A stretch of 64,000 nucleotides of DNA, taken from contig QCIP01000010.1 of the NCBI GenBank assembly GCA_003216615.1, forward strand, positions 1-64,000, read 5' to 3'. Below, piece by piece: positions 1 through 64,000 of the stretch. Both the position numbers and the translations under genes were made by a program. This DNA comes from Prochlorococcus sp. AG-402-M15 (lineage in GTDB: Bacteria; Cyanobacteriota; Cyanobacteriia; PCC-6307; Cyanobiaceae). A model generated the notes under the pieces. That model saw nothing but the letters and a program-made list of their open reading frames with translations. It searched no databases and had not been told where the DNA came from. Within the stretch, counting starts at the first letter, position 1; each line of letters opens with the position of its first letter.

Positions 1-2
1 CA

Positions 3-167
3 GGTTTTTTAGGATGTTTTAGTACATTTTCTTCTTTTATATATCAACTTTTTGTTTTACTTCAAAAGAAGAAATTTATTCGTTTATTTTTTCACTATAT
101 AGAAGTAATAGTTCTTTCTTTTCTTTTCTTTTTTTTAGGTTATTTCCTAATTAAAATTATTAAATGA
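3..167 (+). CDS. crcB: FluC/CrcB fluoride channel subunit, C-terminal part (cut by window start)
   Basis: Only the last 54 codons are in the window. They begin directly with GFLGCFSTFSSF, which matches the G-x-x-G-x-x-(S/T)-T-F-S-(S/T)-F signature of FluC/CrcB fluoride exporters, followed by a hydrophobic transmembrane stretch and a short lysine-containing tail. FluC proteins are small four-helix membrane proteins that work as dual-topology dimers and let fluoride leave the cell. The stop codon overlaps the ATG of the next FluC-like gene (ATGA at 164-167), so the two are probably translationally coupled. The start lies outside the window. Confidence 0.8.
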   Translation, partial: GFLGCFSTFSSFIYQLFVLLQKKKFIRLFFHYIEVIVLSFLFFFLGYFLIKIIK

Positions 168-493
168 GAATAAAAAGTTGTATTTATATTTTTCTAGCTT
201 GTTATGTAGCTACTTTTTTTAGGGTATTTATAAACAATAATTTTATTGTTTCAATAATTGGATCATTGTTTTTTGGTTTTGTTATTGCAAAAAGATTAAG
301 TTACTCTCAAGAAAAAATTATATTAAGTGGTTTTTTTTCTTGTTTCACATCATTTAGCGGATTTATATATTTTTTGTACAAAATTTTTAACCAAGGAGAT
401 TGGATTAAATTTATAATTTTTTGTAATCTAATAATTATCTTAAATCTATCCACAATGTATTTCGGGTTCTGGATAAGTAGAAAATTTACTTAA
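164..493 (+). CDS. crcB: FluC/CrcB-like fluoride channel, second subunit
   Basis: A 109-residue, very hydrophobic protein with about four predicted membrane segments. The signature GFFSCFTSFSGF is at residues 56-67. The first-helix glycines and the conserved Asn before the GS(L/F)xxG motif, which help line the pore in FluC, are poorly kept here (SIIGSLFFGF at 30-39). This subunit is therefore more divergent than its upstream neighbour. Paired, overlapping FluC genes are known to form heterodimers in other bacteria, where one subunit can degenerate. The ATGA overlap with the upstream gene supports joint expression in a fixed ratio. Fluoride export is inferred from the family. Confidence 0.75.
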   Translation: MRIKSCIYIFLACYVATFFRVFINNNFIVSIIGSLFFGFVIAKRLSYSQEKIILSGFFSCFTSFSGFIYFLYKIFNQGDWIKFIIFCNLIIILNLSTMYFGFWISRKFT

Positions 494-536
494 ATTTCTT
501 ATAATAGTGGTGTTACTTTGACAAGAGATTATATTT

Positions 537-1943
537 ATGAATGAAAATAATCTTGAAACGGTTACATCTTTAGCTTCAGATTTAAGTACTCGAGAAAATA
601 TTATTATTCAACTTGAAGAATTGCTGGTGGCAGGAAATTATGATGAGGCAAAGTTACTTTTAGAGCCTTCCCAACCTGTTGATATTGCAGATGCTATTGG
701 AAGTCTTCCACTAATATTGCAGGCTTTAGCATTTAGACTGCTAAAGAAAAATGAGGCAATCGAGGTTTATGAATATTTAGATCCAATAGTTCAGCAAACT
801 TTATTAGACAGACTGCGTTCAGGAGAGGTTTTAGAAATCGTTGAGAAAATGTCTCCTGATGATAGGGTTCAACTTTTTGATGAATTACCTGCAAAAGTTG
901 TACGAAAATTTTTGTCCGCTCTTAGTCCAGGTGAAAGGAAAGTAACAGCTGAATTACTTGGATATGAGCCTGAAACTGCTGGAAGATTAATGACAACTGA
1001 ATTCATAGACCTTAAAGAGATGCAAACCGCATCAGAGGCTCTTTCCCTAGTCAGAAAAAGAGCTCCATTTACTGAAACAATCTATAGCTTATACGTTACT
1101 GATAAAGAAAGACATTTAACAGGTATTCTTTCTTTGAGAGATCTAGTTACTGCTGATCCATCCAAGCCCATTGGAGATGTTATGACAAAAGATGTAGTTA
1201 ATATTTCTACTAATACCAATCAAGAAGAGGTCGCAAGAGCAATACAAAGATACGACTTCTTAGCGCTCCCAGTTGTTGATAAAGAAAAAAGACTTGTTGG
1301 AATAGTAACTGTTGATGATTTAATTGATGTCATAGAGCAAGAAGCAACAAGAGATATTTATGCGGCGGGGGCAGTTCAATCTGGAGATGAAGATGATTAT
1401 TTTCAAAGTAGTTTATTTACGATAGCTCGACGAAGAATTTTGTGGTTGTTAATTTTGGTTTTGGCAAATGGTTTGACCACAAAAGTAATAGCGATGAATG
1501 ATCAAATATTGAAAGAAATAGTTTTGCTAGCTGCATTTATTCCTTTGCTTATAGGAACAGGGGGAAATGTAGGTGCTCAAAGTTCAACTGTTGTCATAAG
1601 AGGTTTAAGTACTCAAAAATTAAAGTCTCTTGGTGCAATTAAGGCAGTAGTCAAGGAGGCAATAACAGGAGCTCTCTTGGGTGTATTGATGATGCTTGTA
1701 GTATTTCCCTTTGCTTGGTGGCAAGGAGAAGGTCCTTTAATAGCTTCTGCTGTAGGCATAAGTTTAATATCAATAACAACTTTGGCTGCTACAACTGGTG
1801 CTATTCTTCCTTTGTTATTTGACAGAATGAGATTAGATCCAGCCTTAATGTCTTCTCCTTTCATAACTACCGTTACTGATATTGCAGGTGTATTTATTTA
1901 TCTAAGTACTGCAAAATGGCTATTAAGCTCTTCATTTATCTAA
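537..1943 (+). CDS. mgtE: MgtE-type magnesium transporter
   Basis: 468 residues with the full MgtE architecture. An N-terminal helical domain (about 25-155) contains the run SPDDR and the motif YEPETAGRLMTTE at 143-155. A CBS pair (about 155-275) follows, then a linker helix and a five-helix membrane domain from about 300 to the end. The pore-domain motif GNVGAQSSTVVIRGL is at 343-357. MgtE is a Mg2+-gated Mg2+ channel in the plasma membrane; the N and CBS domains sense cytoplasmic Mg2+. The gene stands alone between crcB and a sigma factor. No Mg2+ riboswitch is evident in the short upstream gap. Confidence 0.95.
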   Translation: MNENNLETVTSLASDLSTRENIIIQLEELLVAGNYDEAKLLLEPSQPVDIADAIGSLPLILQALAFRLLKKNEAIEVYEYLDPIVQQTLLDRLRSGEVLEIVEKMSPDDRVQLFDELPAKVVRKFLSALSPGERKVTAELLGYEPETAGRLMTTEFIDLKEMQTASEALSLVRKRAPFTETIYSLYVTDKERHLTGILSLRDLVTADPSKPIGDVMTKDVVNISTNTNQEEVARAIQRYDFLALPVVDKEKRLVGIVTVDDLIDVIEQEATRDIYAAGAVQSGDEDDYFQSSLFTIARRRILWLLILVLANGLTTKVIAMNDQILKEIVLLAAFIPLLIGTGGNVGAQSSTVVIRGLSTQKLKSLGAIKAVVKEAITGALLGVLMMLVVFPFAWWQGEGPLIASAVGISLISITTLAATTGAILPLLFDRMRLDPALMSSPFITTVTDIAGVFIYLSTAKWLLSSSFI

Positions 1944-2043
1944 GTTCACTAGGTATTTATTCTCATTTTTGTAAATTTGTGGATTTTTTTGTTTAACTTT
2001 ACATTTCTTAATGGTATTGTTTACAAAACAACATTAAACTTTC

Positions 2044-3045
2044 ATGTCTTCTGAAACATTAAGTGAAAATAAATTAGCGACAATATCAAGTTTAAAAGCT
2101 AGTAACGATGTTGATCTTGTTAGATCATACTTGAGGGATATAGGTAGGGTTCCACTATTATCACACGAGCAAGAAATAACTCTTGGTAGGCAGGTTCAAG
2201 AATATATGCAAATTGAGAGAGCAGAATTAGAAATTATTGAATTAACAGGAGATAAACCAAGTACTGAGGAATTATCCAACAAATTAAATTTATCTGTTTC
2301 CATAATTAAAAAAAGATCGAGAGCTGGACAGAGGGCAAAAGAAAGAATGGTTGCAGCCAATTTAAGATTGGTAGTAAGTGTTGCAAAAAAATATACTAAA
2401 AGAAATATGGAATTATTGGATTTGATTCAAGAGGGCACAATAGGTCTTGTCAGGGGAGTAGAAAAATTTGATCCAGCTAGAGGCTATAAGTTTTCGACAT
2501 ATGCCTACTGGTGGATTAGACAAGGGATCACTAGAGCAATAGCTGAAAAAAGTAGGGCAATAAGACTTCCAATTCACATAACTGAAATGTTGAATAAGCT
2601 GAAAAAAGGTCAAAGAGAGTTGAGTCAAGAAATGTCTAGAACTCCAACAGTTAGCGAGCTTGCAAAATATGTAGAGCTCCCAGAAGAAGATGTTAAAGAT
2701 TTGATGTGCAAAGCTGGACAGCCAGTTAGTCTTGAAACAAAAGTTGGCGATGGTGAAGATACTGTTTTATTAGATTTACTTGCAGGTGGTGAGGATTTGC
2801 CAGACGAACAAATTGAGATGGATTGTATGAGAGGCGATCTACATTCTCTTCTACATCAATTACCAGATTTACAATGTAGAGTTTTAAGGATGAGATACGG
2901 GATGGATGGTGATGAGCCAATGTCTCTTACAGGTATAGGAAGGGTACTTGGAATAAGTAGGGATAGAGTAAGAAACCTAGAACGAGACGGATTGAGAGGT
3001 TTGAGAAGACTGAGTGATAATGTAGAAGCCTATTTTGTTTCTTGA
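2044..3045 (+). CDS. Group 2 sigma-70 family RNA polymerase sigma factor
   Basis: 333 residues. Region 1.2 is at about 24-50 (DLVRSYLRDIGRVPLL). Region 2 carries ANLRLVVSVAKKYTKRN (105-121) and FDPARGYKFSTYAYWWIRQG (142-161), the core-binding and -10-recognition/melting segments. Regions 3 and 4 follow, ending in a helix-turn-helix for the -35 element (about 293-320). The N-terminus is short and lacks the acidic region 1.1 of the housekeeping SigA, so this is a group 2 (RpoD-like, alternative) sigma factor of the cyanobacterial SigB/C/D/E type. I cannot say which one. Its 3' end overlaps the convergent alpha/beta hydrolase gene by 16 bp. Confidence 0.93.
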   Translation: MSSETLSENKLATISSLKASNDVDLVRSYLRDIGRVPLLSHEQEITLGRQVQEYMQIERAELEIIELTGDKPSTEELSNKLNLSVSIIKKRSRAGQRAKERMVAANLRLVVSVAKKYTKRNMELLDLIQEGTIGLVRGVEKFDPARGYKFSTYAYWWIRQGITRAIAEKSRAIRLPIHITEMLNKLKKGQRELSQEMSRTPTVSELAKYVELPEEDVKDLMCKAGQPVSLETKVGDGEDTVLLDLLAGGEDLPDEQIEMDCMRGDLHSLLHQLPDLQCRVLRMRYGMDGDEPMSLTGIGRVLGISRDRVRNLERDGLRGLRRLSDNVEAYFVS

Positions 3046-3944
3046 AGAAATTCACCAATTAACTTATTTGTTTTTTCAGGTTCTTCATCATGAGGGCAAT
3101 GGCCAGCTCCTTGAATTATATCTAACCTTTTAATATTTCTAAATTTTTTCTTCCAATCTTTTGCTTCATCTAAAGATTCCCAAGGATCTTTTTCTCCCCA
3201 AATCAATTGGATTGGAATATCAACCTTATTAAAAAGGTCTGTCGCAAGATAGTCATTAAACAAGTTAATAAAACCTCGAAATGCTTCTTTAGAGTTTTTC
3301 CTTTTAGAGGGTTGATATAGAATTTCGATTAATTCGTCATCGATATTTTTTCCAGAGGGGTAAGCTTGTTCAAGTATTTTCTTTATAACTTTTGGATTAG
3401 CAGCTCTTGTAAAAAGTGTATTGCTTATTATTCTTTGTCTTACCAACGTTTTTAATACGGGCCTAAAGAAATTCATTAAAATATCACTTTTTTTTAAACG
3501 TTTATCATCCATAGTTCTTTGAGCACAATCAATCAAAATGACACCTTTACAATCATTTTTGAGAGTTTCAGCAGCTTTTAATGCAATAACTCCACCAATT
3601 GAGTTCCCTACCAAATAAACAGGAGATTTTATTATCTCTGAACAAAATGATGATATTTGAGTACTCCATAAGTCAAATGAGTATTTAATTGAATTTTCTT
3701 TATAAGGTTCATAATTTAATAAAGCACTAGGCTGACTACTTTCTCCGAATCCTAGTAAGTCGATTGCATAGCAATTAAAAATTTTGCCGAGGTAATCTTG
3801 ATTATGTCTCCAATGTTTTTTTGATGCTCCAAATCCATGAACTAATAAAATATTTTTATTATTTTCGAAATTAGATTTTTTTGATAAAGACCATGAGATT
3901 TCCCAGTTTTTCCATTTCCAAGTTTTCGATTTATTAATTGGCAC
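3030..3944 (-). CDS. Alpha/beta-fold hydrolase
   Basis: 304 residues with the standard alpha/beta hydrolase triad. The oxyanion-loop HGFGAS is at 36-41, the nucleophile elbow GNSIGG has Ser115, an acidic residue lies in GEKDPW near the C-terminus, and the base His282 is in GAGHCPHDE. Substrate is unknown; such proteins include lipases, esterases and C-C hydrolases. A paralogue with the same HGFGAS...HWR and GHCPHDE motifs lies at 31514-32413. There is no signal peptide, so it is probably cytoplasmic. It is convergent with the sigma factor gene. Confidence 0.85.
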   Translation of the reverse strand: MPINKSKTWKWKNWEISWSLSKKSNFENNKNILLVHGFGASKKHWRHNQDYLGKIFNCYAIDLLGFGESSQPSALLNYEPYKENSIKYSFDLWSTQISSFCSEIIKSPVYLVGNSIGGVIALKAAETLKNDCKGVILIDCAQRTMDDKRLKKSDILMNFFRPVLKTLVRQRIISNTLFTRAANPKVIKKILEQAYPSGKNIDDELIEILYQPSKRKNSKEAFRGFINLFNDYLATDLFNKVDIPIQLIWGEKDPWESLDEAKDWKKKFRNIKRLDIIQGAGHCPHDEEPEKTNKLIGEFLQETK

Positions 3945-4033
3945 TTTGAATAAGCTATTAATTAAACTTTAATTCAAAAAAATAATATTTGGTTTTGATT
4001 AATTATTCTTAGGAAAGAAAAAAGTTTGATTTT

Positions 4034-5032
4034 ATGAAAAAGACTAGGGTAATATGTATTGGAGAGGCTTTAATAGACAGGATCAGGAATAAGTCAAATA
4101 AAGGATTTACAGATTTTTTGGGTGGTGCACCAGCTAATGTTGCTTGTGCATTAAGAAAATTAAAAATAGATTCAATATTTATTGGACGTATAGGAAGCGA
4201 TGATTTTGGAAAAAAACTTATTGCACAATTTAATGATTTGGAGGTTGGTTTAGATTTTTTGCAAGTAGATAATGATTCATCTACTCGCGTAGTTAATGTA
4301 GATAGAGATAAATTTGGAGATCGTTTTTTTTCAGGATTTGAACCAAGCTCTCATCCATGCTTAGCTGACGAAGTTCTTAGTAAGGAATCAATTAACAAAG
4401 AACTTCCAAATTTGGAGAAAATTTTTCTGGAAACAATATATTTGGTTACAGGGACGAATGTACTATCATCTCCAATATCAGCAGAAACTATTTTTTTTCT
4501 GCTTGAGATAGCCAAAAAATTTAAAGTCAAAATAATTATTGATTTGAATTGGAGAGAGGTTTTTTGGGATTATTCATGTTTTTCATCAGAAATTGGTAAA
4601 ACAGCGAGAGTTAAATTAATAAAAAAATTCCTAAATCATGCTGATGTTTTAAAACTTGCTAAAGAAGAGGCGACTTTGTTTTTTGAGCATGAGAATCCTT
4701 TACTAATATCTCATGAAATGCCCAAGAGACCAGATGTAATCATAACTGATGGAAAACAACCTGTTAATTGGTATATAAATGGATTTCAGGGAACCACCTC
4801 AACTCCTAATTCAGACAAAGTTGTTGACACTACTGGTGCAGGCGATGCATTTCTTGCCGGCTTAATATCAAAATTAATTTCTTCTGGCTATCCTTCAAAT
4901 AACTTCGAGATTCAAGATTGTATTAAATTCGCAAGTGTTTGTGGATTATTAACTTGTCTTGGTGAAGGTGCAATTGAACAACAACCAGATTATGAAAAAG
5001 TTAATAAATTTTTAGGATCTCTTATCTCGTAG
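4034..5032 (+). CDS. PfkB-family carbohydrate kinase, fructokinase-like
   Basis: 332 residues of the ribokinase/PfkB family. GEALIDRI is near residue 9, GGAPANVACALRKL near 30 forms the sugar-binding signature, and DTTGAGDAFLAGL near residue 262 holds the catalytic Asp and anion hole. The closest well-known relatives are bacterial and plant fructokinases (fructose + ATP to fructose 6-phosphate), which would fit sucrose turnover in a cyanobacterium. Sugar specificity cannot be read from the sequence. The 3' end overlaps the convergent tsaE gene by 43 bp. Confidence 0.85.
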   Translation: MKKTRVICIGEALIDRIRNKSNKGFTDFLGGAPANVACALRKLKIDSIFIGRIGSDDFGKKLIAQFNDLEVGLDFLQVDNDSSTRVVNVDRDKFGDRFFSGFEPSSHPCLADEVLSKESINKELPNLEKIFLETIYLVTGTNVLSSPISAETIFFLLEIAKKFKVKIIIDLNWREVFWDYSCFSSEIGKTARVKLIKKFLNHADVLKLAKEEATLFFEHENPLLISHEMPKRPDVIITDGKQPVNWYINGFQGTTSTPNSDKVVDTTGAGDAFLAGLISKLISSGYPSNNFEIQDCIKFASVCGLLTCLGEGAIEQQPDYEKVNKFLGSLIS

Positions 5033-5439
5033 TACCTTCCATTTTCTTTGCCGTAACTAATTTTTATTTTCCAGAAATTTTCAATAAAAGGTTCTATTAA
5101 TTCTGGCCATTCAATCACTAAAATAGCTTTGCTTTGCGATGCTTCTTCTTCTTCAGAAAAAAAAACCTCTTTTGCTGAAGAAATAGTCTCTAATCTATAC
5201 AAATCAAGGTGAATCAGCGGAATTTTTCCTGAATTGTAGTGATGTGATAAAGCAAATGTAGGGCTTGTAATATCTTCGGAGATAGATAAACCCTTTGCAA
5301 TACCTTGTACAAATGAAGTTTTTCCTGCCCCAATTGGGCCCTGTAGTAACACAATTGATTGTGGATTTAATTTTCGTGAGAGTTTTCTCCCTAAATTTAA
5401 AGTTTCTGTTAAATCCCGAACAAACACAAAATTACGCAA
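4990..5439 (-). CDS. tsaE: tRNA threonylcarbamoyladenosine biosynthesis ATPase TsaE
   Basis: 149 residues, the usual TsaE/YjeE size. The Walker A motif GPIGAGKT is at 34-41, SPTFAL at 59-64 and HLDLYR at 77-82; all are family hallmarks. A Walker-B-like VIEWPE segment lies in the C-terminal half. TsaE is the ATPase that works with TsaB-TsaD to put threonylcarbamoyl on A37 of ANN-decoding tRNAs. The coding region ends inside the 3' end of the fructokinase gene on the other strand (43-bp convergent overlap). Its start lies about 40 bp from the divergent ahcY gene. Confidence 0.92.
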   Translation of the reverse strand: MRNFVFVRDLTETLNLGRKLSRKLNPQSIVLLQGPIGAGKTSFVQGIAKGLSISEDITSPTFALSHHYNSGKIPLIHLDLYRLETISSAKEVFFSEEEEASQSKAILVIEWPELIEPFIENFWKIKISYGKENGRYYEIRDPKNLLTFS

Positions 5440-5478
5440 AAATCATTTATAGTTTAGATGAAAAAGTATTTACTGGAT

Positions 5479-6897
5479 ATGGTGATCGCAAATTCAACTA
5501 AAACCTCTATACCTAATTACGTAATTTCTGATATTTCGTTATCAGATTACGGGCGTAAAGAAATTAAGATTGCTGAAACTGAAATGCCAGGATTAATGGC
5601 TCTAAGAGATAAATATCAATCTGAAAAGCCACTTGAAGGTGCAAAAATAGCTGGAAGTCTTCATATGACAATTCAGACTGCAGTATTAATTGAAACTCTT
5701 GTTGATCTTGGTGCAAAAGTCAAATGGGCTTCATGTAATATTTTTTCAACCCAAGATCATGCTGCAGCAGCTATTGCAGATAAAGGAATTTCTGTATACG
5801 CAAAAAAAGGCGAGACTCTCGATGAATATTGGCAGTACACCCACTACATCCTTGATTGGGGTTCAGATTCTCCTAATATGATTCTTGATGATGGAGGGGA
5901 CGCAACTGGCTTATTGATACTTGGTAGTAAGGCAGAAAAAGATTTGTCTGTTTTAGATAATCCTAATAATGAAGAAGAAATTGCTTTATTTAATTCTATT
6001 AAGTCCAAGCTTCAAGTTGATGGTAGCTTTTACTCTAGAATTAAAAGTAATATTATTGGCGTCACTGAAGAAACTACCACCGGTGTTGCGAGACTTTATC
6101 AACTGCAAAAGCAAAATGCTTTACCTTTTCCTGCGATAAACGTTAATGATTCAGTAACTAAAAGCAAATTTGATAATTTATATGGCTGCAGGGAATCTTT
6201 AGTTGATAGCATTAAGCGTGCGACTGATGTGATGATTGCTGGTAAAGTTTCTCTAGTAATGGGTTTTGGTGATGTTGGTAAAGGTTCAGCCCAGTCATTA
6301 AGAGGTCTTGGTGCAATTGTAAAAGTTGCCGAAGTTGATCCAATTTGTGCTCTTCAAGCTGCAATGGAAGGTTATAGCGTAGTCACTTTAGACGATGTTG
6401 TTGAAGATATAGATATATTTGTTACGGCTACTGGTAATTATCAGGTAATAACCCATGAAAATCTTGTAAAGATGAAGGATGAGGCCATAGTTTGTAATAT
6501 TGGACATTTTGATAATGAAATTGATGTAGCTTCATTAAAAATTTATCCATGGGAAAATATTAAGCCTCAAGTAGACCATATAACTTTACCTAGTGGAAAC
6601 AAAATTATTCTTTTAGCAGAAGGTAGATTAGTCAACTTAGGCTGCGCAACTGGACATCCAAGTTTTGTTATGAGTAATTCTTTTACTAATCAAGTATTAG
6701 CTCAAATTGAACTTTTCAATAAGTCAGAGCAATATGCTAAAGAGGTTTATGTTTTACCAAAACATTTAGATGAAATGGTAGCAAGATTACATCTAGAAAA
6801 AATTGGTGCAAAATTAACAAAATTAACCAAAAAACAGGCTGATTATATTAACGTTTCTGTTGAGGGACCTTACAAATCAGAACTATATAGATATTAA
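5479..6897 (+). CDS. ahcY: Adenosylhomocysteinase (S-adenosylhomocysteine hydrolase)
   Basis: 472 residues from the Met at 5479; an in-frame ATG 21 bp upstream (5458) would add seven residues with no family similarity that I recognise, so I prefer the inner start. The protein shows the SAM-cycle hydrolase motifs [28 protein letters not shown], the NAD-binding loop [11 protein letters not shown], and the C-terminal [12 protein letters not shown]...[10 protein letters not shown], where the last Lys and Tyr help bind NAD. It splits S-adenosylhomocysteine into adenosine and homocysteine, removing the inhibitor of methyltransferases. It also carries the insertion typical of many bacterial and plant forms. 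Confidence 0.97.
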
Positions 6898-6899
6898 GT

Positions 6900-7559
6900 T
6901 TGAGTTTGATTTTTGTGAATTTTCTTACTTCAATTCCGGACTATATTAGTTTGGCTGTTGAAAAGAATTCAACAATTGCATACCTTACAATTTGTTTGGC
7001 TATGTTTTTAGAAAATATAATTCCCCCAATTCCATCGGAAATAATAATGCCTTTGGGGGGGTTTTTTGTATATCAACAAAAATTAAATTTTTATATTTTA
7101 GTTTTTTGGGGTTTATTTGGAACGATCCTTGGAACTTTGCCTTGGTATTGCTTAGGTAGATTAGTAAATGAAAAAAGGCTTTCAAATTTTCTAGATAAAA
7201 AAGGAAGATATTTAGGAATTTCCTCGAATGACCTAATTAAAAGTAAAAAGTGGTTTGAAAAATATGGGGTTTCTTTAGTTTTTTGGGGAAGATTAGTGCC
7301 AGGTATAAGAACTTTAATTTCAGTTCCTGCTGGCATAGAACTTATGCCTTTAAGAAAATTTTTGATTTGGACTACATTTGGTAGCTTTATATGGGTCGCA
7401 CTTCTTACTTACGCAGGATATTTATTTGGTGAAAATTATCCAATTATTGAAACTTATTTAGATCAAATCAAATATGTTGTGAAGCCAATTTTAATTTTAA
7501 TTTTCATATACTTTTTAATAAAATTACTTTTTAGATTTATTAAAAAAAATAGAACCTAG
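6900..7559 (+). CDS. DedA-family membrane protein
   Basis: 219 residues with a TTG start two bases after the ahcY stop, so probably co-transcribed with it. It carries the DedA/SNARE-associated signature: ENIIPPIPSEIIMPLGG near 38-54 and FWGRLVPGIRTLISVPAGI in the middle, with Arg and Pro residues known to matter in E. coli DedA proteins. Four to five hydrophobic helices and a basic C-terminal tail are visible. DedA proteins act in envelope homeostasis; some flip lipid carriers such as undecaprenyl phosphate. The exact substrate is not known here. A run of seven Gs near 7055-7061 is read in frame. The stop overlaps the convergent ssb end by 4 bp. Confidence 0.88.
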   Translation: MSLIFVNFLTSIPDYISLAVEKNSTIAYLTICLAMFLENIIPPIPSEIIMPLGGFFVYQQKLNFYILVFWGLFGTILGTLPWYCLGRLVNEKRLSNFLDKKGRYLGISSNDLIKSKKWFEKYGVSLVFWGRLVPGIRTLISVPAGIELMPLRKFLIWTTFGSFIWVALLTYAGYLFGENYPIIETYLDQIKYVVKPILILIFIYFLIKLLFRFIKKNRT

Positions 7560-7927
7560 AAAGGAATTTCACTAGAGTTGCTGTTGTTAGAATATTGGTT
7601 ATTTTCAGACTCTTTTCGAGAGCTTAGTAAGTTTAGTCTATCTACCCTTACAACTGGTTTGTATCTATCTTCCCCAGTATTTTTATCTTTCCAACTATCA
7701 ATTTTAAAGCTTCCTGTAATTCCAATTAAAGATCCTTTTTTAACGTAATCTGCTGCTATTTGGGCTTGTTTGCCCCATATTTCTAAATTAAACCAGTCTG
7801 GTTCTTCGTCTCTGCTTCTTCTGTTAACTGCCAGTGTGAAATTAGCTACGATACTACCTGATTCAAAATATCTAACATCTGGTTCTTTACCAGCTCTGCC
7901 AACAAGGTTAATAGTGTTAATTTCCAT
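7556..7927 (-). CDS. ssb: Single-stranded DNA-binding protein
   Basis: 123 residues, one OB fold (about 1-105) starting MEINTINLVGRAGKEPDVRY, with FTLAVNR and WFNLEIWGKQAQ strands. It ends with a short Asn/Ser-rich linker and the acidic-hydrophobic tip SSEIPF, matching the DDIPF-like tail that recruits repair and replication proteins. The protein is shorter than E. coli SSB because the linker is reduced, as expected in a streamlined genome. It is divergent from mreB; the 132-bp gap between them must hold both promoters. Confidence 0.95.
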   Translation of the reverse strand: MEINTINLVGRAGKEPDVRYFESGSIVANFTLAVNRRSRDEEPDWFNLEIWGKQAQIAADYVKKGSLIGITGSFKIDSWKDKNTGEDRYKPVVRVDRLNLLSSRKESENNQYSNNSNSSEIPF

Positions 7928-8059
7928 GTTTTTTTTTTTTAATATTACTCATATTTTCATATTTTGCTCAAAGTTTTGCGTGCTATTCATAACTAAACAA
8001 GATAATTGTGAGAGCTTAACAAAAAATAGATATATTATTTAAAAAAAAGAATTCTTATT

Positions 8060-9112
8060 GTGATTTTTAACAGATTTAAATTTTCTAGAGACATTGGTAT
8101 AGATTTGGGAACCGCCAATACTCTCATACATGTTTCAGGAAAGGGAGTTGTTTTACAAGAGCCTTCTGTGGTGGCAATGGATTTAGAAGAAGGTATTCCT
8201 TTAGCTGTTGGTAAAGAAGCAAAGTTAATGCTTGGAAGAACACCTGGCAATATAAGAGCGGTAAGACCACTAAGAGATGGGGTGATTGCAGATTTTGATG
8301 CAGCAGAGCAAATGATAAAAACATTTATTCAAAAATGTAACGAAGGCAAGGGGATATTAGCCCCAAGAATAGTTATTGGTATTCCAAGTGGAGTGACAAG
8401 TGTTGAGCGAAGAGCAGTGAGAGAAGCTGGTTTAGCCGGAGCCAGAGAAGTTCACTTAATTGATGAACCTGTTGCAGCAGCAATAGGAGCATCATTACCG
8501 GTAACTGAGCCAATTGGTACTATGATAGTTGATATTGGTGGTGGTACTACGGAGGTTGCAGTATTAAGTTTGGGTGGAACAGTATTAAGTGAATCTGTTC
8601 GAATAGCTGGCGACGAGATTAATGAATCAATTGCCATATATCTTAAAAAAGTTCATAATTTAGTTGTTGGAGAGAGAACTGCAGAAGAAATTAAGATCAA
8701 AATTGGATCTGCATTTCCAGATAATGATTTTGATAAAACTACTTTAGAGGTTAGAGGTTTACATCTTTTATCTGGTCTTCCTAGGTCAGTAACTTTGACA
8801 TCTGGAGAAATAAGAGAAGCTATGGCTGATACACTTAGCAAAATAGTTGAAGCTGTAAAAAGAACTTTAGAGCGTACGCCCCCTGAACTTGCTGCAGATA
8901 TTGTTGATAGGGGCATTATGCTTGCAGGAGGTGGAGCTTTAGTAAGAGGTATTAATGATTTATTAAGCGATGAAACGGGAATTTTTACACATATAGCCGA
9001 AAACCCATTGCTGTGCGTAGTTAATGGCTGTGGTGAGGTTTTGGATGATTTTAAAAAACTTAAAAGAGTCGTTGATACTCCAGACTTTATAAGGAACGCC
9101 ATAAGAGATTAA
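8060..9112 (+). CDS. mreB: Rod-shape-determining actin homologue MreB
   Basis: 350 residues with a GTG start. The actin-fold nucleotide-binding motifs are clear: phosphate 1 [11 protein letters not shown] near residue 10, phosphate 2 [16 protein letters not shown], and the adenosine motif [13 protein letters not shown] in the C-terminal part. MreB polymerises under the membrane and guides lateral cell-wall synthesis with MreC, MreD, RodA and PBP2. It is the first gene of the mreB-mreC-mreD run; mreC begins four bases after its stop. rodA is also in this window, at 49723. Confidence 0.97.
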
Positions 9113-9116
9113 TCCT

Positions 9117-9866
9117 ATGTTAGATATCCGACGAATTTCTAATAGTCGTTGGTGGCATAAAAAAAGAAATTGGATATTATTTGGAATTTTTTTATTTTTA
9201 GTTTTTGTAAGGATATCAAAAGGATCTATTTATAAAGATTTTTATTATTTTATTTCAAAGCCTTTTTGGCCTGGTCAATTTCAAAAAGAAGTTATTCTAA
9301 AGAGTATTGATCAAGAATCTTTAATAAAGATAAATCTTCTAAAAAAGGATAATTTAAGATTGCGCGAAATTTTATCTCTTAAAGAGTCATCTGATAATGA
9401 TAATATTTCAGCTGCAGTTATTTCGAGAAAAACAGGGAGTTGGTGGAGACAAATAATATTAAACAAAGGCTCTAAAGATGGAGTGGAAATTGGTAGTATT
9501 GTTATTGGTCCAGGCGGATTATTAGGAAGAGTAGATAATACTTCTTTATTTACTTCGTCTGTAACTTTATTAACCTCACCGGAAAGTAAGGTAGGCGTAT
9601 GGGTTGATAGAATTCAAATTAATGGATTACTGATCGGTATAGGAGATGATTATCCTAGCTTAATACTTTATTCAAAAGATGCTGATATAAAAGTCGGAGA
9701 TTTTGTATCATCTTCTCCTGCTAGTACTCTATTACCTCCAAATATCCCTATTGGGATTGTCCAATCAGTAGATGAGCCATTTAAAGCAAAAAAAACGGCA
9801 AAAATATCACTTTTGGCAAAACCTCATGTAATTGATTGGGTGCAAATTTTAAGAGTAAAAATTTAA
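9117..9866 (+). CDS. mreC: Rod-shape-determining protein MreC
   Basis: 249 residues. One membrane helix near residues 20-37 is followed by a coiled-coil region with LLKKDNLRLREILSLK and then beta-rich repeats containing INKGS-type MreC signatures (LNKGSKDGVEIGSIVIGPGGLLGRV). MreC is a bitopic membrane protein that links MreB to the periplasmic wall-synthesis enzymes. It directly follows mreB, and its stop codon TAA overlaps the ATG of mreD in TAATG at 9864-9868. Confidence 0.93.
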   Translation: MLDIRRISNSRWWHKKRNWILFGIFLFLVFVRISKGSIYKDFYYFISKPFWPGQFQKEVILKSIDQESLIKINLLKKDNLRLREILSLKESSDNDNISAAVISRKTGSWWRQIILNKGSKDGVEIGSIVIGPGGLLGRVDNTSLFTSSVTLLTSPESKVGVWVDRIQINGLLIGIGDDYPSLILYSKDADIKVGDFVSSSPASTLLPPNIPIGIVQSVDEPFKAKKTAKISLLAKPHVIDWVQILRVKI

Positions 9867-10378
9867 TGTATAAATTTTTGACCAAAAAAAATTTATCTAT
9901 AATTTTTTTTATTTTTGTTCCCATTATGTTTTTATGGCACCCGAATTGGTTTGGATTTTTAGGCGTTCAGCCATATTGGCCTTTATTGTGGTTGTTGCCT
10001 TGGTCAATGATTAACGGATCAATTAGTGGATTAATATTTGGTTTGTTTTTAGGACTAATTTTAGATTCTTTAACTCTAGATAGTAATTTTACTCAAATGC
10101 CAGGTTTAATTTTATGTGGTTTTTGGTTTGGGAGAATTAAATTACATAATGATTTTTTGGTGGGACATTTTAGGTATGGTTTAATTTGTTCCTTTGGAAG
10201 TTTTTTATGCGGGACACTTTATTTTTTACAGATCTTGTTTGAAAATTTTTCAGATAGTACTTTTTTACTTTTTATACCCAGTCTTCAAAACATCTTAGCT
10301 GAAGTTTTTCTTACAGGTTTTTTTGCTCCTTTAATTTGCTCCCAACTATTAAGAGTATTTAAATTTTCACGGAGATAA
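9866..10378 (+). CDS. mreD: Rod-shape-determining protein MreD
   Basis: 170 residues from the ATG at 9866, which overlaps the mreC stop (TAATG); a start 30 bp upstream inside mreC is less likely. The product is almost entirely hydrophobic, with about five membrane segments, as expected for MreD. Sequence signatures are weak in this family, so the call rests on the topology and the position right after mreC. It is thought to help MreC and RodA function in the elongation complex. Confidence 0.85.
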   Translation: MYKFLTKKNLSIIFFIFVPIMFLWHPNWFGFLGVQPYWPLLWLLPWSMINGSISGLIFGLFLGLILDSLTLDSNFTQMPGLILCGFWFGRIKLHNDFLVGHFRYGLICSFGSFLCGTLYFLQILFENFSDSTFLLFIPSLQNILAEVFLTGFFAPLICSQLLRVFKFSRR

Positions 10379-10566
10379 ATAGAATAATTATTTTTGCAAA
10401 TAAGTAAAAAGTGTTTGAAAAAGTTCGTATCTTGAGAAAATTAAAATTTTTGTAAAACTAGTAAATATCTCTTTTAGGGGTTATTAATGTTATATTTTAA
10501 GTTGTTAGAATAAATATTCAATGCAATAATTCTTTGCTTTGAAGTATCGAGAAATCTTTTTTAACT

Positions 10567-11313
10567 ATGTCAAAAGCAAGAATTTTAGTTGTTGATGATG
10601 AGCCAGCAGTATTGAAGGTATTAGTTACTAGACTTCAACTAGCCGGATATCAGGTTTTTTCAGCGACTAACGGAGAAGAGGCTCTCGAATCTTTTCATAG
10701 AGATTCCCCTGACTTGATAGTCCTTGATGTTATGCTTCCAAAAATGGATGGATTTGCAGTTTGCAGAAGAATTAGAGCTGAATCAGTAGTTCCAATAATA
10801 TTCTTAACAGCTCTAGAGGCAATTTCAGAGAGAGTAGCAGGTTTAGATTTAGGGGCTGATGATTACCTATCTAAACCTTTTAGCCCAAAAGAGTTAGAAG
10901 CTAGGATAGCTACTATTTTGAGAAGAATGGGCCCTACTGTATCTGTGGCCGAAACGAAAGAGGTCCCATCTGGCAAAGGAGTTATGAAATTTGGAAGTTT
11001 AGTTGTTGATACTAATCGCAGACAAGTTTCTAGAGCAGGTGAAAGAATAAGCCTAACTTATACTGAATTTAGCCTTCTAGAATTATTATTCGATGAGCCT
11101 GGTAAAGTCGTTCCAAGAGCTGAAATCTTAGAACAATTATGGGGTTACCCACCTAGAAGAGCTGCAGATTTACGAGTTGTAGATGTTTATGTAGCGAGAT
11201 TAAGAGGTAAATTGGAACCAGATCCAAGAAATCCGGAATTAATATTAACTGTTAGGGGTATCGGTTATGCATCTCAGAGAGTTGGGGAAACAGCAACATC
11301 TTTGGCAAGTTGA
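10567..11313 (+). CDS. rpaB: OmpR-family response regulator RpaB
   Basis: 248 residues. The receiver domain (about 5-118) has the acidic pair D10-D11, the phospho-acceptor Asp54 in IVLDVMLPKMDGF, Thr81 and Lys103 in YLSKPFSPKE. A winged-helix DNA-binding domain follows (about 145-238), ending in the conserved IRGIGY-like RGIGYASQR. This is the cyanobacterial RpaB/Ycf27 type, an essential regulator of photosystem I and high-light genes that binds HLR1 sites and partners with the sensor NblS. A 188-bp AT-rich region upstream probably carries its promoter. psaC and psaD in this window are the kinds of genes it controls in other cyanobacteria. Confidence 0.93.
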   Translation: MSKARILVVDDEPAVLKVLVTRLQLAGYQVFSATNGEEALESFHRDSPDLIVLDVMLPKMDGFAVCRRIRAESVVPIIFLTALEAISERVAGLDLGADDYLSKPFSPKELEARIATILRRMGPTVSVAETKEVPSGKGVMKFGSLVVDTNRRQVSRAGERISLTYTEFSLLELLFDEPGKVVPRAEILEQLWGYPPRRAADLRVVDVYVARLRGKLEPDPRNPELILTVRGIGYASQRVGETATSLAS

Positions 11314-11362
11314 GCCTTATTCTGATACTTTTATTAAATAAAACAAATATATTAAGTTAATT

Positions 11363-12901
11363 TTGTCTGAAATAAGAGAATCTCGCATACAAAAAGCTAA
11401 TTCACTAGTGAGCAAAGGATTTGCTTCTTACGCAGAAAGTTTTAAAGTTTCCCACACTACAAGATTTCTTATTCAAAAATTTGATTATTTAGAAAATGGT
11501 CAAGAGGAAGACTTTAATGTCTCTATTGCAGGTAGAGTGATGGCAAAAAGGGTAATGGGTAAAATCGCCTTTTTCACAATAAGAGATCAAGAAGGTCAGA
11601 TTCAGCTTTATTTAGATAAAAGGATTGTTGATTGTAATTTAGAAAACCAAAAATCACTTTCTTTTGAAGATATTAAGGAAATTGTAGATATTGGTGATTG
11701 GATCGGCGTCTATGGAACTATTAAAAAAACTAATAAAGGTGAGCTTTCAATAAAATTGGAGCATTGGGAAATGTTATCTAAATCCTTGCAGCCATTACCA
11801 GATAAATGGCATGGATTGACTGATATTGAGAAAAGATATAGACAACGTTATCTAGATTTAATAGTGAATCCTCACTCTAGAAGCGTATTTAAAACAAGAG
11901 CAAAATGTATAAGTTTTATAAGACAATGGTTAGATGATAGAAATTTTTTAGAGATAGAGACTCCAATTCTGCAATCTGAGGCTGGTGGTGCTGAAGCAAG
12001 ACCATTTATTACTCATCACAATACATTAAATATTCCTCTGTATTTAAGAATAGCGACAGAATTACATCTAAAAAGAATGATTGTTGGAGGATTTGAGAAA
12101 GTTTATGAATTGGGAAGAATCTTCCGTAATGAAGGGATAAGTACTAAGCATAATCCGGAATTTACTTCAGTTGAAATTTATCAGGCTTTTTCTAATTATG
12201 TCGATATGATGGATTTAACTGAAGAACTGATTAAAGATATCGTATATGATGCATGTGGTTCTTTAATTATAAATTATCAAAATAAGGAAATTGATTTTTC
12301 AAAACCTTGGTCAAGAATATCAATGAAAGATATAGTCAAGAAATATACAGGAATTGATTTTGATTCTTTCAATGGAGACTTTCAAGAAGCAAAACAAGCC
12401 GTTAAAAGCATAAATATTGAATTTTCGTCAAAAGTAAATACAATAGGAAGACTTTTAAATGAGGTCTTTGAGCAAAAAGTAGAGTTAGAACTTATAGAAC
12501 CTACTTTTGTTATAGATTATCCTGTTGAAATTTCTCCTTTAGCAAGGCCTCATCTTGAAAATAAAGAAATGGTTCAGAGATTCGAATTATTCATTGTTGG
12601 TAGAGAGTTAGCAAATGCTTTTAGTGAGTTGATAGATCCAGTTGATCAAAGAGAAAGAATGCAATTGCAGCAATCTCTTAGGGATGAAGGTGATTTTGAG
12701 GCTCATTGTATAGATGAGGACTTTTTGAATGCTTTAGAGATTGGCATGCCCCCTACTGGGGGCTTAGGTATAGGTATTGATAGACTTATTATGTTAATTA
12801 CTAATAGTCCATCAATTAGAGATGTAATTCCTTTCCCATTGTTAAAACCAGAAATAACTTCTACTAAAAATGAAAAATCACCCTTGCATGAAGTAAAATA
12901 G
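11363..12901 (+). CDS. lysS: Lysyl-tRNA synthetase, class II
   Basis: 512 residues from a TTG start. An N-terminal OB-fold anticodon-binding domain (about 55-165, [23 protein letters not shown]) is followed by the class II catalytic core. Motif 2 is [18 protein letters not shown] and motif 3 is [13 protein letters not shown] near the C-terminus. The central segment [18 protein letters not shown]-like (EIETPILQ) is typical of LysRS. It attaches lysine to tRNA-Lys. It lies 49 bp after rpaB. Confidence 0.96.
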
Positions 12902-12929
12902 ATAAATTAATCCAATACGAAATTTTTAA

Positions 12930-13178
12930 ATGAGTGGTGAACGTGTTGGTTTCCGTTTCAAACACGCGGATGCAGTAGTGAAAAGAAATCCTCAAGGCCG
13001 ATCAAGACGAGGCTGGGTAATCGAACCAGTAGAGCAAACTACAAGCAGGGGTACAAAAATGCCTGCGTATAAAATTCGCTGGAGAGATAGTGAGCGACCA
13101 GAAACTGTTTTACAGCATATGTTAATTGCAGATCCAGATCCTTCTCCTCCTCCAAGTTCAGTAAGTTTAGATTCATAG
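12930..13178 (+). CDS. Small basic conserved protein of unknown function
   Basis: 82 residues, not assigned to a named family by me. It has a basic N-terminal half (GFRFKHADAVVKRNPQGRSRRG), a central KIRWRDSERPETVLQHML segment that could form a small beta-barrel, and a proline/serine-rich acidic tail (DPDPSPPPSSVSLDS). The composition suggests a small nucleic-acid- or protein-binding domain, but this is inference. It follows lysS by 28 bp on the same strand and may be co-transcribed. I believe similar small proteins occur in marine picocyanobacteria, which would need a search. Confidence 0.75.
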   Translation: MSGERVGFRFKHADAVVKRNPQGRSRRGWVIEPVEQTTSRGTKMPAYKIRWRDSERPETVLQHMLIADPDPSPPPSSVSLDS

Positions 13179-13202
13179 TTTCAACATTTCTAGATAATAT
13201 TT

Positions 13203-13697
13203 TTATCTTTTTAGTGCAGATTTGATTTCTTTCTTTATACTTTTTTGTTTTTCGTCTTGCCGTTTGTCATGTAATTTTTTTCCTTTACCGACGCCAATAG
13301 TTAGTTTTATCCATGAGCCTTTTATATAAAGAGATAATGGAACAATAGTCATTCCTTTTTTTTCTGTATTAGATTTAAGTTTTATGATTTCTTTTTTATG
13401 AAGTAGCAACTTTCTATTTCTCAATGGATCATGATTAAAAAAAGAACCCACATTTTTATGTGGTGAAATGTGAACATTTAACAATAAAATCTCTCCGTCT
13501 CTGAATGAACAGTACCCATCTCTTAAATTTGCTTTTCCATTTCTGATAGACTTTACTTCAGTCCCTAAAAGTTCAATTCCAGCTTCGATTGTTTCAGATA
13601 TTGCATATTGAAATTTTGCATATCTATTCTCAGCTAGACGTTTAAAATTATTTCCTTTTTTAGTATTTTTTTGAACTTTGTTTGAATTTTTTGCCAT
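13203..13697 (-). CDS. smpB: SsrA-binding protein SmpB
   Basis: 164 residues. The SmpB beta-barrel is clear: [69 protein letters not shown], and then the C-terminal tail [13 protein letters not shown], which inserts into the empty mRNA channel of stalled ribosomes. SmpB works with tmRNA in ribosome rescue. No ssrA gene is evident in this window. It is convergent with the small unknown gene before it and divergent from ruvB. Confidence 0.95.
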
Positions 13698-13749
13698 TTT
13701 AGTTGTAAAAAATCTTTCTACTCAGAACAATTGCAATTAACCTTTCATT

Positions 13750-14799
13750 ATGGCAATAATTTCCTCCAATATAGACGATAATGACTCTTCTCTTTATAAA
13801 AAAGAGCTTAGATTAGTTGATTCAAAAATTATTCCAGAAGAAAAAAGAAATAATAATCTGAACTTAGCTCGTCCTCTTAATCTACAAGAATTTATTGGCC
13901 AAGAACAACTTAAGTCTTCTTTAAGAATAGCTATAGATGCTTCAATTTATAGAAAAGAGCCTTTGGAGCATACTCTTTTGTATGGACAGCCTGGTTTAGG
14001 TAAGACTACCCTAGCCTTTTTGATAGCCCATGAAATGAATACAAAATGTAGGATAGCGACTGCACCTGCAATTGAAAGGCCTAGAGATATTGTAGGGTTA
14101 TTGCTTGGATTAAAAGAAGGTGAAGTTTTATTTATTGATGAGATACATCGCTTAAATAAGTTAACTGAAGAGTTGTTATATTCTGCCATGGAGGATTACA
14201 GAATAGATTTGACTATGGGAGCTAATAGAGGAGCACGTTGCAGAACAATTAATCTTCCAAGGTTTACTTTGGTTGGCGCAACAACTAAATTAGCATCAAT
14301 TAGTGCCCCTCTAAGAGATAGATTTGGTATATCTCAAAAAATTGATTTTTATACATATGATGAATTAAAACAAATAATTGCTAACTTCTCTCGGTTAATA
14401 AATATTAGTTTAGATGATGAAGCATCTTATGATTTAGCAAAGATATCTCGAGGGACTCCAAGAATTGCTTTGAGATTATTAAGGAGAGTTAGAGATTATG
14501 CTCAAGTTATTCAAAAAACTAATGTTATCTCTGTAAATTTAATAAAAAAAGCGTTAAATTCTTACCAAATAGACGAGAAGGGATTGGATTCTTTAGATAG
14601 ACAATATTTATCTTTTCTGAGTCAAAACCATCATATTCCAATTGGCCTAGATTCAATAGCTGCTGCATTGGGAGATGATTCTTCAATGTTAGAATTTGTA
14701 GTTGAGCCATATCTAATCCAAATTGGTTTCCTTAAGAGAACTCCCCGTGGAAGACTAATTACTGCTTTAGGAAAAAAGTACATTGATTCAAAAAAATGA
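13750..14799 (+). CDS. ruvB: Holliday junction branch-migration ATPase RuvB
   Basis: 349 residues. An AAA+ core has Walker [12 protein letters not shown] near residue 78, Walker [12 protein letters not shown], sensor [20 protein letters not shown], and a C-terminal winged helix ([29 protein letters not shown]). RuvB forms hexameric rings that drive Holliday junction migration with RuvA. The last four bases overlap the next gene's ATG (ATGA at 14796-14799), so the TPR protein downstream is probably translationally coupled. Confidence 0.96.
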
Positions 14800-15584
14800 T
14801 AACTTTTAAAAAAGTTAAGGTCTGTTTTTTATTAATTTTTGTCTTTGTCAATATTTTTTATATTGCACCATGTTATTCATTATCTTTGAGAGAGGATTTG
14901 TTTAAAAATGCATTAGATCTAAGTTCAAGAGGTAAATTTAATCTCGCTTTACAAGAATGGAATCGTTATATCGATTCTTATCCTGATGATGCTGCAGGTT
15001 TGAGCAATAGAGGAAATGTAAGACTTGTCACAGGTGACGTAGAGGGATCAATAGATGATCAAAATAAGGCAATAAGTTTAAATCCAAGTGAAATAGATCC
15101 TTATATTAATAGAGGTATTGCTGAGGAAGCTTTAGGTCTATGGTCGCAAGCGAGAAAAGATTATATGTTTGTTATTTCGCAAGATAGTAAGAATTTCTCC
15201 GCATTATATAATTTAGCCAATGTTGAAGGGTCTACGTCACAATGGGAAAAAGCAAGAGATTTATTTTCAAAAGCTGCTTTATATAATCCTGGATTTGCTA
15301 TGGCAAGGTCAAGTATGGCTTTAGCAGATTTCCAGTTGGGACATATTGATGAATCTGAAAAAGAATTAAAAAAATTAATTAGGCGTTATCCAACTTTTGC
15401 AGATGCTAGGGCAGCTTTAACAGCTTTGAATTGGTCTAAGGGTGAAGCAGGTAAAGCTGAGAGTAATTGGATAGCAGTAACGGAATTAGATCCTAGGTAT
15501 AGTAATAAGGAATGGTTACAAAACATAAGAAGATGGCCCCCACAACCAATTTTGGATTTAATGAACTTTATTGATTTAAAATAA
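14796..15584 (+). CDS. TPR-repeat protein with N-terminal signal or membrane anchor
   Basis: 262 residues. A hydrophobic N-terminus (residues 8-28) ends near a Cys in APCYS and looks like a signal peptide; a lipoprotein cleavage site is possible but the lipobox is not canonical. At least four TPR-like helical pairs follow from about 35 to 235 (for example [20 protein letters not shown] and [20 protein letters not shown]). TPRs are protein-binding scaffolds; the partner is unknown. The gene overlaps ruvB by 4 bp and is followed after 3 bp by an amidohydrolase. Its sequence gives no reason to place it in DNA repair. Confidence 0.8.
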
Positions 15585-15587
15585 CTA

Positions 15588-16748
15588 ATGAATAGAGATC
15601 AGCTTTTTAAAAAAATTGATTCGTTTAATGATGAATTAATTAATTTAAGAAGACATATCCATGCGCATCCGGAATTGAGTGGACTGGAAAACCAAACAGC
15701 TATTTTGATAAGTGGTTATTTAAAAAATATTGGTTGGAATGTTAGAGAATCTATAGGAAAGACTGGAGTAATAGCCGATTATGGCCCCTCAGAAAAAGGC
15801 ATTATAGGCTTAAGAGTGGATATGGATGCTTTACCAATATTTGAGGAAACTAAATTAAGTTTTTCTTCCAAAGTAGATGGAGTGATGCATGCATGTGGTC
15901 ACGATATTCATATTTCGATCGGATTGGGTGTGGCAAAAATTGTCAAGGATTTAAAACTTAATTATGGGACTAGGATAATTTTTCAGCCCGCTGAAGAAAT
16001 TGCTAGTGGAGCTAGATGGATGATTAAGGATGGTGCAACTAATGGTTTAACTCATATTTTAGGAGTTCATGTCTACCCAGATTTATCTGTAGGCAGTATT
16101 GGGATTAAAGAGGGAAGTTTAACTGCAGCTGCTGGAGAACTCATGGTAGAGATTAAAGGAAAATCAGGACATGGTGCTCGACCTCATGAAGGGGTTGATG
16201 CTATTTGGGTGGCATCCAAAGTTATCTCTGGAATTCAAGAATTAATAACGCGGAAGTTAGATCCTTTAGATCCTGTAGTAATAACTTTTGGTAAAATAAA
16301 CGGTGGCAATGCATTCAATGTTCTTGCAGAAAAGGTTAATTTAATTGGTACTGTTAGATGCACTAATCTTAAATTATTTAAGAATATTGGTAATTGGCTC
16401 AATGAAAATATTTCATCTTTAGTTTATAGTTGCGGAGCTGATGTAAAAGTAATATTTAGAGAAATTACTCCACCAGTAAATAATAATTATGAAATTAATA
16501 AAGTCCTTAGAGATTCAGGAATTAAGGTTCTGGGTCAAGAAAATGTTATCGAATTGCAAAAACCATCATTAGGTGCTGAAGATTTTGCTGAGTTCTTGAA
16601 TAAAATCCCTGGGGCTATGTTTAGGCTTGGTGTTTCTAGTTCAAATGGATGTGCGCCATTACATAGTTCTAAATTTGATCCAGATGAAAGAGCTATTGCT
16701 GTTGGAATTAAAGTGATAACAGAATCCATAGTAAAATTAAACAATTAA
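15588..16748 (+). CDS. M20-family metal-dependent amidohydrolase (HipO/IAA-amino acid hydrolase type)
   Basis: 386 residues. Metal-binding and catalytic motifs of peptidase family M20D are visible: LRRHIHAHPELSG near 21, GLRVDMDALPI near 77, HACGHDIHIS near 103, and QPAEEIASGARWMIKDGA near 140. A dimerisation insert (about 185-295) follows and the late motif is LGAEDFAEFL. These enzymes cleave amide bonds in N-acyl amino acids. The true substrate is unknown. It starts 3 bp after the TPR gene. Confidence 0.88.
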   Translation: MNRDQLFKKIDSFNDELINLRRHIHAHPELSGLENQTAILISGYLKNIGWNVRESIGKTGVIADYGPSEKGIIGLRVDMDALPIFEETKLSFSSKVDGVMHACGHDIHISIGLGVAKIVKDLKLNYGTRIIFQPAEEIASGARWMIKDGATNGLTHILGVHVYPDLSVGSIGIKEGSLTAAAGELMVEIKGKSGHGARPHEGVDAIWVASKVISGIQELITRKLDPLDPVVITFGKINGGNAFNVLAEKVNLIGTVRCTNLKLFKNIGNWLNENISSLVYSCGADVKVIFREITPPVNNNYEINKVLRDSGIKVLGQENVIELQKPSLGAEDFAEFLNKIPGAMFRLGVSSSNGCAPLHSSKFDPDERAIAVGIKVITESIVKLNN

Positions 16749-16768
16749 ATAATAATTAAAGTTGATAA

Positions 16769-16984
16769 ATGAAAATAAATTCAAGATTTATTCTGTCTTT
16801 TGTCGCTCCTTTTATGATCCTTATATCTTTTATTGGATTAATTTTAAAGGAGAATAATAAGAAGATTTTTTATTTACCTATTGGCTTAATGGGGATTTCA
16901 ATTATTTTCGAGAAAGATTTAGGAAGAAGATTGGCTAGAAAAAATATTTTAAAAAAGATAAAGTCTTATCAAAAATTTAAATAA
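16769..16984 (+). CDS. Small membrane protein of unknown function
   Basis: 71 residues with two hydrophobic stretches (about 8-26 and 33-47) and a strongly basic C-terminal tail (RRLARKNILKKIKSYQKFK). The charge pattern predicts both ends facing the cytoplasm. I do not recognise the family. It lies 20 bp after the amidohydrolase on the same strand and just before the thiC leader. Small two-helix proteins like this are common in picocyanobacteria, and the coding call rests on length, position and topology. Confidence 0.6.
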   Translation: MKINSRFILSFVAPFMILISFIGLILKENNKKIFYLPIGLMGISIIFEKDLGRRLARKNILKKIKSYQKFK

Positions 16985-17049
16985 AATCTTTTATTTATTT
17001 TTACGCAACATGTGATGACTATTTTTTAGAAAGGAGCTATTAATAAAAT

Positions 17050-17136
17050 AAATACTAGGGGTGCTAGGAAATTTAACTTAGCTGAGATCATACCCTTTGA
17101 ACCTGAATCATTAATCCTGAGGCAGGGAAGTGGAAA
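17050..17136 (+). promoter_or_regulatory. TPP riboswitch in the thiC leader
   Basis: The leader has the conserved TPP (THI element) pieces in the right order: TACTAGGGGTGCTAGG, GCTGAGATCATACCCTTTGA, ACCTGA, and a closing CTGAGGCAGGGAAG. The GGGGTGC/CTGAGA/ACCCTTTGAACCTGA core is the classic thi-box that binds thiamine pyrophosphate. It ends about 45 bp before the thiC ATG, so control is probably at translation initiation or by attenuation in that gap. This supports feedback of thiamine synthesis by TPP. Confidence 0.93.
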
Positions 17137-17179
17137 TTTGATCTAACTTTAGTAATAAAAACTTATAAACTTATAAATT

Positions 17180-18550
17180 ATGAGAAGTTCTTGGATTAAG
17201 CCTCGCCTTGGAAAAGACAATGTAACTCAGATGAACTTTGCGAGGAACGGATATATCACTGAAGAAATGGATTTTGTTGCTAAAAAAGAGAATCTTCCTT
17301 CTTCTTTAATAATGGAAGAAGTGGCAAGGGGAAGATTAATTATTCCAGCTAATATTAATCATTTGAATCTTGAGCCAATGTCTATAGGTATTGCTTCTAG
17401 ATGCAAAGTTAATGCCAATATTGGTGCTTCCCCTAATGCAAGTGACATCAATGAAGAAGTAGAGAAGCTCAAGCTAGCAGTTAAATATGGGGCTGATACG
17501 GTTATGGATCTTTCTACAGGAGGAGTAAATTTAGATGAAGTGAGGCAAGCAATTATTCATGAGTCTCCTGTTCCTATTGGAACAGTTCCTGTTTATCAAG
17601 CTTTAGAAAGTGTACATGGTTCAATAGATAGACTAACTGAAGACGATTTTCTTCATATTATTGAAAAACATTGTCAGCAAGGAGTAGATTATCAAACTAT
17701 TCATGCTGGGTTATTAATAGAGCATTTGCCGAAAGTCAAAGGAAGAATTACTGGAATTGTAAGTAGGGGGGGAGGTATTTTAGCCCAATGGATGTTACAT
17801 CACTTTAAGCAAAATCCTCTTTACACAAGGTTTGATGACATTTGTGAGATTTTCAAGAAATATGATTGCACTTTTTCTCTAGGAGATTCACTAAGGCCTG
17901 GATGCTTGCATGATGCTTCTGATGATGCTCAGCTAGCTGAATTGAAGACCTTAGGCGAACTTACTAGAAGAGCATGGGAACATAATGTTCAAGTAATGGT
18001 TGAGGGTCCTGGTCATGTACCTATGGACCAAATTGAGTTTAATGTGAGAAAGCAAATGGAAGAATGTTCAGAAGCCCCCTTTTATGTGCTTGGTCCATTA
18101 GTGACAGATATATCACCTGGTTATGACCATATATCAAGTGCTATTGGAGCGGCGATGGCAGGGTGGTATGGAACTTCTATGTTATGTTATGTAACCCCAA
18201 AAGAACATCTAGGTCTCCCAAATGCAGAGGATGTAAGAGAAGGATTAATTGCTTATAAAATAGCTGCTCATGCTGCTGACATAGCAAGACATCGAGCTGG
18301 CGCTCGTGATCGAGATGATGAACTTAGTCATGCAAGGTATAACTTTGATTGGAATAAACAATTCGAACTTTCATTAGATCCAGAAAGGGCAAAGCAGTAC
18401 CATGATGAGACACTACCTGAAGAAATCTTTAAAAAGGCTGAGTTTTGTTCAATGTGTGGTCCTAAACATTGTCCAATGAATTCAAAGATTTCTGATGAAT
18501 CTCTTGATCAGTTAAAAGATAAACTTGAAGAATGTAATACTTCAGTATAG
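17180..18550 (+). CDS. thiC: Phosphomethylpyrimidine synthase ThiC
   Basis: 456 residues. It has the ThiC signatures [15 protein letters not shown]-like N-terminus, [31 protein letters not shown], and the C-terminal iron-sulfur motif [11 protein letters not shown] (CX2CX4C). ThiC is a radical-SAM enzyme that turns aminoimidazole ribotide into the HMP-P pyrimidine of thiamine. Its [4Fe-4S] cluster and SAM sites lie in this C-terminal part. It is preceded by a TPP riboswitch. It is convergent with tktA, a TPP-dependent enzyme. Confidence 0.97.
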
Positions 18551-18564
18551 TTATCAATTAATAG

Positions 18565-20571
18565 TTATAGAATTTCTTTCGTCTTACTAACTACGTTTTC
18601 CACTGTGAATCCAAAATTTTTCATACATTCTCCGCCTGGTGCTGATGCACCAAACCTATCCATAGTAATACAAATGCCATCAAAACCTGTATATTTATGC
18701 CAACCAAATGAATGGGCAGCTTCTACTACAACTCTCTTTTTCACACTACTAGGTAAAACACTTTCTTTGTAAGATTCTTCTTGTTCTTCGAAAAGTTCTA
18801 CACAAGGCATAGAAACAACCCTAATTTTTTTACCTAAGCTTGAAATTTCCTTACTTGCTTCAATGCAAAGATTCAGTTCGCTTCCGGTACCAATAAATAT
18901 TAGATCTGGTGTTCCTTCACAATCAGAAACCACATATCCTCCTAGTGCAACTTTGTCGATCGAAGTATTTTCTTGATTTGGCATACCTTGTCTACTTAAA
19001 CAAAGGGCAGAAGGTCTTTTTCGATTTTGAATAGCAAGCTTATAAGCTCCACTTGTCTCATTTCCGTCTCCTGGTCTGAAAACTAGCATGTTAGGCATGG
19101 CGCGAAGAGAAGGGATAGTCTCAATAGGTTGATGTGTTGGGCCGTCTTCTCCTACACCAATTGAATCATGGGTTAATACATAGATCACTCCTAATTCGCT
19201 GAGTGCTGAAAGCCTCATTGAACCTCTCATATAATCAGCGAAAACAAGGAAGGTTCCACCATAAGGAATAAGACCACTATTGTGATAGGCAATACCATTA
19301 AGTACAGCTGCCATTGCATGCTCTCGTACACCAAAATGTAAATATCTTTTTTCAGGACTATGGGGTTGGAATGATCCAGTTTCTCCCTTGATATCTGTAT
19401 AGTTAGAGTGAGTTAAATCTGCCGATCCACCAATTAATTCAGGCAGGTTAGGTCCTAAAGCACCTAAACATATTTGTGAATGCTTTCTGGTGGCTAACCC
19501 TTTATCAACAGGTGTATAACAGGGAAGATCTGAGTCCCAATTCTCAGGTAATTGGCCTTTTAACATTCTATTTAACTCAGCTCCTTCAGAAGGATATTTT
19601 CTTTGATATTCTTCAAATTTAGAATCCCATTCTTTTTCTAAGTTTTTGCCTTTGTTTATTGATTTTCTATACTGTGCATATACTTCATCTGGTATTTCAA
19701 ATGGAGGATATTCCCAATTTAGAAACTCTCTAGTTAATACAGCTTCTTCTTCTCCAACAGCTGCTCCATGAATTCCAGCAGTATCTGATTTATTGGGTGA
19801 ACCATAACCGATGGTTGTAGAAATTTTTATTATTGATGGTTTATCTGTAACTAATTTTGCTTTTTCGATAGCTTCAGTTATTCCTTTCACATCATGATTC
19901 CCATCTTCAACATGTTGTACATGCCATCCATAAGCTTCGTATCTTTTTAAAACATCTTCCGTGAAAGAAACGTCGGTTCGCCCATCAATTGTAATTTGAT
20001 TATCGTCATAGAGTGCAATTAATTTTCCAAGCTTAAGATGACCAGCTAATGAGCAGGCCTCTGATGCAATACCTTCTTGATTACAACCGTCACCCATTAT
20101 TACGTAAGTATAGTGATCAACGATATTGCAATCAGGCTTATTAAATTTAGCTGCTAAGTGAGTTTCAGCTATTGCTAAACCAACTGCATTTGAAATTCCG
20201 GCTCCAAGAGGCCCAGCTGTAACTTCAACACCTTCAGTTTCGAATGTTTCTGGATGTCCAGGAGTTTTTGATCCCCATTGCCTAAATTCTTTAATATCTT
20301 CTATAGAAACTGATTTGTATCCTGTCAAATGAAGCAAAGAATATAACAGCATACAGCCATGACCTGCTGATAAAACAAAACGGTCTCTATTGAACCATTG
20401 TGGGTTATTGGGGTTGTGATTAAGTATGTTTTGCCATAATGCATAAGCCATAGGAGCACATCCCATTGGCAATCCAGGATGTCCACTATTAGATTTATTT
20501 ACTGCATCTACAGCAAGCATTCTTATACTATTTACACAAAGTGATTCTAATGAAACAGATGCAGCGACCAT
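18565..20571 (-). CDS. tktA: Transketolase
   Basis: 668 residues. The TPP-binding region [16 protein letters not shown], the loop [20 protein letters not shown]-type motif (Mg2+-TPP, GDG...N), the pyrimidine-domain [17 protein letters not shown] and the active-site [17 protein letters not shown] are all present. Transketolase moves two-carbon ketol units in the Calvin cycle and pentose phosphate pathway. It lies 43 bp downstream of fabF on the same strand and probably shares the acpP-fabF transcript. Confidence 0.97.
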
Positions 20572-20614
20572 TGTTTTAAATTAAGTTAAGTTGGAAATAC
20601 AGAATTGGTTGTCT

Positions 20615-21859
20615 TCAATTCATTTTGCTGAAAGCAAGGCAAACATTGTGACCACCAAAGCCGAAAGAATTAGAAAGAGCAACTCCTACTTGAGCTTCTC
20701 TTGCATTATTTGGTACATAATCAAGATCACATTCAGGATCTGGATTGACGTAGTTAATTGTAGGAGGGATAAAATTATGTGTCAAAGAAAGTATACAAGC
20801 TACAGCCTCTATACCTCCTGAGCCTCCTAGGAGATGACCAGTCATCGACTTAGTAGAGCTTACAGGAATGAGGTAAGATCTGTCTCTAAAAATAGATTTA
20901 ATTGCAGAAGTTTCATTTTTATCATTAGCTGATGTACTTGTTCCATGAGCATTTATGTAATCAACTTTTTCAAGGCTAAGACAAGCGTCTTCAATTGCTA
21001 ATTTGATAGCTTCGGCGCCTCCAACCCCGCCTGGAGATGGAGCAGTAATATGATGGGCATCACATGTTGTTCCATATCCAGTTATTTCTGCATAAATTCT
21101 CGCATTCCTTTTTTGTGCATTTTCTAAAGTTTCTAAAACAAGAATTCCAGATCCCTCTCCAATAACAAATCCATCTCTCTCTGCATCAAAAGGTCTACTA
21201 GCAGTTTGAGGGCTTTCATTTCTGAAAGAAAGAGCTTTAGCACTGGCAAAACCAGCAACTCCAAGAGGTGTAATACTTGCTTCTGCTCCTCCACAGATCA
21301 TTGCATCTGCTTTCCCAAGTTGGAGTAATCTAAAAGAATCACCAATTGCATTGGATCCTGCAGCGCAGGCAGTGGAAACAGAGGAACTTGGCCCTTTAGC
21401 ACCCAAAGCAATTGCAGCTAGTCCAGTTGCCATATTTGGAATCATCATTGGGACTGTAAATGGGCTTACTCTTTTTGGCCCTTTATGACTCAGTATTTGG
21501 GCTTGACTTTCCATAGTTAGTAAGCCTCCTACACCAGAGCCAATGATCACTCCAATTCTTGATGCATTATCTTCAGTAATTTCAAGGCCAGAATCTTTAA
21601 AGGCTTGCTTTGCTGCAATTACTCCAAACTGTGAAAAACGATCCCACCTTTTGGATTCTTTAATTTCAATAAAATTTTCAGGTTGAAGATTTTTAACCTC
21701 TGCTGCAAATTTGCAAGGATGATCTATTGGATCAAAGAGAGTGATACTTGCGACCCCATTAGTACCTTTTTGAAGACTGAGTAAATATTCATCAATGTTG
21801 TTACCTATAGGAGTTACTGCACCTATACCGGTAATAACTACTCGATGGAAGTTTGGCAT
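20615..21859 (-). CDS. fabF: 3-oxoacyl-ACP synthase II (FabF)
   Basis: 414 residues. The condensing-enzyme triad is visible: the active-site Cys in SVSTACAAGSNAIG, and His residues in NAHGTSTSANDKNET and in KSMTGHLLGGSGG. FabF extends acyl-ACP chains by decarboxylative condensation with malonyl-ACP and supports temperature control of fatty-acid composition. It starts 6 bp after acpP, so the two are co-transcribed, the common bacterial arrangement. Confidence 0.97.
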   Translation of the reverse strand: MPNFHRVVITGIGAVTPIGNNIDEYLLSLQKGTNGVASITLFDPIDHPCKFAAEVKNLQPENFIEIKESKRWDRFSQFGVIAAKQAFKDSGLEITEDNASRIGVIIGSGVGGLLTMESQAQILSHKGPKRVSPFTVPMMIPNMATGLAAIALGAKGPSSSVSTACAAGSNAIGDSFRLLQLGKADAMICGGAEASITPLGVAGFASAKALSFRNESPQTASRPFDAERDGFVIGEGSGILVLETLENAQKRNARIYAEITGYGTTCDAHHITAPSPGGVGGAEAIKLAIEDACLSLEKVDYINAHGTSTSANDKNETSAIKSIFRDRSYLIPVSSTKSMTGHLLGGSGGIEAVACILSLTHNFIPPTINYVNPDPECDLDYVPNNAREAQVGVALSNSFGFGGHNVCLAFSKMN

Positions 21860-21865
21860 CCTTGA

Positions 21866-22105
21866 TTAACCTTTTTTTTCTTCGATGAATTTAACTGCAT
21901 CACCAACTGTTGCAATTCCTTCAGCTGCTTCATCAGGGATTTCAATATCAAATGCTTCCTCTAGAGCCATCACTAATTCGACGGTATCTAAAGAATCTGC
22001 ACCTAAATCATTTTGGAAATTTGAATCTGATTTTACTTCTGCTGCTTCAACGCTTAATTGCTCTGAAACAATAGAACAGACTTTTTCGAGGATTTCTTGT
22101 GACAT
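21866..22105 (-). CDS. acpP: Acyl carrier protein
   Basis: 79 residues, strongly acidic, with the phosphopantetheine attachment Ser38 in [17 protein letters not shown]. It carries growing acyl chains in fatty-acid synthesis. It is the first gene of the acpP-fabF-tktA run, and it is divergent from psaC across a 133-bp gap that holds both promoters. An ORF on the opposite strand here is only its shadow. Confidence 0.97.
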
Positions 22106-22204
22106 AGTTTATGGAATTTACTAATTATCTATAAGATTTTATGCCCTAGAGTTAACAAGAGTGAAGCATATCTTAATTTTTTTAATTTCTTTGTAAGACA
22201 ATAG

Positions 22205-22210
22205 TATTAT
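22205..22210 (+). promoter_or_regulatory. Possible -10 element of psaC
   Basis: TATTAT lies 29 bp before the psaC ATG, within TAGTATTATATAACG, a good match to the sigma-70 -10 consensus. A TTTGTAAG stretch just upstream (22189-22196) resembles half of an RpaB HLR1 site in reverse orientation, but I do not see a second clear half. This is a prediction from sequence only. Confidence 0.35.
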
Positions 22211-22214
22211 ATAA

Positions 22215-22484
<270 letters not shown>

Positions 22485-22565
22485 CTTTCATAGTGCAGTT
22501 TTAAGAGAGTCCATGTTTTTATAGATACTCATTTTTTTTCAATATAATTGAAAAAAAACTATAGT

Positions 22566-24461
22566 ATGTGTGGAATAGTTGCTGTTACTGGTTATAAGAA
22601 AGCCTTACCATTGTTAATTAACGGTTTAGAAAAACTTGAATATAGAGGTTATGATTCTGCAGGCATTGCGATAATCAATTCTGAAACAAAAGCTATTTCT
22701 TGTAATAAAGCTGAGGGAAAACTAATAAATTTAAAAAATGATCTTAATGATAAAAATATTGCTGGTACTGTAGGTATAGGTCATACTCGTTGGGCAACTC
22801 ATGGAAAACCTGAAGTTAAAAATGCCCATCCTCATACCGATAGTTCAGGATCGATAGCAGTTGTTCAAAATGGAATCATTGAAAATTTTCAAGATTTAAA
22901 AAATAAATTAGAGAATGAGGGTATTGTTTTTAATTCTGATACAGATACGGAAGTAATTCCTCATCTAATTCAAAAAGAATTAAATACACTAAGTACACTT
23001 AATCTTGAGAATAATGGTTCAACATTATTAGTTGCTGTTAGAAATGTAATATCTGATCTAGAAGGATCTTATGCATTGGCAGTTTTATGGTCTGGTGCTC
23101 CAACCTCCTTGGTAGTTGCAAGAAGACAAGCACCTTTGATTATTGGTTTGGGTGAAGGAGAATTTATATGTGCAAGTGATACGCCAGCCATTGCTAACTT
23201 TACAAACATTATTCTGCCTATGGAGGATGAGGAAATAGCATTGTTAACTCCTCTAGGAATAGAGATATATGACTCAAATAACGAGAGACAATATCGAAAT
23301 CCAGTTTCTTTAAAAGTCTCAGAGCAAATAATAGATAAGATGAATTTTAAACATTACATGCTAAAGGAGATATATGATCAACCTGGGACTGCAAAAAATT
23401 GGTTAGATAATTATTTATTTAAAAACTTAGAAAGTGGTCAATATCAAATCAACTATACCTTTGATGCAAAGTTTTTTGAATCAATAGAGAGAATTGAAAT
23501 TATTGCATGTGGTACTAGTAAACATGCCGCAATGGTAGGTAAATTTTTATTAGAACAATTCTCAGGAATTCCTACAAACGTCTTTTATGCAAGCGAATTT
23601 CGATATTCACCACCACCACTTTTGCCAAATACATTAACTATAGGAGTCACTCAATCTGGAGAAACTGCTGATACAATTGCAGCTATTGATATGGAAATTA
23701 AAAGAAGGTCATCAATCGAAGATAAAAAATTTAAACCTAACATTATTGCAATAACAAATCGAAAAGAAAGCTCTATAGGAAGGCAGGTTTCAAATATTAT
23801 TGATATTTGTGCAGGAATAGAAGTAGGAGTTGCAGCAACAAAGACTTTTTTTGCACAATTGCTTTCTTTTTATGGATTAGCTATAAAATTTGCACAAATT
23901 AAAGGGAGTCAAAGTCCAGATGAAATTGGAAAATTAATAACAGAACTTACAAAACTACCAATCTTACTTGAAGATCTCATAGACAAACATAATCAATCAT
24001 CAGAAAAACTAGCACATGACTTTTTTAATATTAAGGATGTAATTTTTTTAGGAAGAGGTATAAATTATCCTATTGCTTTAGAAGGAGCTTTAAAATTGAA
24101 AGAAATTAGTTACATACATGCAGCTGGATATCCAGCTGGTGAAATGAAACATGGTCCAATCGCTTTATTAGATAAAAAAGTACCAGTAATTTCTATCGCT
24201 TCTCCTGGTGAAGTTTTTGATAAGGTTATCAGTAATGCGCAAGAAGCAAAAGCAAGAGACTCATATTTGATTGGAATTGCTCCCGAATGTAATGGAACTG
24301 AAATTTTTGATTATTTAATGAAAATACCTGCCTCTAATGAATTGGTTTCACCTTTACTTAATATAATTCCTTTACAACTATTGAGTTATCATATTGCTGC
24401 TCATCGAGGACTTGATGTGGATCAACCAAGAAATTTAGCTAAAAGTGTAACTGTAGAATAA
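22566..24461 (+). CDS. glmS: Glutamine-fructose-6-phosphate aminotransferase (isomerizing)
   Basis: 631 residues from the ATG at 22566. The start must be here because the mature enzyme uses Cys2 (MCGIVAV) as its N-terminal nucleophile; the longer ORF adds MKKNYS upstream and would bury it. The glutaminase domain (about 1-240, [21 protein letters not shown]) is followed by two SIS sugar-isomerase domains ([13 protein letters not shown] and [26 protein letters not shown]). The C-terminus [13 protein letters not shown] is canonical. It makes glucosamine 6-phosphate for the cell wall. No glmS ribozyme is visible upstream. Confidence 0.97.
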
Positions 24462-25036
24462 TTAATCCTATATAAATTTTTATTTTTTAAAAAATTTATA
24501 GTTCTAAAAGTCCTCTTGGGGGGGGCGATGATAAGAAAATTATTTTTTATATCGACCAATGGCACTATTTCATTTACAAAAGGTATGAGAACTTTTTTTT
24601 GATTTTTAAATAGTTCAATAACAAGTAAATTATTTTTCTCATTTTCTAAATTAATAACTTTTCCAATTATTTTTAATTCATCATTTTCTAAAGTTTTAAC
24701 CTGCAAATTTATAAGTTCTAGAAGGTGAAATTCTTCTTTTTTTAGTTCAGGAAGTTTATTAGTTTTTACAAGAATCTTATATTTTTTAAGATGCTCTGCT
24801 TCGTTTCTATTATTTATTCCTTGGAACTTAATGATGAAGGTTTCTTTTCCGGGCTGTTTGAAACCAGAGATGAGTTCTATATTTAAAGGAGTTTCATTTT
24901 TTTGCTGCAACCATCTCATTCCTGGTTTTAGAAATCTCTCTTCAAAATCACTCAGAGATTTAACCTTTACTTGTCCATTAATTCCATGACATGATGTTAT
25001 CAATCCAACAACTAACCATTCATTTTTAATTATCAT
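24422..25036 (-). CDS. rimM: Ribosome maturation factor RimM, C-terminus altered by a homopolymer
   Basis: 204 residues as read. The N-terminal RimM domain is clear ([25 protein letters not shown]), with the PRC barrel after it ([15 protein letters not shown]...[14 protein letters not shown]). RimM helps mature the 30S subunit near S19. The end is odd. A run of eight Gs (24518-24525 on the plus strand) makes the protein read [12 protein letters not shown] and run on into the 3' end of glmS. With one base fewer it would read APPRGLLEL and stop at 24496-24498, a typical RimM tail. The last 25 or so residues are therefore probably not native. Confidence 0.9.
24471..24500. terminator. AT-only hairpin between glmS and rimM
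   Basis: TATAAATTTTT at 24471-24481 pairs perfectly with AAAAATTTATA at 24490-24500 around an 8-base loop. It sits right after the glmS stop and at the canonical end of rimM on the other strand, where a bidirectional terminator would be useful. The stem contains no G-C pairs, so it would be weak. A computed folding energy and transcript 3' ends would decide. Confidence 0.3.
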
Positions 25037-25060
25037 ATATTGTATTCAGTAGATTGTTTC

Positions 25061-25246
25061 ATGGAATTATCGACTAAACCCATACTCCCTGGTTCTTTTG
25101 TTGTTGTAAAAGATACTAACTCTATATATCGAGGATATAAAGGGTTTGTTCAGAGAGTTACAAAAAAAAAAGCAGCTGTTCTGTTCGAAGGTGGCAATTG
25201 GGATAAACTCATAACGTTTCAGCTAACTAATTTAGAAATAGTATAA
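25061..25246 (+). CDS. ndhS: NDH-1 ferredoxin-binding subunit NdhS
   Basis: 61 residues from the ATG at 25061; an upstream TTG (25040) is less likely. ILPGSFVVVKDTNSIYRGYKG-type start, then VQRVTKKKAAVLFEGGNWDK and LITFQLTNLEIV fit the SH3-like NdhS family (DUF3252; Synechocystis Ssl0352). NdhS sits on the peripheral arm of cyanobacterial and chloroplast NDH-1 and helps bind ferredoxin for cyclic electron flow. It is divergent from rimM and its stop is 3 bp from the convergent rnc end. The family call is from memory of the motif. Confidence 0.75.
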   Translation: MELSTKPILPGSFVVVKDTNSIYRGYKGFVQRVTKKKAAVLFEGGNWDKLITFQLTNLEIV

Positions 25247-25249
25247 AAT

Positions 25250-25999
25250 TTAGATCTTACCTATAGTTATAAATTTTTCTATCAAAATTTTTGCTGCATT
25301 TGTTTCGGCTTGTTTATGAGATTTTCCAAAAGCTGATGATTCTTTTAATCCTTGAATAAATATATCGCAAGAAAATCTTTTAGGGTCTCCATTTTTTTTT
25401 GAGACTTCAGTTATCTTATACTCCGGCAAGTTAAAACCTTTACCTTGACACCACTCTTGCAATACTGTTTTAGATTTGTATTTATATGGGGCTTTTAAAA
25501 ATAATTCTGAATCTTTTTCCCAAATTTCATCTAGCCATAGATTTACTTCCTGAATTGAATTAAAGCACTTATACAGAACTCCAATTAAAGCTTCTGTAGC
25601 TTCACAAATAATAGTATTTTTTGAATTTTCATCGCCAAGAGCTTTAGGTCCTTTAATTATCAATTTCTCGATGCCAACTTTTTTGCCTAATTTAGTTAAC
25701 CATTCATCACTTACAATTTGTGCTCTTAGCTCTGATCTTGCTCCTACATGCATTTGAGGATATTTTTTTTCAATAAAATTAGAAGCAGCTAATCTTAGTA
25801 CAGCATCTCCGAAGAATTCTAAATTTTCGTAATTTATGATTTTGTCATCTGAAGAATGGGTTAAAGCTTGATTAAAATCTTGAATTACAGAAATATTTTG
25901 CGTTCTAATTATCTCGGAAAATCGTTTTGATTTAATTTTTAAAGACTTCAAAAAAGTAATTATTTGATTAATTCTCTTTTCGCTTATTATATTTTTCAT
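25250..25999 (-). CDS. rnc: Ribonuclease III
   Basis: 249 residues from the ATG at 25999 (MKNIISEKRINQII). The longer ORF would run into the RNase P RNA gene, so its first 25 codons are rejected. The RNase III signature NYENLEFFGDAVLRLAASNF holds the catalytic Glu/Asp residues, with CEATEALIGVLY the second acidic cluster. A double-stranded RNA-binding domain (about 165-245) follows. It processes rRNA precursors and structured mRNAs. It lies about 20 bp downstream of rnpB, so two RNA-processing genes sit together. Confidence 0.93.
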   Translation of the reverse strand: MKNIISEKRINQIITFLKSLKIKSKRFSEIIRTQNISVIQDFNQALTHSSDDKIINYENLEFFGDAVLRLAASNFIEKKYPQMHVGARSELRAQIVSDEWLTKLGKKVGIEKLIIKGPKALGDENSKNTIICEATEALIGVLYKCFNSIQEVNLWLDEIWEKDSELFLKAPYKYKSKTVLQEWCQGKGFNLPEYKITEVSKKNGDPKRFSCDIFIQGLKESSAFGKSHKQAETNAAKILIEKFITIGKI

Positions 26000-26020
26000 A
26001 TAAATTGAAATAATCACGAC

Positions 26021-26404
26021 AGTTAGAAAGCAGGTCATAAGCCGGGTTCTGTTCATCTTAAATAAGATGGGCAATCATCTATCTAGGGCTGGAATTACTT
26101 CACAGTCTCAAGCGGCACTTCTAAGTGGATTCAGTAATGGTCATGAATCTACTAAGCCTTGCTCCCAGCCGGGGTTTACCTAGCCAACACTTCTCAATGT
26201 TGCTGGTGCGCTCTTACCGCACCCTTGCACCCTTGCCATACGAAAGTATTAGGCGGTATGTTTCTGTGGCACTATCCTCACGGTTACCCGCACTGGGAAT
26301 TACCCAGCAAGCCTGACCATGTGGGAGCCCGGACTTTCCTCAAAAAAGTTTTATTTTGGAAACAAAACAAAACTTTTTTGCGACTGCCTCTCCTGCTTTC
26401 ATTT
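26021..26404 (-). ncRNA. rnpB: RNase P RNA, bacterial type A
   Basis: Read on the minus strand, this region contains the universally conserved 5' block GAGGAAAGTCCGGGCTCCC (near 26323-26342) and the 3' block AGAACCCGGCTTATGACCTGC. The ends pair as helix P1 (GAAAGCAGG near 26400 with CCTGCTTTC near 26030). Conserved internal segments such as AGGGTGCAAGGGTGCGGTAAGAGCGCACC are also seen. Ends are approximate. An AT-rich perfect stem near the 5' end (AAAAAAGTTTT with AAAACTTTTTT) is probably P3. RNase P trims the 5' ends of tRNA precursors. Predicted ORFs inside this span are artefacts. Confidence 0.95.
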
Positions 26405-26438
26405 AGCATAGTGCTTATTCTTCCAAAAATCATCTATT

Positions 26439-26512
<74 letters not shown>

Positions 26513-26590
26513 TTAAAGTAATAAACTATATGTAGTATATGTGCAAACTTGCTACTCTCTAGCTAGCGTATAATTAGTAATAAACCTTTT

Positions 26591-26923
26591 ATGGCTAAGT
26601 TGCATGATATGCGTTTAAAGCTCTTAATCCAGCAAGAGCATGAACGTATTTCTAAATCCAAACCTAACGATTTAGATCTTTCAATAGTTCAAGCAAGATG
26701 CTTATGCTGGCTTGTTTTATTGGCAGAAGCTCACGAAGACCAAGCAAATGATGCTGAAAAAAGGGGAGATACTGAACAAGCAATGGGTTGGTTTGCTGAT
26801 TCTATGAGATTAAGAGATGTTATCAACTTAGTTACTAGTATTGAGATACCATTGCCAGATAGTCCAGATTCACTTGATGAAAATGACGAATTATTGGATG
26901 GCCCTACAATTATGCCTAAATAG
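26591..26923 (+). CDS. Small helical protein of unknown function
   Basis: 110 residues, no named family recognised. It is mostly helical, with a repeated LLxxEH-like N-terminus and a compact domain (LCWLVLLAEAHEDQANDAEKRGD, then AMGWFADSMRLRDVINLV), and ends in an acidic disordered tail (DSPDSLDENDELLDGP). No signal peptide or membrane segment. It is followed 31 bp later by a second small acidic unknown protein and the two may form a pair. Presumably a conserved picocyanobacterial protein. Confidence 0.75.
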   Translation: MAKLHDMRLKLLIQQEHERISKSKPNDLDLSIVQARCLCWLVLLAEAHEDQANDAEKRGDTEQAMGWFADSMRLRDVINLVTSIEIPLPDSPDSLDENDELLDGPTIMPK

Positions 26924-26954
26924 TGAGATGATGTAAAAAGAATTACTTTTTCTT

Positions 26955-27410
26955 TTGACTCAAGAACCATGTCAATGCTCTGATTGTCAGAGATTTTATA
27001 AGGAGCATGATCGTTTGATTAGAGAATTTCCTACTTTTAAGCAACAACAAGAATTGAATTGGGCATCTATTCAATCCTTCAGAAGCCTTTGTACTAAGGT
27101 TACAGATCAGTTGCAGAGACAATTATCTGATAGAGAATCAAATGAAGATATTAGTCTAGAAGAAAAACATATTTCTCATACAGAAATTACTGAAGCTTTA
27201 GATGAACTTGAAAGTGTTAATGCATATTTATATTCAATTGAGGCATTAATGGAAAGAATATTTGATACAAAAATTTCAAATAATATTGAATCAAAGTTTA
27301 AAGAAATTGCAAATGAATTAGCACCAGATCCATTAAATATGGATCGATTAATTTTGAATAGATTATTTCACCAAACCCCAGATTCACCAGATAAGAAAAA
27401 TATTAATTAG
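26955..27410 (+). CDS. Small acidic helical protein of unknown function
   Basis: 151 residues from a TTG start. A CQCSDCQRFYKEH motif near the N-terminus (Cys at 6, 8 and 11) could bind a metal, but no matching second half is visible. The rest is a long helical acidic region with coiled-coil character (TEITEALDELESVNAYLYSIEALMER). Function unknown. It is convergent with glgP and overlaps its end by 8 bp. Confidence 0.75.
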   Translation: MTQEPCQCSDCQRFYKEHDRLIREFPTFKQQQELNWASIQSFRSLCTKVTDQLQRQLSDRESNEDISLEEKHISHTEITEALDELESVNAYLYSIEALMERIFDTKISNNIESKFKEIANELAPDPLNMDRLILNRLFHQTPDSPDKKNIN

Positions 27411-29949
27411 TTAATTCTTCGACATCGCAAGTAATTTCTACTGGCATTGGAGAGACTTTCCATATTGATTTACAGTACTCTCTAATAGATCTATCTGAAG
27501 AAAAATAACCTGATCTAGCAGTATTTAATAATGCCATTTTGTTCCAAGATTTTTTATTATTCCAGCATTCACTAACTACATCCTGTTTATTTAAGTAGTC
27601 TTCAAAGTCAGCCATAACAAAAAATGGGTCGTGTCCAGTCAAGCTATTTAATAAAGGTTTAAATAATTCTTTATCCCCATTGCTAAAGTGACCAATTTCA
27701 ATAAGGCGTATTACCTCTTTAAGCTCTGGACATTGATCGATAAAAGTTTTGGGAGAGTAATTATTATTTTTTAAATCCATAATTTCGCTTTCAGTTTTAC
27801 CAAAAAGAAAGAAGTTATCTTTTTTTACAAGATCTCTTAATTCCACATTAGCTCCATCTAAAGTTCCAATAGTTAAAGCTCCATTCATGGCAAACTTCAT
27901 ATTTCCAGTTCCAGAGGCTTCTTTGCCAGCAGTTGAAATTTGTTCTGAAAGATCTGTTGCAGGATAAACTATTTCACCAAGTTTAACGTTATAGTCTGGA
28001 AGAAAAACAACCCTTAATAAACCATCCATATCTGGATCAGAATTAACTACATCAGCAATACCATTAATGAATCTAATCATCAGCTTTGCCATAAAGTAAC
28101 CAGGAGCAGCTTTACCTCCGAAAATTATTGTTCTTGGGACTTCATACTTGTTTGTACCACCTTTGATTCTTAGATATTGAGCAATAATTTGCAGGGCGTT
28201 TAAATGTTGTCTTTTATATTGATGAATTCTTTTTACTTGAACATCAAATAAACTTGATGGATCTACTAGTATTCCAGTTTTTGAATGGATAAAACTAGCT
28301 AATTTTCTTTTGCCATTTAATTTAGTTTCCTCAAATTTTTGTAAAAAATTGCTATCATCTTGTTTATCTTCAAGTTTTTTCAGAAGTTCCATATTGGTTA
28401 TCCAATCAGGCCCAACTTCTTTCTCTAGAAGCTTAGATAATGAAGGATTTGAGAGGGCAACCCATCTTCTTGGAGTTACCCCATTAGTAACATTTGTAAA
28501 TTTTTCAGGCCAAAGTTTTGCAAATTCAGGAAGAAGTTGTCTTTTTATTAAATCAGAGTGAAGAGCTGCTACCCCATTTATATGATGTGCTCCAATCGTA
28601 GCTAAGTGAGCCATTCGTACTGATTTAGGACCCTCTTCATCAATTATTGAGAGTTTTTGAAGGATTTTGTCATCACCTGGATAACGTAGTCTTAACTGTT
28701 GTAAAAATCTCCAATTAATTTCATAAATAATTTCAAGATGGCGAGGAAGGAGATCATTAAATAAACCTAAATCCCATTTCTCTAAAGCTTCAGGAAGTAA
28801 TGTGTGGTTAGTATATGCAACTGATGAGGTTGTTATATTCCAAGCTTCATCCCAACCTACTTGATATTGGTCAATAAGTAATCGCATTAATTCTGCTACT
28901 GCTATAGCAGGATGTGTATCATTTAACTGGACTGTCCAATGATTAGGAAATTCAGTTATTGGTATTGATCTTTTTTCGAGGCTTCTCAACATATCCTGAA
29001 GAGAACAACTTACGAAAAAGTGTTGTTGTTTGAGTCTTAATCTTCTACCTTCGTCAGTTCCATCATTTGGATATAGAACTTTTGAGAGAGTTTCAGATGC
29101 AACTTTTTCTTCTACTGCTCCATAGTAATCACCAATATTGAATGCATAAAAGTCAAAACTTTCTGTTGCGTCGGCTCTCCATAATCTTAACCTGTCACAT
29201 GTATTGACTCTGTATCCTAAAACTGGAACATCATGAGGTACGCCAATTGCGTGTTCTGAAGGGATCCATCTTGATCTGAAGTTCCCTTTATCATCTCTAT
29301 AATTTTCAGTTCTACCTCCAAAACCAACGAAACATGATTCATCAGGTTGTGGAAGTTCCCATGGCCATCCACCTTTTAGCCATTTATCAGTTACTTCAAC
29401 TTGCCAACCATCTCTAATTAACTGATTGAATATGCCAAATTCATATCGAATACCATAACCTACTGCCGGTACTTGAAGAGATGCTAATGATTCCATATAA
29501 CAAGCAGCAAGTCTGCCAAGTCCACCATTACCTAATCCAGGCTCCTCTTCGACTTCAAGTATTGTTGATAATGATTCTATCCCAAATCTCTTTAAAGCAT
29601 CTTCCGCTTCTTGAGTTATTCCAAGATTGAGCAGATTATTACTTAATTGAGGACCTATTAAAAATTCTGCTGATAAGTAGGCAACTGTTTTTTGTGGTTT
29701 TTTTCTAATGACTTCTTGGCTGGCTAAATATCTTGTCATTAGCCTATCTTTAACTGCGTAACTTAAAGCCATATACAAGTCGTGAGGACTTGCAGAAGTA
29801 GCTAACTTTCCAAGAGTATAGAAGAGATGGGCTGTCATGCCTTGGAAAACAGCATCAGAATCCATGCCAGCTTTCTCAGGATCTAAGTAGCAGCCTGGTG
29901 TAGGCAAGCGCAGATCAAAGGGTTTGTTGGAATTCATTGGAGTAGCCAT
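27403..29949 (-). CDS. glgP: Glycogen phosphorylase
   Basis: About 848 residues from the ATG at 29949; further in-frame Met codons at 29967 and 29937 are possible, so the first residues are uncertain. The phosphorylase core is clear: GLGNGGLGRLAACYMESLA, YGIRYEFGIFNQLI, FGGKAAPGYFMAKLMIRFIN and the PLP site EASGTGNMKFAMNGALTIGTLDGANVE, where Lys holds pyridoxal phosphate. It releases glucose 1-phosphate from glycogen, which cyanobacteria burn at night. It is divergent from the antiporter gene. Confidence 0.97.
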   Translation of the reverse strand: MATPMNSNKPFDLRLPTPGCYLDPEKAGMDSDAVFQGMTAHLFYTLGKLATSASPHDLYMALSYAVKDRLMTRYLASQEVIRKKPQKTVAYLSAEFLIGPQLSNNLLNLGITQEAEDALKRFGIESLSTILEVEEEPGLGNGGLGRLAACYMESLASLQVPAVGYGIRYEFGIFNQLIRDGWQVEVTDKWLKGGWPWELPQPDESCFVGFGGRTENYRDDKGNFRSRWIPSEHAIGVPHDVPVLGYRVNTCDRLRLWRADATESFDFYAFNIGDYYGAVEEKVASETLSKVLYPNDGTDEGRRLRLKQQHFFVSCSLQDMLRSLEKRSIPITEFPNHWTVQLNDTHPAIAVAELMRLLIDQYQVGWDEAWNITTSSVAYTNHTLLPEALEKWDLGLFNDLLPRHLEIIYEINWRFLQQLRLRYPGDDKILQKLSIIDEEGPKSVRMAHLATIGAHHINGVAALHSDLIKRQLLPEFAKLWPEKFTNVTNGVTPRRWVALSNPSLSKLLEKEVGPDWITNMELLKKLEDKQDDSNFLQKFEETKLNGKRKLASFIHSKTGILVDPSSLFDVQVKRIHQYKRQHLNALQIIAQYLRIKGGTNKYEVPRTIIFGGKAAPGYFMAKLMIRFINGIADVVNSDPDMDGLLRVVFLPDYNVKLGEIVYPATDLSEQISTAGKEASGTGNMKFAMNGALTIGTLDGANVELRDLVKKDNFFLFGKTESEIMDLKNNNYSPKTFIDQCPELKEVIRLIEIGHFSNGDKELFKPLLNSLTGHDPFFVMADFEDYLNKQDVVSECWNNKKSWNKMALLNTARSGYFSSDRSIREYCKSIWKVSPMPVEITCDVEELTN

Positions 29950-30056
29950 ATAACAGACAATAGCCATTTTTTAGGAAATTTCTTTGTTGTAACTTCAGAT
30001 CCACACTTGTTGAGTATTTTTGCTTTTTTCTTACATATTTCTTAAAGTGGGCCCTC

Positions 30057-30090
30057 AATAAACTATCTTCCAATTAGGTAGTTTATTTTT
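30057..30090 (+). terminator. Hairpin with a T-run upstream of the antiporter gene
   Basis: AATAAACTA (30057-30065) and TAGTTTATT (30079-30087) are perfect inverted repeats around a 13-base loop, followed by Ts, so the structure looks like an intrinsic terminator for plus-strand transcription. It lies between divergent glgP and the antiporter gene, with no ORF upstream. It could end a small RNA or act in the antiporter leader. A GGGCCC palindrome sits just before it. Confidence 0.4.
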
Positions 30091-30102
30091 CTCTCATTTC
30101 AT

Positions 30103-31470
30103 ATGTATTCCTTACTTGCTGAATTAAGTGCACATGATTTAGAAGTTGCTGAAACGTTGATAGGAGTTATAAGATTTCTATTGATATTTTTAGCTGCAAG
30201 AGCATTAGCAGAAGTATTAGTAAGACTCAGTTTACCAACTATTGTAGGCGAGCTTCTTGCAGGAGTTGTAATAGGAGCATCAGGATTCCATTTGTTAATA
30301 CCCCCATCAGCTGGAACTGAACTAAATCAAGGTCTTGTAAATGTTATTAGTTCATTAGCTTCAATTCCCCCGCAAGCAGTACCTGATGTTTATTTTGAAA
30401 GTTTTCCATCCCTTCAAGCAGTAGCAACACTTGGTTTATATGCACTTTTATTTTTAACAGGATTAGAAAGTGAATTAGAGGAATTGGTAGCCGTCGGTGC
30501 GCAGGCTTTTACTGTTGCAATGGCTGGGGTAATTTTACCGTTTGCATTTGGCACTTTCGGATTAATGTTTATTTTCCAAGTAGATCTAATTCCAGCAGTT
30601 TTTGCTGGAGCATCGATGACAGCAACAAGTATAGGAATTACTGCAAGTGTTTTTGGTGAATTAGGATATTTGAAAACTAGAGAAGGACAGATTGTTATTG
30701 GTGCGGCAGTTCTAGACGATATTTTGGGTATTGTTATTCTCGCAGTTGTCGTAGCTCTTGCTGCAGGAGGTTCTCTAGAAATTGCTCCTATAGTTAAATT
30801 AGTTGCGGCAGCTGTAGTATTTGTCATAGCTGCTATCGCATTAAGTAGAACGGCAGCACCGGGATTTGATTGGCTATTAGATAGATTGAAAGCTCCTGGA
30901 GCTGTAGTGGTAGCGTCTTTTGTAATACTTGTATTATGCTGTTTTGTCGCAACAGCTATTGGATTAGAAGCAGCTTTAGGTGCTTTTGCTGCTGGATTGA
31001 TTCTGAGTAGTTCTAAGAATAATCATGCAATACAACAATCTGTTTTACCTTTGGTATCCTTATTTGCAACTATTTTCTTTGTATTGGTAGGAGCTGGAAT
31101 GGACTTATCAGTTATTAATCCACTTGATCCAACAAGTAGATCAGCTCTTGTAGTTGCAGGATTTTTATTAGTTGTTGCAATTATTGGAAAAATTGCTGCC
31201 GGATGGGTATTTTCAAGTGATAAGCCTACTAATAGATTAGTTGTTGGTTTAGGTATGATGCCTAGAGGAGAGGTTGGTTTAATTTTCCTTGGGCTAGGAA
31301 CAAGCGCTAAGTTGTTAACTCCTTCTCTTGAAGCAGCTATTTTATTAATGGTTATTGGAACTACATTTCTTGCACCTGTTCTCTTAAGAATTGTTCTAAA
31401 AGATAAGCCCCCAAATGATGGCAATAAAATTTCAGATGATGTTGCAGCTGATCCTGTGGGTCTTCTTTAG
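30103..31470 (+). CDS. Cation/proton antiporter, CPA2 (Kef/NapA) type
   Basis: 455 residues, about 12 membrane helices. It has the Na+/H+ exchanger domain with the CPA2 run GASMTATSIGITASVF, GAAVLDDILGIVILAVV (the two conserved acidic residues of the ion site), and GMMPRGEVGLIFLGLG. It lacks a C-terminal TrkA-N/RCK domain, so it is closer to NapA-type Na+(K+)/H+ exchangers than to full Kef channels. It would act in pH and sodium control at the plasma or thylakoid membrane. Which ions it moves is not known. Confidence 0.9.
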   Translation: MYSLLAELSAHDLEVAETLIGVIRFLLIFLAARALAEVLVRLSLPTIVGELLAGVVIGASGFHLLIPPSAGTELNQGLVNVISSLASIPPQAVPDVYFESFPSLQAVATLGLYALLFLTGLESELEELVAVGAQAFTVAMAGVILPFAFGTFGLMFIFQVDLIPAVFAGASMTATSIGITASVFGELGYLKTREGQIVIGAAVLDDILGIVILAVVVALAAGGSLEIAPIVKLVAAAVVFVIAAIALSRTAAPGFDWLLDRLKAPGAVVVASFVILVLCCFVATAIGLEAALGAFAAGLILSSSKNNHAIQQSVLPLVSLFATIFFVLVGAGMDLSVINPLDPTSRSALVVAGFLLVVAIIGKIAAGWVFSSDKPTNRLVVGLGMMPRGEVGLIFLGLGTSAKLLTPSLEAAILLMVIGTTFLAPVLLRIVLKDKPPNDGNKISDDVAADPVGLL

Positions 31471-31513
31471 GAAATAAGTTTATTAGAATCAATCAACATA
31501 GGAATTTCAATAT

Positions 31514-32413
31514 ATGAAAAAATCAGCTCTGATAGATAGTGATATTAATTATGACTGGAATTTTTTAAATTACCCAATACATACTGTTTCAGCTAAGCCT
31601 GAACAAACAACAAAAGAATTTGCAATTTTATTAATTCATGGTTTCGGCGCTTCTACGGATCATTGGAGATTTAATATCCCTGTTTTGAGTACAAAATACG
31701 AAGTTCATGCTATGGATTTACTCGGTTTTGGAAAAAGTCCTAAGCCTCAAGACGTCGAATACTCAGGATCTTTATGGAAAGATCAGGTTGTCGCTTATGT
31801 AAAAGAGAAAATAAAAAAACCTACAATTGTTGTTGGAAATTCATTAGGTGGTTATGCAGCATTAGCAGCTGGTGCAGAATTAAATGAGCTAAACGCAGGA
31901 GTGATTTTACTTAATGCTGCTGGATATTTTAGTGAAGAAAAAACTATCAAAAAGAATATGTTGCAAACTTCAATTGAAACAGTTGCCGGCATATTTTTGA
32001 AAAATATTGTTCTTCAACGTTTGATTTTTGAGAATATGAGAAATCCAAAAAATATTAAAAAAACTTTGAATCAAGTTTATGTTGATAAAAAAAATGTTGA
32101 TGATTTTTTAGTTGAGTCAATAAGGAAGCCTTCGCTAGATTTCGGAGCTTTTAATGTTTTTAGAAGTGTATTTAACCCATCAGGTCCTCAGGGATTGCCG
32201 TTGGATAAGTTATTCGCAAAACTAAATGCACCATTATTACTTCTTTGGGGAGGAAAAGATCCATGGATGAACACTCCAAAAAAAAGAAATCTATATAAAA
32301 AATTTACACCAAAGAATACAAAAGAAATTATTCTTGATGCAGGACATTGTCCTCATGATGAAATACCTGAATTAGTTAATCAGCATATTTTGGATTGGGT
32401 TGACTCTCTTTAA
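31514..32413 (+). CDS. Alpha/beta-fold hydrolase
   Basis: 299 residues. The triad is visible: nucleophile Ser in VVGNSLGGYAAL, acid in WGGKDPWM and base His in DAGHCPHDEIPE. An oxyanion-loop HGFGASTDHWRFN is near residue 40. It resembles the hydrolase at 3030-3944 in all these motifs (HGFGAS, HWR, GHCPHDE), so they are probably paralogues. Substrate unknown. It follows the antiporter by 43 bp and precedes the epimerase-like gene by 9 bp, which suggests a run of genes transcribed together. Confidence 0.85.
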   Translation: MKKSALIDSDINYDWNFLNYPIHTVSAKPEQTTKEFAILLIHGFGASTDHWRFNIPVLSTKYEVHAMDLLGFGKSPKPQDVEYSGSLWKDQVVAYVKEKIKKPTIVVGNSLGGYAALAAGAELNELNAGVILLNAAGYFSEEKTIKKNMLQTSIETVAGIFLKNIVLQRLIFENMRNPKNIKKTLNQVYVDKKNVDDFLVESIRKPSLDFGAFNVFRSVFNPSGPQGLPLDKLFAKLNAPLLLLWGGKDPWMNTPKKRNLYKKFTPKNTKEIILDAGHCPHDEIPELVNQHILDWVDSL

Positions 32414-32422
32414 GTAATAACT

Positions 32423-33277
32423 GTGAAACTTGAATTATCTAATAAAGATCAAGGAATTTTTGTCTTTCAATTAGATAAAAATAACTACATTAAATTTTGT
32501 CCTAAAAGAGGAGGCGTTATTACAAATTGGGTTTCGGATGGTAATGAAATACTTTATTTCGATGAAAAAAGATTTATGGACAAGACAAAAAGTATTAGAG
32601 GAGGCATTCCAATCTTGTTTCCAATATGTGGAAATCTCAATTTCTCTAGTTCAGTATTTGGAAATGGTTATTTGCAATTACCACAACATGGTTTCGCTAG
32701 GGATTTGCAATGGCAATACTCCTTCAATGAAAATGAAAAATTTTTATGCTTATTCTTAAATGCATCTAAAAAAACCAAAAAATATTATCCTTTCGATTTC
32801 GAACTAAGAATAGAAGTTACCTTAAAGATTAACTGTTTAGAATTTGAAATTACAATCCATAACAAAACAGACTTTGTTATGCCTATAAATTTTGGTTTGC
32901 ATCCTTATTTTAATGTTTCAGATTTCAAAAATTTAGATTTTATTGATAATCCACTTAATTGTCAGGATCAAAAAAGAAACCTTATAAGTAATACTTTGGA
33001 TGAATTAAACAAAATTAATTTAGGAGTTGATCTACTTATGTATACTTCTGGTAGAAGCTCTTTTAAAGATAAAATTTTTAAAAGAGAAGTAACTTTAAAT
33101 CATCCATATCCTTTTGATTTAGGAGTTATTTGGAGTGATCCTCCAAGAAGAATGATATGTCTCGAACCTTGGACTAGTCCCCGAAATTCTTTTGTTGATG
33201 GATTTAGAAACATTATGATTCCTTCAAATGATAGTAAAAGGTTAAATGCCTCAATACAAATAAAATCTCTTAAGTAA
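32423..33277 (+). CDS. Aldose 1-epimerase (galactose mutarotase)-like protein
   Basis: 284 residues from a GTG start, nine bases after the hydrolase stop. The galactose-mutarotase beta fold is suggested by FCPKRGGVITNWVSDGNEILY, GGIPILFPICGNL, QHGFARDLQW and NFGLHPYFNVSD, where His residues match the catalytic positions of D-hexose-6-phosphate mutarotase/aldose epimerase relatives. Expected role: interconverting alpha and beta anomers of hexoses or hexose phosphates. The substrate is not defined. Confidence 0.8.
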   Translation: MKLELSNKDQGIFVFQLDKNNYIKFCPKRGGVITNWVSDGNEILYFDEKRFMDKTKSIRGGIPILFPICGNLNFSSSVFGNGYLQLPQHGFARDLQWQYSFNENEKFLCLFLNASKKTKKYYPFDFELRIEVTLKINCLEFEITIHNKTDFVMPINFGLHPYFNVSDFKNLDFIDNPLNCQDQKRNLISNTLDELNKINLGVDLLMYTSGRSSFKDKIFKREVTLNHPYPFDLGVIWSDPPRRMICLEPWTSPRNSFVDGFRNIMIPSNDSKRLNASIQIKSLK

Positions 33278-33290
33278 TTATGTAATACTT

Positions 33291-34640
33291 ATGAAATTTG
33301 TCGTTATAGATGATGATCCCACAGGCTCTCAAACTGTTCATGATTGCTTATTACTGCTTAAGTGGGACTGCTCAACTTTAGTCAAAGGTTTTGAATCTAA
33401 ATCAAATTTATTTTTTATTTTGGCTAATACAAGGTCACTATCGGAAAATGATGCGAAATTAACAATAGAGGAAATTTGCAAAAATCTTAATACTGTAATT
33501 GCTTCTCAAGCATATGAAGAAGAAATTATTTTTATAAGTAGAGGAGACTCTACTCTTCGAGGACATAACTTTTTAGAGCCAAGTGCTCTAAATAGTTGCT
33601 TAGGTCCTTTTGATGCTACTTTTCATATTCCAGCTTTCATAGAGGGTAAAAGATTAACAATTAATGGATCTCATTTTGTTGATAAAACCCCTATTAGTCA
33701 AACAATTTTTGCAACAGATAAAATTTTTGGATATGAGACAAGTAATGTCAAGAATCTTTTATTTCAGCAGAGTAAATCTCAAATAAATTTTGAAGATATT
33801 CACAATCTTTTATTGTCAGATATCGAAATTTTAAATGATGAAGAAAATAATATTGTTTTTAAAACACTAAAGAACTTGAAGAATAATAAACATGTAATTG
33901 TAGATGTAGAAAATTATTCTCAACTAAAAAATTTTTCTTTAGTAATTAAAAAATTAATTAAACACAAAAAATTCCTTTTTCGAACTGCAGCAAGTTTTAT
34001 AAGTTCAATTTCTGAGAAAAAAAGTGTCTCTCATAGTGAAATATTTTTCTCTAATTTAAGAATAAGAAATAAAGAAAAGAGTTTTCTTCCAGGACTGATA
34101 ATTATTGGATCCTATGTGGAACTTTCAACAATACAATTAAATAATTTATTAGAGATAAGTAATTGTAATCCAGTTGAATTAGATGTTTTTGAATTCTTTA
34201 AAATTACTTCATCAGATAATAATAAGAAGCGAAGGAATTTGTTTAAAAATAAATTTTTGAAAGAAATTAGATTTTCTTTTGAGAAAGGAAAAACTCCTGT
34301 TTTGTTTACTTCAAGAAAATTTATGTCCTTAGATTCTTCTGAAATATTTAACTTTTATAATTTACTTGCTTGTTTTATTGCTGAATTAGTCGCAGATTTG
34401 AAGTATGAGATAGGATATTTGATTTCAAAAGGTGGAATAACAACAAATTTGATTCTTAGTAATGGACTTAATGCAGAATATGTTTATCTTGAAGGACAGA
34501 TTTTAACAGGCATTTCAGTGGTGACTTATAACCTAAAAAATGGCAAAAAACTTCCTATTATTACTCATCCTGGAAACATTGGCACTAAAGATTCATTGGT
34601 TAATATTTGGAAAGTTTTTGAAAATAAAAATAATTTTTAA
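33291..34640 (+). CDS. Four-carbon acid sugar kinase family protein (DUF1537)
   Basis: 449 residues. The N-terminal motif DDDPTGSQTVHD at 7-18 and the following ILANTRSLSE are hallmarks of the OtnK/DtnK/DUF1537 family; SRGDSTLRGHN and the C-terminal SKGGITTN...GISVVTY segment also fit. Known members phosphorylate four-carbon acid sugars such as threonate in catabolic operons, but here no partner aldolase or epimerase of that pathway is seen. It follows the epimerase-like gene by 13 bp. The physiological substrate is unknown. Confidence 0.85.
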   Translation: MKFVVIDDDPTGSQTVHDCLLLLKWDCSTLVKGFESKSNLFFILANTRSLSENDAKLTIEEICKNLNTVIASQAYEEEIIFISRGDSTLRGHNFLEPSALNSCLGPFDATFHIPAFIEGKRLTINGSHFVDKTPISQTIFATDKIFGYETSNVKNLLFQQSKSQINFEDIHNLLLSDIEILNDEENNIVFKTLKNLKNNKHVIVDVENYSQLKNFSLVIKKLIKHKKFLFRTAASFISSISEKKSVSHSEIFFSNLRIRNKEKSFLPGLIIIGSYVELSTIQLNNLLEISNCNPVELDVFEFFKITSSDNNKKRRNLFKNKFLKEIRFSFEKGKTPVLFTSRKFMSLDSSEIFNFYNLLACFIAELVADLKYEIGYLISKGGITTNLILSNGLNAEYVYLEGQILTGISVVTYNLKNGKKLPIITHPGNIGTKDSLVNIWKVFENKNNF

Positions 34641-34642
34641 AA

Positions 34643-36067
34643 TTAGAAATTTGAGATAATTTCTTCAGCAAAACTACTGCAGGATAAGGGTTCTACTTTT
34701 GGTTCCATTAAGCGTGCTAGATCATAGGTTACTTTTTTTTGCTCTATTGCCTTACTTAAACCATTAGTAATTAAGTTAGCTGCTTCATCCCAACCAAAAT
34801 ATTCAAGCATCATTACACCACTAAGAATTACTGAGCCTGGGTTAATCTTGTTTAAGCCTGCATGTTTTGGAGCGGTTCCGTGCGTAGCTTCGAAAATTGC
34901 TGCATTATCTCCAATATTTGCACCGGGAGCCATACCTAGGCCTCCAACAATTGCTGCAGCTGCATCAGAAACATAGTCTCCATTAAGGTTTAATGTTGCA
35001 AGAATTGAATATTCTTGAGGTCTAGTTTGAATTTGTTGAAATATACTATCAGCTATCCGATCATCAACAAGAATAAGTTCTCTCCATTTTCCATCTCCGT
35101 GAGAATTTGATATTGATGCAATAACTTCTTTAATTTCTTCGCAAATGAATGCTTTTTTGTTATTTGTAAGCTTGTCAAAACCTGGTTCAATTTTTCGAGC
35201 ATTATTTTCAATTGTAATTTCTGGATTTTTCTGAATATTATCTAAAATCCAGCTTTCTCTTTCTGTAATGCAATCTTCTCTAAATTCATTTACTGCTAAT
35301 TCATATCCCCAATCTCTAAATGCACCTTCTGTATATTTCATAATATTCCCTTTATGTACAAGAGTCACATGCCTTTTATCTCCTGATAATCTTTTAGCAT
35401 GTTCAATAGCTTTTCTAATATGCCTTTGGCTCCCAGATTTACTCACCGGTTTTATTCCAATACCTGATCCATTTGGTATGGATCTATTTTTTAAATTTTT
35501 ACTTTTTGGTATGACAACGTTATTTAAGTGATTAATTAATTCAAGACAATTATTATCCTCCGCTTCCCATTCAATTCCCATGTAGATATCCTCAGTATTT
35601 TCTCTATAAACAATAACGTCTAAATTTTGGGGATTTTTGTGAGGGCTTGGAGTTCCTGAATAATATTTGCATGGCCTAACACAGCTATATAAATCAAAGA
35701 TTTGCCTTAATGCAACATTAAGAGATCTAATACCTCCACCGATGGGAGTAGTTAAAGGCCCTTTGATGGCTACACCAAAGTGTTTGATTGCTTCAATAGT
35801 ATCTTGAGGGAGATAGTTATATGTTCCATAAAGTTCACAAGCTTCATCGCCTGCATAGACTTTAAACCAATTAATTTTTCTTTCATCTCCATAGCTTTTT
35901 TTAATCGCTGAATCAAGAACGATTTGAGTAGCAGGCCAAATATCAACTCCAGTACCATCACCCCGAATAAATGGGACAATTGGATTATTAGGAACTTTAG
36001 GTTTGCCTTGATTAAAAGTTATTATCTCGCCTTCATTAGGTAAAGTTAATTTTTCAAATTTTGGCAT
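34643..36067 (-). CDS. icd: Isocitrate dehydrogenase (NADP+)
   Basis: 474 residues. The isocitrate-binding segment SLNVALRQIFDLYSCVRPCK (conserved SxN...R...R) and VIVYRENTEDIYMGIEW are present, with KHAGLNKINPGSVILSGVMML and ATHGTAPKHAG near the cofactor site. It makes 2-oxoglutarate, which in cyanobacteria feeds glutamate synthesis because the TCA cycle is not a standard one. It is convergent with the DUF1537 gene (2-bp gap). Confidence 0.96.
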   Translation of the reverse strand: MPKFEKLTLPNEGEIITFNQGKPKVPNNPIVPFIRGDGTGVDIWPATQIVLDSAIKKSYGDERKINWFKVYAGDEACELYGTYNYLPQDTIEAIKHFGVAIKGPLTTPIGGGIRSLNVALRQIFDLYSCVRPCKYYSGTPSPHKNPQNLDVIVYRENTEDIYMGIEWEAEDNNCLELINHLNNVVIPKSKNLKNRSIPNGSGIGIKPVSKSGSQRHIRKAIEHAKRLSGDKRHVTLVHKGNIMKYTEGAFRDWGYELAVNEFREDCITERESWILDNIQKNPEITIENNARKIEPGFDKLTNNKKAFICEEIKEVIASISNSHGDGKWRELILVDDRIADSIFQQIQTRPQEYSILATLNLNGDYVSDAAAAIVGGLGMAPGANIGDNAAIFEATHGTAPKHAGLNKINPGSVILSGVMMLEYFGWDEAANLITNGLSKAIEQKKVTYDLARLMEPKVEPLSCSSFAEEIISNF

Positions 36068-36085
36068 AGCATTGAATTAATAAAA

Positions 36086-36132
36086 GATAACTCATTGAAG
36101 TTCTTCGTATTGTAATTTGCGATGAGTTATTT
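36086..36132. promoter_or_regulatory. Inverted repeat upstream of icd
   Basis: ATAACTCAT (36087-36095) and ATGAGTTAT (36122-36130) are perfect 9-base arms around a 26-base loop that itself contains GAAGTTCTTC. Bases outside the arms can extend the pairing with one G-T pair. It begins about 20 bp before the icd start on the minus strand and is followed by TTTTCTTT on the plus strand. It could be a leader structure of icd, an operator, or a terminator of a plus-strand RNA. No factor can be named. Confidence 0.3.
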
Positions 36133-36277
36133 TCTTTAAAACCTAGAAATTTATTATTCAAATGTGAATAGAGAATACTTTATTGATCAGCATTTCAACA
36201 TCTTTATTAAAAGAAAAAGTAGTTAATAAGCAAGTTAAAGCAAATTATGTCATTTTCTAAAAAATACTCAGCTACTT

Positions 36278-36709
36278 ATGAATGCGAGTTCAAATGTAAG
36301 TAATGTTGAAACAGCTAATAAAATTGCTTCTACTGCAGCTTTGTTTCGGAAATATTTTCCAGATGCAAGCGTAAACTTTAGTCCCTGGGACAATTCAAAT
36401 AATGAATCCATGCGAGATACTATTGATTTTGCATTTCATTTCCCTGGTTGGAGTCCTCTTATTGAATGTAGAGCAATACTCTTACAATTAAGAATTGAAA
36501 ATGATAATAATGACAGAGTCCCGAAATTGTTGGGAATAATAATGCGAGGTATGATTGTTCCATCCGAGAGATGGAGAGTGGCTACCATCGGTGATTGGGA
36601 AATGACTGGCACTCATCTTCCTCAAAAGGAACAAAAAGATAACCTTTTTTTGGTTTGTAAAGAACTTTATAAGCTATTCTCTACAACATCCGCTGGTAAC
36701 AAAAATTAG
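36278..36709 (+). CDS. Conserved protein of unknown function upstream of ho1
   Basis: 143 residues, soluble, no membrane segment. Blocks such as FPDASVNFSPWDNSNNES, FHFPGWSPLIECRAILLQLR and WRVATIGDWEMTGTHLP look like a compact alpha/beta domain. I do not recognise a family. It is followed 57 bp later by the ho1-pebA-pebB run, but nothing in the sequence ties it to bilin synthesis. Confidence 0.7.
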   Translation: MNASSNVSNVETANKIASTAALFRKYFPDASVNFSPWDNSNNESMRDTIDFAFHFPGWSPLIECRAILLQLRIENDNNDRVPKLLGIIMRGMIVPSERWRVATIGDWEMTGTHLPQKEQKDNLFLVCKELYKLFSTTSAGNKN

Positions 36710-36766
36710 CTGTTTTATGTATTTTCCTTGTAGATTAAATACACTTACAAAAATAATTCAAAATAT

Positions 36767-37477
36767 ATGGCAGTCGCTCTTGCAGGACAATTAAGAGAAG
36801 GGACAAAAAAATCCCACACTATGGCAGAAAATACTGGTTTTGTGGCTTGTTTTTTAAAAGGAGTTGTTGAAAAAAAATCTTATAGAAAATTAATTAGTGA
36901 TTTATATTTTGTTTATGAAGCTATGGAAGAAGAAATTGAAAGACTGGTCAATGAGGAACATCCCGTAATAAAACCTATTGGTTTTAAATCATTATTCAGG
37001 AAAGAAACTCTTGTAAATGATCTTAAATTTTATTTTGGTGAAAACTGGAAGAATGAAATTAATATTTCTCACTCAGCAAAAGAATATGTTGAAAGAATCC
37101 GAGAGGTCGCAAAAAATTCACCAGAGCTATTGGTTGGTCACCACTACACACGCTATATAGGAGATTTATCTGGGGGGCAAATTTTGAAAAGGATCGCTAA
37201 AAAAGCATTAAATTTACACGGAAATGATGGTTTAAATTTTTATGAGTTTGAATTAATTGCTGATGAAAAGAAATTCAAGGAAGAATATTCCCTTACGTTG
37301 AATCAACTTCCAATAAATCAAAAGACTGCTGATCAAATTATTGATGAAGCTAATCAAGCTTTTACTTACAATATGAAAATGTTTAAGGAGCTTGAAGGTA
37401 ACTTGATTGCTGTTTTAGGCAAGATTGTATTTAATTTCATTACAAAAAAAGTAAGGAAAGGAAGCACCGAGACCTAG
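36767..37477 (+). CDS. ho1: Heme oxygenase
   Basis: 236 residues. The proximal His17 in REGTKKSHTMAEN and the distal-helix motif YIGDLSGGQILKRIAKKAL are the classic heme oxygenase signatures. It opens heme to biliverdin IXalpha using reduced ferredoxin. It directly precedes pebA (6-bp gap) and pebB, which reduce biliverdin to phycoerythrobilin, so the three genes form one pathway and probably one transcript. Confidence 0.96.
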   Translation: MAVALAGQLREGTKKSHTMAENTGFVACFLKGVVEKKSYRKLISDLYFVYEAMEEEIERLVNEEHPVIKPIGFKSLFRKETLVNDLKFYFGENWKNEINISHSAKEYVERIREVAKNSPELLVGHHYTRYIGDLSGGQILKRIAKKALNLHGNDGLNFYEFELIADEKKFKEEYSLTLNQLPINQKTADQIIDEANQAFTYNMKMFKELEGNLIAVLGKIVFNFITKKVRKGSTET

Positions 37478-37483
37478 TAATTT

Positions 37484-38194
37484 ATGTTTGATTCATTAGT
37501 TGATTTCCTTAAAACCAATATTAGTGAATTAAATGGTAATGAAGTACAAATATCTAGCGAATTCAAAGAACATCACAATGAAGACTCAAAATATATTATT
37601 AAAAATTGGCTTTTTTCATCTCCCGAATATAGAAAGTGGCGAATAACAAGATTAGATGGTGGCAAAAAACTTCAAGTGTTTAATACGGTCGCATATCCAA
37701 ATTTTGATAGTGAAATGCCTATTTTAGGAGCTGATATTTTGTGGTTTGGAACTTCTCAAAAGTTATTAGCAATACTTGATTATCAACCTTTAATTCAAGA
37801 AGGAAAGTACCTTGAAAAATATTGTTCAAGTTTAGGTAGTATAAAGAAAAAATATTCTGCATTTGATAATAATAAAATGAAGAATATATATGATTCAAAA
37901 AAGTATTTTTCCCCATGGGTGATTATATGTAGAGGAAATCAATTAAATCTTGATAGAGATTTAAATAATATATTCCATTCATTTGTAAATAACTATTTGA
38001 ACGTTTATAAATCGCATCCTGTTAATCAATTTTTAAATGCAGAAGAAATAAAGATTAATCAAATTAAATATGATAAGTACAGTTTTGAAAAAGACCCTGC
38101 AGATAAATTGTTTAAATCGTTTTTTGGAGAAAAATGGACAAAAAAATTTATCAATAAATTTCTTTTTACATTAAATAATGAGATTATTCATTGA
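37484..38194 (+). CDS. pebA: 15,16-dihydrobiliverdin:ferredoxin oxidoreductase PebA
   Basis: 236 residues of the ferredoxin-dependent bilin reductase family. [11 protein letters not shown] in the middle carries the conserved catalytic Asp, and the C-terminal half has the family run [15 protein letters not shown]-like ([17 protein letters not shown]). PebA reduces biliverdin at the 15,16 bond to dihydrobiliverdin. The assignment to PebA rather than PcyA or PebB rests on length and on the position between ho1 and a second reductase. Confidence 0.93.
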
Positions 38195-38956
38195 ATGTTA
38201 ATACAAGATACTATTTTTTACAGGCCAGATTGGAGATGGCATAATTTTCTAAAATATTTAACTAATAATTTAAGTAAATATAAGTGTTTAGAAAAAATAA
38301 TACCCTCAGAATATTCTTATAAAGATTCAACTTATGGTTCAAAAAAATCAAAAAAAAATGTGAATCTCTCTACTTGGGGTGTTACGCATAAAAAAAGAAT
38401 TCAATTTGCAAGAGCAGTGTGTATAAATAGTCCAAATTATTCTGTTTTAAATTTTTTAATTATTCCTAATACTATCTATAATGTCCCATTTTTTGGAGTA
38501 GATTTTGTTTCTCTGCCTAATAGTCATTTATTAGTATTAGATTTTCAGCCTTCATTAAAAATACAAAATCAATACAATAATGAGTTATTAGAAAAACTTA
38601 TAAAACTCAAAAATCATTGTCATTCATCACTCCCATTAGCTGAAAATATGTCTGCAAATGTAGCTAGATTTTTTTCTCCAGGAGTAATCTGGTCAAAATT
38701 ACCAAAAGAAGAAAGAAGTGATTTTTTAATTGCTAATCAGCTTTATAGCTCATTTAAGGAATATCTTGATTTGTATTTGGAAATTCTTTTTGAAAGCAAA
38801 GAAGCCAATATGGAATTGCAAGAAGAATTAATAAATGGTCAAAATAATTATTTGAAATATAGAAGAGATAACGATCCAGCAAGGCCAATGTTGTCGAGTT
38901 TGTTTGGTAAAGAATTTACTGAATCTTTAATTAAAGAAGTTTTATTTACTACTTAA
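38195..38956 (+). CDS. pebB: Phycoerythrobilin:ferredoxin oxidoreductase PebB
   Basis: 253 residues, starting directly after the pebA stop. [22 protein letters not shown] contains the catalytic-region Asp, and [18 protein letters not shown] is the C-terminal family motif. PebB takes dihydrobiliverdin to phycoerythrobilin; PebA and PebB pass the intermediate by channelling. Prochlorococcus lacks phycobilisomes, so the product would serve a minor phycoerythrin or a light-sensing role rather than a main antenna. Confidence 0.93.
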
Positions 38957-38988
38957 AAGTCTTATAATTTATTGAAATTTGAAATCAT

Positions 38989-39462
38989 ATGAAAAAAATT
39001 TCTGTTCTTTTTGTATGTTTGGGAAATATTTGTAGGTCTCCTGCAGCAGAAGCTATCTTTAAAAGTCTACTTGAAAGGAAGGGATTAACCGATGGCTTTT
39101 TTGTAGATTCTGCTGGAACTGGGAGTTGGCATATTGGAAAAAAAGCTGACTTTAGGATGAGAATTGCGGCAGAAAGAAGAGATATAAATATCTTAAGCAG
39201 GGCTCGTCAAATTACTAGCAAAGATTTTGACGAATTTAACTATATTCTTGCGATGGACGACTCAAATTTTAGAAATATTCAAGATCTTAAAAATAGAACA
39301 GCTTCAACTGATTTTGCATCAATTAAAAAAATACAAGATTTTAGATTAGTTTTTAATGAGCAAGAAGTTCCTGACCCATATTTTGGAGGTGATGAGGGCT
39401 TCGATTATGTCCTTGATATTTTAGAAGACTCTGTAAACGGTTTTTTGGAAAGTATTTATTGA
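38989..39462 (+). CDS. Low-molecular-weight protein tyrosine phosphatase
   Basis: 157 residues. The P-loop CLGNICRSPAAE near residue 10 is the C(X)5R(S/T) phosphatase site, and the late DPYFGGDEGFDYV segment holds the general-acid Asp (DP). Bacterial members often act on exopolysaccharide kinases or arsenate; the target here is unknown. It follows pebB by 32 bp and is convergent with panC-cmk. Confidence 0.9.
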   Translation: MKKISVLFVCLGNICRSPAAEAIFKSLLERKGLTDGFFVDSAGTGSWHIGKKADFRMRIAAERRDINILSRARQITSKDFDEFNYILAMDDSNFRNIQDLKNRTASTDFASIKKIQDFRLVFNEQEVPDPYFGGDEGFDYVLDILEDSVNGFLESIY

Positions 39463-39464
39463 AT

Positions 39465-40997
39465 TTATTTGATCTCAGTCTCTTTAGGAATCTTGTCATT
39501 ATAAAGATCAATAATTTTATCCACTACCTCATTAATTGAATATCCATCCGTAATAATTTCTATTGCGTCATTCGCTTTTATTAGAGGTGAAATTTCCCTA
39601 TTGGAATCTTCAAAATCTCTTTTCTTTATGAGTTCTTTTAATGTACGAAGGTCTAGTTCTTGTGAGTCTTTACTATTTTTATCAGATTTTCTTCTTTTTG
39701 CTCTTTCATCAATGCTAGCAGTTAAAAATATTTTAAGTTCTGCATGAGGAAAAACAGTAGTTCCTATATCTCTTCCCTCAGCTACAAGTCCGCCTGATTC
39801 TCCAATTTTTCTTTGTTCTTCTACTAAGAATTTTCTTACTTCTTTTATTGAGGAAATTTTAGAAACGATGGAACTTATCTTTTGCGACCTAATTTCTTCA
39901 GTAACACAGTAGTTATTAACATAAACATTCTGATTTGAATTTGTATTCGACTTGAAAACAATAGATATATCTTTAAGAATATTCTGTAATTTTTTTTCTT
40001 TTTTATAATCAATACTTTCTTTTATCATAAGCCAACTCAATGCCCTATACATTGCTCCAGTATCTAAATATAAAAGTTTAAGTTTCTTCGCTATTAACTT
40101 TGTTACAGTACTTTTACCTGACCCTGCAGGACCATCAATTGCAATAATCGGCTTTCTTTTCATTAGAAAAACGTGATCAATTAATCTTGTCTTTCCACAT
40201 CTTATCGCACCAGCCAGTATCGAAATATTATCCTCAAGTCTTGCTTTCTGGAGTGTATGAGGGTGTAAATGTTCCAAATATTCAATTGAAATTTTTTTTG
40301 CTGATAGCTTTTTAATTATTTCGTTTAAATTGATCTTTTTTTCTTGTTTAAAATTTTTTTTTGCTTCTAATAACTCATTTGAAAAAAACCTAATCAATTT
40401 TCTTTCGTTTTTTGATAAATGTACATTTCGTGAACTTAAAGGAATTCCATCAAAATCTCTTTGTGTAGGAATAGTTTTAATAGCAACATTTAATTTATTT
40501 CTTTGGACAAGATTTTTTAAAATTAAAAGTTGTTGCCAATCTTTTTCTCCTAAGTAAAGATTTTTTGGCTTGATGAGATTAAGTAATCTATAAACTACTG
40601 TACAAACGCCATCAAAATGTCCAATTCGATTTAATCCACATAATGCAGAAGATAATTTTATTGGAGCTTTTAGGAATTTAATATTTTTATTATTCGGTGG
40701 ATATATATCTTCATTACTTGGGATGAAGATGGCATCTGCGCCATTTGAAAATGAGATTTTTATATCATTATCAATTGTTTTAGGGTAATTCTCTAAATCT
40801 AACTTGTTATCAAATTGAAGTGGATTAATAAAAATACTTACTAAATTAATATTAGAATTGTCATTTTTTGCTGTTGATATTAGTTTTATATGTCCATTAT
40901 GAAGATTACCCATTGTTGGAATGAAGTTAATATCACTATGTATATTTCTCCTCCAATTTTCTATTTCTTCAGTTTTCCTTATGATTACTTTCTTCAC
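39465..40997 (-). CDS. panC/cmk: Bifunctional pantoate-beta-alanine ligase / cytidylate kinase
   Basis: 510 residues, two enzymes in one chain. Residues about 1-275 are PanC: FIPTMGNLHNGHIKL (25-39, the ATP-binding HIGH-like loop) and NLYLGEKDWQQL (146-157). Residues about 281-510 are cytidylate kinase: Walker A IDGPAGSGKST (287-297), LYLDTGAMYRALSWL, and VAEGRDIGTTVFPHAELKIF. PanC makes pantothenate for CoA; Cmk makes CDP and dCDP. The fusion is known in cyanobacteria. The linker is short (about 275-282). Confidence 0.95.
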   Translation of the reverse strand: MKKVIIRKTEEIENWRRNIHSDINFIPTMGNLHNGHIKLISTAKNDNSNINLVSIFINPLQFDNKLDLENYPKTIDNDIKISFSNGADAIFIPSNEDIYPPNNKNIKFLKAPIKLSSALCGLNRIGHFDGVCTVVYRLLNLIKPKNLYLGEKDWQQLLILKNLVQRNKLNVAIKTIPTQRDFDGIPLSSRNVHLSKNERKLIRFFSNELLEAKKNFKQEKKINLNEIIKKLSAKKISIEYLEHLHPHTLQKARLEDNISILAGAIRCGKTRLIDHVFLMKRKPIIAIDGPAGSGKSTVTKLIAKKLKLLYLDTGAMYRALSWLMIKESIDYKKEKKLQNILKDISIVFKSNTNSNQNVYVNNYCVTEEIRSQKISSIVSKISSIKEVRKFLVEEQRKIGESGGLVAEGRDIGTTVFPHAELKIFLTASIDERAKRRKSDKNSKDSQELDLRTLKELIKKRDFEDSNREISPLIKANDAIEIITDGYSINEVVDKIIDLYNDKIPKETEIK

Positions 40998-41095
40998 TTT
41001 GTTTTTAAAAAATAAATCTATTTGATAAATAATTACTGGACAAAAGCAATCTTAGGAGGAATATCTATATAGGGAAAGTCTATCATTTTTATTTC

Positions 41096-42139
41096 ATGGA
41101 TTACAAAACATCAGGTGTTGATATAGAAGCTGGGCGAGAATTTGTTTCCGAAATTAAACAGGCAGTTGAAGGAACTCATACATCTAATGTGATTGAGGGA
41201 ATTGGTGGGTTCGGAGGTTTGTTTAGAATTCCTATCGATAGTTTTAAAAAACCAGTTCTTGTTTCAGGAACTGATGGTGTTGGAACAAAATTAGAATTAG
41301 CCCAAAGTAAAAACTTTCACTTTGAGGTTGGTATTGATTTAGTTGCTATGTGCATGAACGATATCATAACTAGTGGGGCAAAACCTTTATTTTTTCTGGA
41401 TTATATTGCTACTGGTAAACTTGATAAGAAACAATTATTGAGAGTTGTTCAGGGAATTTCACATGGCTGCGGAGAAAATAACTGTTCATTACTCGGCGGA
41501 GAAACTGCTGAAATGCCTGGATTTTATTCAAAAAATAAGTATGATCTTGCAGGATTTTGTGTTGGAATAGTTGATGAGGATAAGCTTATTAATGGTAAAA
41601 AAGTATCTGAGAATGACTTAATAATTGCTTTAAAAAGTAATGGAGTTCATAGTAACGGCTTTAGTTTAGTAAGAAAAATTATTCAAAACAATAATCAAAT
41701 AGATAAAGAATTTGAAAAAGTTTCTCACTTAAATTTTTATGATGAGTTATTGAAACCTACAAAAATTTACAATAATGTGATTAACCAAATGTTATCTGAA
41801 AATATAGAAATTAAAGCAATGTCTCATATTACTGGAGGAGGAATTCCAGAAAATTTACCAAGATGTATGCCTTCTGATTTTATTCCTTATATCAATTCCA
41901 ATTCTTGGGAAATACCTATTTTATTTAAATTCCTTAAAGACAAAGGATCCATTCCTGAAAAAGATTTTTGGAATACTTTTAATCTTGGAGTGGGATTTTG
42001 TTTAATTATTGATAAACAATTTAAGGATGCGATATTAAGTATCTGTAAAGATCATGATATAGATAGTTGGGAAATTGGAAAGATAGTTCGAAAAAATGAT
42101 TCAATAATTAGTAAATTTTTGCCAGAAATTTTAACTTAA
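41096..42139 (+). CDS. purM: Phosphoribosylformylglycinamidine cyclo-ligase (AIR synthase)
   Basis: 347 residues. The PurM signatures VSGTDGVGTKLELA, LFFLDYIATGKLD, CSLLGGETAEMPGFY, SNGVHSNGFSLVRK and HITGGGIPENLPR are all present in order. It makes AIR, the first purine ring compound, from FGAM and ATP. It is divergent from panC-cmk. Confidence 0.97.
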   Translation: MDYKTSGVDIEAGREFVSEIKQAVEGTHTSNVIEGIGGFGGLFRIPIDSFKKPVLVSGTDGVGTKLELAQSKNFHFEVGIDLVAMCMNDIITSGAKPLFFLDYIATGKLDKKQLLRVVQGISHGCGENNCSLLGGETAEMPGFYSKNKYDLAGFCVGIVDEDKLINGKKVSENDLIIALKSNGVHSNGFSLVRKIIQNNNQIDKEFEKVSHLNFYDELLKPTKIYNNVINQMLSENIEIKAMSHITGGGIPENLPRCMPSDFIPYINSNSWEIPILFKFLKDKGSIPEKDFWNTFNLGVGFCLIIDKQFKDAILSICKDHDIDSWEIGKIVRKNDSIISKFLPEILT

Positions 42140-42273
42140 ATCTTTATTCATTTTTTTTAAATGAGTTTTAAAAAATTATTTTTTATACCCAAATGAAAAA
42201 GTTAGGTGTAATATAATAAAATTACCGCCGAATTATATCGGAAGTTTAAGTATTAAGATTTAACCTTTATTCA

Positions 42274-42918
42274 ATGCCCTTTGCAAATAATCAAAGAATT
42301 ACACGTAGACGTAGTTCAGCTGGCCCTACACCTCCAAAAAGACCAATTGGTAATAATTCTGAATTGAGTGGGAGACAGGCTCAAGGCCAAAGACCTACAT
42401 TTTTGACACTAAGGGATCATGGGAAAGTTTTTGTCGCTGATTTACCTAATTTGTCAGATGGTCAATTAGCGCATATTAGTAAAGAAGCTAATGAAGTTTT
42501 AAATAGTTTGGAAAAACGGCTTAATGATCTTGAAAATGAGCCTAATATTAGTAATCCTGAAAACGATACGTTGATAAAAGCCTCTACCAAAAGAGATGTT
42601 ACACTGAGGTTTATTAAATCAATAGAAGAAGAACAAGAACATAGAAAGAATAATCCTGCTTTACGAGATGCCGCATCTGAATCGTTACCGAGAACTTTTC
42701 TTGAGGTTGCTAGACATAGATTGCCTGGAGCAACTTTTGATTCACTTCTGCGAGAGGCTCTTGAAGCTTGTGCAGTTGATGAGAGTACTGAAGAAAATCA
42801 AGTTATTGATGAGCCTAAAGAAACTGTAAAAATTATGGATATACCCTCTTCCAACACAAATGCTTCACTTGTTGTTAGTATCGATTCAAGTGATAATTCC
42901 AAGAATGACTCTATTTGA
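42274..42918 (+). CDS. Conserved protein of unknown function
   Basis: 214 residues. A basic proline-rich start (NQRITRRRSSAGPTPPKRP) is followed by a helical core with possible coiled coil (SKEANEVLNSLEKRLNDLENE and DVTLRFIKSIEEEQEHRK), a compact middle block (RTFLEVARHRLPGATFDSLLREALEAC) and a long acidic Ser/Asn-rich tail. No family recognised. Its stop overlaps the next small gene by 14 bp, so the two are probably coupled. Confidence 0.75.
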   Translation: MPFANNQRITRRRSSAGPTPPKRPIGNNSELSGRQAQGQRPTFLTLRDHGKVFVADLPNLSDGQLAHISKEANEVLNSLEKRLNDLENEPNISNPENDTLIKASTKRDVTLRFIKSIEEEQEHRKNNPALRDAASESLPRTFLEVARHRLPGATFDSLLREALEACAVDESTEENQVIDEPKETVKIMDIPSSNTNASLVVSIDSSDNSKNDSI

Positions 42919-43072
42919 TTCAACACAAGAGTTAATAAGCTTTAAAGACCAAAATAATTCAAAAATTAACCTTACTTCAGAGAAAGATCCCATTTTATGT
43001 AATCATTGCAAAAGGACTGCTTCAAATGGTGTTAGATGTTTAGGAATTTGTGTAGCAGATAATGATTACTAA
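42905..43072 (+). CDS. Small zinc-ribbon-like protein
   Basis: 55 residues from the ATG at 42905, inside the 3' end of the preceding gene. The C-terminal half has four cysteines in CNHCKRTASNGVRCLGIC (CX2C...CX3C), which suggests a small zinc-binding knuckle. Function unknown. The longer ORF from 42860 would overlap the preceding gene by 59 bp and adds a hydrophobic lead without support. Confidence 0.7.
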   Translation: MTLFDSTQELISFKDQNNSKINLTSEKDPILCNHCKRTASNGVRCLGICVADNDY

Positions 43073-43271
43073 AATAATTAAATTTATATATAAATCATCT
43101 GATGAAAATAATTAATAAATCCATTTAATTTTATTTATTAATTGATTTAAGGTATTATTTATAAATAATAAAGAAAAGACTATTTTTATATATATCAATA
43201 AGTAATTGAAACTTTATACCCTTTATTTGAAATTGAAGTTCTTCGAAAACTTCATAATTAAATGCGTAAAA

Positions 43272-43304
43272 AAATTAAATAAGGCAACACCCAGATTCGC
43301 ATTG
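43272..43304. repeat. Degenerate duplicate of the tRNA-Cys 3' end, att-like
   Basis: Aligned without gaps to 44421-44453 (the flank, acceptor and T-arm side of tRNA-Cys), this 33-bp stretch matches at about 27 positions and contains the 12-mer CACCCAGATTCG exactly. The offset is 1149 bp and the orientation is the same. Elements that integrate at the 3' end of a tRNA gene leave exactly this kind of displaced copy at their far end. Confidence 0.6.
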
Positions 43305-43360
43305 ATGTATCAATACTACAAAACAACACTATAATTACAGTTTCAGCGATATAAATTAAC

Positions 43361-43373
43361 AACTAACCGCCCA
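43361..43373 (+). repeat. Direct repeat AACTAACCGCCCA, left copy
   Basis: This 13-mer occurs again at 44320-44332 on the far side of the three-gene operon, where it is followed by a second overlapping copy. Its high G+C stands out against the AT-rich flank. Confidence 0.5.
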
Positions 43374-43430
43374 TAAGTGATATTTTTTTGATTATTTTTG
43401 GGCTTAATTAACTTATACGTCAGAAATTTC

Positions 43431-43440
43431 GGGCGGTTAA
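43431..43440 (-). repeat. Reverse-orientation copy of the CTAACCGCCC motif
   Basis: GGGCGGTTAA is the reverse complement of TTAACCGCCC, sharing its core with the direct motif AACTAACCGCCCA at 43361-43373 about 58 bp away. The two could pair into a stem or mark a protein-binding site. No known protein is assigned. Confidence 0.45.
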
Positions 43441-43474
43441 TAATACTTACTTGCACCTCTAAAGTGTTACCCTA

Positions 43475-43789
43475 ATGAATAGGGGAGGAAACTTAGAATC
43501 AGGAATACAAAAGATTGAAGGAAATACAGGAGGATCAACAACAATAATGAATAAAGATTTTGACAATACAAATTGGAAACAAGAAATACTAGGCAGTTTG
43601 GAGTTTAATCAATCTAAGTTTGTAAGTAAGTTACTTAAGAATGGAGCAAAATCATTTATGCAAAGTATCTATCTTGGGTATCTCTACACCAGATGGAAGA
43701 AGTTGAAAGGTTATGACAAGTTTGTCCCAGTAGAAAACAAAGGGCAAATGCAATCATCATTAAAAGAGTTCTGGGAGAAAACTAAATGA
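43475..43789 (+). CDS. Islet gene 1, unknown protein
   Basis: 104 residues as an ORF, no family recognised. The N-terminal 24 residues are Gly/Ser-rich. A later ATG at 43547 (giving 80 residues, MNKDFDNTNWKQEIL) sits 13 bp after a perfect AGGAGG, which may be the true start; in that case the first ATG, in the loop of a CCCTA/TAGGG hairpin, is only leader. The body is basic and probably helical, with an aromatic run SIYLGYLYTRWKKLKGYDKF. The stop overlaps the next ATG (ATGA), so the genes are coupled. Confidence 0.6.
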   Translation: MNRGGNLESGIQKIEGNTGGSTTIMNKDFDNTNWKQEILGSLEFNQSKFVSKLLKNGAKSFMQSIYLGYLYTRWKKLKGYDKFVPVENKGQMQSSLKEFWEKTK

Positions 43790-43917
43790 AGATAATTGCA
43801 AAAGTAAGATATGTAGATTTTCAAAAGATATCTCACACAGTTGAAGCGCAAATTGCTATGCGTTATAAAAGAATTGAGAACTTAAGTGATCATCTACAAA
43901 GCAATTTTCACAAATAA
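43786..43917 (+). CDS. Islet gene 2, 43-residue unknown protein
   Basis: 43 residues: a basic peptide starting MKIIAKVRYVDFQK and ending in SDHLQSNFHK, likely a beta strand followed by a helix. Its ATG overlaps the stop of gene 1 and its TAA is 2 bp before the ATG of gene 3. Alone, so short an ORF would be weak, but the tight coupling on both sides supports translation. Family unknown. Confidence 0.5.
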   Translation: MKIIAKVRYVDFQKISHTVEAQIAMRYKRIENLSDHLQSNFHK

Positions 43918-43919
43918 GA

Positions 43920-44279
43920 ATGTCATTGTTAAATAAATTCTCGATTAAAGATATCATACTCTCAAACAAAGAGGCATATCAAAAGGAACTCAAGAACAAA
44001 GGTGTGGGTTCACAAATCGGGAAGTCATTATTTAATAAATTCTCGATTAAAGATATCATACTCTCAAACAAAGAGGCATATCAAAAGGAACTCAAGAACA
44101 AAGGTGTGGGTTCACAAATCGGGAAGTCATTATTTAATAAATTCTCGATTAAAGATATCATACTCTCAAACAAAGAGGCATATCAAAAGGAACTCAAGAA
44201 CAAAGGTGTGGGTTCACAAATCGGGAAGTCATTATTTAATAAATTCTCGATTAAAGATATCATACTCTCAAGCAAATAG
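43920..44279 (+). CDS. Islet gene 3, protein made of 34-residue tandem repeats
   Basis: 119 residues. It starts 2 bp after gene 2 and consists of just over three copies of a 34-residue unit (NKFSIKDIILSNKEAYQKEL followed by KNKGVGSQIGKSL(F/L)). The unit is Lys/Asn/Ser-rich with a short amphipathic helix. Because the DNA unit is 102 bp, copy-number change keeps the frame. The last copy has two substitutions that turn NKE into SK-stop. A second ORF in another frame (44002-44325) is also open, only because of the periodicity, and I do not call it. Function unknown. Confidence 0.5.
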   Translation: MSLLNKFSIKDIILSNKEAYQKELKNKGVGSQIGKSLFNKFSIKDIILSNKEAYQKELKNKGVGSQIGKSLFNKFSIKDIILSNKEAYQKELKNKGVGSQIGKSLFNKFSIKDIILSSK

Positions 44280-44293
44280 GCATATCAAAGGAT
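43923..44293 (+). repeat. Perfect 102-bp tandem repeat, about 3.6 copies
   Basis: Counting from TTCTCGATTA, copies begin at 43938, 44040, 44142 and 44244, an exact 102-bp step. The three full copies (43938-44039, 44040-44141, 44142-44243) are identical base for base by eye. The start is a divergent partial copy and the end a partial one with substitutions and then loss of similarity after about 44293. Identity this high suggests recent expansion. No spacers are present, so it is not a CRISPR array. Confidence 0.9.
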
Positions 44294-44319
44294 CAAAAAA
44301 CCCTGATAATTTATCAGCA

Positions 44320-44343
44320 AACTAACCGCCCACTAACCGCCCA
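44320..44343 (+). repeat. Direct repeat AACTAACCGCCCA, right tandem copies
   Basis: ACTAACCGCCC is present twice in tandem with an 11-bp step. The first copy is the exact 13-mer also found at 43361. It lies just after a perfect palindrome, CTGATAA-T-TTATCAG (44303-44317), and 88 bp before tRNA-Cys. Paired sites flanking the operon suggest recombinase arm sites, iterons or operators, but no assignment is possible. Confidence 0.5.
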
Positions 44344-44430
44344 TTCTGAACGTCTTGAGTATTAAGAATCGCTACAATAATCTCTTGTGTTTGGAACGCT
44401 TTACAGCGAATATTGTCACTAATTTAAAGA

Positions 44431-44501
44431 AGGCGGCACCCAGATTCGAACTGGGGATAAAGGATTTGCAATCCTCTGCCTTACCACTTGGCCATGCCGC
44501 C
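44431..44501 (-). tRNA. tRNA-Cys (anticodon GCA)
   Basis: Read on the minus strand: acceptor GGCGGCA with TGCCGCC, D arm and D loop GGCCAAGTGGTAAGGC, anticodon loop TTGCAAA with GCA at 34-36, and T arm CCCAGTTCGAATCTGGG. The 3' end faces the islet, so this is the side where a tRNA-targeting element would insert. CCA is not encoded. Its plus strand is read through by a spurious ORF extension. Confidence 0.96.
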
Positions 44502-44543
44502 GAAAAAGATTCGATTGAGTCTTTTTATGATCTTAACAGTAAG

Positions 44544-45773
44544 GTGTCTCATTCTCTATTATTTATATGCAATGGTCATGGAGAAGATGTAATAGCATCG
44601 GAAATAATAAAAAGATTACTAAAAAAAATAAAAAATAAAAATATTGAAGTTTTGCCGTTAGTAGGAAATGGAGATGTATTTAATTTCATAAAATCAAAGA
44701 ATTTTCGTAAAATAGGATATTTAAAAGAGCTGCCTAGTGGAGGTTTTAGTAATCAAAGTCTGAAAGGATTTGTACTTGATTTGTTTGCAGGATTTTTAAT
44801 CGATAATTTAAGAAATTTTCTACTTGTAAAACAGAAGTCAAAACATAACTGCAAAATAATCGCAGTAGGCGATTTCTTGCCATTACTTTACGCTTGGAGT
44901 TCAGAATGCGAATTTTGTTTCATTGGGACTCCCAAAAGTGATCATACTTGGAGTAGTGGGCCAGGTTGGGATTTAAGCGATTTTTATCATAAGTTGAAAG
45001 GTTCTGAATGGGATCCATGGGAAATGTTTTTAATGAAATCTTCAAGATGTAAAAATTTAATTATGAGAGATAAAATTACAGCTAATAATTTGAATAGAAA
45101 AAATATTGATGCAAAATATTTGGGAAATCCAATGATGGATTTTGTTAATGCAACAAACGAGAAGATATCAAATATTATTTTTTTTAAAAGGATTATTTTA
45201 TTAGTTGGAAGTAGATACCCTGAAGCTCTTAAAAATCTTGATAATTTTCTTAATTGTTTGCAAGATTTTCATTTATCAAAGGATTTGGTAATACTTTTGC
45301 CTTTGAGCATTAATGCGAATGTGATTCAAATTCAAAGTTATTTAAATAAATATGGTTTTATAAAACAGAGTAAAAATAAATTTCTCATTGATGAAGATTC
45401 AGTATGGAAAAAGAAAGATAAATATGTAGTGATTGGAAAAGGTAAATTCAATTCATGGGCCAATATGGCAGAAGTTGGCTTGTCTAATGCAGGAACTGCT
45501 ACAGAGCAAATTGCTGGCCTTGGAATTCCATCTCTTTCTCTACCGGGACCTGGACCACAATTTACAAAATCATTTGCAAAAAGGCAATCAAGATTATTGG
45601 GAGGTAGTGTTTTAGTTTGCAAGAACAAAAAAATTCTTTTAAAACGTTTAAGTTTACTTTTAAAAGGAAAAGTTGATAGGTTAGAACAAGCAAAAATTGG
45701 AAAAAAAAGAATGGGGGAATCCGGAGCAAGTAAGAAAATCGTAGATGCAATAAACCTTTATTTGTTATCTTAG
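44544..45773 (+). CDS. Lipid-A-disaccharide synthase-related protein (cyanobacterial family)
   Basis: About 409 residues from a GTG at 44544. Any start further upstream would have to read through tRNA-Cys. SLLFICNGHGEDVIASEII is the N-terminal nucleotide-sugar fold, and GLSNAGTATEQIAGLGIPSLSLPGPGPQFT is the second Rossmann-like domain typical of LpxB/GT-B relatives. This matches the cyanobacterial LpxB-related group (TIGR03492), whose reaction is not established. It is probably a glycosyltransferase, but without lipid A evidence here. Confidence 0.8.
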   Translation: MSHSLLFICNGHGEDVIASEIIKRLLKKIKNKNIEVLPLVGNGDVFNFIKSKNFRKIGYLKELPSGGFSNQSLKGFVLDLFAGFLIDNLRNFLLVKQKSKHNCKIIAVGDFLPLLYAWSSECEFCFIGTPKSDHTWSSGPGWDLSDFYHKLKGSEWDPWEMFLMKSSRCKNLIMRDKITANNLNRKNIDAKYLGNPMMDFVNATNEKISNIIFFKRIILLVGSRYPEALKNLDNFLNCLQDFHLSKDLVILLPLSINANVIQIQSYLNKYGFIKQSKNKFLIDEDSVWKKKDKYVVIGKGKFNSWANMAEVGLSNAGTATEQIAGLGIPSLSLPGPGPQFTKSFAKRQSRLLGGSVLVCKNKKILLKRLSLLLKGKVDRLEQAKIGKKRMGESGASKKIVDAINLYLLS

Positions 45774-45808
45774 TAAATGGCACTAGCTTATTAATTATTA
45801 ATTTTTTT

Positions 45809-46075
45809 ATGTATCCAATAAATGATCGGCAATATCTAAAAATTTGTGCAGAGATTGCAAAACTTATGAGTATAAGCTTATCTTCTGCTAAGAAGAAAGT
45901 AGAAATTCAAATTGCAAAAGAAGGCTCAAAAACTATTCAAGAAAAAATACAAGTTGCGCAAAATGTCTTAAAAATTTGTGAAAAAAATGATGGAGATAAA
46001 TTAAGTTCTTCAAGAATACTTGATAAGCTTATGGAAACTCTTGATGGTGGAGATAATTTTTTAACTGAAGATTGA
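45809..46075 (+). CDS. Small helical protein of unknown function
   Basis: 88 residues, mostly helical and Lys-rich, with KICAEIAKLMSISLSSAKKK near the N-terminus and an acidic end (TLDGGDNFLTED). No known family is recognised. It starts 35 bp after the LpxB-related gene and is convergent with the exonuclease gene (3-bp gap). Confidence 0.65.
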   Translation: MYPINDRQYLKICAEIAKLMSISLSSAKKKVEIQIAKEGSKTIQEKIQVAQNVLKICEKNDGDKLSSSRILDKLMETLDGGDNFLTED

Positions 46076-46078
46076 TTC

Positions 46079-46714
46079 TTAATGTTCAAATATATTTGAG
46101 AATTTTAGTATGTCTAAATCAGCATGTACAGAAACTGTTTCGAAACATTTTTGAGCTAATTCATATCTATTCTCTCTTTCTAAGATAACTTTTAATTTAT
46201 GCATAGCTTCAATTAAATATCTAACATCATTTGCTGCATAATCTAATTGATCTTTTGTTAAATCTTCATTGCTACCCCAATCACTACTTTGCGAGCTTTT
46301 GTCCAATTCTATACCTAACAATTCATTAATTAAATCCTTTAAACCGTGTTTATTTGTATAAGTTCTTGCCAATTTACTAGCAATTTTTGTACAAAAAATA
46401 TTTTTTGTATTAATTTCAAGATTGCATTTTAGAGCTGCTACATCAAATCTCGCATAGTGAAATATTTTAGTAATTTTGTCATCTTCAAGAAGTGCTTTTA
46501 AATGAGGAGAAGAAGATGTATTAAGTTCGATTTTTATACAGGATGTTCTTTTAAATTCATTGCATATTTGTACTAAACATAGTCTATCTCTTCCATGAAT
46601 TAAACCCATTGCTTCAGTGTCAACAGCTAGGTAGGATGATTTTTTATAAAGATTGTATAAATCTGCTGTTAAATCGCTATAAAGAAGATCAATATTTTTA
46701 TTTTCAATAGTCAT
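46079..46714 (-). CDS. RNase D-like 3'-5' exonuclease
   Basis: 211 residues, a single DEDDy exonuclease domain. The first motif AVDTEAMGL (DxE), the second FHYARFDVAAL, and the third DQLDYAANDVRYLIEA (Tyr/Asp) are in the right order. The C-terminal HRDC domains of E. coli RNase D are absent, so this is the short form common in cyanobacteria. It trims 3' ends of structured RNA; the exact targets are not known. Confidence 0.88.
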   Translation of the reverse strand: MTIENKNIDLLYSDLTADLYNLYKKSSYLAVDTEAMGLIHGRDRLCLVQICNEFKRTSCIKIELNTSSSPHLKALLEDDKITKIFHYARFDVAALKCNLEINTKNIFCTKIASKLARTYTNKHGLKDLINELLGIELDKSSQSSDWGSNEDLTKDQLDYAANDVRYLIEAMHKLKVILERENRYELAQKCFETVSVHADLDILKFSNIFEH

Positions 46715-46878
46715 TTTTAATAAGTATTTAAAGTAATTTAAGATTTAGAATATTACTTAAGATTTTATTTAATTAAGAATTTTTATCTAATAAGAATATT
46801 TTACAGAATAATTCTAAAAAATTATAATATGATGTAACTTTAATTTTTATTCTCGAGTTACTAGAAAAAATTTATTTA

Positions 46879-47436
46879 ATGTCCTATTCCTTAAATTCAA
46901 CATTATTGCTGACAATTCTCTTGGCCATAGGATTATTTTTTTTCCTTAGGGCTTCCAGTAAAGATAGAACAACCATCATTGAGATTTCATCTTCTCAACA
47001 GCCAGTTAAGGTTTTAAATGGTTTATGTGAATGGCTTAATTTGAGGGGATGGAAGCAAACAGGAGGAGATTTTGAACAAAGAATTTTAATATTCAAGGGT
47101 CAAGTTGTTTCTAGTAAATTTTTAGCAATTTTTTTAGGTTTTCTTGGCGGTTTTGGTTCTTGTGCATTGGGATTAGTAATTATTCAAATATATCCTGAAT
47201 TAGGATGGTGGCCTATTCTTTTGGGATTCATTGGTGGCCCTTTGTCTGGAATTGTTTATTTTAAAAAATCAGCAAGAGAGGAGAAATTTGAATTAAGGTT
47301 GATCAACGCAAATGAAAATGATTCAACTTTTATGAGACTAAGAGCCCATAGGGATGAATTAATTTCTTTAGAAAATGAACTTGGAGAAAAACTTCAATTG
47401 AAAAGTGACGGTTCTTTATTTAAAACACCTATTTAA
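46879..47436 (+). CDS. Membrane protein, possibly cytochrome b6 cofactor-assembly (CCB2/CCB4) family
   Basis: 185 residues. An N-terminal helix (about 6-24, LLLTILLAIGLFFFLRAS) precedes a soluble segment (SKDRTTIIEISSSQQ, GLCEWLNLRGWKQTGGDFEQRI), then two more hydrophobic helices (about 80-105 and 110-130, GFLGGFGSCALGLVIIQI and GWWPILLGFIGGPLSGIVYF). The overall look matches the cyanobacterial proteins annotated as cofactor assembly of complex C, which help attach heme c-i to cytochrome b6. That family call is from memory and moderately sure. Confidence 0.6.
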   Translation: MSYSLNSTLLLTILLAIGLFFFLRASSKDRTTIIEISSSQQPVKVLNGLCEWLNLRGWKQTGGDFEQRILIFKGQVVSSKFLAIFLGFLGGFGSCALGLVIIQIYPELGWWPILLGFIGGPLSGIVYFKKSAREEKFELRLINANENDSTFMRLRAHRDELISLENELGEKLQLKSDGSLFKTPI

Positions 47437-47464
47437 GATAATTTAAAATTTTATTCGATAATTT

Positions 47465-48493
47465 TTAATCAAAAATATTATTCTCTATACAGAATTTCTC
47501 TAACTCTTTATCATTTAACCAATCTTGGGGTTTTGTAAAAATTGATGTGAGAAATTCCTCTCGAGAACCCTTTTTAGCTTTATATCCATATTCCCATCTA
47601 GCTAAAGGCGGTAAGGACATTAATATAGATTCAGTTCTGCCATTTGTTTGTAGTCCAAAAATCGTCCCTCTATCCCAAACTAAATTGAATTCAACATATC
47701 TACCTCTTCGATATAGCTGAAATTCTCTTTCCTTCGATGAATATGTTTGAGAAGCTCTTTTTTCAATAATGGGCAAATATGAAGGGAGGAATGCCTGCCC
47801 ACAGTTTTCTGCTAAAGAAAATAAATTATCCCAATTTAAATTAGATCTACCAATATTTTGTGAAGCTTTTGATGCCTCTCCCTTTTGATTATTTCCTCTA
47901 TAAATATTGCCTGAACCATCTTGATAATCATAAAAAATACCTCCTATGCCTCTAGATTCATTTCTATGCTTCAAGAAGAAATATTCATCACACCATGGTT
48001 TGAAAACTTTATGCAAATCTTGATCAACTTTCTCACAAGCTTTTTTATGCTCGTTATGAAAATTCCTTACATCAGAAAGATAAGGATAAAAAGGGGTTAA
48101 GTCTGCGCCTCCTCCAAACCACCAAACAGGACCAGCTTCGAAATACCGATAATTCAGATGAACTGTAGGAATATAGGGATTCTTGGGATGCAATACCATA
48201 GAAGTTCCTGTCGCAAACCATTCATGACCTTTTGCTTCGGCCCTTTGAGAAATTATTGATTGAGGTAATTCTTTCCCCTGTACTTCAGAGAAATTTACGC
48301 CTGCTTGCTCAAAAATGGAACCGTTTTTAAATACTCTTGATCTTCCACCACCACCTTCGTCTCTTAGCCAGGATTCTTCTATAAACTTTCCCTTGCCATC
48401 TACGTTTTCAAGTTCTGAACAAATTTTGTCTTGTAGAGTTAATAAGAGATGTTTAGTTTTTTCTCTCGAGTCTTTAGGGGGTTCTTTGAACAT
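47465..48493 (-). CDS. hemF: Oxygen-dependent coproporphyrinogen III oxidase
   Basis: 342 residues. [58 protein letters not shown] and [20 protein letters not shown] are the HemF signatures. It turns coproporphyrinogen III into protoporphyrinogen IX using O2, on the path to heme and chlorophyll. It is divergent from mrp across a 159-bp gap that holds a G-C-containing hairpin. Confidence 0.97.
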
Positions 48494-48542
48494 GTATTTA
48501 GTAAATCTTTAAGAAAAAATTTTTTTGGATAATTTTAAGTTT

Positions 48543-48565
48543 CCCTTTATAATTTCTCTAAAGGG
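48543..48565. promoter_or_regulatory. Hairpin between hemF and mrp
   Basis: CCCTTTA (48543-48549) and TAAAGGG (48559-48565) are perfect 7-base arms with a 9-base loop. It is about 50 bp upstream of hemF and about 90 bp upstream of mrp. There is no T-run on either side, so a terminator is unlikely; an operator or leader structure is possible. Confidence 0.25.
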
Positions 48566-48652
48566 GACCATATTTCCTATTATTTGATAGTTCGACATAG
48601 TTCTTAATCTTTTAAACAGTCGACTACCTCGTCAAAATATTTTGAAAATTTA

Positions 48653-49723
48653 ATGACCACAATAGAAGATGCGAATTTTGCTTTACAGAAGGTTCTAGAT
48701 GTTGGATCAAAGAAAAATGTAATTGAATTAGCTTGGATTAAAAACGTAAGAGTAACTATACCAAGAGTAATCGTAACACTATCATTACCATCATTCGCAA
48801 ATTCTCAGAGAGATAGGATTGTACAAGAGGTTCGCAAAATACTACTGGATTTTGAAGATATTGATGATGTTCAAATAGAGTTAGATAATAATCTTCCCAA
48901 AGCAGAATCTAAAACTGAAAGCAATGGTCCTGAGTTACAGCAGATTGATGGTATTCGTCATATCATTGCTGTTAGCAGTGGTAAGGGTGGAGTTGGCAAA
49001 AGCACGATTGCAGTTAATCTTGCTTGTTCTTTAGCTAAATTAGGCTTAAAAACTGGTTTGCTGGATGCAGATATCTATGGACCTAATACTCCCTCAATGA
49101 TGGGAGTATCCGAACAGAATCCAAAGGTTACAGAAGGTAGTGGTAATGACCAAAGATTAATACCAATAAATAAATTTGGAATTTCATTGGTATCAATGGG
49201 TTTCCTGATAGAAGAAGGTCAACCAGTTATATGGAGAGGACCAATGCTAAATAGTATTATCCGTCAATTTCTTTACCAAGTTGAATGGAATAATCTTGAT
49301 TTTTTGGTTATTGACTTGCCTCCAGGAACAGGAGATGCTCAAATATCCCTTTCTCAATCAGTTCCTATTTCTGGAGCTATTGTCGTTACTACTCCACAAC
49401 AAGTATCTTTGCAAGATGCAAGGAGGGGATTAGCAATGTTTAAACAACTTGGTGTACCTTTATTGGGAATTGTAGAAAATATGTCAGTATTTATTCCGCC
49501 AGATATGCCAAGTAAAAAATATGAAATTTTTGGTAAAGGTGGTGGTCAAACATTAGCTAAAGAAAATGATTTAAAATTATTAGCTCAAATTCCTATTGAA
49601 ATTCCTCTTGTTGATGAAAGCAATAGAGGAATACCAATTTCAATAAGCCAGCCAAATAAAGAAAGTTCAATTCAATTTGCAAACTTAGCACAATTAATTA
49701 AAAATCAATATGTAAATATTTAA
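48653..49723 (+). CDS. mrp: Mrp/ApbC-type P-loop ATPase
   Basis: 356 residues. An N-terminal DUF59-like domain (about 1-80) precedes the ATPase with the deviant Walker A SSGKGGVGKSTIAVNLACSL near 108, DADIYGPNTPSMMG, and PPGTGDAQISLSQ. Mrp/ApbC/NBP35 proteins carry or transfer iron-sulfur clusters. The usual C-terminal CX2C is not evident here. It overlaps rodA by one base (TAATG). Confidence 0.92.
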   Translation: MTTIEDANFALQKVLDVGSKKNVIELAWIKNVRVTIPRVIVTLSLPSFANSQRDRIVQEVRKILLDFEDIDDVQIELDNNLPKAESKTESNGPELQQIDGIRHIIAVSSGKGGVGKSTIAVNLACSLAKLGLKTGLLDADIYGPNTPSMMGVSEQNPKVTEGSGNDQRLIPINKFGISLVSMGFLIEEGQPVIWRGPMLNSIIRQFLYQVEWNNLDFLVIDLPPGTGDAQISLSQSVPISGAIVVTTPQQVSLQDARRGLAMFKQLGVPLLGIVENMSVFIPPDMPSKKYEIFGKGGGQTLAKENDLKLLAQIPIEIPLVDESNRGIPISISQPNKESSIQFANLAQLIKNQYVNI

Positions 49724-50991
49724 TGTTTAGGAGTATTTCTCTATTAAAGAAAAGAGGATTTTTACAAGAAAAAGATAAATTTAGTAGGAGATTTTTATTT
49801 TCTCCAATACTTTTGATTCCCCTATTTTTAGTTTTTATTTCGGGCTTTTTAATAAAAAGTATTCAGGGAGATTTTTTAGTATCAAATTATTCAAGTCATA
49901 TCTTAACAGGTTTTTTAGGTTATTTTTTGGCATTTTTTATTTCTTATATACCCTTAGAGAGACTTAGAAAGTATTTATTACCATTCTATTTTTGTACTTT
50001 AATATCCTTATTTCTAACTTATTTTTTTGGGATTTCGGTTTCAGGAGCTCAAAGATGGCTAAACTTGGGAATTTTTTCCTTTCAGCCTTCAGAAGTCGCT
50101 AAATTGAGCACTGTATTAACTCTTGCTTTAATGCTTGATAAAAAAGTAATTTCAACATTAAGAGATTTGGTAATGCCCTTATTAGTAGTTAGTGTTCCTT
50201 GGCTTTTAATTTTTTTTCAACCGGACTTAGGCACTTCTTTGGTTTTATTAGTTTTGACAGGTGTGATGCTCTATTGGTCGCAAATGCCTGTAGAGTGGAT
50301 TTTGATCTTAGTCTTTTTTATTGTTACGTCTATATTGCATTTGATCTTACCTAATGCTCTTATTTTCTGGATTCCATTTATAGGATATCTTGCATATAGA
50401 TCTTCGAAAAAGAAAATTACTTTTTCTGTTCTTACTATTTTCTTTCATTTATTGGTGGCAAAATTGACACCAATTTTGTGGCAATATGGCCTAAAAGATT
50501 ATCAAAAAGATAGATTAGTTTTATTTTTAGATCCAAATAGAGAACCATTAGATGGTAACTATCATTTGTTACAGAGTAAAATTGCAATTGGTTCTGGAGG
50601 ATTTTGGGGGACTGGTTTATTTCAAGGTAAGCTGACTAATTTGCAATTTATACCAGAGCAACATACCGATTTTATATTCTCTGCTTTAGGCGAAGAGTTA
50701 GGTTTTTTGGGATGCATAATAGTTTTATTTTTGTTCTTTTTTTTGATTAAAAAACTTATTAATATTGCAACACGTGCTAGAAGTGAATTTGAATCTCTAA
50801 TAGTTATTGGAATCGCTTCAATTTTTTTATTCCAAATTGTTATCAACGTATTTATGACTATTGGATTAGGACCAGTTACGGGAATTCCCCTCCCTTTTAT
50901 GAGTTATGGAAGAACATCTTTGGTGATTAATTTTATATCTGTTGGATTTGTATTATCTATATTGAAGCGTTCTAGATCATTAAGAAGTTGA
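49723..50991 (+). CDS. rodA: Peptidoglycan glycosyltransferase of the SEDS family, RodA
   Basis: 422 residues with about ten membrane helices. SEDS motifs include GISVSGAQRWLNLGIFSFQPSEVAKL, FFQPDLGTSLVLL, GNYHLLQSKIAIGSGGFWGTG, IPEQHTDFIFSALGEELGFLG and TGIPLPFMSYGRTS. RodA polymerises glycan strands for side-wall growth with PBP2 and MreBCD, whose genes are at 8-10 kb. RodA is preferred over FtsW because of these motifs. It is coupled to mrp and, by an ATGA overlap, to the kinase downstream. Confidence 0.93.
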   Translation: MFRSISLLKKRGFLQEKDKFSRRFLFSPILLIPLFLVFISGFLIKSIQGDFLVSNYSSHILTGFLGYFLAFFISYIPLERLRKYLLPFYFCTLISLFLTYFFGISVSGAQRWLNLGIFSFQPSEVAKLSTVLTLALMLDKKVISTLRDLVMPLLVVSVPWLLIFFQPDLGTSLVLLVLTGVMLYWSQMPVEWILILVFFIVTSILHLILPNALIFWIPFIGYLAYRSSKKKITFSVLTIFFHLLVAKLTPILWQYGLKDYQKDRLVLFLDPNREPLDGNYHLLQSKIAIGSGGFWGTGLFQGKLTNLQFIPEQHTDFIFSALGEELGFLGCIIVLFLFFFLIKKLINIATRARSEFESLIVIGIASIFLFQIVINVFMTIGLGPVTGIPLPFMSYGRTSLVINFISVGFVLSILKRSRSLRS

Positions 50992-52355
50992 TGAAAGAAC
51001 AAATCACTATAAAAAAAATTCAAGAGCTTTTGATTAAAGGAGTCCACAATATATATGTGGATGATGATACTTCCAGAAGAATGTGGTGGGCCTCTTTAGA
51101 AGTTATTCAAAAAGAGTTCCTTCCTCAGAATTGCCAAAAGGGTGGTGTTTGGGCTGCCTCTCCTTTACCAGCTCTTAATGAAAAAAAACTTTTTAATCAA
51201 CTTCAAGGCTGGTTGTGGTCACCTGAGGGATTCCCATACTTTCAAAAAGAGAATGCAGGTTTTTTACCAGTTAATCATTCAACAAAGATAAAAAATGATT
51301 TAGATTTTATTAGTAATTACAAAGTCTTAAATCTTAGTCAAGAAGATGGTTATGCCCCATTTTTGATGATTATTACTTCAAATTTTCAATGTATATTATC
51401 AATTACAGGGGAAAAAGATAAGAAAATCTTAATAATGAAATGTGATGAAGAAAGTTTAAAAATTTCTATTGAATTAATGCATGCGAAATTAAAACAAGAA
51501 AATTATGAAGAAGGGGTTAAATTTCGTAAAGCAATCAATAATTTGGGCAATCTTAATATTAATAATCAATTTGAGAAAATTTTTTGGCCAATATTATCGG
51601 CAAAATTGGCAAAATTGGGACCCAACCATAGCATTCATAACTTTGTGGAAAATGATAAAAAAAATATACAAATAACTGAGGCAAAATTGTTAAGTGCAAT
51701 TTCTCATGAAGTCAGGACTCCTTTAGCCACTATAAGGACCCTAATAAGTTCTACTTTGAAAAAATATAATATGGATGAATCAATGAGAAATCGTTTAATT
51801 CAAATAGATAATGAATGTAATGAACAAATTGATAGATTCGGTTTAATCTTTAATGCGGCAGAATTAGTCAGTAACGAAGTTCCTTCATTAAATAACTTAG
51901 CTAAAATCAATTTAGCCGAAATTTTTAAAAAACTTTCTCCTCTATGGAGTAAACAATTAAATCGACGCGGCATTTCTTTAAAGATCGACATTCCTAGTCA
52001 ACTGCCGCAAATTTTGAGTGATTCTGAAAAATTAGAATTAATGTTAAGGGGATTAATTGATAAAAATACTAGAGGCTTACAAGAAGGTAGTACATTAATT
52101 TTGGAATTAAGACCGGCTGGTCAGAAACTGAAACTACAACTAAAAGTACAAAAATTTGATAGTAAAAATAAAGAAATACCAAAAATAGATAATGGTTCTG
52201 ATTTGGGACCTGTTTTAAATTGGAATCCTCAAACCGGTAGCTTACAATTAAGTCAGAATGCTACTCAAAAGTTGTTAGCTAGTTTAGGAGGACATGTCAC
52301 ACAAAGGCGTGATACGGGTTTGACAGTATTTTTCCCGATTTCAGATTCAAATTAA
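50988..52355 (+). CDS. Histidine kinase-like protein with divergent ATP-binding domain
   Basis: 455 residues, no membrane helix. A long N-terminal region (about 1-215) of unknown type includes VWAASPLP and WLWSPEGFPYF. The dimerisation/phospho-acceptor helix has His240 in LLSAISHEVRTPLATIR. The ATPase domain is unusual: the expected N box is read as LIDKNTRGL, the G1 box is only hinted at by DNGSDLG, and the G2-like part is LQLSQNATQKLLASLGG. It may be active with altered sites or a pseudokinase. It overlaps rodA by 4 bp. Its partner regulator is not evident here. Confidence 0.8.
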   Translation: MMKEQITIKKIQELLIKGVHNIYVDDDTSRRMWWASLEVIQKEFLPQNCQKGGVWAASPLPALNEKKLFNQLQGWLWSPEGFPYFQKENAGFLPVNHSTKIKNDLDFISNYKVLNLSQEDGYAPFLMIITSNFQCILSITGEKDKKILIMKCDEESLKISIELMHAKLKQENYEEGVKFRKAINNLGNLNINNQFEKIFWPILSAKLAKLGPNHSIHNFVENDKKNIQITEAKLLSAISHEVRTPLATIRTLISSTLKKYNMDESMRNRLIQIDNECNEQIDRFGLIFNAAELVSNEVPSLNNLAKINLAEIFKKLSPLWSKQLNRRGISLKIDIPSQLPQILSDSEKLELMLRGLIDKNTRGLQEGSTLILELRPAGQKLKLQLKVQKFDSKNKEIPKIDNGSDLGPVLNWNPQTGSLQLSQNATQKLLASLGGHVTQRRDTGLTVFFPISDSN

Positions 52356-52466
52356 AATAAGGAATAACTTTTACTTTTATTAAATAATGTAGAAACTTTT
52401 CTATCAATTTTGAAATTTGTAAAATATGAATGCTAATTTCTTATTATAAATAACTCAAAATCTAGG

Positions 52467-52889
52467 ATGACTGAAAGTTTAGTTGGTCAATTTCCAAAGC
52501 ATATAGGAAGTACTGGGGGTTTATTAAACTCAGCAGAAACTGAAGAAAAATATGCAATTGCATGGAAAAGTACAAAAGAACAAGCATTTGAATTGCCTAC
52601 AGGTGGTGCTGCTATTATGCATGAAGGCGATAATTTAATGTACTTTGCAAGAAAAGAACAATGCCTTGCACTAGGGACACAATTACGAGCTTTTAAACCA
52701 AGAATTGAGGACTTTAAAATCTACAGAATTTTCCCAGGTGGAGATATTGAATTCTTACATCCTAAAGATGGAGTCTTTCCTGAAAAAGTTAACGAGGGCA
52801 GAGAAAAAGTAGGCCATAACCCAAGAAGAATTGGTGAGAATCCTAATCCAGCTGGGTTGAAATTTACAACTAAGAATACTTTTGATTAA
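52467..52889 (+). CDS. psaD: Photosystem I subunit PsaD
   Basis: 140 residues. The PsaD core is clear: [34 protein letters not shown], then [36 protein letters not shown]. PsaD is a stromal-side extrinsic subunit that docks ferredoxin and holds PsaC. It has its own 111-bp AT-rich upstream region. Confidence 0.98.
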
Positions 52890-52948
52890 ATTCTTTAAAG
52901 TTGATATAAAAGAAGAATATATTTATAATTTGGGTTGACATTAGAAGT

Positions 52949-54469
52949 ATGATCGGCTCACAGAAAGATATTTTTTTAAAGGCTTATGAAGAAGGTAAAA
53001 ATTTTATACCTATAACTCAAACTTGGCCTGCTGATTTAGAGTCTCCATTATCAACTTGGTTAAAATTATCCTCACAAGATTCACATGGTGTTTTCCTTGA
53101 GTCTGTAGAAGGTGGGGAAAGTTTGGGTAGATGGAGTATTATTGCTACTAAACCTCTCTGGGAAGCGGTTTGTAATGGAGAAGAAATAGTTAAAACTTGG
53201 AATAATGGAAAAACTGAAATCTATAAGGGTGATCCTTTTAATATTTTAAGAAATTGGACAAAGGAATATAAGTCATCTATGCTTGATGATTTGCCATCAA
53301 TTGGACAATTATATGGTTCTTGGGGTTATGAATTAATTAATCGAATTGAAAAAAGTGTTCCTGTAAATGAGATAGAAGAGAATACCATACCTTATGGTGC
53401 GTGGATGTTTTTTGATCAGATAGTTGTTTTTGATCAAATAAAAAGATGTATTACCGCAGTAGTTTACGCAGATACAACTTCTTCAAATGATTCTTCTATT
53501 GAAGAGGTTTATCTAAACTCAATTTCTAAACTTAAGAAAACTAGAAATTTAATGAAAGTTCCTCTTAAAGAAGATGATTTTTCAGAGTGGCATGAAAATG
53601 AGAATTTAAATTTAGATATTAAAAGTAATTGGAAGAAAAAAGATTTTGAGGATGCAGTACTTTCTGCAAAAGAATTTATAAGAAAAGGAGATATCTTCCA
53701 AATAGTTATAAGTCAGAGATTTTACACTCAAGTTAATAATGATCCTTTTAGTTTATATAGAAGTTTAAGGATGGTTAATCCATCTCCATACATGTCATTT
53801 TTTGATTTTGGCTCATGGTACTTGATAGGTTCAAGTCCTGAAGTGATGGTTAAAGCTCAAAAAAATAAAAATAGGCAGATTGTTGCAAGCTTAAGACCAA
53901 TAGCTGGTACAAGACCAAGAGGTAGTGATCCACAACAAGATCTCGAATTAGAAAAGGATTTATTAAAAGATCCAAAAGAGATAGCTGAGCATGTAATGCT
54001 AATAGATCTTGGAAGAAATGATCTGGGAAGAGTTTGTGAAATTGGTACTGTGGAGGTCAAAGATTTAATGGTTATTGAAAAATACTCACATGTTATGCAT
54101 ATAGTGAGTGAAGTTGAGGGAATTTTAAAAAAAGATACTGATGTATGGGATTTGCTTAAGGCGTGTTTCCCTGCTGGAACTGTAACTGGGGCACCAAAAA
54201 TAAGAGCTATGCAATTGATTAAACACTTTGAAAAAGATGCTAGAGGACCCTATGCTGGTGTTTATGGAGCTATTGATATTAATGGTTCTTTAAATACGGC
54301 AATTACCATAAGAACTATGATAGTAACACCCTCAAAAGATGGAAAATTTAATGTATCAGTGCAGGCAGGTGCTGGAATAGTTGCTGATTCTTCTCCTGAA
54401 AATGAATATCAAGAGACAATTAATAAAGCAAAGGGGATACTAAAATCATTAGCTTGTTTGGATAATTAA
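52949..54469 (+). CDS. trpE: Anthranilate synthase component I
   Basis: 506 residues. The chorismate-binding core carries FQIVISQRFYT, SSPEVMVKAQ, RPIAGTRPRGSDPQQDLELEKDLL and FPAGTVTGAPKIRAMQLI. The N-terminal part has the LESVEGGESLGRWSIIAT segment of TrpE-like enzymes. It makes anthranilate from chorismate for tryptophan; the near relative PabB cannot be fully excluded. It is directly followed by the gshA-type gene (no gap). Confidence 0.92.
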   Translation: MIGSQKDIFLKAYEEGKNFIPITQTWPADLESPLSTWLKLSSQDSHGVFLESVEGGESLGRWSIIATKPLWEAVCNGEEIVKTWNNGKTEIYKGDPFNILRNWTKEYKSSMLDDLPSIGQLYGSWGYELINRIEKSVPVNEIEENTIPYGAWMFFDQIVVFDQIKRCITAVVYADTTSSNDSSIEEVYLNSISKLKKTRNLMKVPLKEDDFSEWHENENLNLDIKSNWKKKDFEDAVLSAKEFIRKGDIFQIVISQRFYTQVNNDPFSLYRSLRMVNPSPYMSFFDFGSWYLIGSSPEVMVKAQKNKNRQIVASLRPIAGTRPRGSDPQQDLELEKDLLKDPKEIAEHVMLIDLGRNDLGRVCEIGTVEVKDLMVIEKYSHVMHIVSEVEGILKKDTDVWDLLKACFPAGTVTGAPKIRAMQLIKHFEKDARGPYAGVYGAIDINGSLNTAITIRTMIVTPSKDGKFNVSVQAGAGIVADSSPENEYQETINKAKGILKSLACLDN

Positions 54470-55588
54470 ATGGGTAAAAATAATCTTAATAAAGGTTTTG
54501 AAGTAGAACTTTTCACAGGTTCTTTGAATTCTCATGTTGGTGTTTCAGCTGATATTGAAAAAATTTTTTCCAATTTTGTTAAAGAGCCAGATAATAGAAA
54601 TGTTGAATACATAACAACACCTGAAAAAGACTATAAGTTACTATATGAAAAATTAATATCTCCTAGAAAAAATTTAAGAAAATGGCTTAATAATAGAGGA
54701 TTAACAATTATTCCCTCATCCACGCTTTGTTTTAAACACGACATTCAATTTCAACGATCTGATATTGAAAATGTTTATCATCAATTTATAGAAGATAATT
54801 ATGGAATCACTATTGCAACTTCAAGTGTCCATATAAATATAGGAATAGATGACTTAAATAAGCTTTTTGCTGCTATTAGACTGATAAGATCTGAAGCTGC
54901 CTTGTATCTATCAATAAGCGCTAGTTCACCTTTTTTAAATAATAAAGTTACGGAAAATCACTCTCAGAGATGGATTCAGTTTCCTAAAACACCAAGTAAA
55001 GTTCCTTTTTTTGTAAATCATAAAACCTACATCGATTGGATTCAGGAAAATATAGCTAACAAAAATATGCAAAATATCAGGCATTTTTGGTCTTCAATTC
55101 GACCAAATGGTCCTAAAAGGCCTTTAATTCTTGATCGTTTGGAATTAAGAATTTGCGATTTCGTTAATGATATAAATTTGCTATTGGGAATAACGGCCAT
55201 GCTAGAACTAAGGATTTTAAATCTTTTTGAAAATATGAATACTTTAGATCCTTTGAATGCGAGTATTTTTTCTCTTGATGAATTATCAAAAATATGCGAT
55301 CAAAATGAAATTAATGCTGCTAAAGATAGTCTGAATTCAGAGTTAATTCATTGGCAAGATGGCAAAAAAGTTATTTGTAGAGAATGGATTCAAAATTTAT
55401 TATCAGATTTATCATTAACCGCAGAAAAATTTAATATGAAACATCTTTTGAAACCTATCTACGCTGTGCTTAAAGAAGGTAATCAATCTATGAAATGGTT
55501 AAAGCAATACGAAAAAGGTCTCTCTATTGAGCAAATACTTAAAAATTCGATCGACGATATGATCAAGAAGGAAGAAGAGTGTGTTTGA
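54470..55588 (+). CDS. gshA: Glutamate-cysteine ligase, cyanobacterial type
   Basis: 372 residues, starting right after the trpE stop. The family pattern fits the cyanobacterial glutamate-cysteine ligase: FEVELFTGSLNSHVGVSADI, HQFIEDNYGITIATSSVHINIGID, and RPNGPKRPLILDRLELRICDFVNDI. It makes gamma-glutamylcysteine, the first step to glutathione. The call follows from this pattern and the length, so moderately sure. Confidence 0.85.
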   Translation: MGKNNLNKGFEVELFTGSLNSHVGVSADIEKIFSNFVKEPDNRNVEYITTPEKDYKLLYEKLISPRKNLRKWLNNRGLTIIPSSTLCFKHDIQFQRSDIENVYHQFIEDNYGITIATSSVHINIGIDDLNKLFAAIRLIRSEAALYLSISASSPFLNNKVTENHSQRWIQFPKTPSKVPFFVNHKTYIDWIQENIANKNMQNIRHFWSSIRPNGPKRPLILDRLELRICDFVNDINLLLGITAMLELRILNLFENMNTLDPLNASIFSLDELSKICDQNEINAAKDSLNSELIHWQDGKKVICREWIQNLLSDLSLTAEKFNMKHLLKPIYAVLKEGNQSMKWLKQYEKGLSIEQILKNSIDDMIKKEEECV

Positions 55589-55641
55589 TTATTTAAACAA
55601 ATATTTGATCTTAACATTTTCACTTGTGACATAATGAATAT

Positions 55642-58611
55642 ATGGAATCTTTTAAACAGATTAAAAATAATAATGTGGATCTTATAACAAACAATGATCC
55701 ACTAGATAAAAATCGCCTTTTAATAGAGGATTTATGGGAATCTGTGCTCAGAGAAGAATGCCCAGAAGATCAAGCAGAGAGATTGATACAGCTCAAAGAA
55801 TTAAGTTATTCAAAACAGATTGATGGCGATAGCTCAAAAACTTTTAAAAATGAAATAGTAGATATTGTAAATTCTATGGATTTGGCAGAATCCATTGCAG
55901 CAGCAAGGGCATTTTCACTTTATTTTCAATTAGTGAATATTTTAGAACAACGAGTTGAGGAAGATAGATATATTCAAAGCTTTACCAATAAGAATGTTAA
56001 AAAATCACCCGATAATCTTGATCCTTTTGCGCCAGCATTGGCAAGGCAAAATGCTCCAGTAACCTTTAGAGAATTATTTTATAGGCTGAGGAAATTAAAT
56101 GTACCTCCAGGAAAATTAGAGGAGTTATTGCAGGAAATGGATATTCGTTTAGTTTTCACTGCACATCCGACAGAGATCGTAAGACATACTATTAGACATA
56201 AGCAAACAAGAGTCGCAAATTTGTTGAAAAAAATACAGGCTGAACAATTTTTAACAATAGAAGAAAAAAGTTCTCTAAAAACCCAATTAAAAGAGGAAGT
56301 AAGACTTTGGTGGAGAACAGATGAATTACATCAATTTAAGCCTTCAGTTTTAGACGAAGTAGATTATGCCTTGCATTATTTTCAGCAAGTTTTATTTAAC
56401 GCAATGCCTCAATTAAGAGGAAGAATAGCTGAAGCACTTTCCGAAAACTATCCAGATGTAATGATGCCCTCTGAATCTTTTTGTAATTTTGGTTCTTGGG
56501 TTGGCTCCGATAGAGATGGTAATCCATCCGTTACTCCAGAGATAACATGGAGAACAGCTTGCTATCAAAGGCAGTTAATGCTGGAAAGATACATTATTGC
56601 AATATCTAATCTTAGAGATCAATTAAGTGTCTCAATGCAATGGAGTCAAGTAAGTTCTTCTCTATTAGAATCATTAGAAACAGATAGGGTTAAGTTCCCG
56701 GAAATCTATGAAGCGAGGGCAACAAGATACAGATCAGAACCTTACAGATTAAAGTTAAGTTATATCCTAGAAAAATTAAGGTTAACTCAAGAAAGGAATA
56801 ATTTATTAGCTGAGAGTGGATGGAAAGTCGACTTGGAGGGAGAAATTAATACAAAAAATATAGAAAAAGTAGAAAACTTATACTACAAATCAGTAAACGA
56901 ATTTACATATGATCTTGAACTTATTAAAAATAGTCTTATTAGTACAGATTTAACATGCGATGCAGTAAATATCTTGCTTACTCAGGTTCATATTTTTGGA
57001 TTTTCTTTAGCAAGTTTAGATATTCGTCAAGAAAGTACAAGGCATAGTGATGCTATACAAGAGCTTACAAATTATCTCGATTTATCTGTGCTATACGAAC
57101 AAATGTCTGAGGAAGAGAAAATTAAATGGCTTATAGACGAATTAAATACAAAAAGACCTTTAATTCCCTCTGACGTCAAGTGGACAAAAACTACAGAAGA
57201 AACTTTTTCAGTCTTTAAAATGGTTAAGAGACTGCAGCAAGAATTTGGAAGTCGTATATGTCATTCTTATGTAATTTCAATGAGTCATAGTGCATCTGAT
57301 TTGCTTGAAGTTCTTTTACTAGCAAAAGAAATGGGACTTATTGATCAAAATTCACATAAGTCAAGATTATTAGTTGTCCCTCTTTTCGAAACTGTTGAAG
57401 ACCTTAAAAGAGCACCAGAAGTAATGGAAAAGTTGTTTAAATTTGACTTTTACAAATCTTTATTGCCAAAGGTTGGAGAATCTTTTAAACCTCTCCAAGA
57501 ATTAATGCTTGGATATTCTGATAGTAATAAAGATTCAGGGTTTGTTTCTAGTAATTGGGAAATTCATAGAGCCCAAATAGCTCTTCAAGATCTTGCAAGT
57601 AAAAATAACATTTTGCTAAGACTTTTTCATGGGAGAGGCGGTTCTGTAGGTAGAGGCGGAGGACCAGCTTATCAGGCAATATTGGCCCAACCAAGCGGTA
57701 CTTTAAAAGGGAGAATAAAAATAACTGAACAAGGTGAAGTTTTAGCTTCAAAATATAGCCTTCCTGAACTGGCTTTGTATAATCTAGAAACTGTTACTAC
57801 GGCTGTTATTCAAAATAGCTTAGTAAATAATAGGCTTGATGCTACTCCTGAATGGAATCAATTAATGTCAAGGCTGGCAGAAACATCAAGGTCTCACTAC
57901 AGAAAATTAGTACATGAGAATCCTGATTTGTTAAATTTCTTTCAAGAGGTAACTCCAATAGAAGAAATAAGTAAATTACAGATATCTAGTAGGCCTTCTA
58001 GAAGAAAAAAAGGTGCAAAAGATTTGTCAAGTTTAAGGGCTATTCCATGGGTATTTGGATGGACACAAAGTAGATTTCTTTTGCCAAGTTGGTTTGGAGT
58101 AGGAACCGCATTGTCATCTGAATTAAATTCTGACCCGCAACAAATTGAATTATTACGAGTTTTACATCAAAGATGGCCATTTTTCAGAATGCTTATTTCC
58201 AAGGTAGAAATGACATTATCTAAAGTCGATTTGGAAGTTGCCAAATATTATGTTGATACTCTTGGAAGTAAGGAAAATAAAGATTCTTTTGATGTTATTT
58301 TTGAAGTTATTTCTAAAGAATACAATCTTACAAAATCTTTAATACTTGAAATAACTAGTAAAAATAAGCTCCTCGAATCTGATAGAGACTTAAGATCATC
58401 AGTAAACTTGAGAAATAAGACAATTATCCCATTGGGTTTTTTGCAGGTTTCACTTTTAAGAAGACTTAGAGACCAAACAAGACAACCACCTATTAGCGAA
58501 TTTGTTCTTGATAAAGATGAATCTAGTAGAGCTTATAGTAGAAGTGAACTATTGAGGGGAGCACTTTTAACTATTAATGGGATAGCAGCTGGAATGAGAA
58601 ATACAGGTTGA
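55642..58611 (+). CDS. ppc: Phosphoenolpyruvate carboxylase
   Basis: 989 residues, full length. The catalytic His is in [13 protein letters not shown]; other sites are [22 protein letters not shown], and [17 protein letters not shown]. The chain ends [10 protein letters not shown], the conserved C-terminal tail with Arg in place of the usual Gln before NTG. It adds bicarbonate to PEP to make oxaloacetate, the anaplerotic route in cyanobacteria. Confidence 0.98.
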
Positions 58612-58614
58612 TAA

Positions 58615-59061
58615 TTGAAATATTTTTCCAAAAAAAAACTTGTTCTTCCTGAAGGCTATTTTGTTAATTATTCTAGGCTTCCATTAGCCAAAGAAGTTAA
58701 CAAACTTTTAGCGAATTGTGGTTGTGATATATTCCCACCCAACCTCCTAGCGGAAGCCATTCAGAAAAGTAATTTCTTTTTTAGTATTCAGTGTGAATTA
58801 AAAAATAAATTATATGGCTTTGTAAGGGTTACATCTGATAGAGGATTGAACGCTAACTTATGGAATTTAAGTGCAGCACCAGGAAATAATCAGCAACTTT
58901 ATTATTCAATATTGCTTCAAGTAACTCTTGAGAAAATAAATAGAGAAATGCCTGGATGCAGTATTTCTGTACAGGCTCCAGTTTCTTCATTTAAAAGTCT
59001 AGAAGAAAGTGGTTTTATACTAGATCCAAATGGCATAAGAGTAATGGGATATAAACTTTAA
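58615..59061 (+). CDS. Small GNAT-like protein of unknown substrate
   Basis: 148 residues from a TTG start, three bases after ppc. The fold suggested is GNAT: an N-terminal helix/strand, then LYGFVRVTSDRGLNANLWNL and a late SISVQAPVSSFKSLEESGFILDPNG ending. No acetyl-CoA P-loop-like RGxGxG motif is clear, so the acetyltransferase call is tentative. It could be a ppc-linked modifier but nothing proves this. Confidence 0.6.
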   Translation: MKYFSKKKLVLPEGYFVNYSRLPLAKEVNKLLANCGCDIFPPNLLAEAIQKSNFFFSIQCELKNKLYGFVRVTSDRGLNANLWNLSAAPGNNQQLYYSILLQVTLEKINREMPGCSISVQAPVSSFKSLEESGFILDPNGIRVMGYKL

Positions 59062-59072
59062 AAATCATTTTA

Positions 59073-59146
59073 CGAGCATGGAGGGATTCGAACCCCCGAC
59101 TCTCAGAACCGGAATCTGATGCTCTATCCAACTGAGCTACATGCCC
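59073..59146 (-). tRNA. tRNA-Arg (anticodon CCG)
   Basis: Minus strand: acceptor GGGCATG with CATGCTC (one G-T pair), anticodon stem TCAGA/TCTGA around TTCCGGT with CCG at 34-36 (reads CGG), and T arm GGGGG TTCGAAT CCCTC. The discriminator is G. CCA is not encoded. A 66-residue ORF on this strand is only the tRNA read as protein. Confidence 0.95.
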
Positions 59147-59222
59147 TTTAATTTTCAATTTCTTTAAAGATAATCTAAATATCTTAAACTTAGCTAATTT
59201 AATTAATGAATGCACTAAGAAA

Positions 59223-60314
59223 ATTTTTTTAAATAATTTAAAAATTGAAAATTTTCGGAACCATAAAAGTTTTGAAATTGACCTAAAAGAGCAAAGAGCT
59301 ATTGTTCTTGGTTGTAATGGTATTGGTAAGTCAAATTTACTTGAATCGGTTGAATTTTTAAGTCAGTTGAAATCTAATAGAGCATTAAGTGATAAAGATT
59401 TAATAGAAAACAATAGTGATATGGCTATTGTTAAGGGACAAATAGATTTCAAAGATGATTTAAAGTTAAATTTATTTAGAAAAGGCCCTAAAAGAATTTA
59501 TGTAAATGAATCAATCTTGAAAAAACAGAGTGAAATAAAGAATTATATTCGGAGCGTATGTTTCTGTTCTAATGATATAGATATTGTTAGGGGTGAACCA
59601 AGTTATCGAAGAACCTGGATTGATAAACTTGTATCTCAGCTTGAACCCGTATATTTAGACTTGATAAGTAGATTTAATAGGCTCTTAAAACAAAGAAGTC
59701 ATTTTTGGCGTTCAGAAGGCTTCCTTAATGATCAATCCTCAGATATTGTTGAAAGTTTTGATATCCAAATGTCAATAATAAGTACAAGAATTTTTAGACG
59801 CAGAAGAAGAGCTTTAATAAAAATTAAACCATATGTTGAGTATTGGCATAATCACTTAAGTAAATCTAAGGAGCAAATAGGTATCAATTTCCTTTCAGGT
59901 ATACAAAATATAAGTCCAGAAGAAGAAGAAGAGGAAGTTATAAGTAAGAAAATATTAGAGCAACTATTAAATCAACGTTCAATAGAAGCACTTACTGGTA
60001 AATGTAGTTTTGGACCTCATCGTGATGATATTGAGTTTCTAATTAATAATATTTCACTTAGAAAATATGGCTCATCTGGGCAGCAGAGAACTTTTATCTT
60101 GGCTTTAAAGATGGCTGAACTCGATTTATTAACTAAAACATTAAATGTCCCTCCAATACTTATATTGGATGATGTCTTGGCGGAATTAGATTTAACCAGG
60201 CAAAATTTGTTATTAAATTCTGTTGGCAAAGATAGTCAATGTTTTATAAGTGCGACACATTTAGATAAATTTAATCAGTCTTTCTTAGGCTCTTCACAAA
60301 TGATTCACTTATAA
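59223..60314 (+). CDS. recF: DNA repair protein RecF, start unresolved
   Basis: Read from an ATT at 59223, the frame gives about 363 residues, normal for RecF. The start LKIENFRNHKSFEIDL is the usual RecF N-terminus, with Walker A GCNGIGKSNLLESVEF at about 30-45 and ILDDVLAELDLTRQ as Walker B/signature near the end. No ATG, GTG or TTG is in frame before the P-loop. An ATG at 59206 would connect in frame if the T7 run (59224-59230) had one more T. A shorter start at 59367 would lose the P-loop and is rejected. RecF loads RecA at gaps. Confidence 0.85.
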   Translation: MFLNNLKIENFRNHKSFEIDLKEQRAIVLGCNGIGKSNLLESVEFLSQLKSNRALSDKDLIENNSDMAIVKGQIDFKDDLKLNLFRKGPKRIYVNESILKKQSEIKNYIRSVCFCSNDIDIVRGEPSYRRTWIDKLVSQLEPVYLDLISRFNRLLKQRSHFWRSEGFLNDQSSDIVESFDIQMSIISTRIFRRRRRALIKIKPYVEYWHNHLSKSKEQIGINFLSGIQNISPEEEEEEVISKKILEQLLNQRSIEALTGKCSFGPHRDDIEFLINNISLRKYGSSGQQRTFILALKMAELDLLTKTLNVPPILILDDVLAELDLTRQNLLLNSVGKDSQCFISATHLDKFNQSFLGSSQMIHL

Positions 60315-60366
60315 TTTCAAAAAGGCATGATTTTTAGCTAATCTTATTTTCATATAAATTTCTTAA

Positions 60367-60801
60367 ATGGAAATCCACAAAAAAAGTCAAATTTTAAGTT
60401 CGTTAAGTGATGAGCAAAAATTAAGTCATCAAAGTAAACACCTTTTATTAGAACTATATAGATGCGATCGCGACAAATTAAATGACGAATCGTTTTTGCG
60501 CTGTATTTTAAACAGAGCTGCTAAATTAGCAAATGCAACAGTTTTGAATTTGATAAGTAATAAATTTGAGCCTCAGGGGGTTACAGCAATCGCATTACTA
60601 GCAGAATCTCATATTTCAATACATACTTGGCCTGAATCTAATTATTCGGCAGTGGATATTTTTACATGTGGTCAAAATATGATCCCTGAACAAGCTAGTC
60701 AATATTTAATTGAATCTTTGATGGCTAAAGAACATTCTTTGCGTGTCATTGAGCGAAATCCACCTTCAGCAGTAACTAAACAGATCAGAACAGCTGTTTA
60801 A
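60367..60801 (+). CDS. speD: S-adenosylmethionine decarboxylase proenzyme
   Basis: 144 residues. LLAESHISIHTWPESNYSAVDIFTCG carries the autocleavage site between Glu80 and Ser81; cleavage makes the pyruvoyl prosthetic group. It decarboxylates SAM for spermidine synthesis. It follows recF by 52 bp on the same strand. Confidence 0.95.
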   Translation: MEIHKKSQILSSLSDEQKLSHQSKHLLLELYRCDRDKLNDESFLRCILNRAAKLANATVLNLISNKFEPQGVTAIALLAESHISIHTWPESNYSAVDIFTCGQNMIPEQASQYLIESLMAKEHSLRVIERNPPSAVTKQIRTAV

Positions 60802-60809
60802 TAAAATAT

Positions 60810-61655
60810 TTACCTATTTAATTTTCCACTTATTAGTCCTTCAAGATCTAAACTTGTGCAATTAAATCCTAAATTAGAAAAATATTGAACTAATTCATTA
60901 AAATTATATTTGTTAAAAAAATGCTTTAATTCATCTTCGGGAATTTCTATTCTTGCAGTGGATCCTTGGCATCGAACTCTAACCTCCGATAAGCCACCTT
61001 CTTTAAGGTATTCTTCAGCTTTCTCAACCATTTTTAGCCTCTCACTAGTTATTTCATGACCATAAGGAAATCTTGATGATAAGCAAGGTTGAGCTGGTTT
61101 ATCCCACCAAGGAAAACCTAATGCTCTTGATATATCTCTAATGTCTTGTTTTGAGAATTTAAATTTCGCAAGGGGAGAAATAACTCCTGCTTGTTTTGAT
61201 GCTTGTATACCTGGTCTGTAATCTTTAAGATCATCAAGATTAACTCCATCTAAAACAATCTTGTAATTAAGTTTTTTAGAAAGGTAGGTTGTATGTTTGT
61301 GGAGCTCTTTTTTGCATGCAAAGCACCTGTCCTTAGGATTTTTACTGTAACTTGATTGGTCTAATTCTGATGTTTTAATTTCTAAATGCTTTACTCCAAT
61401 CCATTTTGCTTGACTTTTTGCTTCTTCGCGAAGAGTATTGGCTAATGCAGGAGAAATTCCAGTTATTGCAATTACTTTGCTACCTAATTGCTCGAATGCT
61501 AATGATGCTACTAAAGTACTGTCAACTCCTCCGGAATAAGCAATACAAACACTTTCAAGATTCTTAATGTATCTTCTAATTGTATAAAGCTTTTCACTTT
61601 GTTCATCAGAGAGAATTTCTAGTTGATTGAACATGTTAATTACTTTAAAATTCAA
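60810..61655 (-). CDS. larE: LarE-type PP-loop ATPase (ATP-dependent sulfur transferase family)
   Basis: 281 residues, or 274 if it starts at the Met at 61634. The PP-loop SGGVDS (41-46) binds ATP. CFACKKELHKH and AQPCLSSRFPYGHEIT hold the family cysteines; the second matches the site used for sulfur transfer in LarE. In other bacteria LarE donates sulfur to the nickel-pincer cofactor, but no larA, larB or larC is seen here, so the partner is unknown. It is convergent with speD (8-bp gap). Confidence 0.8.
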   Translation of the reverse strand: MNFKVINMFNQLEILSDEQSEKLYTIRRYIKNLESVCIAYSGGVDSTLVASLAFEQLGSKVIAITGISPALANTLREEAKSQAKWIGVKHLEIKTSELDQSSYSKNPKDRCFACKKELHKHTTYLSKKLNYKIVLDGVNLDDLKDYRPGIQASKQAGVISPLAKFKFSKQDIRDISRALGFPWWDKPAQPCLSSRFPYGHEITSERLKMVEKAEEYLKEGGLSEVRVRCQGSTARIEIPEDELKHFFNKYNFNELVQYFSNLGFNCTSLDLEGLISGKLNR

Positions 61656-61742
61656 ATTACATATGAATAGGTTGAATTTATTATTAAATCTTTAATAATA
61701 TTCTTATTTATATATTAGATTAAATTCACTGATTTTGTTCAA

Positions 61743-62903
61743 TTGGCCAATACGAGTAGAAATAGAGGAATTGGAATTGTCACTGCAAGTGACAGTAAAG
61801 AGAGATCAAAAGGTCAATTACATATTTATGATGGAGAGGGTAAGGGAAAAAGTCAGGCTGCTTTGGGAGTAGTTCTAAGGACAATAGGATTAGGAATATG
61901 CGAAAAAAGACAGTCAAGAGTTTTACTTCTAAGATTTTTAAAAGGTCCTGAAAGGCCATATGACGAGGATTCAGCTATAGAGGCTTTGCAAAGAGGCTTT
62001 CCACATTTAATTGACCATGTTAGGACAGGAAGATCTGAATTCTTTACTGCTGACCAAGTGACAAAGTTTGATGTTGGCGAGGCTGAGAGAGGTTGGAATA
62101 TTGCTAAAGGAGCTATTGCTAGTTCTCTTTATTCTGTTGTTGTACTAGATGAGTTGAACCCAGTTCTTGATTTAGGAATGCTTGATATCAATGAAGTAGT
62201 TGAATCACTTCAAAATCGTCCAGATGGATTAGAAATAATTATTACTGGAAGGGCAGCCCCTTCCTCTTTGGTAAGAATATCTCAACTCCATTCAGAAATG
62301 AGACCACGTTTTAAAAGAGACTTGTCAATATTAACCAGACAAAGTAGTTCTAGTGGTGGAATTGAGATTTATACAGGTGAAGGAAAGGGTAAATCCACAA
62401 GTGCACTTGGTAAGGCTCTTCAAGCTATCGGTAAAGGAATATCTCAAGATAAAAGTCATAGAGTTTTAATATTACAGTGGTTAAAAGGTGGCAATGGTTA
62501 TACCGAAGATGCTGCCATAGAAGCTTTGAGAGAGAGTTACCCCCATTTAGTTGATCATTTGCGTTCAGGTAGAGATGCTATCGTATGGAGAGGACAGCAA
62601 CAACCAATTGATTATGTTGAGGCTGAAAGAGCATGGGAAATTGCTAAAGCTGCTATTTTGTCTGGTTTATATAAAACAATCATTTTAGATGAATTGAATC
62701 CAACTGTTGATTTAGAGCTGCTACCTATGGAATCAATACATCAAACGCTCTTAAAAAAACCAGCAGAAACCGAAGTTGTCATTACTGGGAGGTGTAAAAA
62801 TGAACCTTCATACTTTGAACTTGCTGATGTCTACTCTGAAATGGTTTGTCATAAGCATTATGCAAATGTTGGAGTTGATTTGAAAAGAGGTGTAGATTAC
62901 TGA
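61743..62903 (+). CDS. cobO: Tandem BtuR/CobO-like corrinoid adenosyltransferase
   Basis: 386 residues from a TTG start, two similar BtuR/CobO domains. Domain 1 (about 24-195) has the P-loop GEGKGKSQAA (31-40) and LDELNPVLDL; domain 2 (about 206-386) has the P-loop TGEGKGKSTS (211-220) and LDELNPTVDL. BtuR/CobO adenosylates cobalamin precursors. Both P-loops are intact, so both may bind ATP. The duplication is unusual and could be for cobinamide/cobyric acid use or another role. It overlaps the end of moeB by 7 bp. Confidence 0.85.
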   Translation: MANTSRNRGIGIVTASDSKERSKGQLHIYDGEGKGKSQAALGVVLRTIGLGICEKRQSRVLLLRFLKGPERPYDEDSAIEALQRGFPHLIDHVRTGRSEFFTADQVTKFDVGEAERGWNIAKGAIASSLYSVVVLDELNPVLDLGMLDINEVVESLQNRPDGLEIIITGRAAPSSLVRISQLHSEMRPRFKRDLSILTRQSSSSGGIEIYTGEGKGKSTSALGKALQAIGKGISQDKSHRVLILQWLKGGNGYTEDAAIEALRESYPHLVDHLRSGRDAIVWRGQQQPIDYVEAERAWEIAKAAILSGLYKTIILDELNPTVDLELLPMESIHQTLLKKPAETEVVITGRCKNEPSYFELADVYSEMVCHKHYANVGVDLKRGVDY

Positions 62904-64000
62904 ATATTTTTAAAATTATTAATGCATAATATTTTCTTTACCTTTTCAATACCGCCTTCAATAGATCTTGCCTGAATTTTGAATTGAGACAAAATTCTTG
63001 ACGCTTTTTCAGAACGTTTCCCCGATTTACATATAGTGAAAACCTCTTTACTTAAACTTTCTTTTTGAATAAATTTTAAGTCAGATTCTCGGTTCAAATG
63101 GCTTAAGGGAATTGATATAGATCCCTTTATTGCAGAAGTAGAAAATTCTTCATTTTCTCTAACATCAATTAAAAGAATTTTGTTGGGTTTTGCTTTGTAT
63201 AAATCATTAAAGTCATTAGCATTAATACTTTTGATTTCATTATTTTTCTCACAATATTCATCGCTATTATAAAAGTCCTCAAACTGAGACAAATTTTTTA
63301 TTAGTTTATTTGAATGATCACTTTTGAGATGTAATTTTTTCATGTTCATATTCAATAGATCAAAAATTAAAATCTTCCCATCTAAAATTTCCCCTTTTTT
63401 CAAAATGATTTTGATAATTTCATTAACTTGAAGAATTCCTATTAAACCTGTTGAAACGCCTACTACCCCGTATTCTGCACAACTAGGGGCAGCATTTTTT
63501 GAAGGTGATTCTGGAAGTAAGTCTCTTAAATTAGGACTATTTTTATATAAATTGAAAACACTCACTTGCCCTTCAAAACCTTGTACACTTCCAAAGACTA
63601 GGGGTTTATTTAATATCAGGCATGAATCATTTATTAAATATCTTGTGCCAAAGTTATCTGAGCAATCACAAATGACATCAAACTCCTTTATTGTTCCAAG
63701 AGCATTTTTAGGATTAATTCTCTCTGAAAAAGTTAATATTTCACAATTAGGATTGAATTTTTTAATTCTTTCCCTGGCAGAATCAATTTTAAGATTTCCA
63801 ATAGTATTTGTTTCATGAATTATCTGTCTCTGGAGATTAGACTTTTCCACTTGATCGTTATCAACTATTCCAATTCTCCCAATTCCTGCTGCGGCTAGAT
63901 AAAGCAAAACGGAAGACCCAAGCCCACCTGCTCCAATGCATAATACTGAGCTATTTTTAAGATTTAGTTGACCCTCATAACCTATCTCTTTGAGGGTGAA
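62897..64000 (-). CDS. moeB: MoeB/ThiF-family adenylyltransferase with C-terminal rhodanese domain (cut by window end)
   Basis: 367 residues visible; the 5' end is outside the window, and the reading frame stays open to base 64000. The E1-like domain has GAGGLGSSVLLYLAAAGIG at its start, VEKSNLQRQI, CSDNFGTRYLIND (nucleotide and substrate contacts) and PSCAEYGVVGVSTG. A rhodanese-like domain follows, with the active-site loop CKSGKRSEKA. MoeB/ThiF activates the C-terminus of ubiquitin-like sulfur carriers for molybdopterin or thiamine; the rhodanese part could supply sulfur. Which carrier is not known. A fusion like this is known in cyanobacteria. Confidence 0.92.
   Translation of the reverse strand, partial: FTLKEIGYEGQLNLKNSSVLCIGAGGLGSSVLLYLAAAGIGRIGIVDNDQVEKSNLQRQIIHETNTIGNLKIDSARERIKKFNPNCEILTFSERINPKNALGTIKEFDVICDCSDNFGTRYLINDSCLILNKPLVFGSVQGFEGQVSVFNLYKNSPNLRDLLPESPSKNAAPSCAEYGVVGVSTGLIGILQVNEIIKIILKKGEILDGKILIFDLLNMNMKKLHLKSDHSNKLIKNLSQFEDFYNSDEYCEKNNEIKSINANDFNDLYKAKPNKILLIDVRENEEFSTSAIKGSISIPLSHLNRESDLKFIQKESLSKEVFTICKSGKRSEKASRILSQFKIQARSIEGGIEKVKKILCINNFKNIQ

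Follow-up and report, generated by a model that had tools for sequence, protein, structure and literature searches.

The window analysed here is a stretch of 64,000 nucleotides from Prochlorococcus sp. AG-402-M15, a genome labelled G000 in what follows. An intact tRNA-Cys gene lies on its minus strand and, together with a displaced copy of its end, bounds a small islet. This contains three codirectional open reading frames and 3.8 tandem copies of a 102-bp repeat. A preliminary description had given the displaced copy as a 33-bp match with about 27 identities at a distance of 1149 bp. This is borne out, with positions 43272-43304 and 44421-44453 being 82% identical (27/33) at a spacing of 1149. 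The exact 12-mer CACCCAGATTCG that the two were said to share is found at 43288 and 44437 and, on searching both strands, nowhere else in the window. The features of the locus are:

43278..43519, plus strand: left element end, 80% identical (~240 bp) to the left end of an element in genome G157
43281..43299, plus strand: attL, the displaced copy of the tRNA-Cys end, AAGGCAACACCCAGATTCG; the sequence to its left is nearly identical to the empty site of relatives
43361..43373, plus strand: left arm-like repeat, AACTAACCGCCCA, which at this place is doubled in tandem in G157 and G175
43431..43441, minus strand: arm-like motif seen in the sequence, inverted, GGGCGGTTAAT
43547..43789, plus strand: orfA, 80 aa, PHROG 16908/869
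43786..43917, plus strand: orfB, 43 aa, with a 62-bp piece in common with the G157 element
43920..44279, plus strand: orfC, 119 aa of 34-aa (102-bp) repeats, like GVGSQIG..NKFSI of the host RuvA
44289..44502, plus strand: right element end plus tRNA, 88% identical (214 bp) to the right end of the G157 element
44322..44342, plus strand: right arm-like pair, CTAACCGCCCACTAACCGCCC, two 10-mers with an 11-bp period
44355..45773, plus strand: open frame from the right element end through the tRNA-Cys antisense into the TIGR03492 (LpxB-related) gene
44430..44448, plus strand: attR core, common to the 3' half of tRNA-Cys
44431..44501, minus strand: tRNA-Cys (GCA), intact, the integration target

The best ungapped score of the interval against the tRNA end is 16, compared with at most 12 in 120 dinucleotide shuffles, so the 33-bp similarity is not what shuffled sequence gives. 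Chance similarity to the tRNA was ruled out by these shuffles and by the comparison of sites across loci described below. The attL of the window departs from the common copy at 5 of 27 positions. None of the three reading frames matches a recombinase in Pfam or the PHROGs and no PF00589 match of the G000 genome falls within the islet, in agreement with the absence of a recombinase noted previously.

In relatives the site is delimited by the small gene that ends at 43072 in the window and by the LpxB-related gene. A survey of 101 genus genomes gave 74 orthologous loci, of which 70 were taken and 62 could be measured: 40 intervals are of 206-230 bp, one is of 109 bp, two are of 256 and 263 bp and 19 are of 350-3,112 bp, some of these last being measured from the next upstream gene. 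A second survey covered 80 named Prochlorococcus loci, which partly overlap the 70 as the same contigs occur in two collections; 77 were resolved and the other three start too near a contig end. In 52 of the 77 the site is empty, with an interval of 204-226 bp (131 bp in one; median 214 bp) and no displaced tRNA copy. The remaining 25 are occupied, with intervals of 410-9,724 bp, and a displaced tRNA copy was found in 15 of these at the threshold used and not found in 10. The interval in the window, at 1,362 bp, is 1,148 bp above the median, against the repeat spacing of 1,149. Both observations suggested earlier as support for integration, an empty site with a single tRNA 3' end and other elements at the same tRNA, were thus made, the former being the commonest state, and the interval is not one that is kept in most strains. 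The 52 empty and 25 occupied sites rule out a conserved host interval, and the islet is a real insertion.

The junctions are seen on aligning G000 with 12 short-interval loci. Ten of these have a left flank nearly identical to that of G000 as far as the att core (one of the 10, L008, lacks ~100 bp further left), with L057 and L061 diverging from it; on the right the sequence continues as the tRNA. Among 29 sequences, made up of the window and 28 fetched loci picked mostly for their longer intervals, 12 have a displaced tRNA end, delimiting elements of 630 to 2,277 bp. Two copies of the tRNA end are in tandem in G060, and some other genomes have displaced copies that resemble the tRNA end more closely than that of G000 does. 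The contents of these intervals vary. By their likeness we take the cargo to include polysaccharide-export-like proteins in G003, G010, G023 and G029, and presumably GIY-YIG-like (G047), TPR-like (G006 and G013), HNH-like (G038) and other proteins, with no displaced copy being found in G013 at the threshold used. Of four cargo proteins compared with the PHROGs, two had matches, all to families of unknown function. Proteins that read as polysaccharide-export-like also recur as cargo at tRNA-Cys in L261, L247 and L295. Among the PF00589 matches listed for the 22 genomes of the insert set none is inside the interval, this profile being blind to the 462-aa family described below.

In G157 a 7.1-kb element lies at tRNA-Cys. 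Two copies of a CCGCCC arm pair bound it, and it encodes a 462-aa protein just inside its left end as well as a serine resolvase and a GIY-YIG protein; four of its reading frames were scanned, and none was recognised as a conjugation gene. Besides the two ends, a 62-bp piece inside the islet, where orfB begins, is 92% identical to the G157 element. The whole islet is present in G175 (86% over 1,234 bp), where a different arm pair lies ~100 bp to the left of the islet's attL, as it would beside the end of another element, so that the small form seems to have been inserted more than once. Parts of the islet are also found in G111 (at a contig end), G120 and G077, and G047 and G166 have only the islet ends in common, with other genes between. 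From these sequence relationships the islet is best interpreted as a miniature, non-autonomous version of the G157-type element, which lends support to the earlier proposal of a nonautonomous or decayed relative of the tRNA-integrating elements. The G157 element itself, an integrase-bearing relative with homologous ends, fits the element of Flamholz et al rather than a tycheposon.

The arm pair in G157, CTTACCGCCCACTTACCGCCC, is found at both ends of the element, and the CCGCCC arm-pair pattern matches in 10 of 266 genomes. Elements at tRNA-Cys in G196 and G247, which carry relatives of the 462-aa protein, each have an arm motif of their own at both ends. Motifs of different elements include CTWACCGCCC, CTTACCATCC and CTTACCGTCC; they are alike at the two ends of one element and differ between elements. 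Of 18 left ends and 18 right ends, 15 of each have tandem 10-mers with a period of 11, compared with 1.4% and 0.7%, respectively, of stretches taken at random from the window; they were not found at the other three of each, the left end in G000 being one of these. The single left copy in G000, compared with two in tandem in G157 and G175, indicates that G000 has probably lost one 11-bp unit. The mean score of the left motif of an element against its own right motif is 15.9 over 18 elements, a value reached in none of 20,000 permutations, a figure that is not a strict probability because several elements share motif and history. There is no left-right match in G029 (score 7) and a weak one in G120 (9). 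Tandem repeats also lie upstream of 17 of 20 integrases, some of them nearly identical, against a background of 5%. Lambda-type integrases have arm-type binding sites and, by analogy, the paired 11-bp repeats are candidates for such sites.

A protein search (E ≤ 1e-20) gave relatives of the 462-aa protein in 8 of 266 genus genomes, counting G157 itself, and a profile search gave them in 29 of 299 genomes of the order, representing 9 of 35 genera, several of these last being fragments or containing stops. No relative was found in G000 by either route (protein E ≤ 1e-20; profile E ≤ 1e-5), in a genome that is 99.7% complete. Of the eight loci, the fetched stretch includes tRNA-Cys in G157, G196 and G247, tRNA-Phe in G021, G084 and G054, and no tRNA in G122 and G131. 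At tRNA-Cys, the G196 and G247 contigs (L270 and L317) carry integrase-bearing elements of ~9.5 kb, and an OrfA-like frame containing a stop is present in L270 as well. A serine recombinase match is present in five of the eight loci, that of the query included. Arg285, Lys314, Arg393-His394-Thr395 and Tyr431 are invariant in the eight sequences, two of which lack the N-terminus, and on extending the comparison to 18 sequences all remain so except Lys314, which is nearly invariant. The consensus of the 18 contains the motif RHT..GHTS..TY, which we take to resemble the catalytic boxes of tyrosine recombinases. No convincing profile match to the family was obtained in Pfam, NCBIfam, PHROG or the PDB, profile comparison with two PF00589 recombinases gave a probability of 0.2-0.3%, and the AlphaFold model of a G247-type sequence is poor (pLDDT 40); the class assignment therefore rests on the motifs, the position and the published account. 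It would seem likely on these grounds that the protein is divergent but tyrosine-recombinase-like, and it is the candidate recombinase of the elements. The family fits the integrase of Flamholz et al in its tRNA location, the lack of a library profile match, the conserved residues and the serine recombinase nearby, the comparison with WP_052038630 being by description and not by sequence.

Recombinases of the PF00589 type are present elsewhere in G000. A separate integrase-bearing element lies beside a gene reading as guaA (L202, G000:C13:10000-29999, positions 10135-17192), with a PF00589 recombinase, a DUF5906 protein, a weak REP_ORF2-G2P match and a serine resolvase. A 389-aa PF00589 recombinase is encoded between genes reading as cobO and hemH (L201:6427-7596, G000:C5), and 15 of the 22 genomes searched have a frame of 386-399 aa that matches PF00589.

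The three islet frames had been described as belonging to no known family and as accompanied by unusual repeats. The frames and repeats are there, but OrfA matches PHROG 16908 (E 7.8e-17), a family without known function, and so the statement is wrong for OrfA; its likelier start is also at 43547, giving 80 aa, and not at 43475 as first given. Relatives of OrfA, some weak, are found in 84 of 266 genus genomes (E ≤ 0.001), and the search of phage proteins that had been proposed found relatives in 24 phage records at 34-49% identity, seven labelled 'Marine virus' and 17, duplicates among them, whose names refer to Prochlorococcus, Synechococcus or cyanophage. In phage P-TIM68 the OrfA relative lies between purM and cobS (L241:2998-3409) and is followed by a shorter, weakly similar paralogue, and a pair of OrfA-like frames is present in the tRNA-Cys interval of G061. 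Residues 18-42 of OrfB resemble the host ribosomal protein S15 (16 of 25 identical; Pfam E 0.0011, below the cut-off) and the repeats of OrfC resemble the helix-hairpin-helix segment of RuvA. The genes that we take, from reading, to encode RuvA and S15 are adjacent in G000, and two weak matches to neighbouring genes suggest that OrfB and OrfC are host-derived pieces. The structure model of OrfC is poor (pLDDT 41). Changes at the three codon positions number 30/32/105 for OrfA, 30/35/52 for OrfB and 117/164/526 for OrfC, this last count taking in repeats that overlap and copies from outside tRNA islets. When 15 OrfC copies were tried, the numbers for 10 of them were 29/25/71, seven of the 10 having a tRNA on the stretch. 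Internal stops are present in 3 of 13 homologous OrfB copies and 2 of 71 OrfC copies. Judged by the third-position excess, OrfA and OrfC appear to have been maintained, and OrfB to a lesser degree. In other genomes OrfB and OrfC are also found near tRNA-Ser and tRNA-Asn, in several with a partial displaced tRNA end of modest score (13-18), and OrfC near tRNA-Met in one genome without a displaced copy. Several genomes also have a second OrfC-like gene, in which the number of 34-aa repeats varies (L237:2857-3222, L238:3097-3462 and L240:2622-2885), and no tRNA was noted in its surroundings.

At the right end the element may supply the 5' end of the LpxB-related gene. A stretch of 23 codons in the frame of this gene is open in all 35 right ends compared, while each of the other frames is open in 2 of 35, and the differences are mostly at third positions (0.362, 0.265, 0.516). 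The frame through the tRNA-Cys antisense to the TIGR03492 domain is open in 150 of 151 loci, short-interval sites included (118 loci are distinct; the 151st was dropped for its differing core). In the 66-bp linker, differences are not in excess at third positions (0.102, 0.057, 0.092). In 13 of 112 distinct loci there is no ATG or GTG from the tRNA to the domain, and in 10 of these 13 no TTG either. The TIGR03492 match spans positions 4-393 of the 396 in the model, beginning at the domain start, and so the family does not need the extension. The evidence being mixed, the frame may be where the gene truly starts, or it may be a leader or encode a small protein in its own right.

Taken together, the islet is very probably a non-autonomous miniature integrative element of ~1,150 bp, with both recombination ends of the G157 type and without an integrase gene. 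The cognate integrase would be supplied in trans by an autonomous relative in the same cell and would bind the paired 11-bp arm repeats near each end; the attP core of the element would then recombine with the 3' half of tRNA-Cys, restoring the tRNA and leaving the displaced copy of its end as attL. That the 462-aa protein is the recombinase, binds the repeats and acts in trans, and that the islet is mobile, are what we infer from these comparisons. Neither an excised circle nor movement was seen. The diverged attL and the missing left arm unit indicate that the G000 copy may be poorly mobile and, with no cognate integrase found in the genome, it is probably ageing. These same two features would also be expected if a full autonomous element had integrated here and a deletion had then removed its integrase in situ, the small form never having been mobile as such, as in a decayed, CIME-like island, and the internal 62-bp match to G157 likewise suggests an origin by deletion. 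This explanation is nevertheless unlikely, since the small form in G175 lies beside the apparent end of a different element, pointing to a separate insertion, and G047 and G166 have both ends in common but different cargo.

The different cargo between the same ends in G047 and G166 also argues against a satellite packaged by cyanophages with OrfA to OrfC as its working genes. The phage relatives of OrfA would favour such a satellite, as would the variation of OrfA and OrfC mainly at third codon positions, but OrfC has no phage match, none of the three frames is a recognised packaging gene and no relative of the integrase, OrfC or OrfA was confirmed in viral_contigs with single-sequence queries, making it improbable. 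A phage or virion origin was set aside on the same three viral_contigs scans, made with single-sequence queries, which find close relatives only. Finally, a chance likeness to the tRNA with ordinary intergenic variation and no mobile element, for which it can be said that the repeat in G000 is merely 82% identical over 33 bp, has almost nothing to commend it given the shuffle control, the empty sites, the closer displaced copies elsewhere and the homologous ends. Returning to the miniature element, a wider scheme can be put forward tentatively, as possible rather than probable. In this the tRNA-Cys would be an integron-like docking site at which elements that bear an integrase, rare and of several arm specificities, move the more numerous mini-elements of one or a few genes that have the same arm type. 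These would exchange cargo such as the polysaccharide-export-like genes, each restoring the 3' end of the tRNA and the 5' coding end of the antisense-overlapping LpxB-related gene.

Among known systems, the ssrA islands of Dehalococcoides, as presented in PMC3146451, are similar in being tandem islands bounded by repeats of an RNA-gene end, 15 of them without an integration module, but differ in having a serine recombinase and tmRNA as the target. CIMEs, in the account of PMC5704250, are defined from decayed ICEs or IMEs. The islet resembles them in having kept attL and attR with the integration and transfer genes absent, and in tandem accretion (two in G060). Its parent-like element in G157, as far as scanned, has no recognised conjugation gene, and insertion seems to occur in the small form itself, which is nearer to a MITE. 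Tycheposons, as PMC10872708 summarises them from Hackl et al (2023), are elements of 4-200 kb with a recombinase. They share with the islet the Prochlorococcus host and a tRNA target, and carry a tyrosine recombinase and cargo, but at 1.15 kb against at least 4 kb, and without a recombinase, a tycheposon at the islet is ruled out. The nearest system is that of Flamholz, Biller and Kelly (PMC10187409), who describe a novel picocyanobacterial tyrosine integrase that HMMs fail to detect. It lies near tRNA-Phe or tRNA-Cys, in islands of variable content and often with a small serine recombinase close by. They set it apart from the tycheposon integrases and state that the mode of mobilisation or integration is not known. 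The larger relatives of the islet match this element in host group, tRNA target, HMM-invisible integrase and serine recombinase; the islet has the tRNA-Cys location but, unlike the element, no encoded integrase. A search of the main text of PMC10187409 by term gave no mention of att sites, direct repeats, arm repeats or integrase-less forms. New here are the element boundaries, the paired 11-bp repeats and the finding that inserts without the integrase outnumber those bearing it by 23 to 2 among the occupied named loci. The ends, att core and paired repeats make the integration mechanism directly testable, and the small integrase-less forms suggest a route for the exchange of single genes in an abundant phototroph with a streamlined genome.
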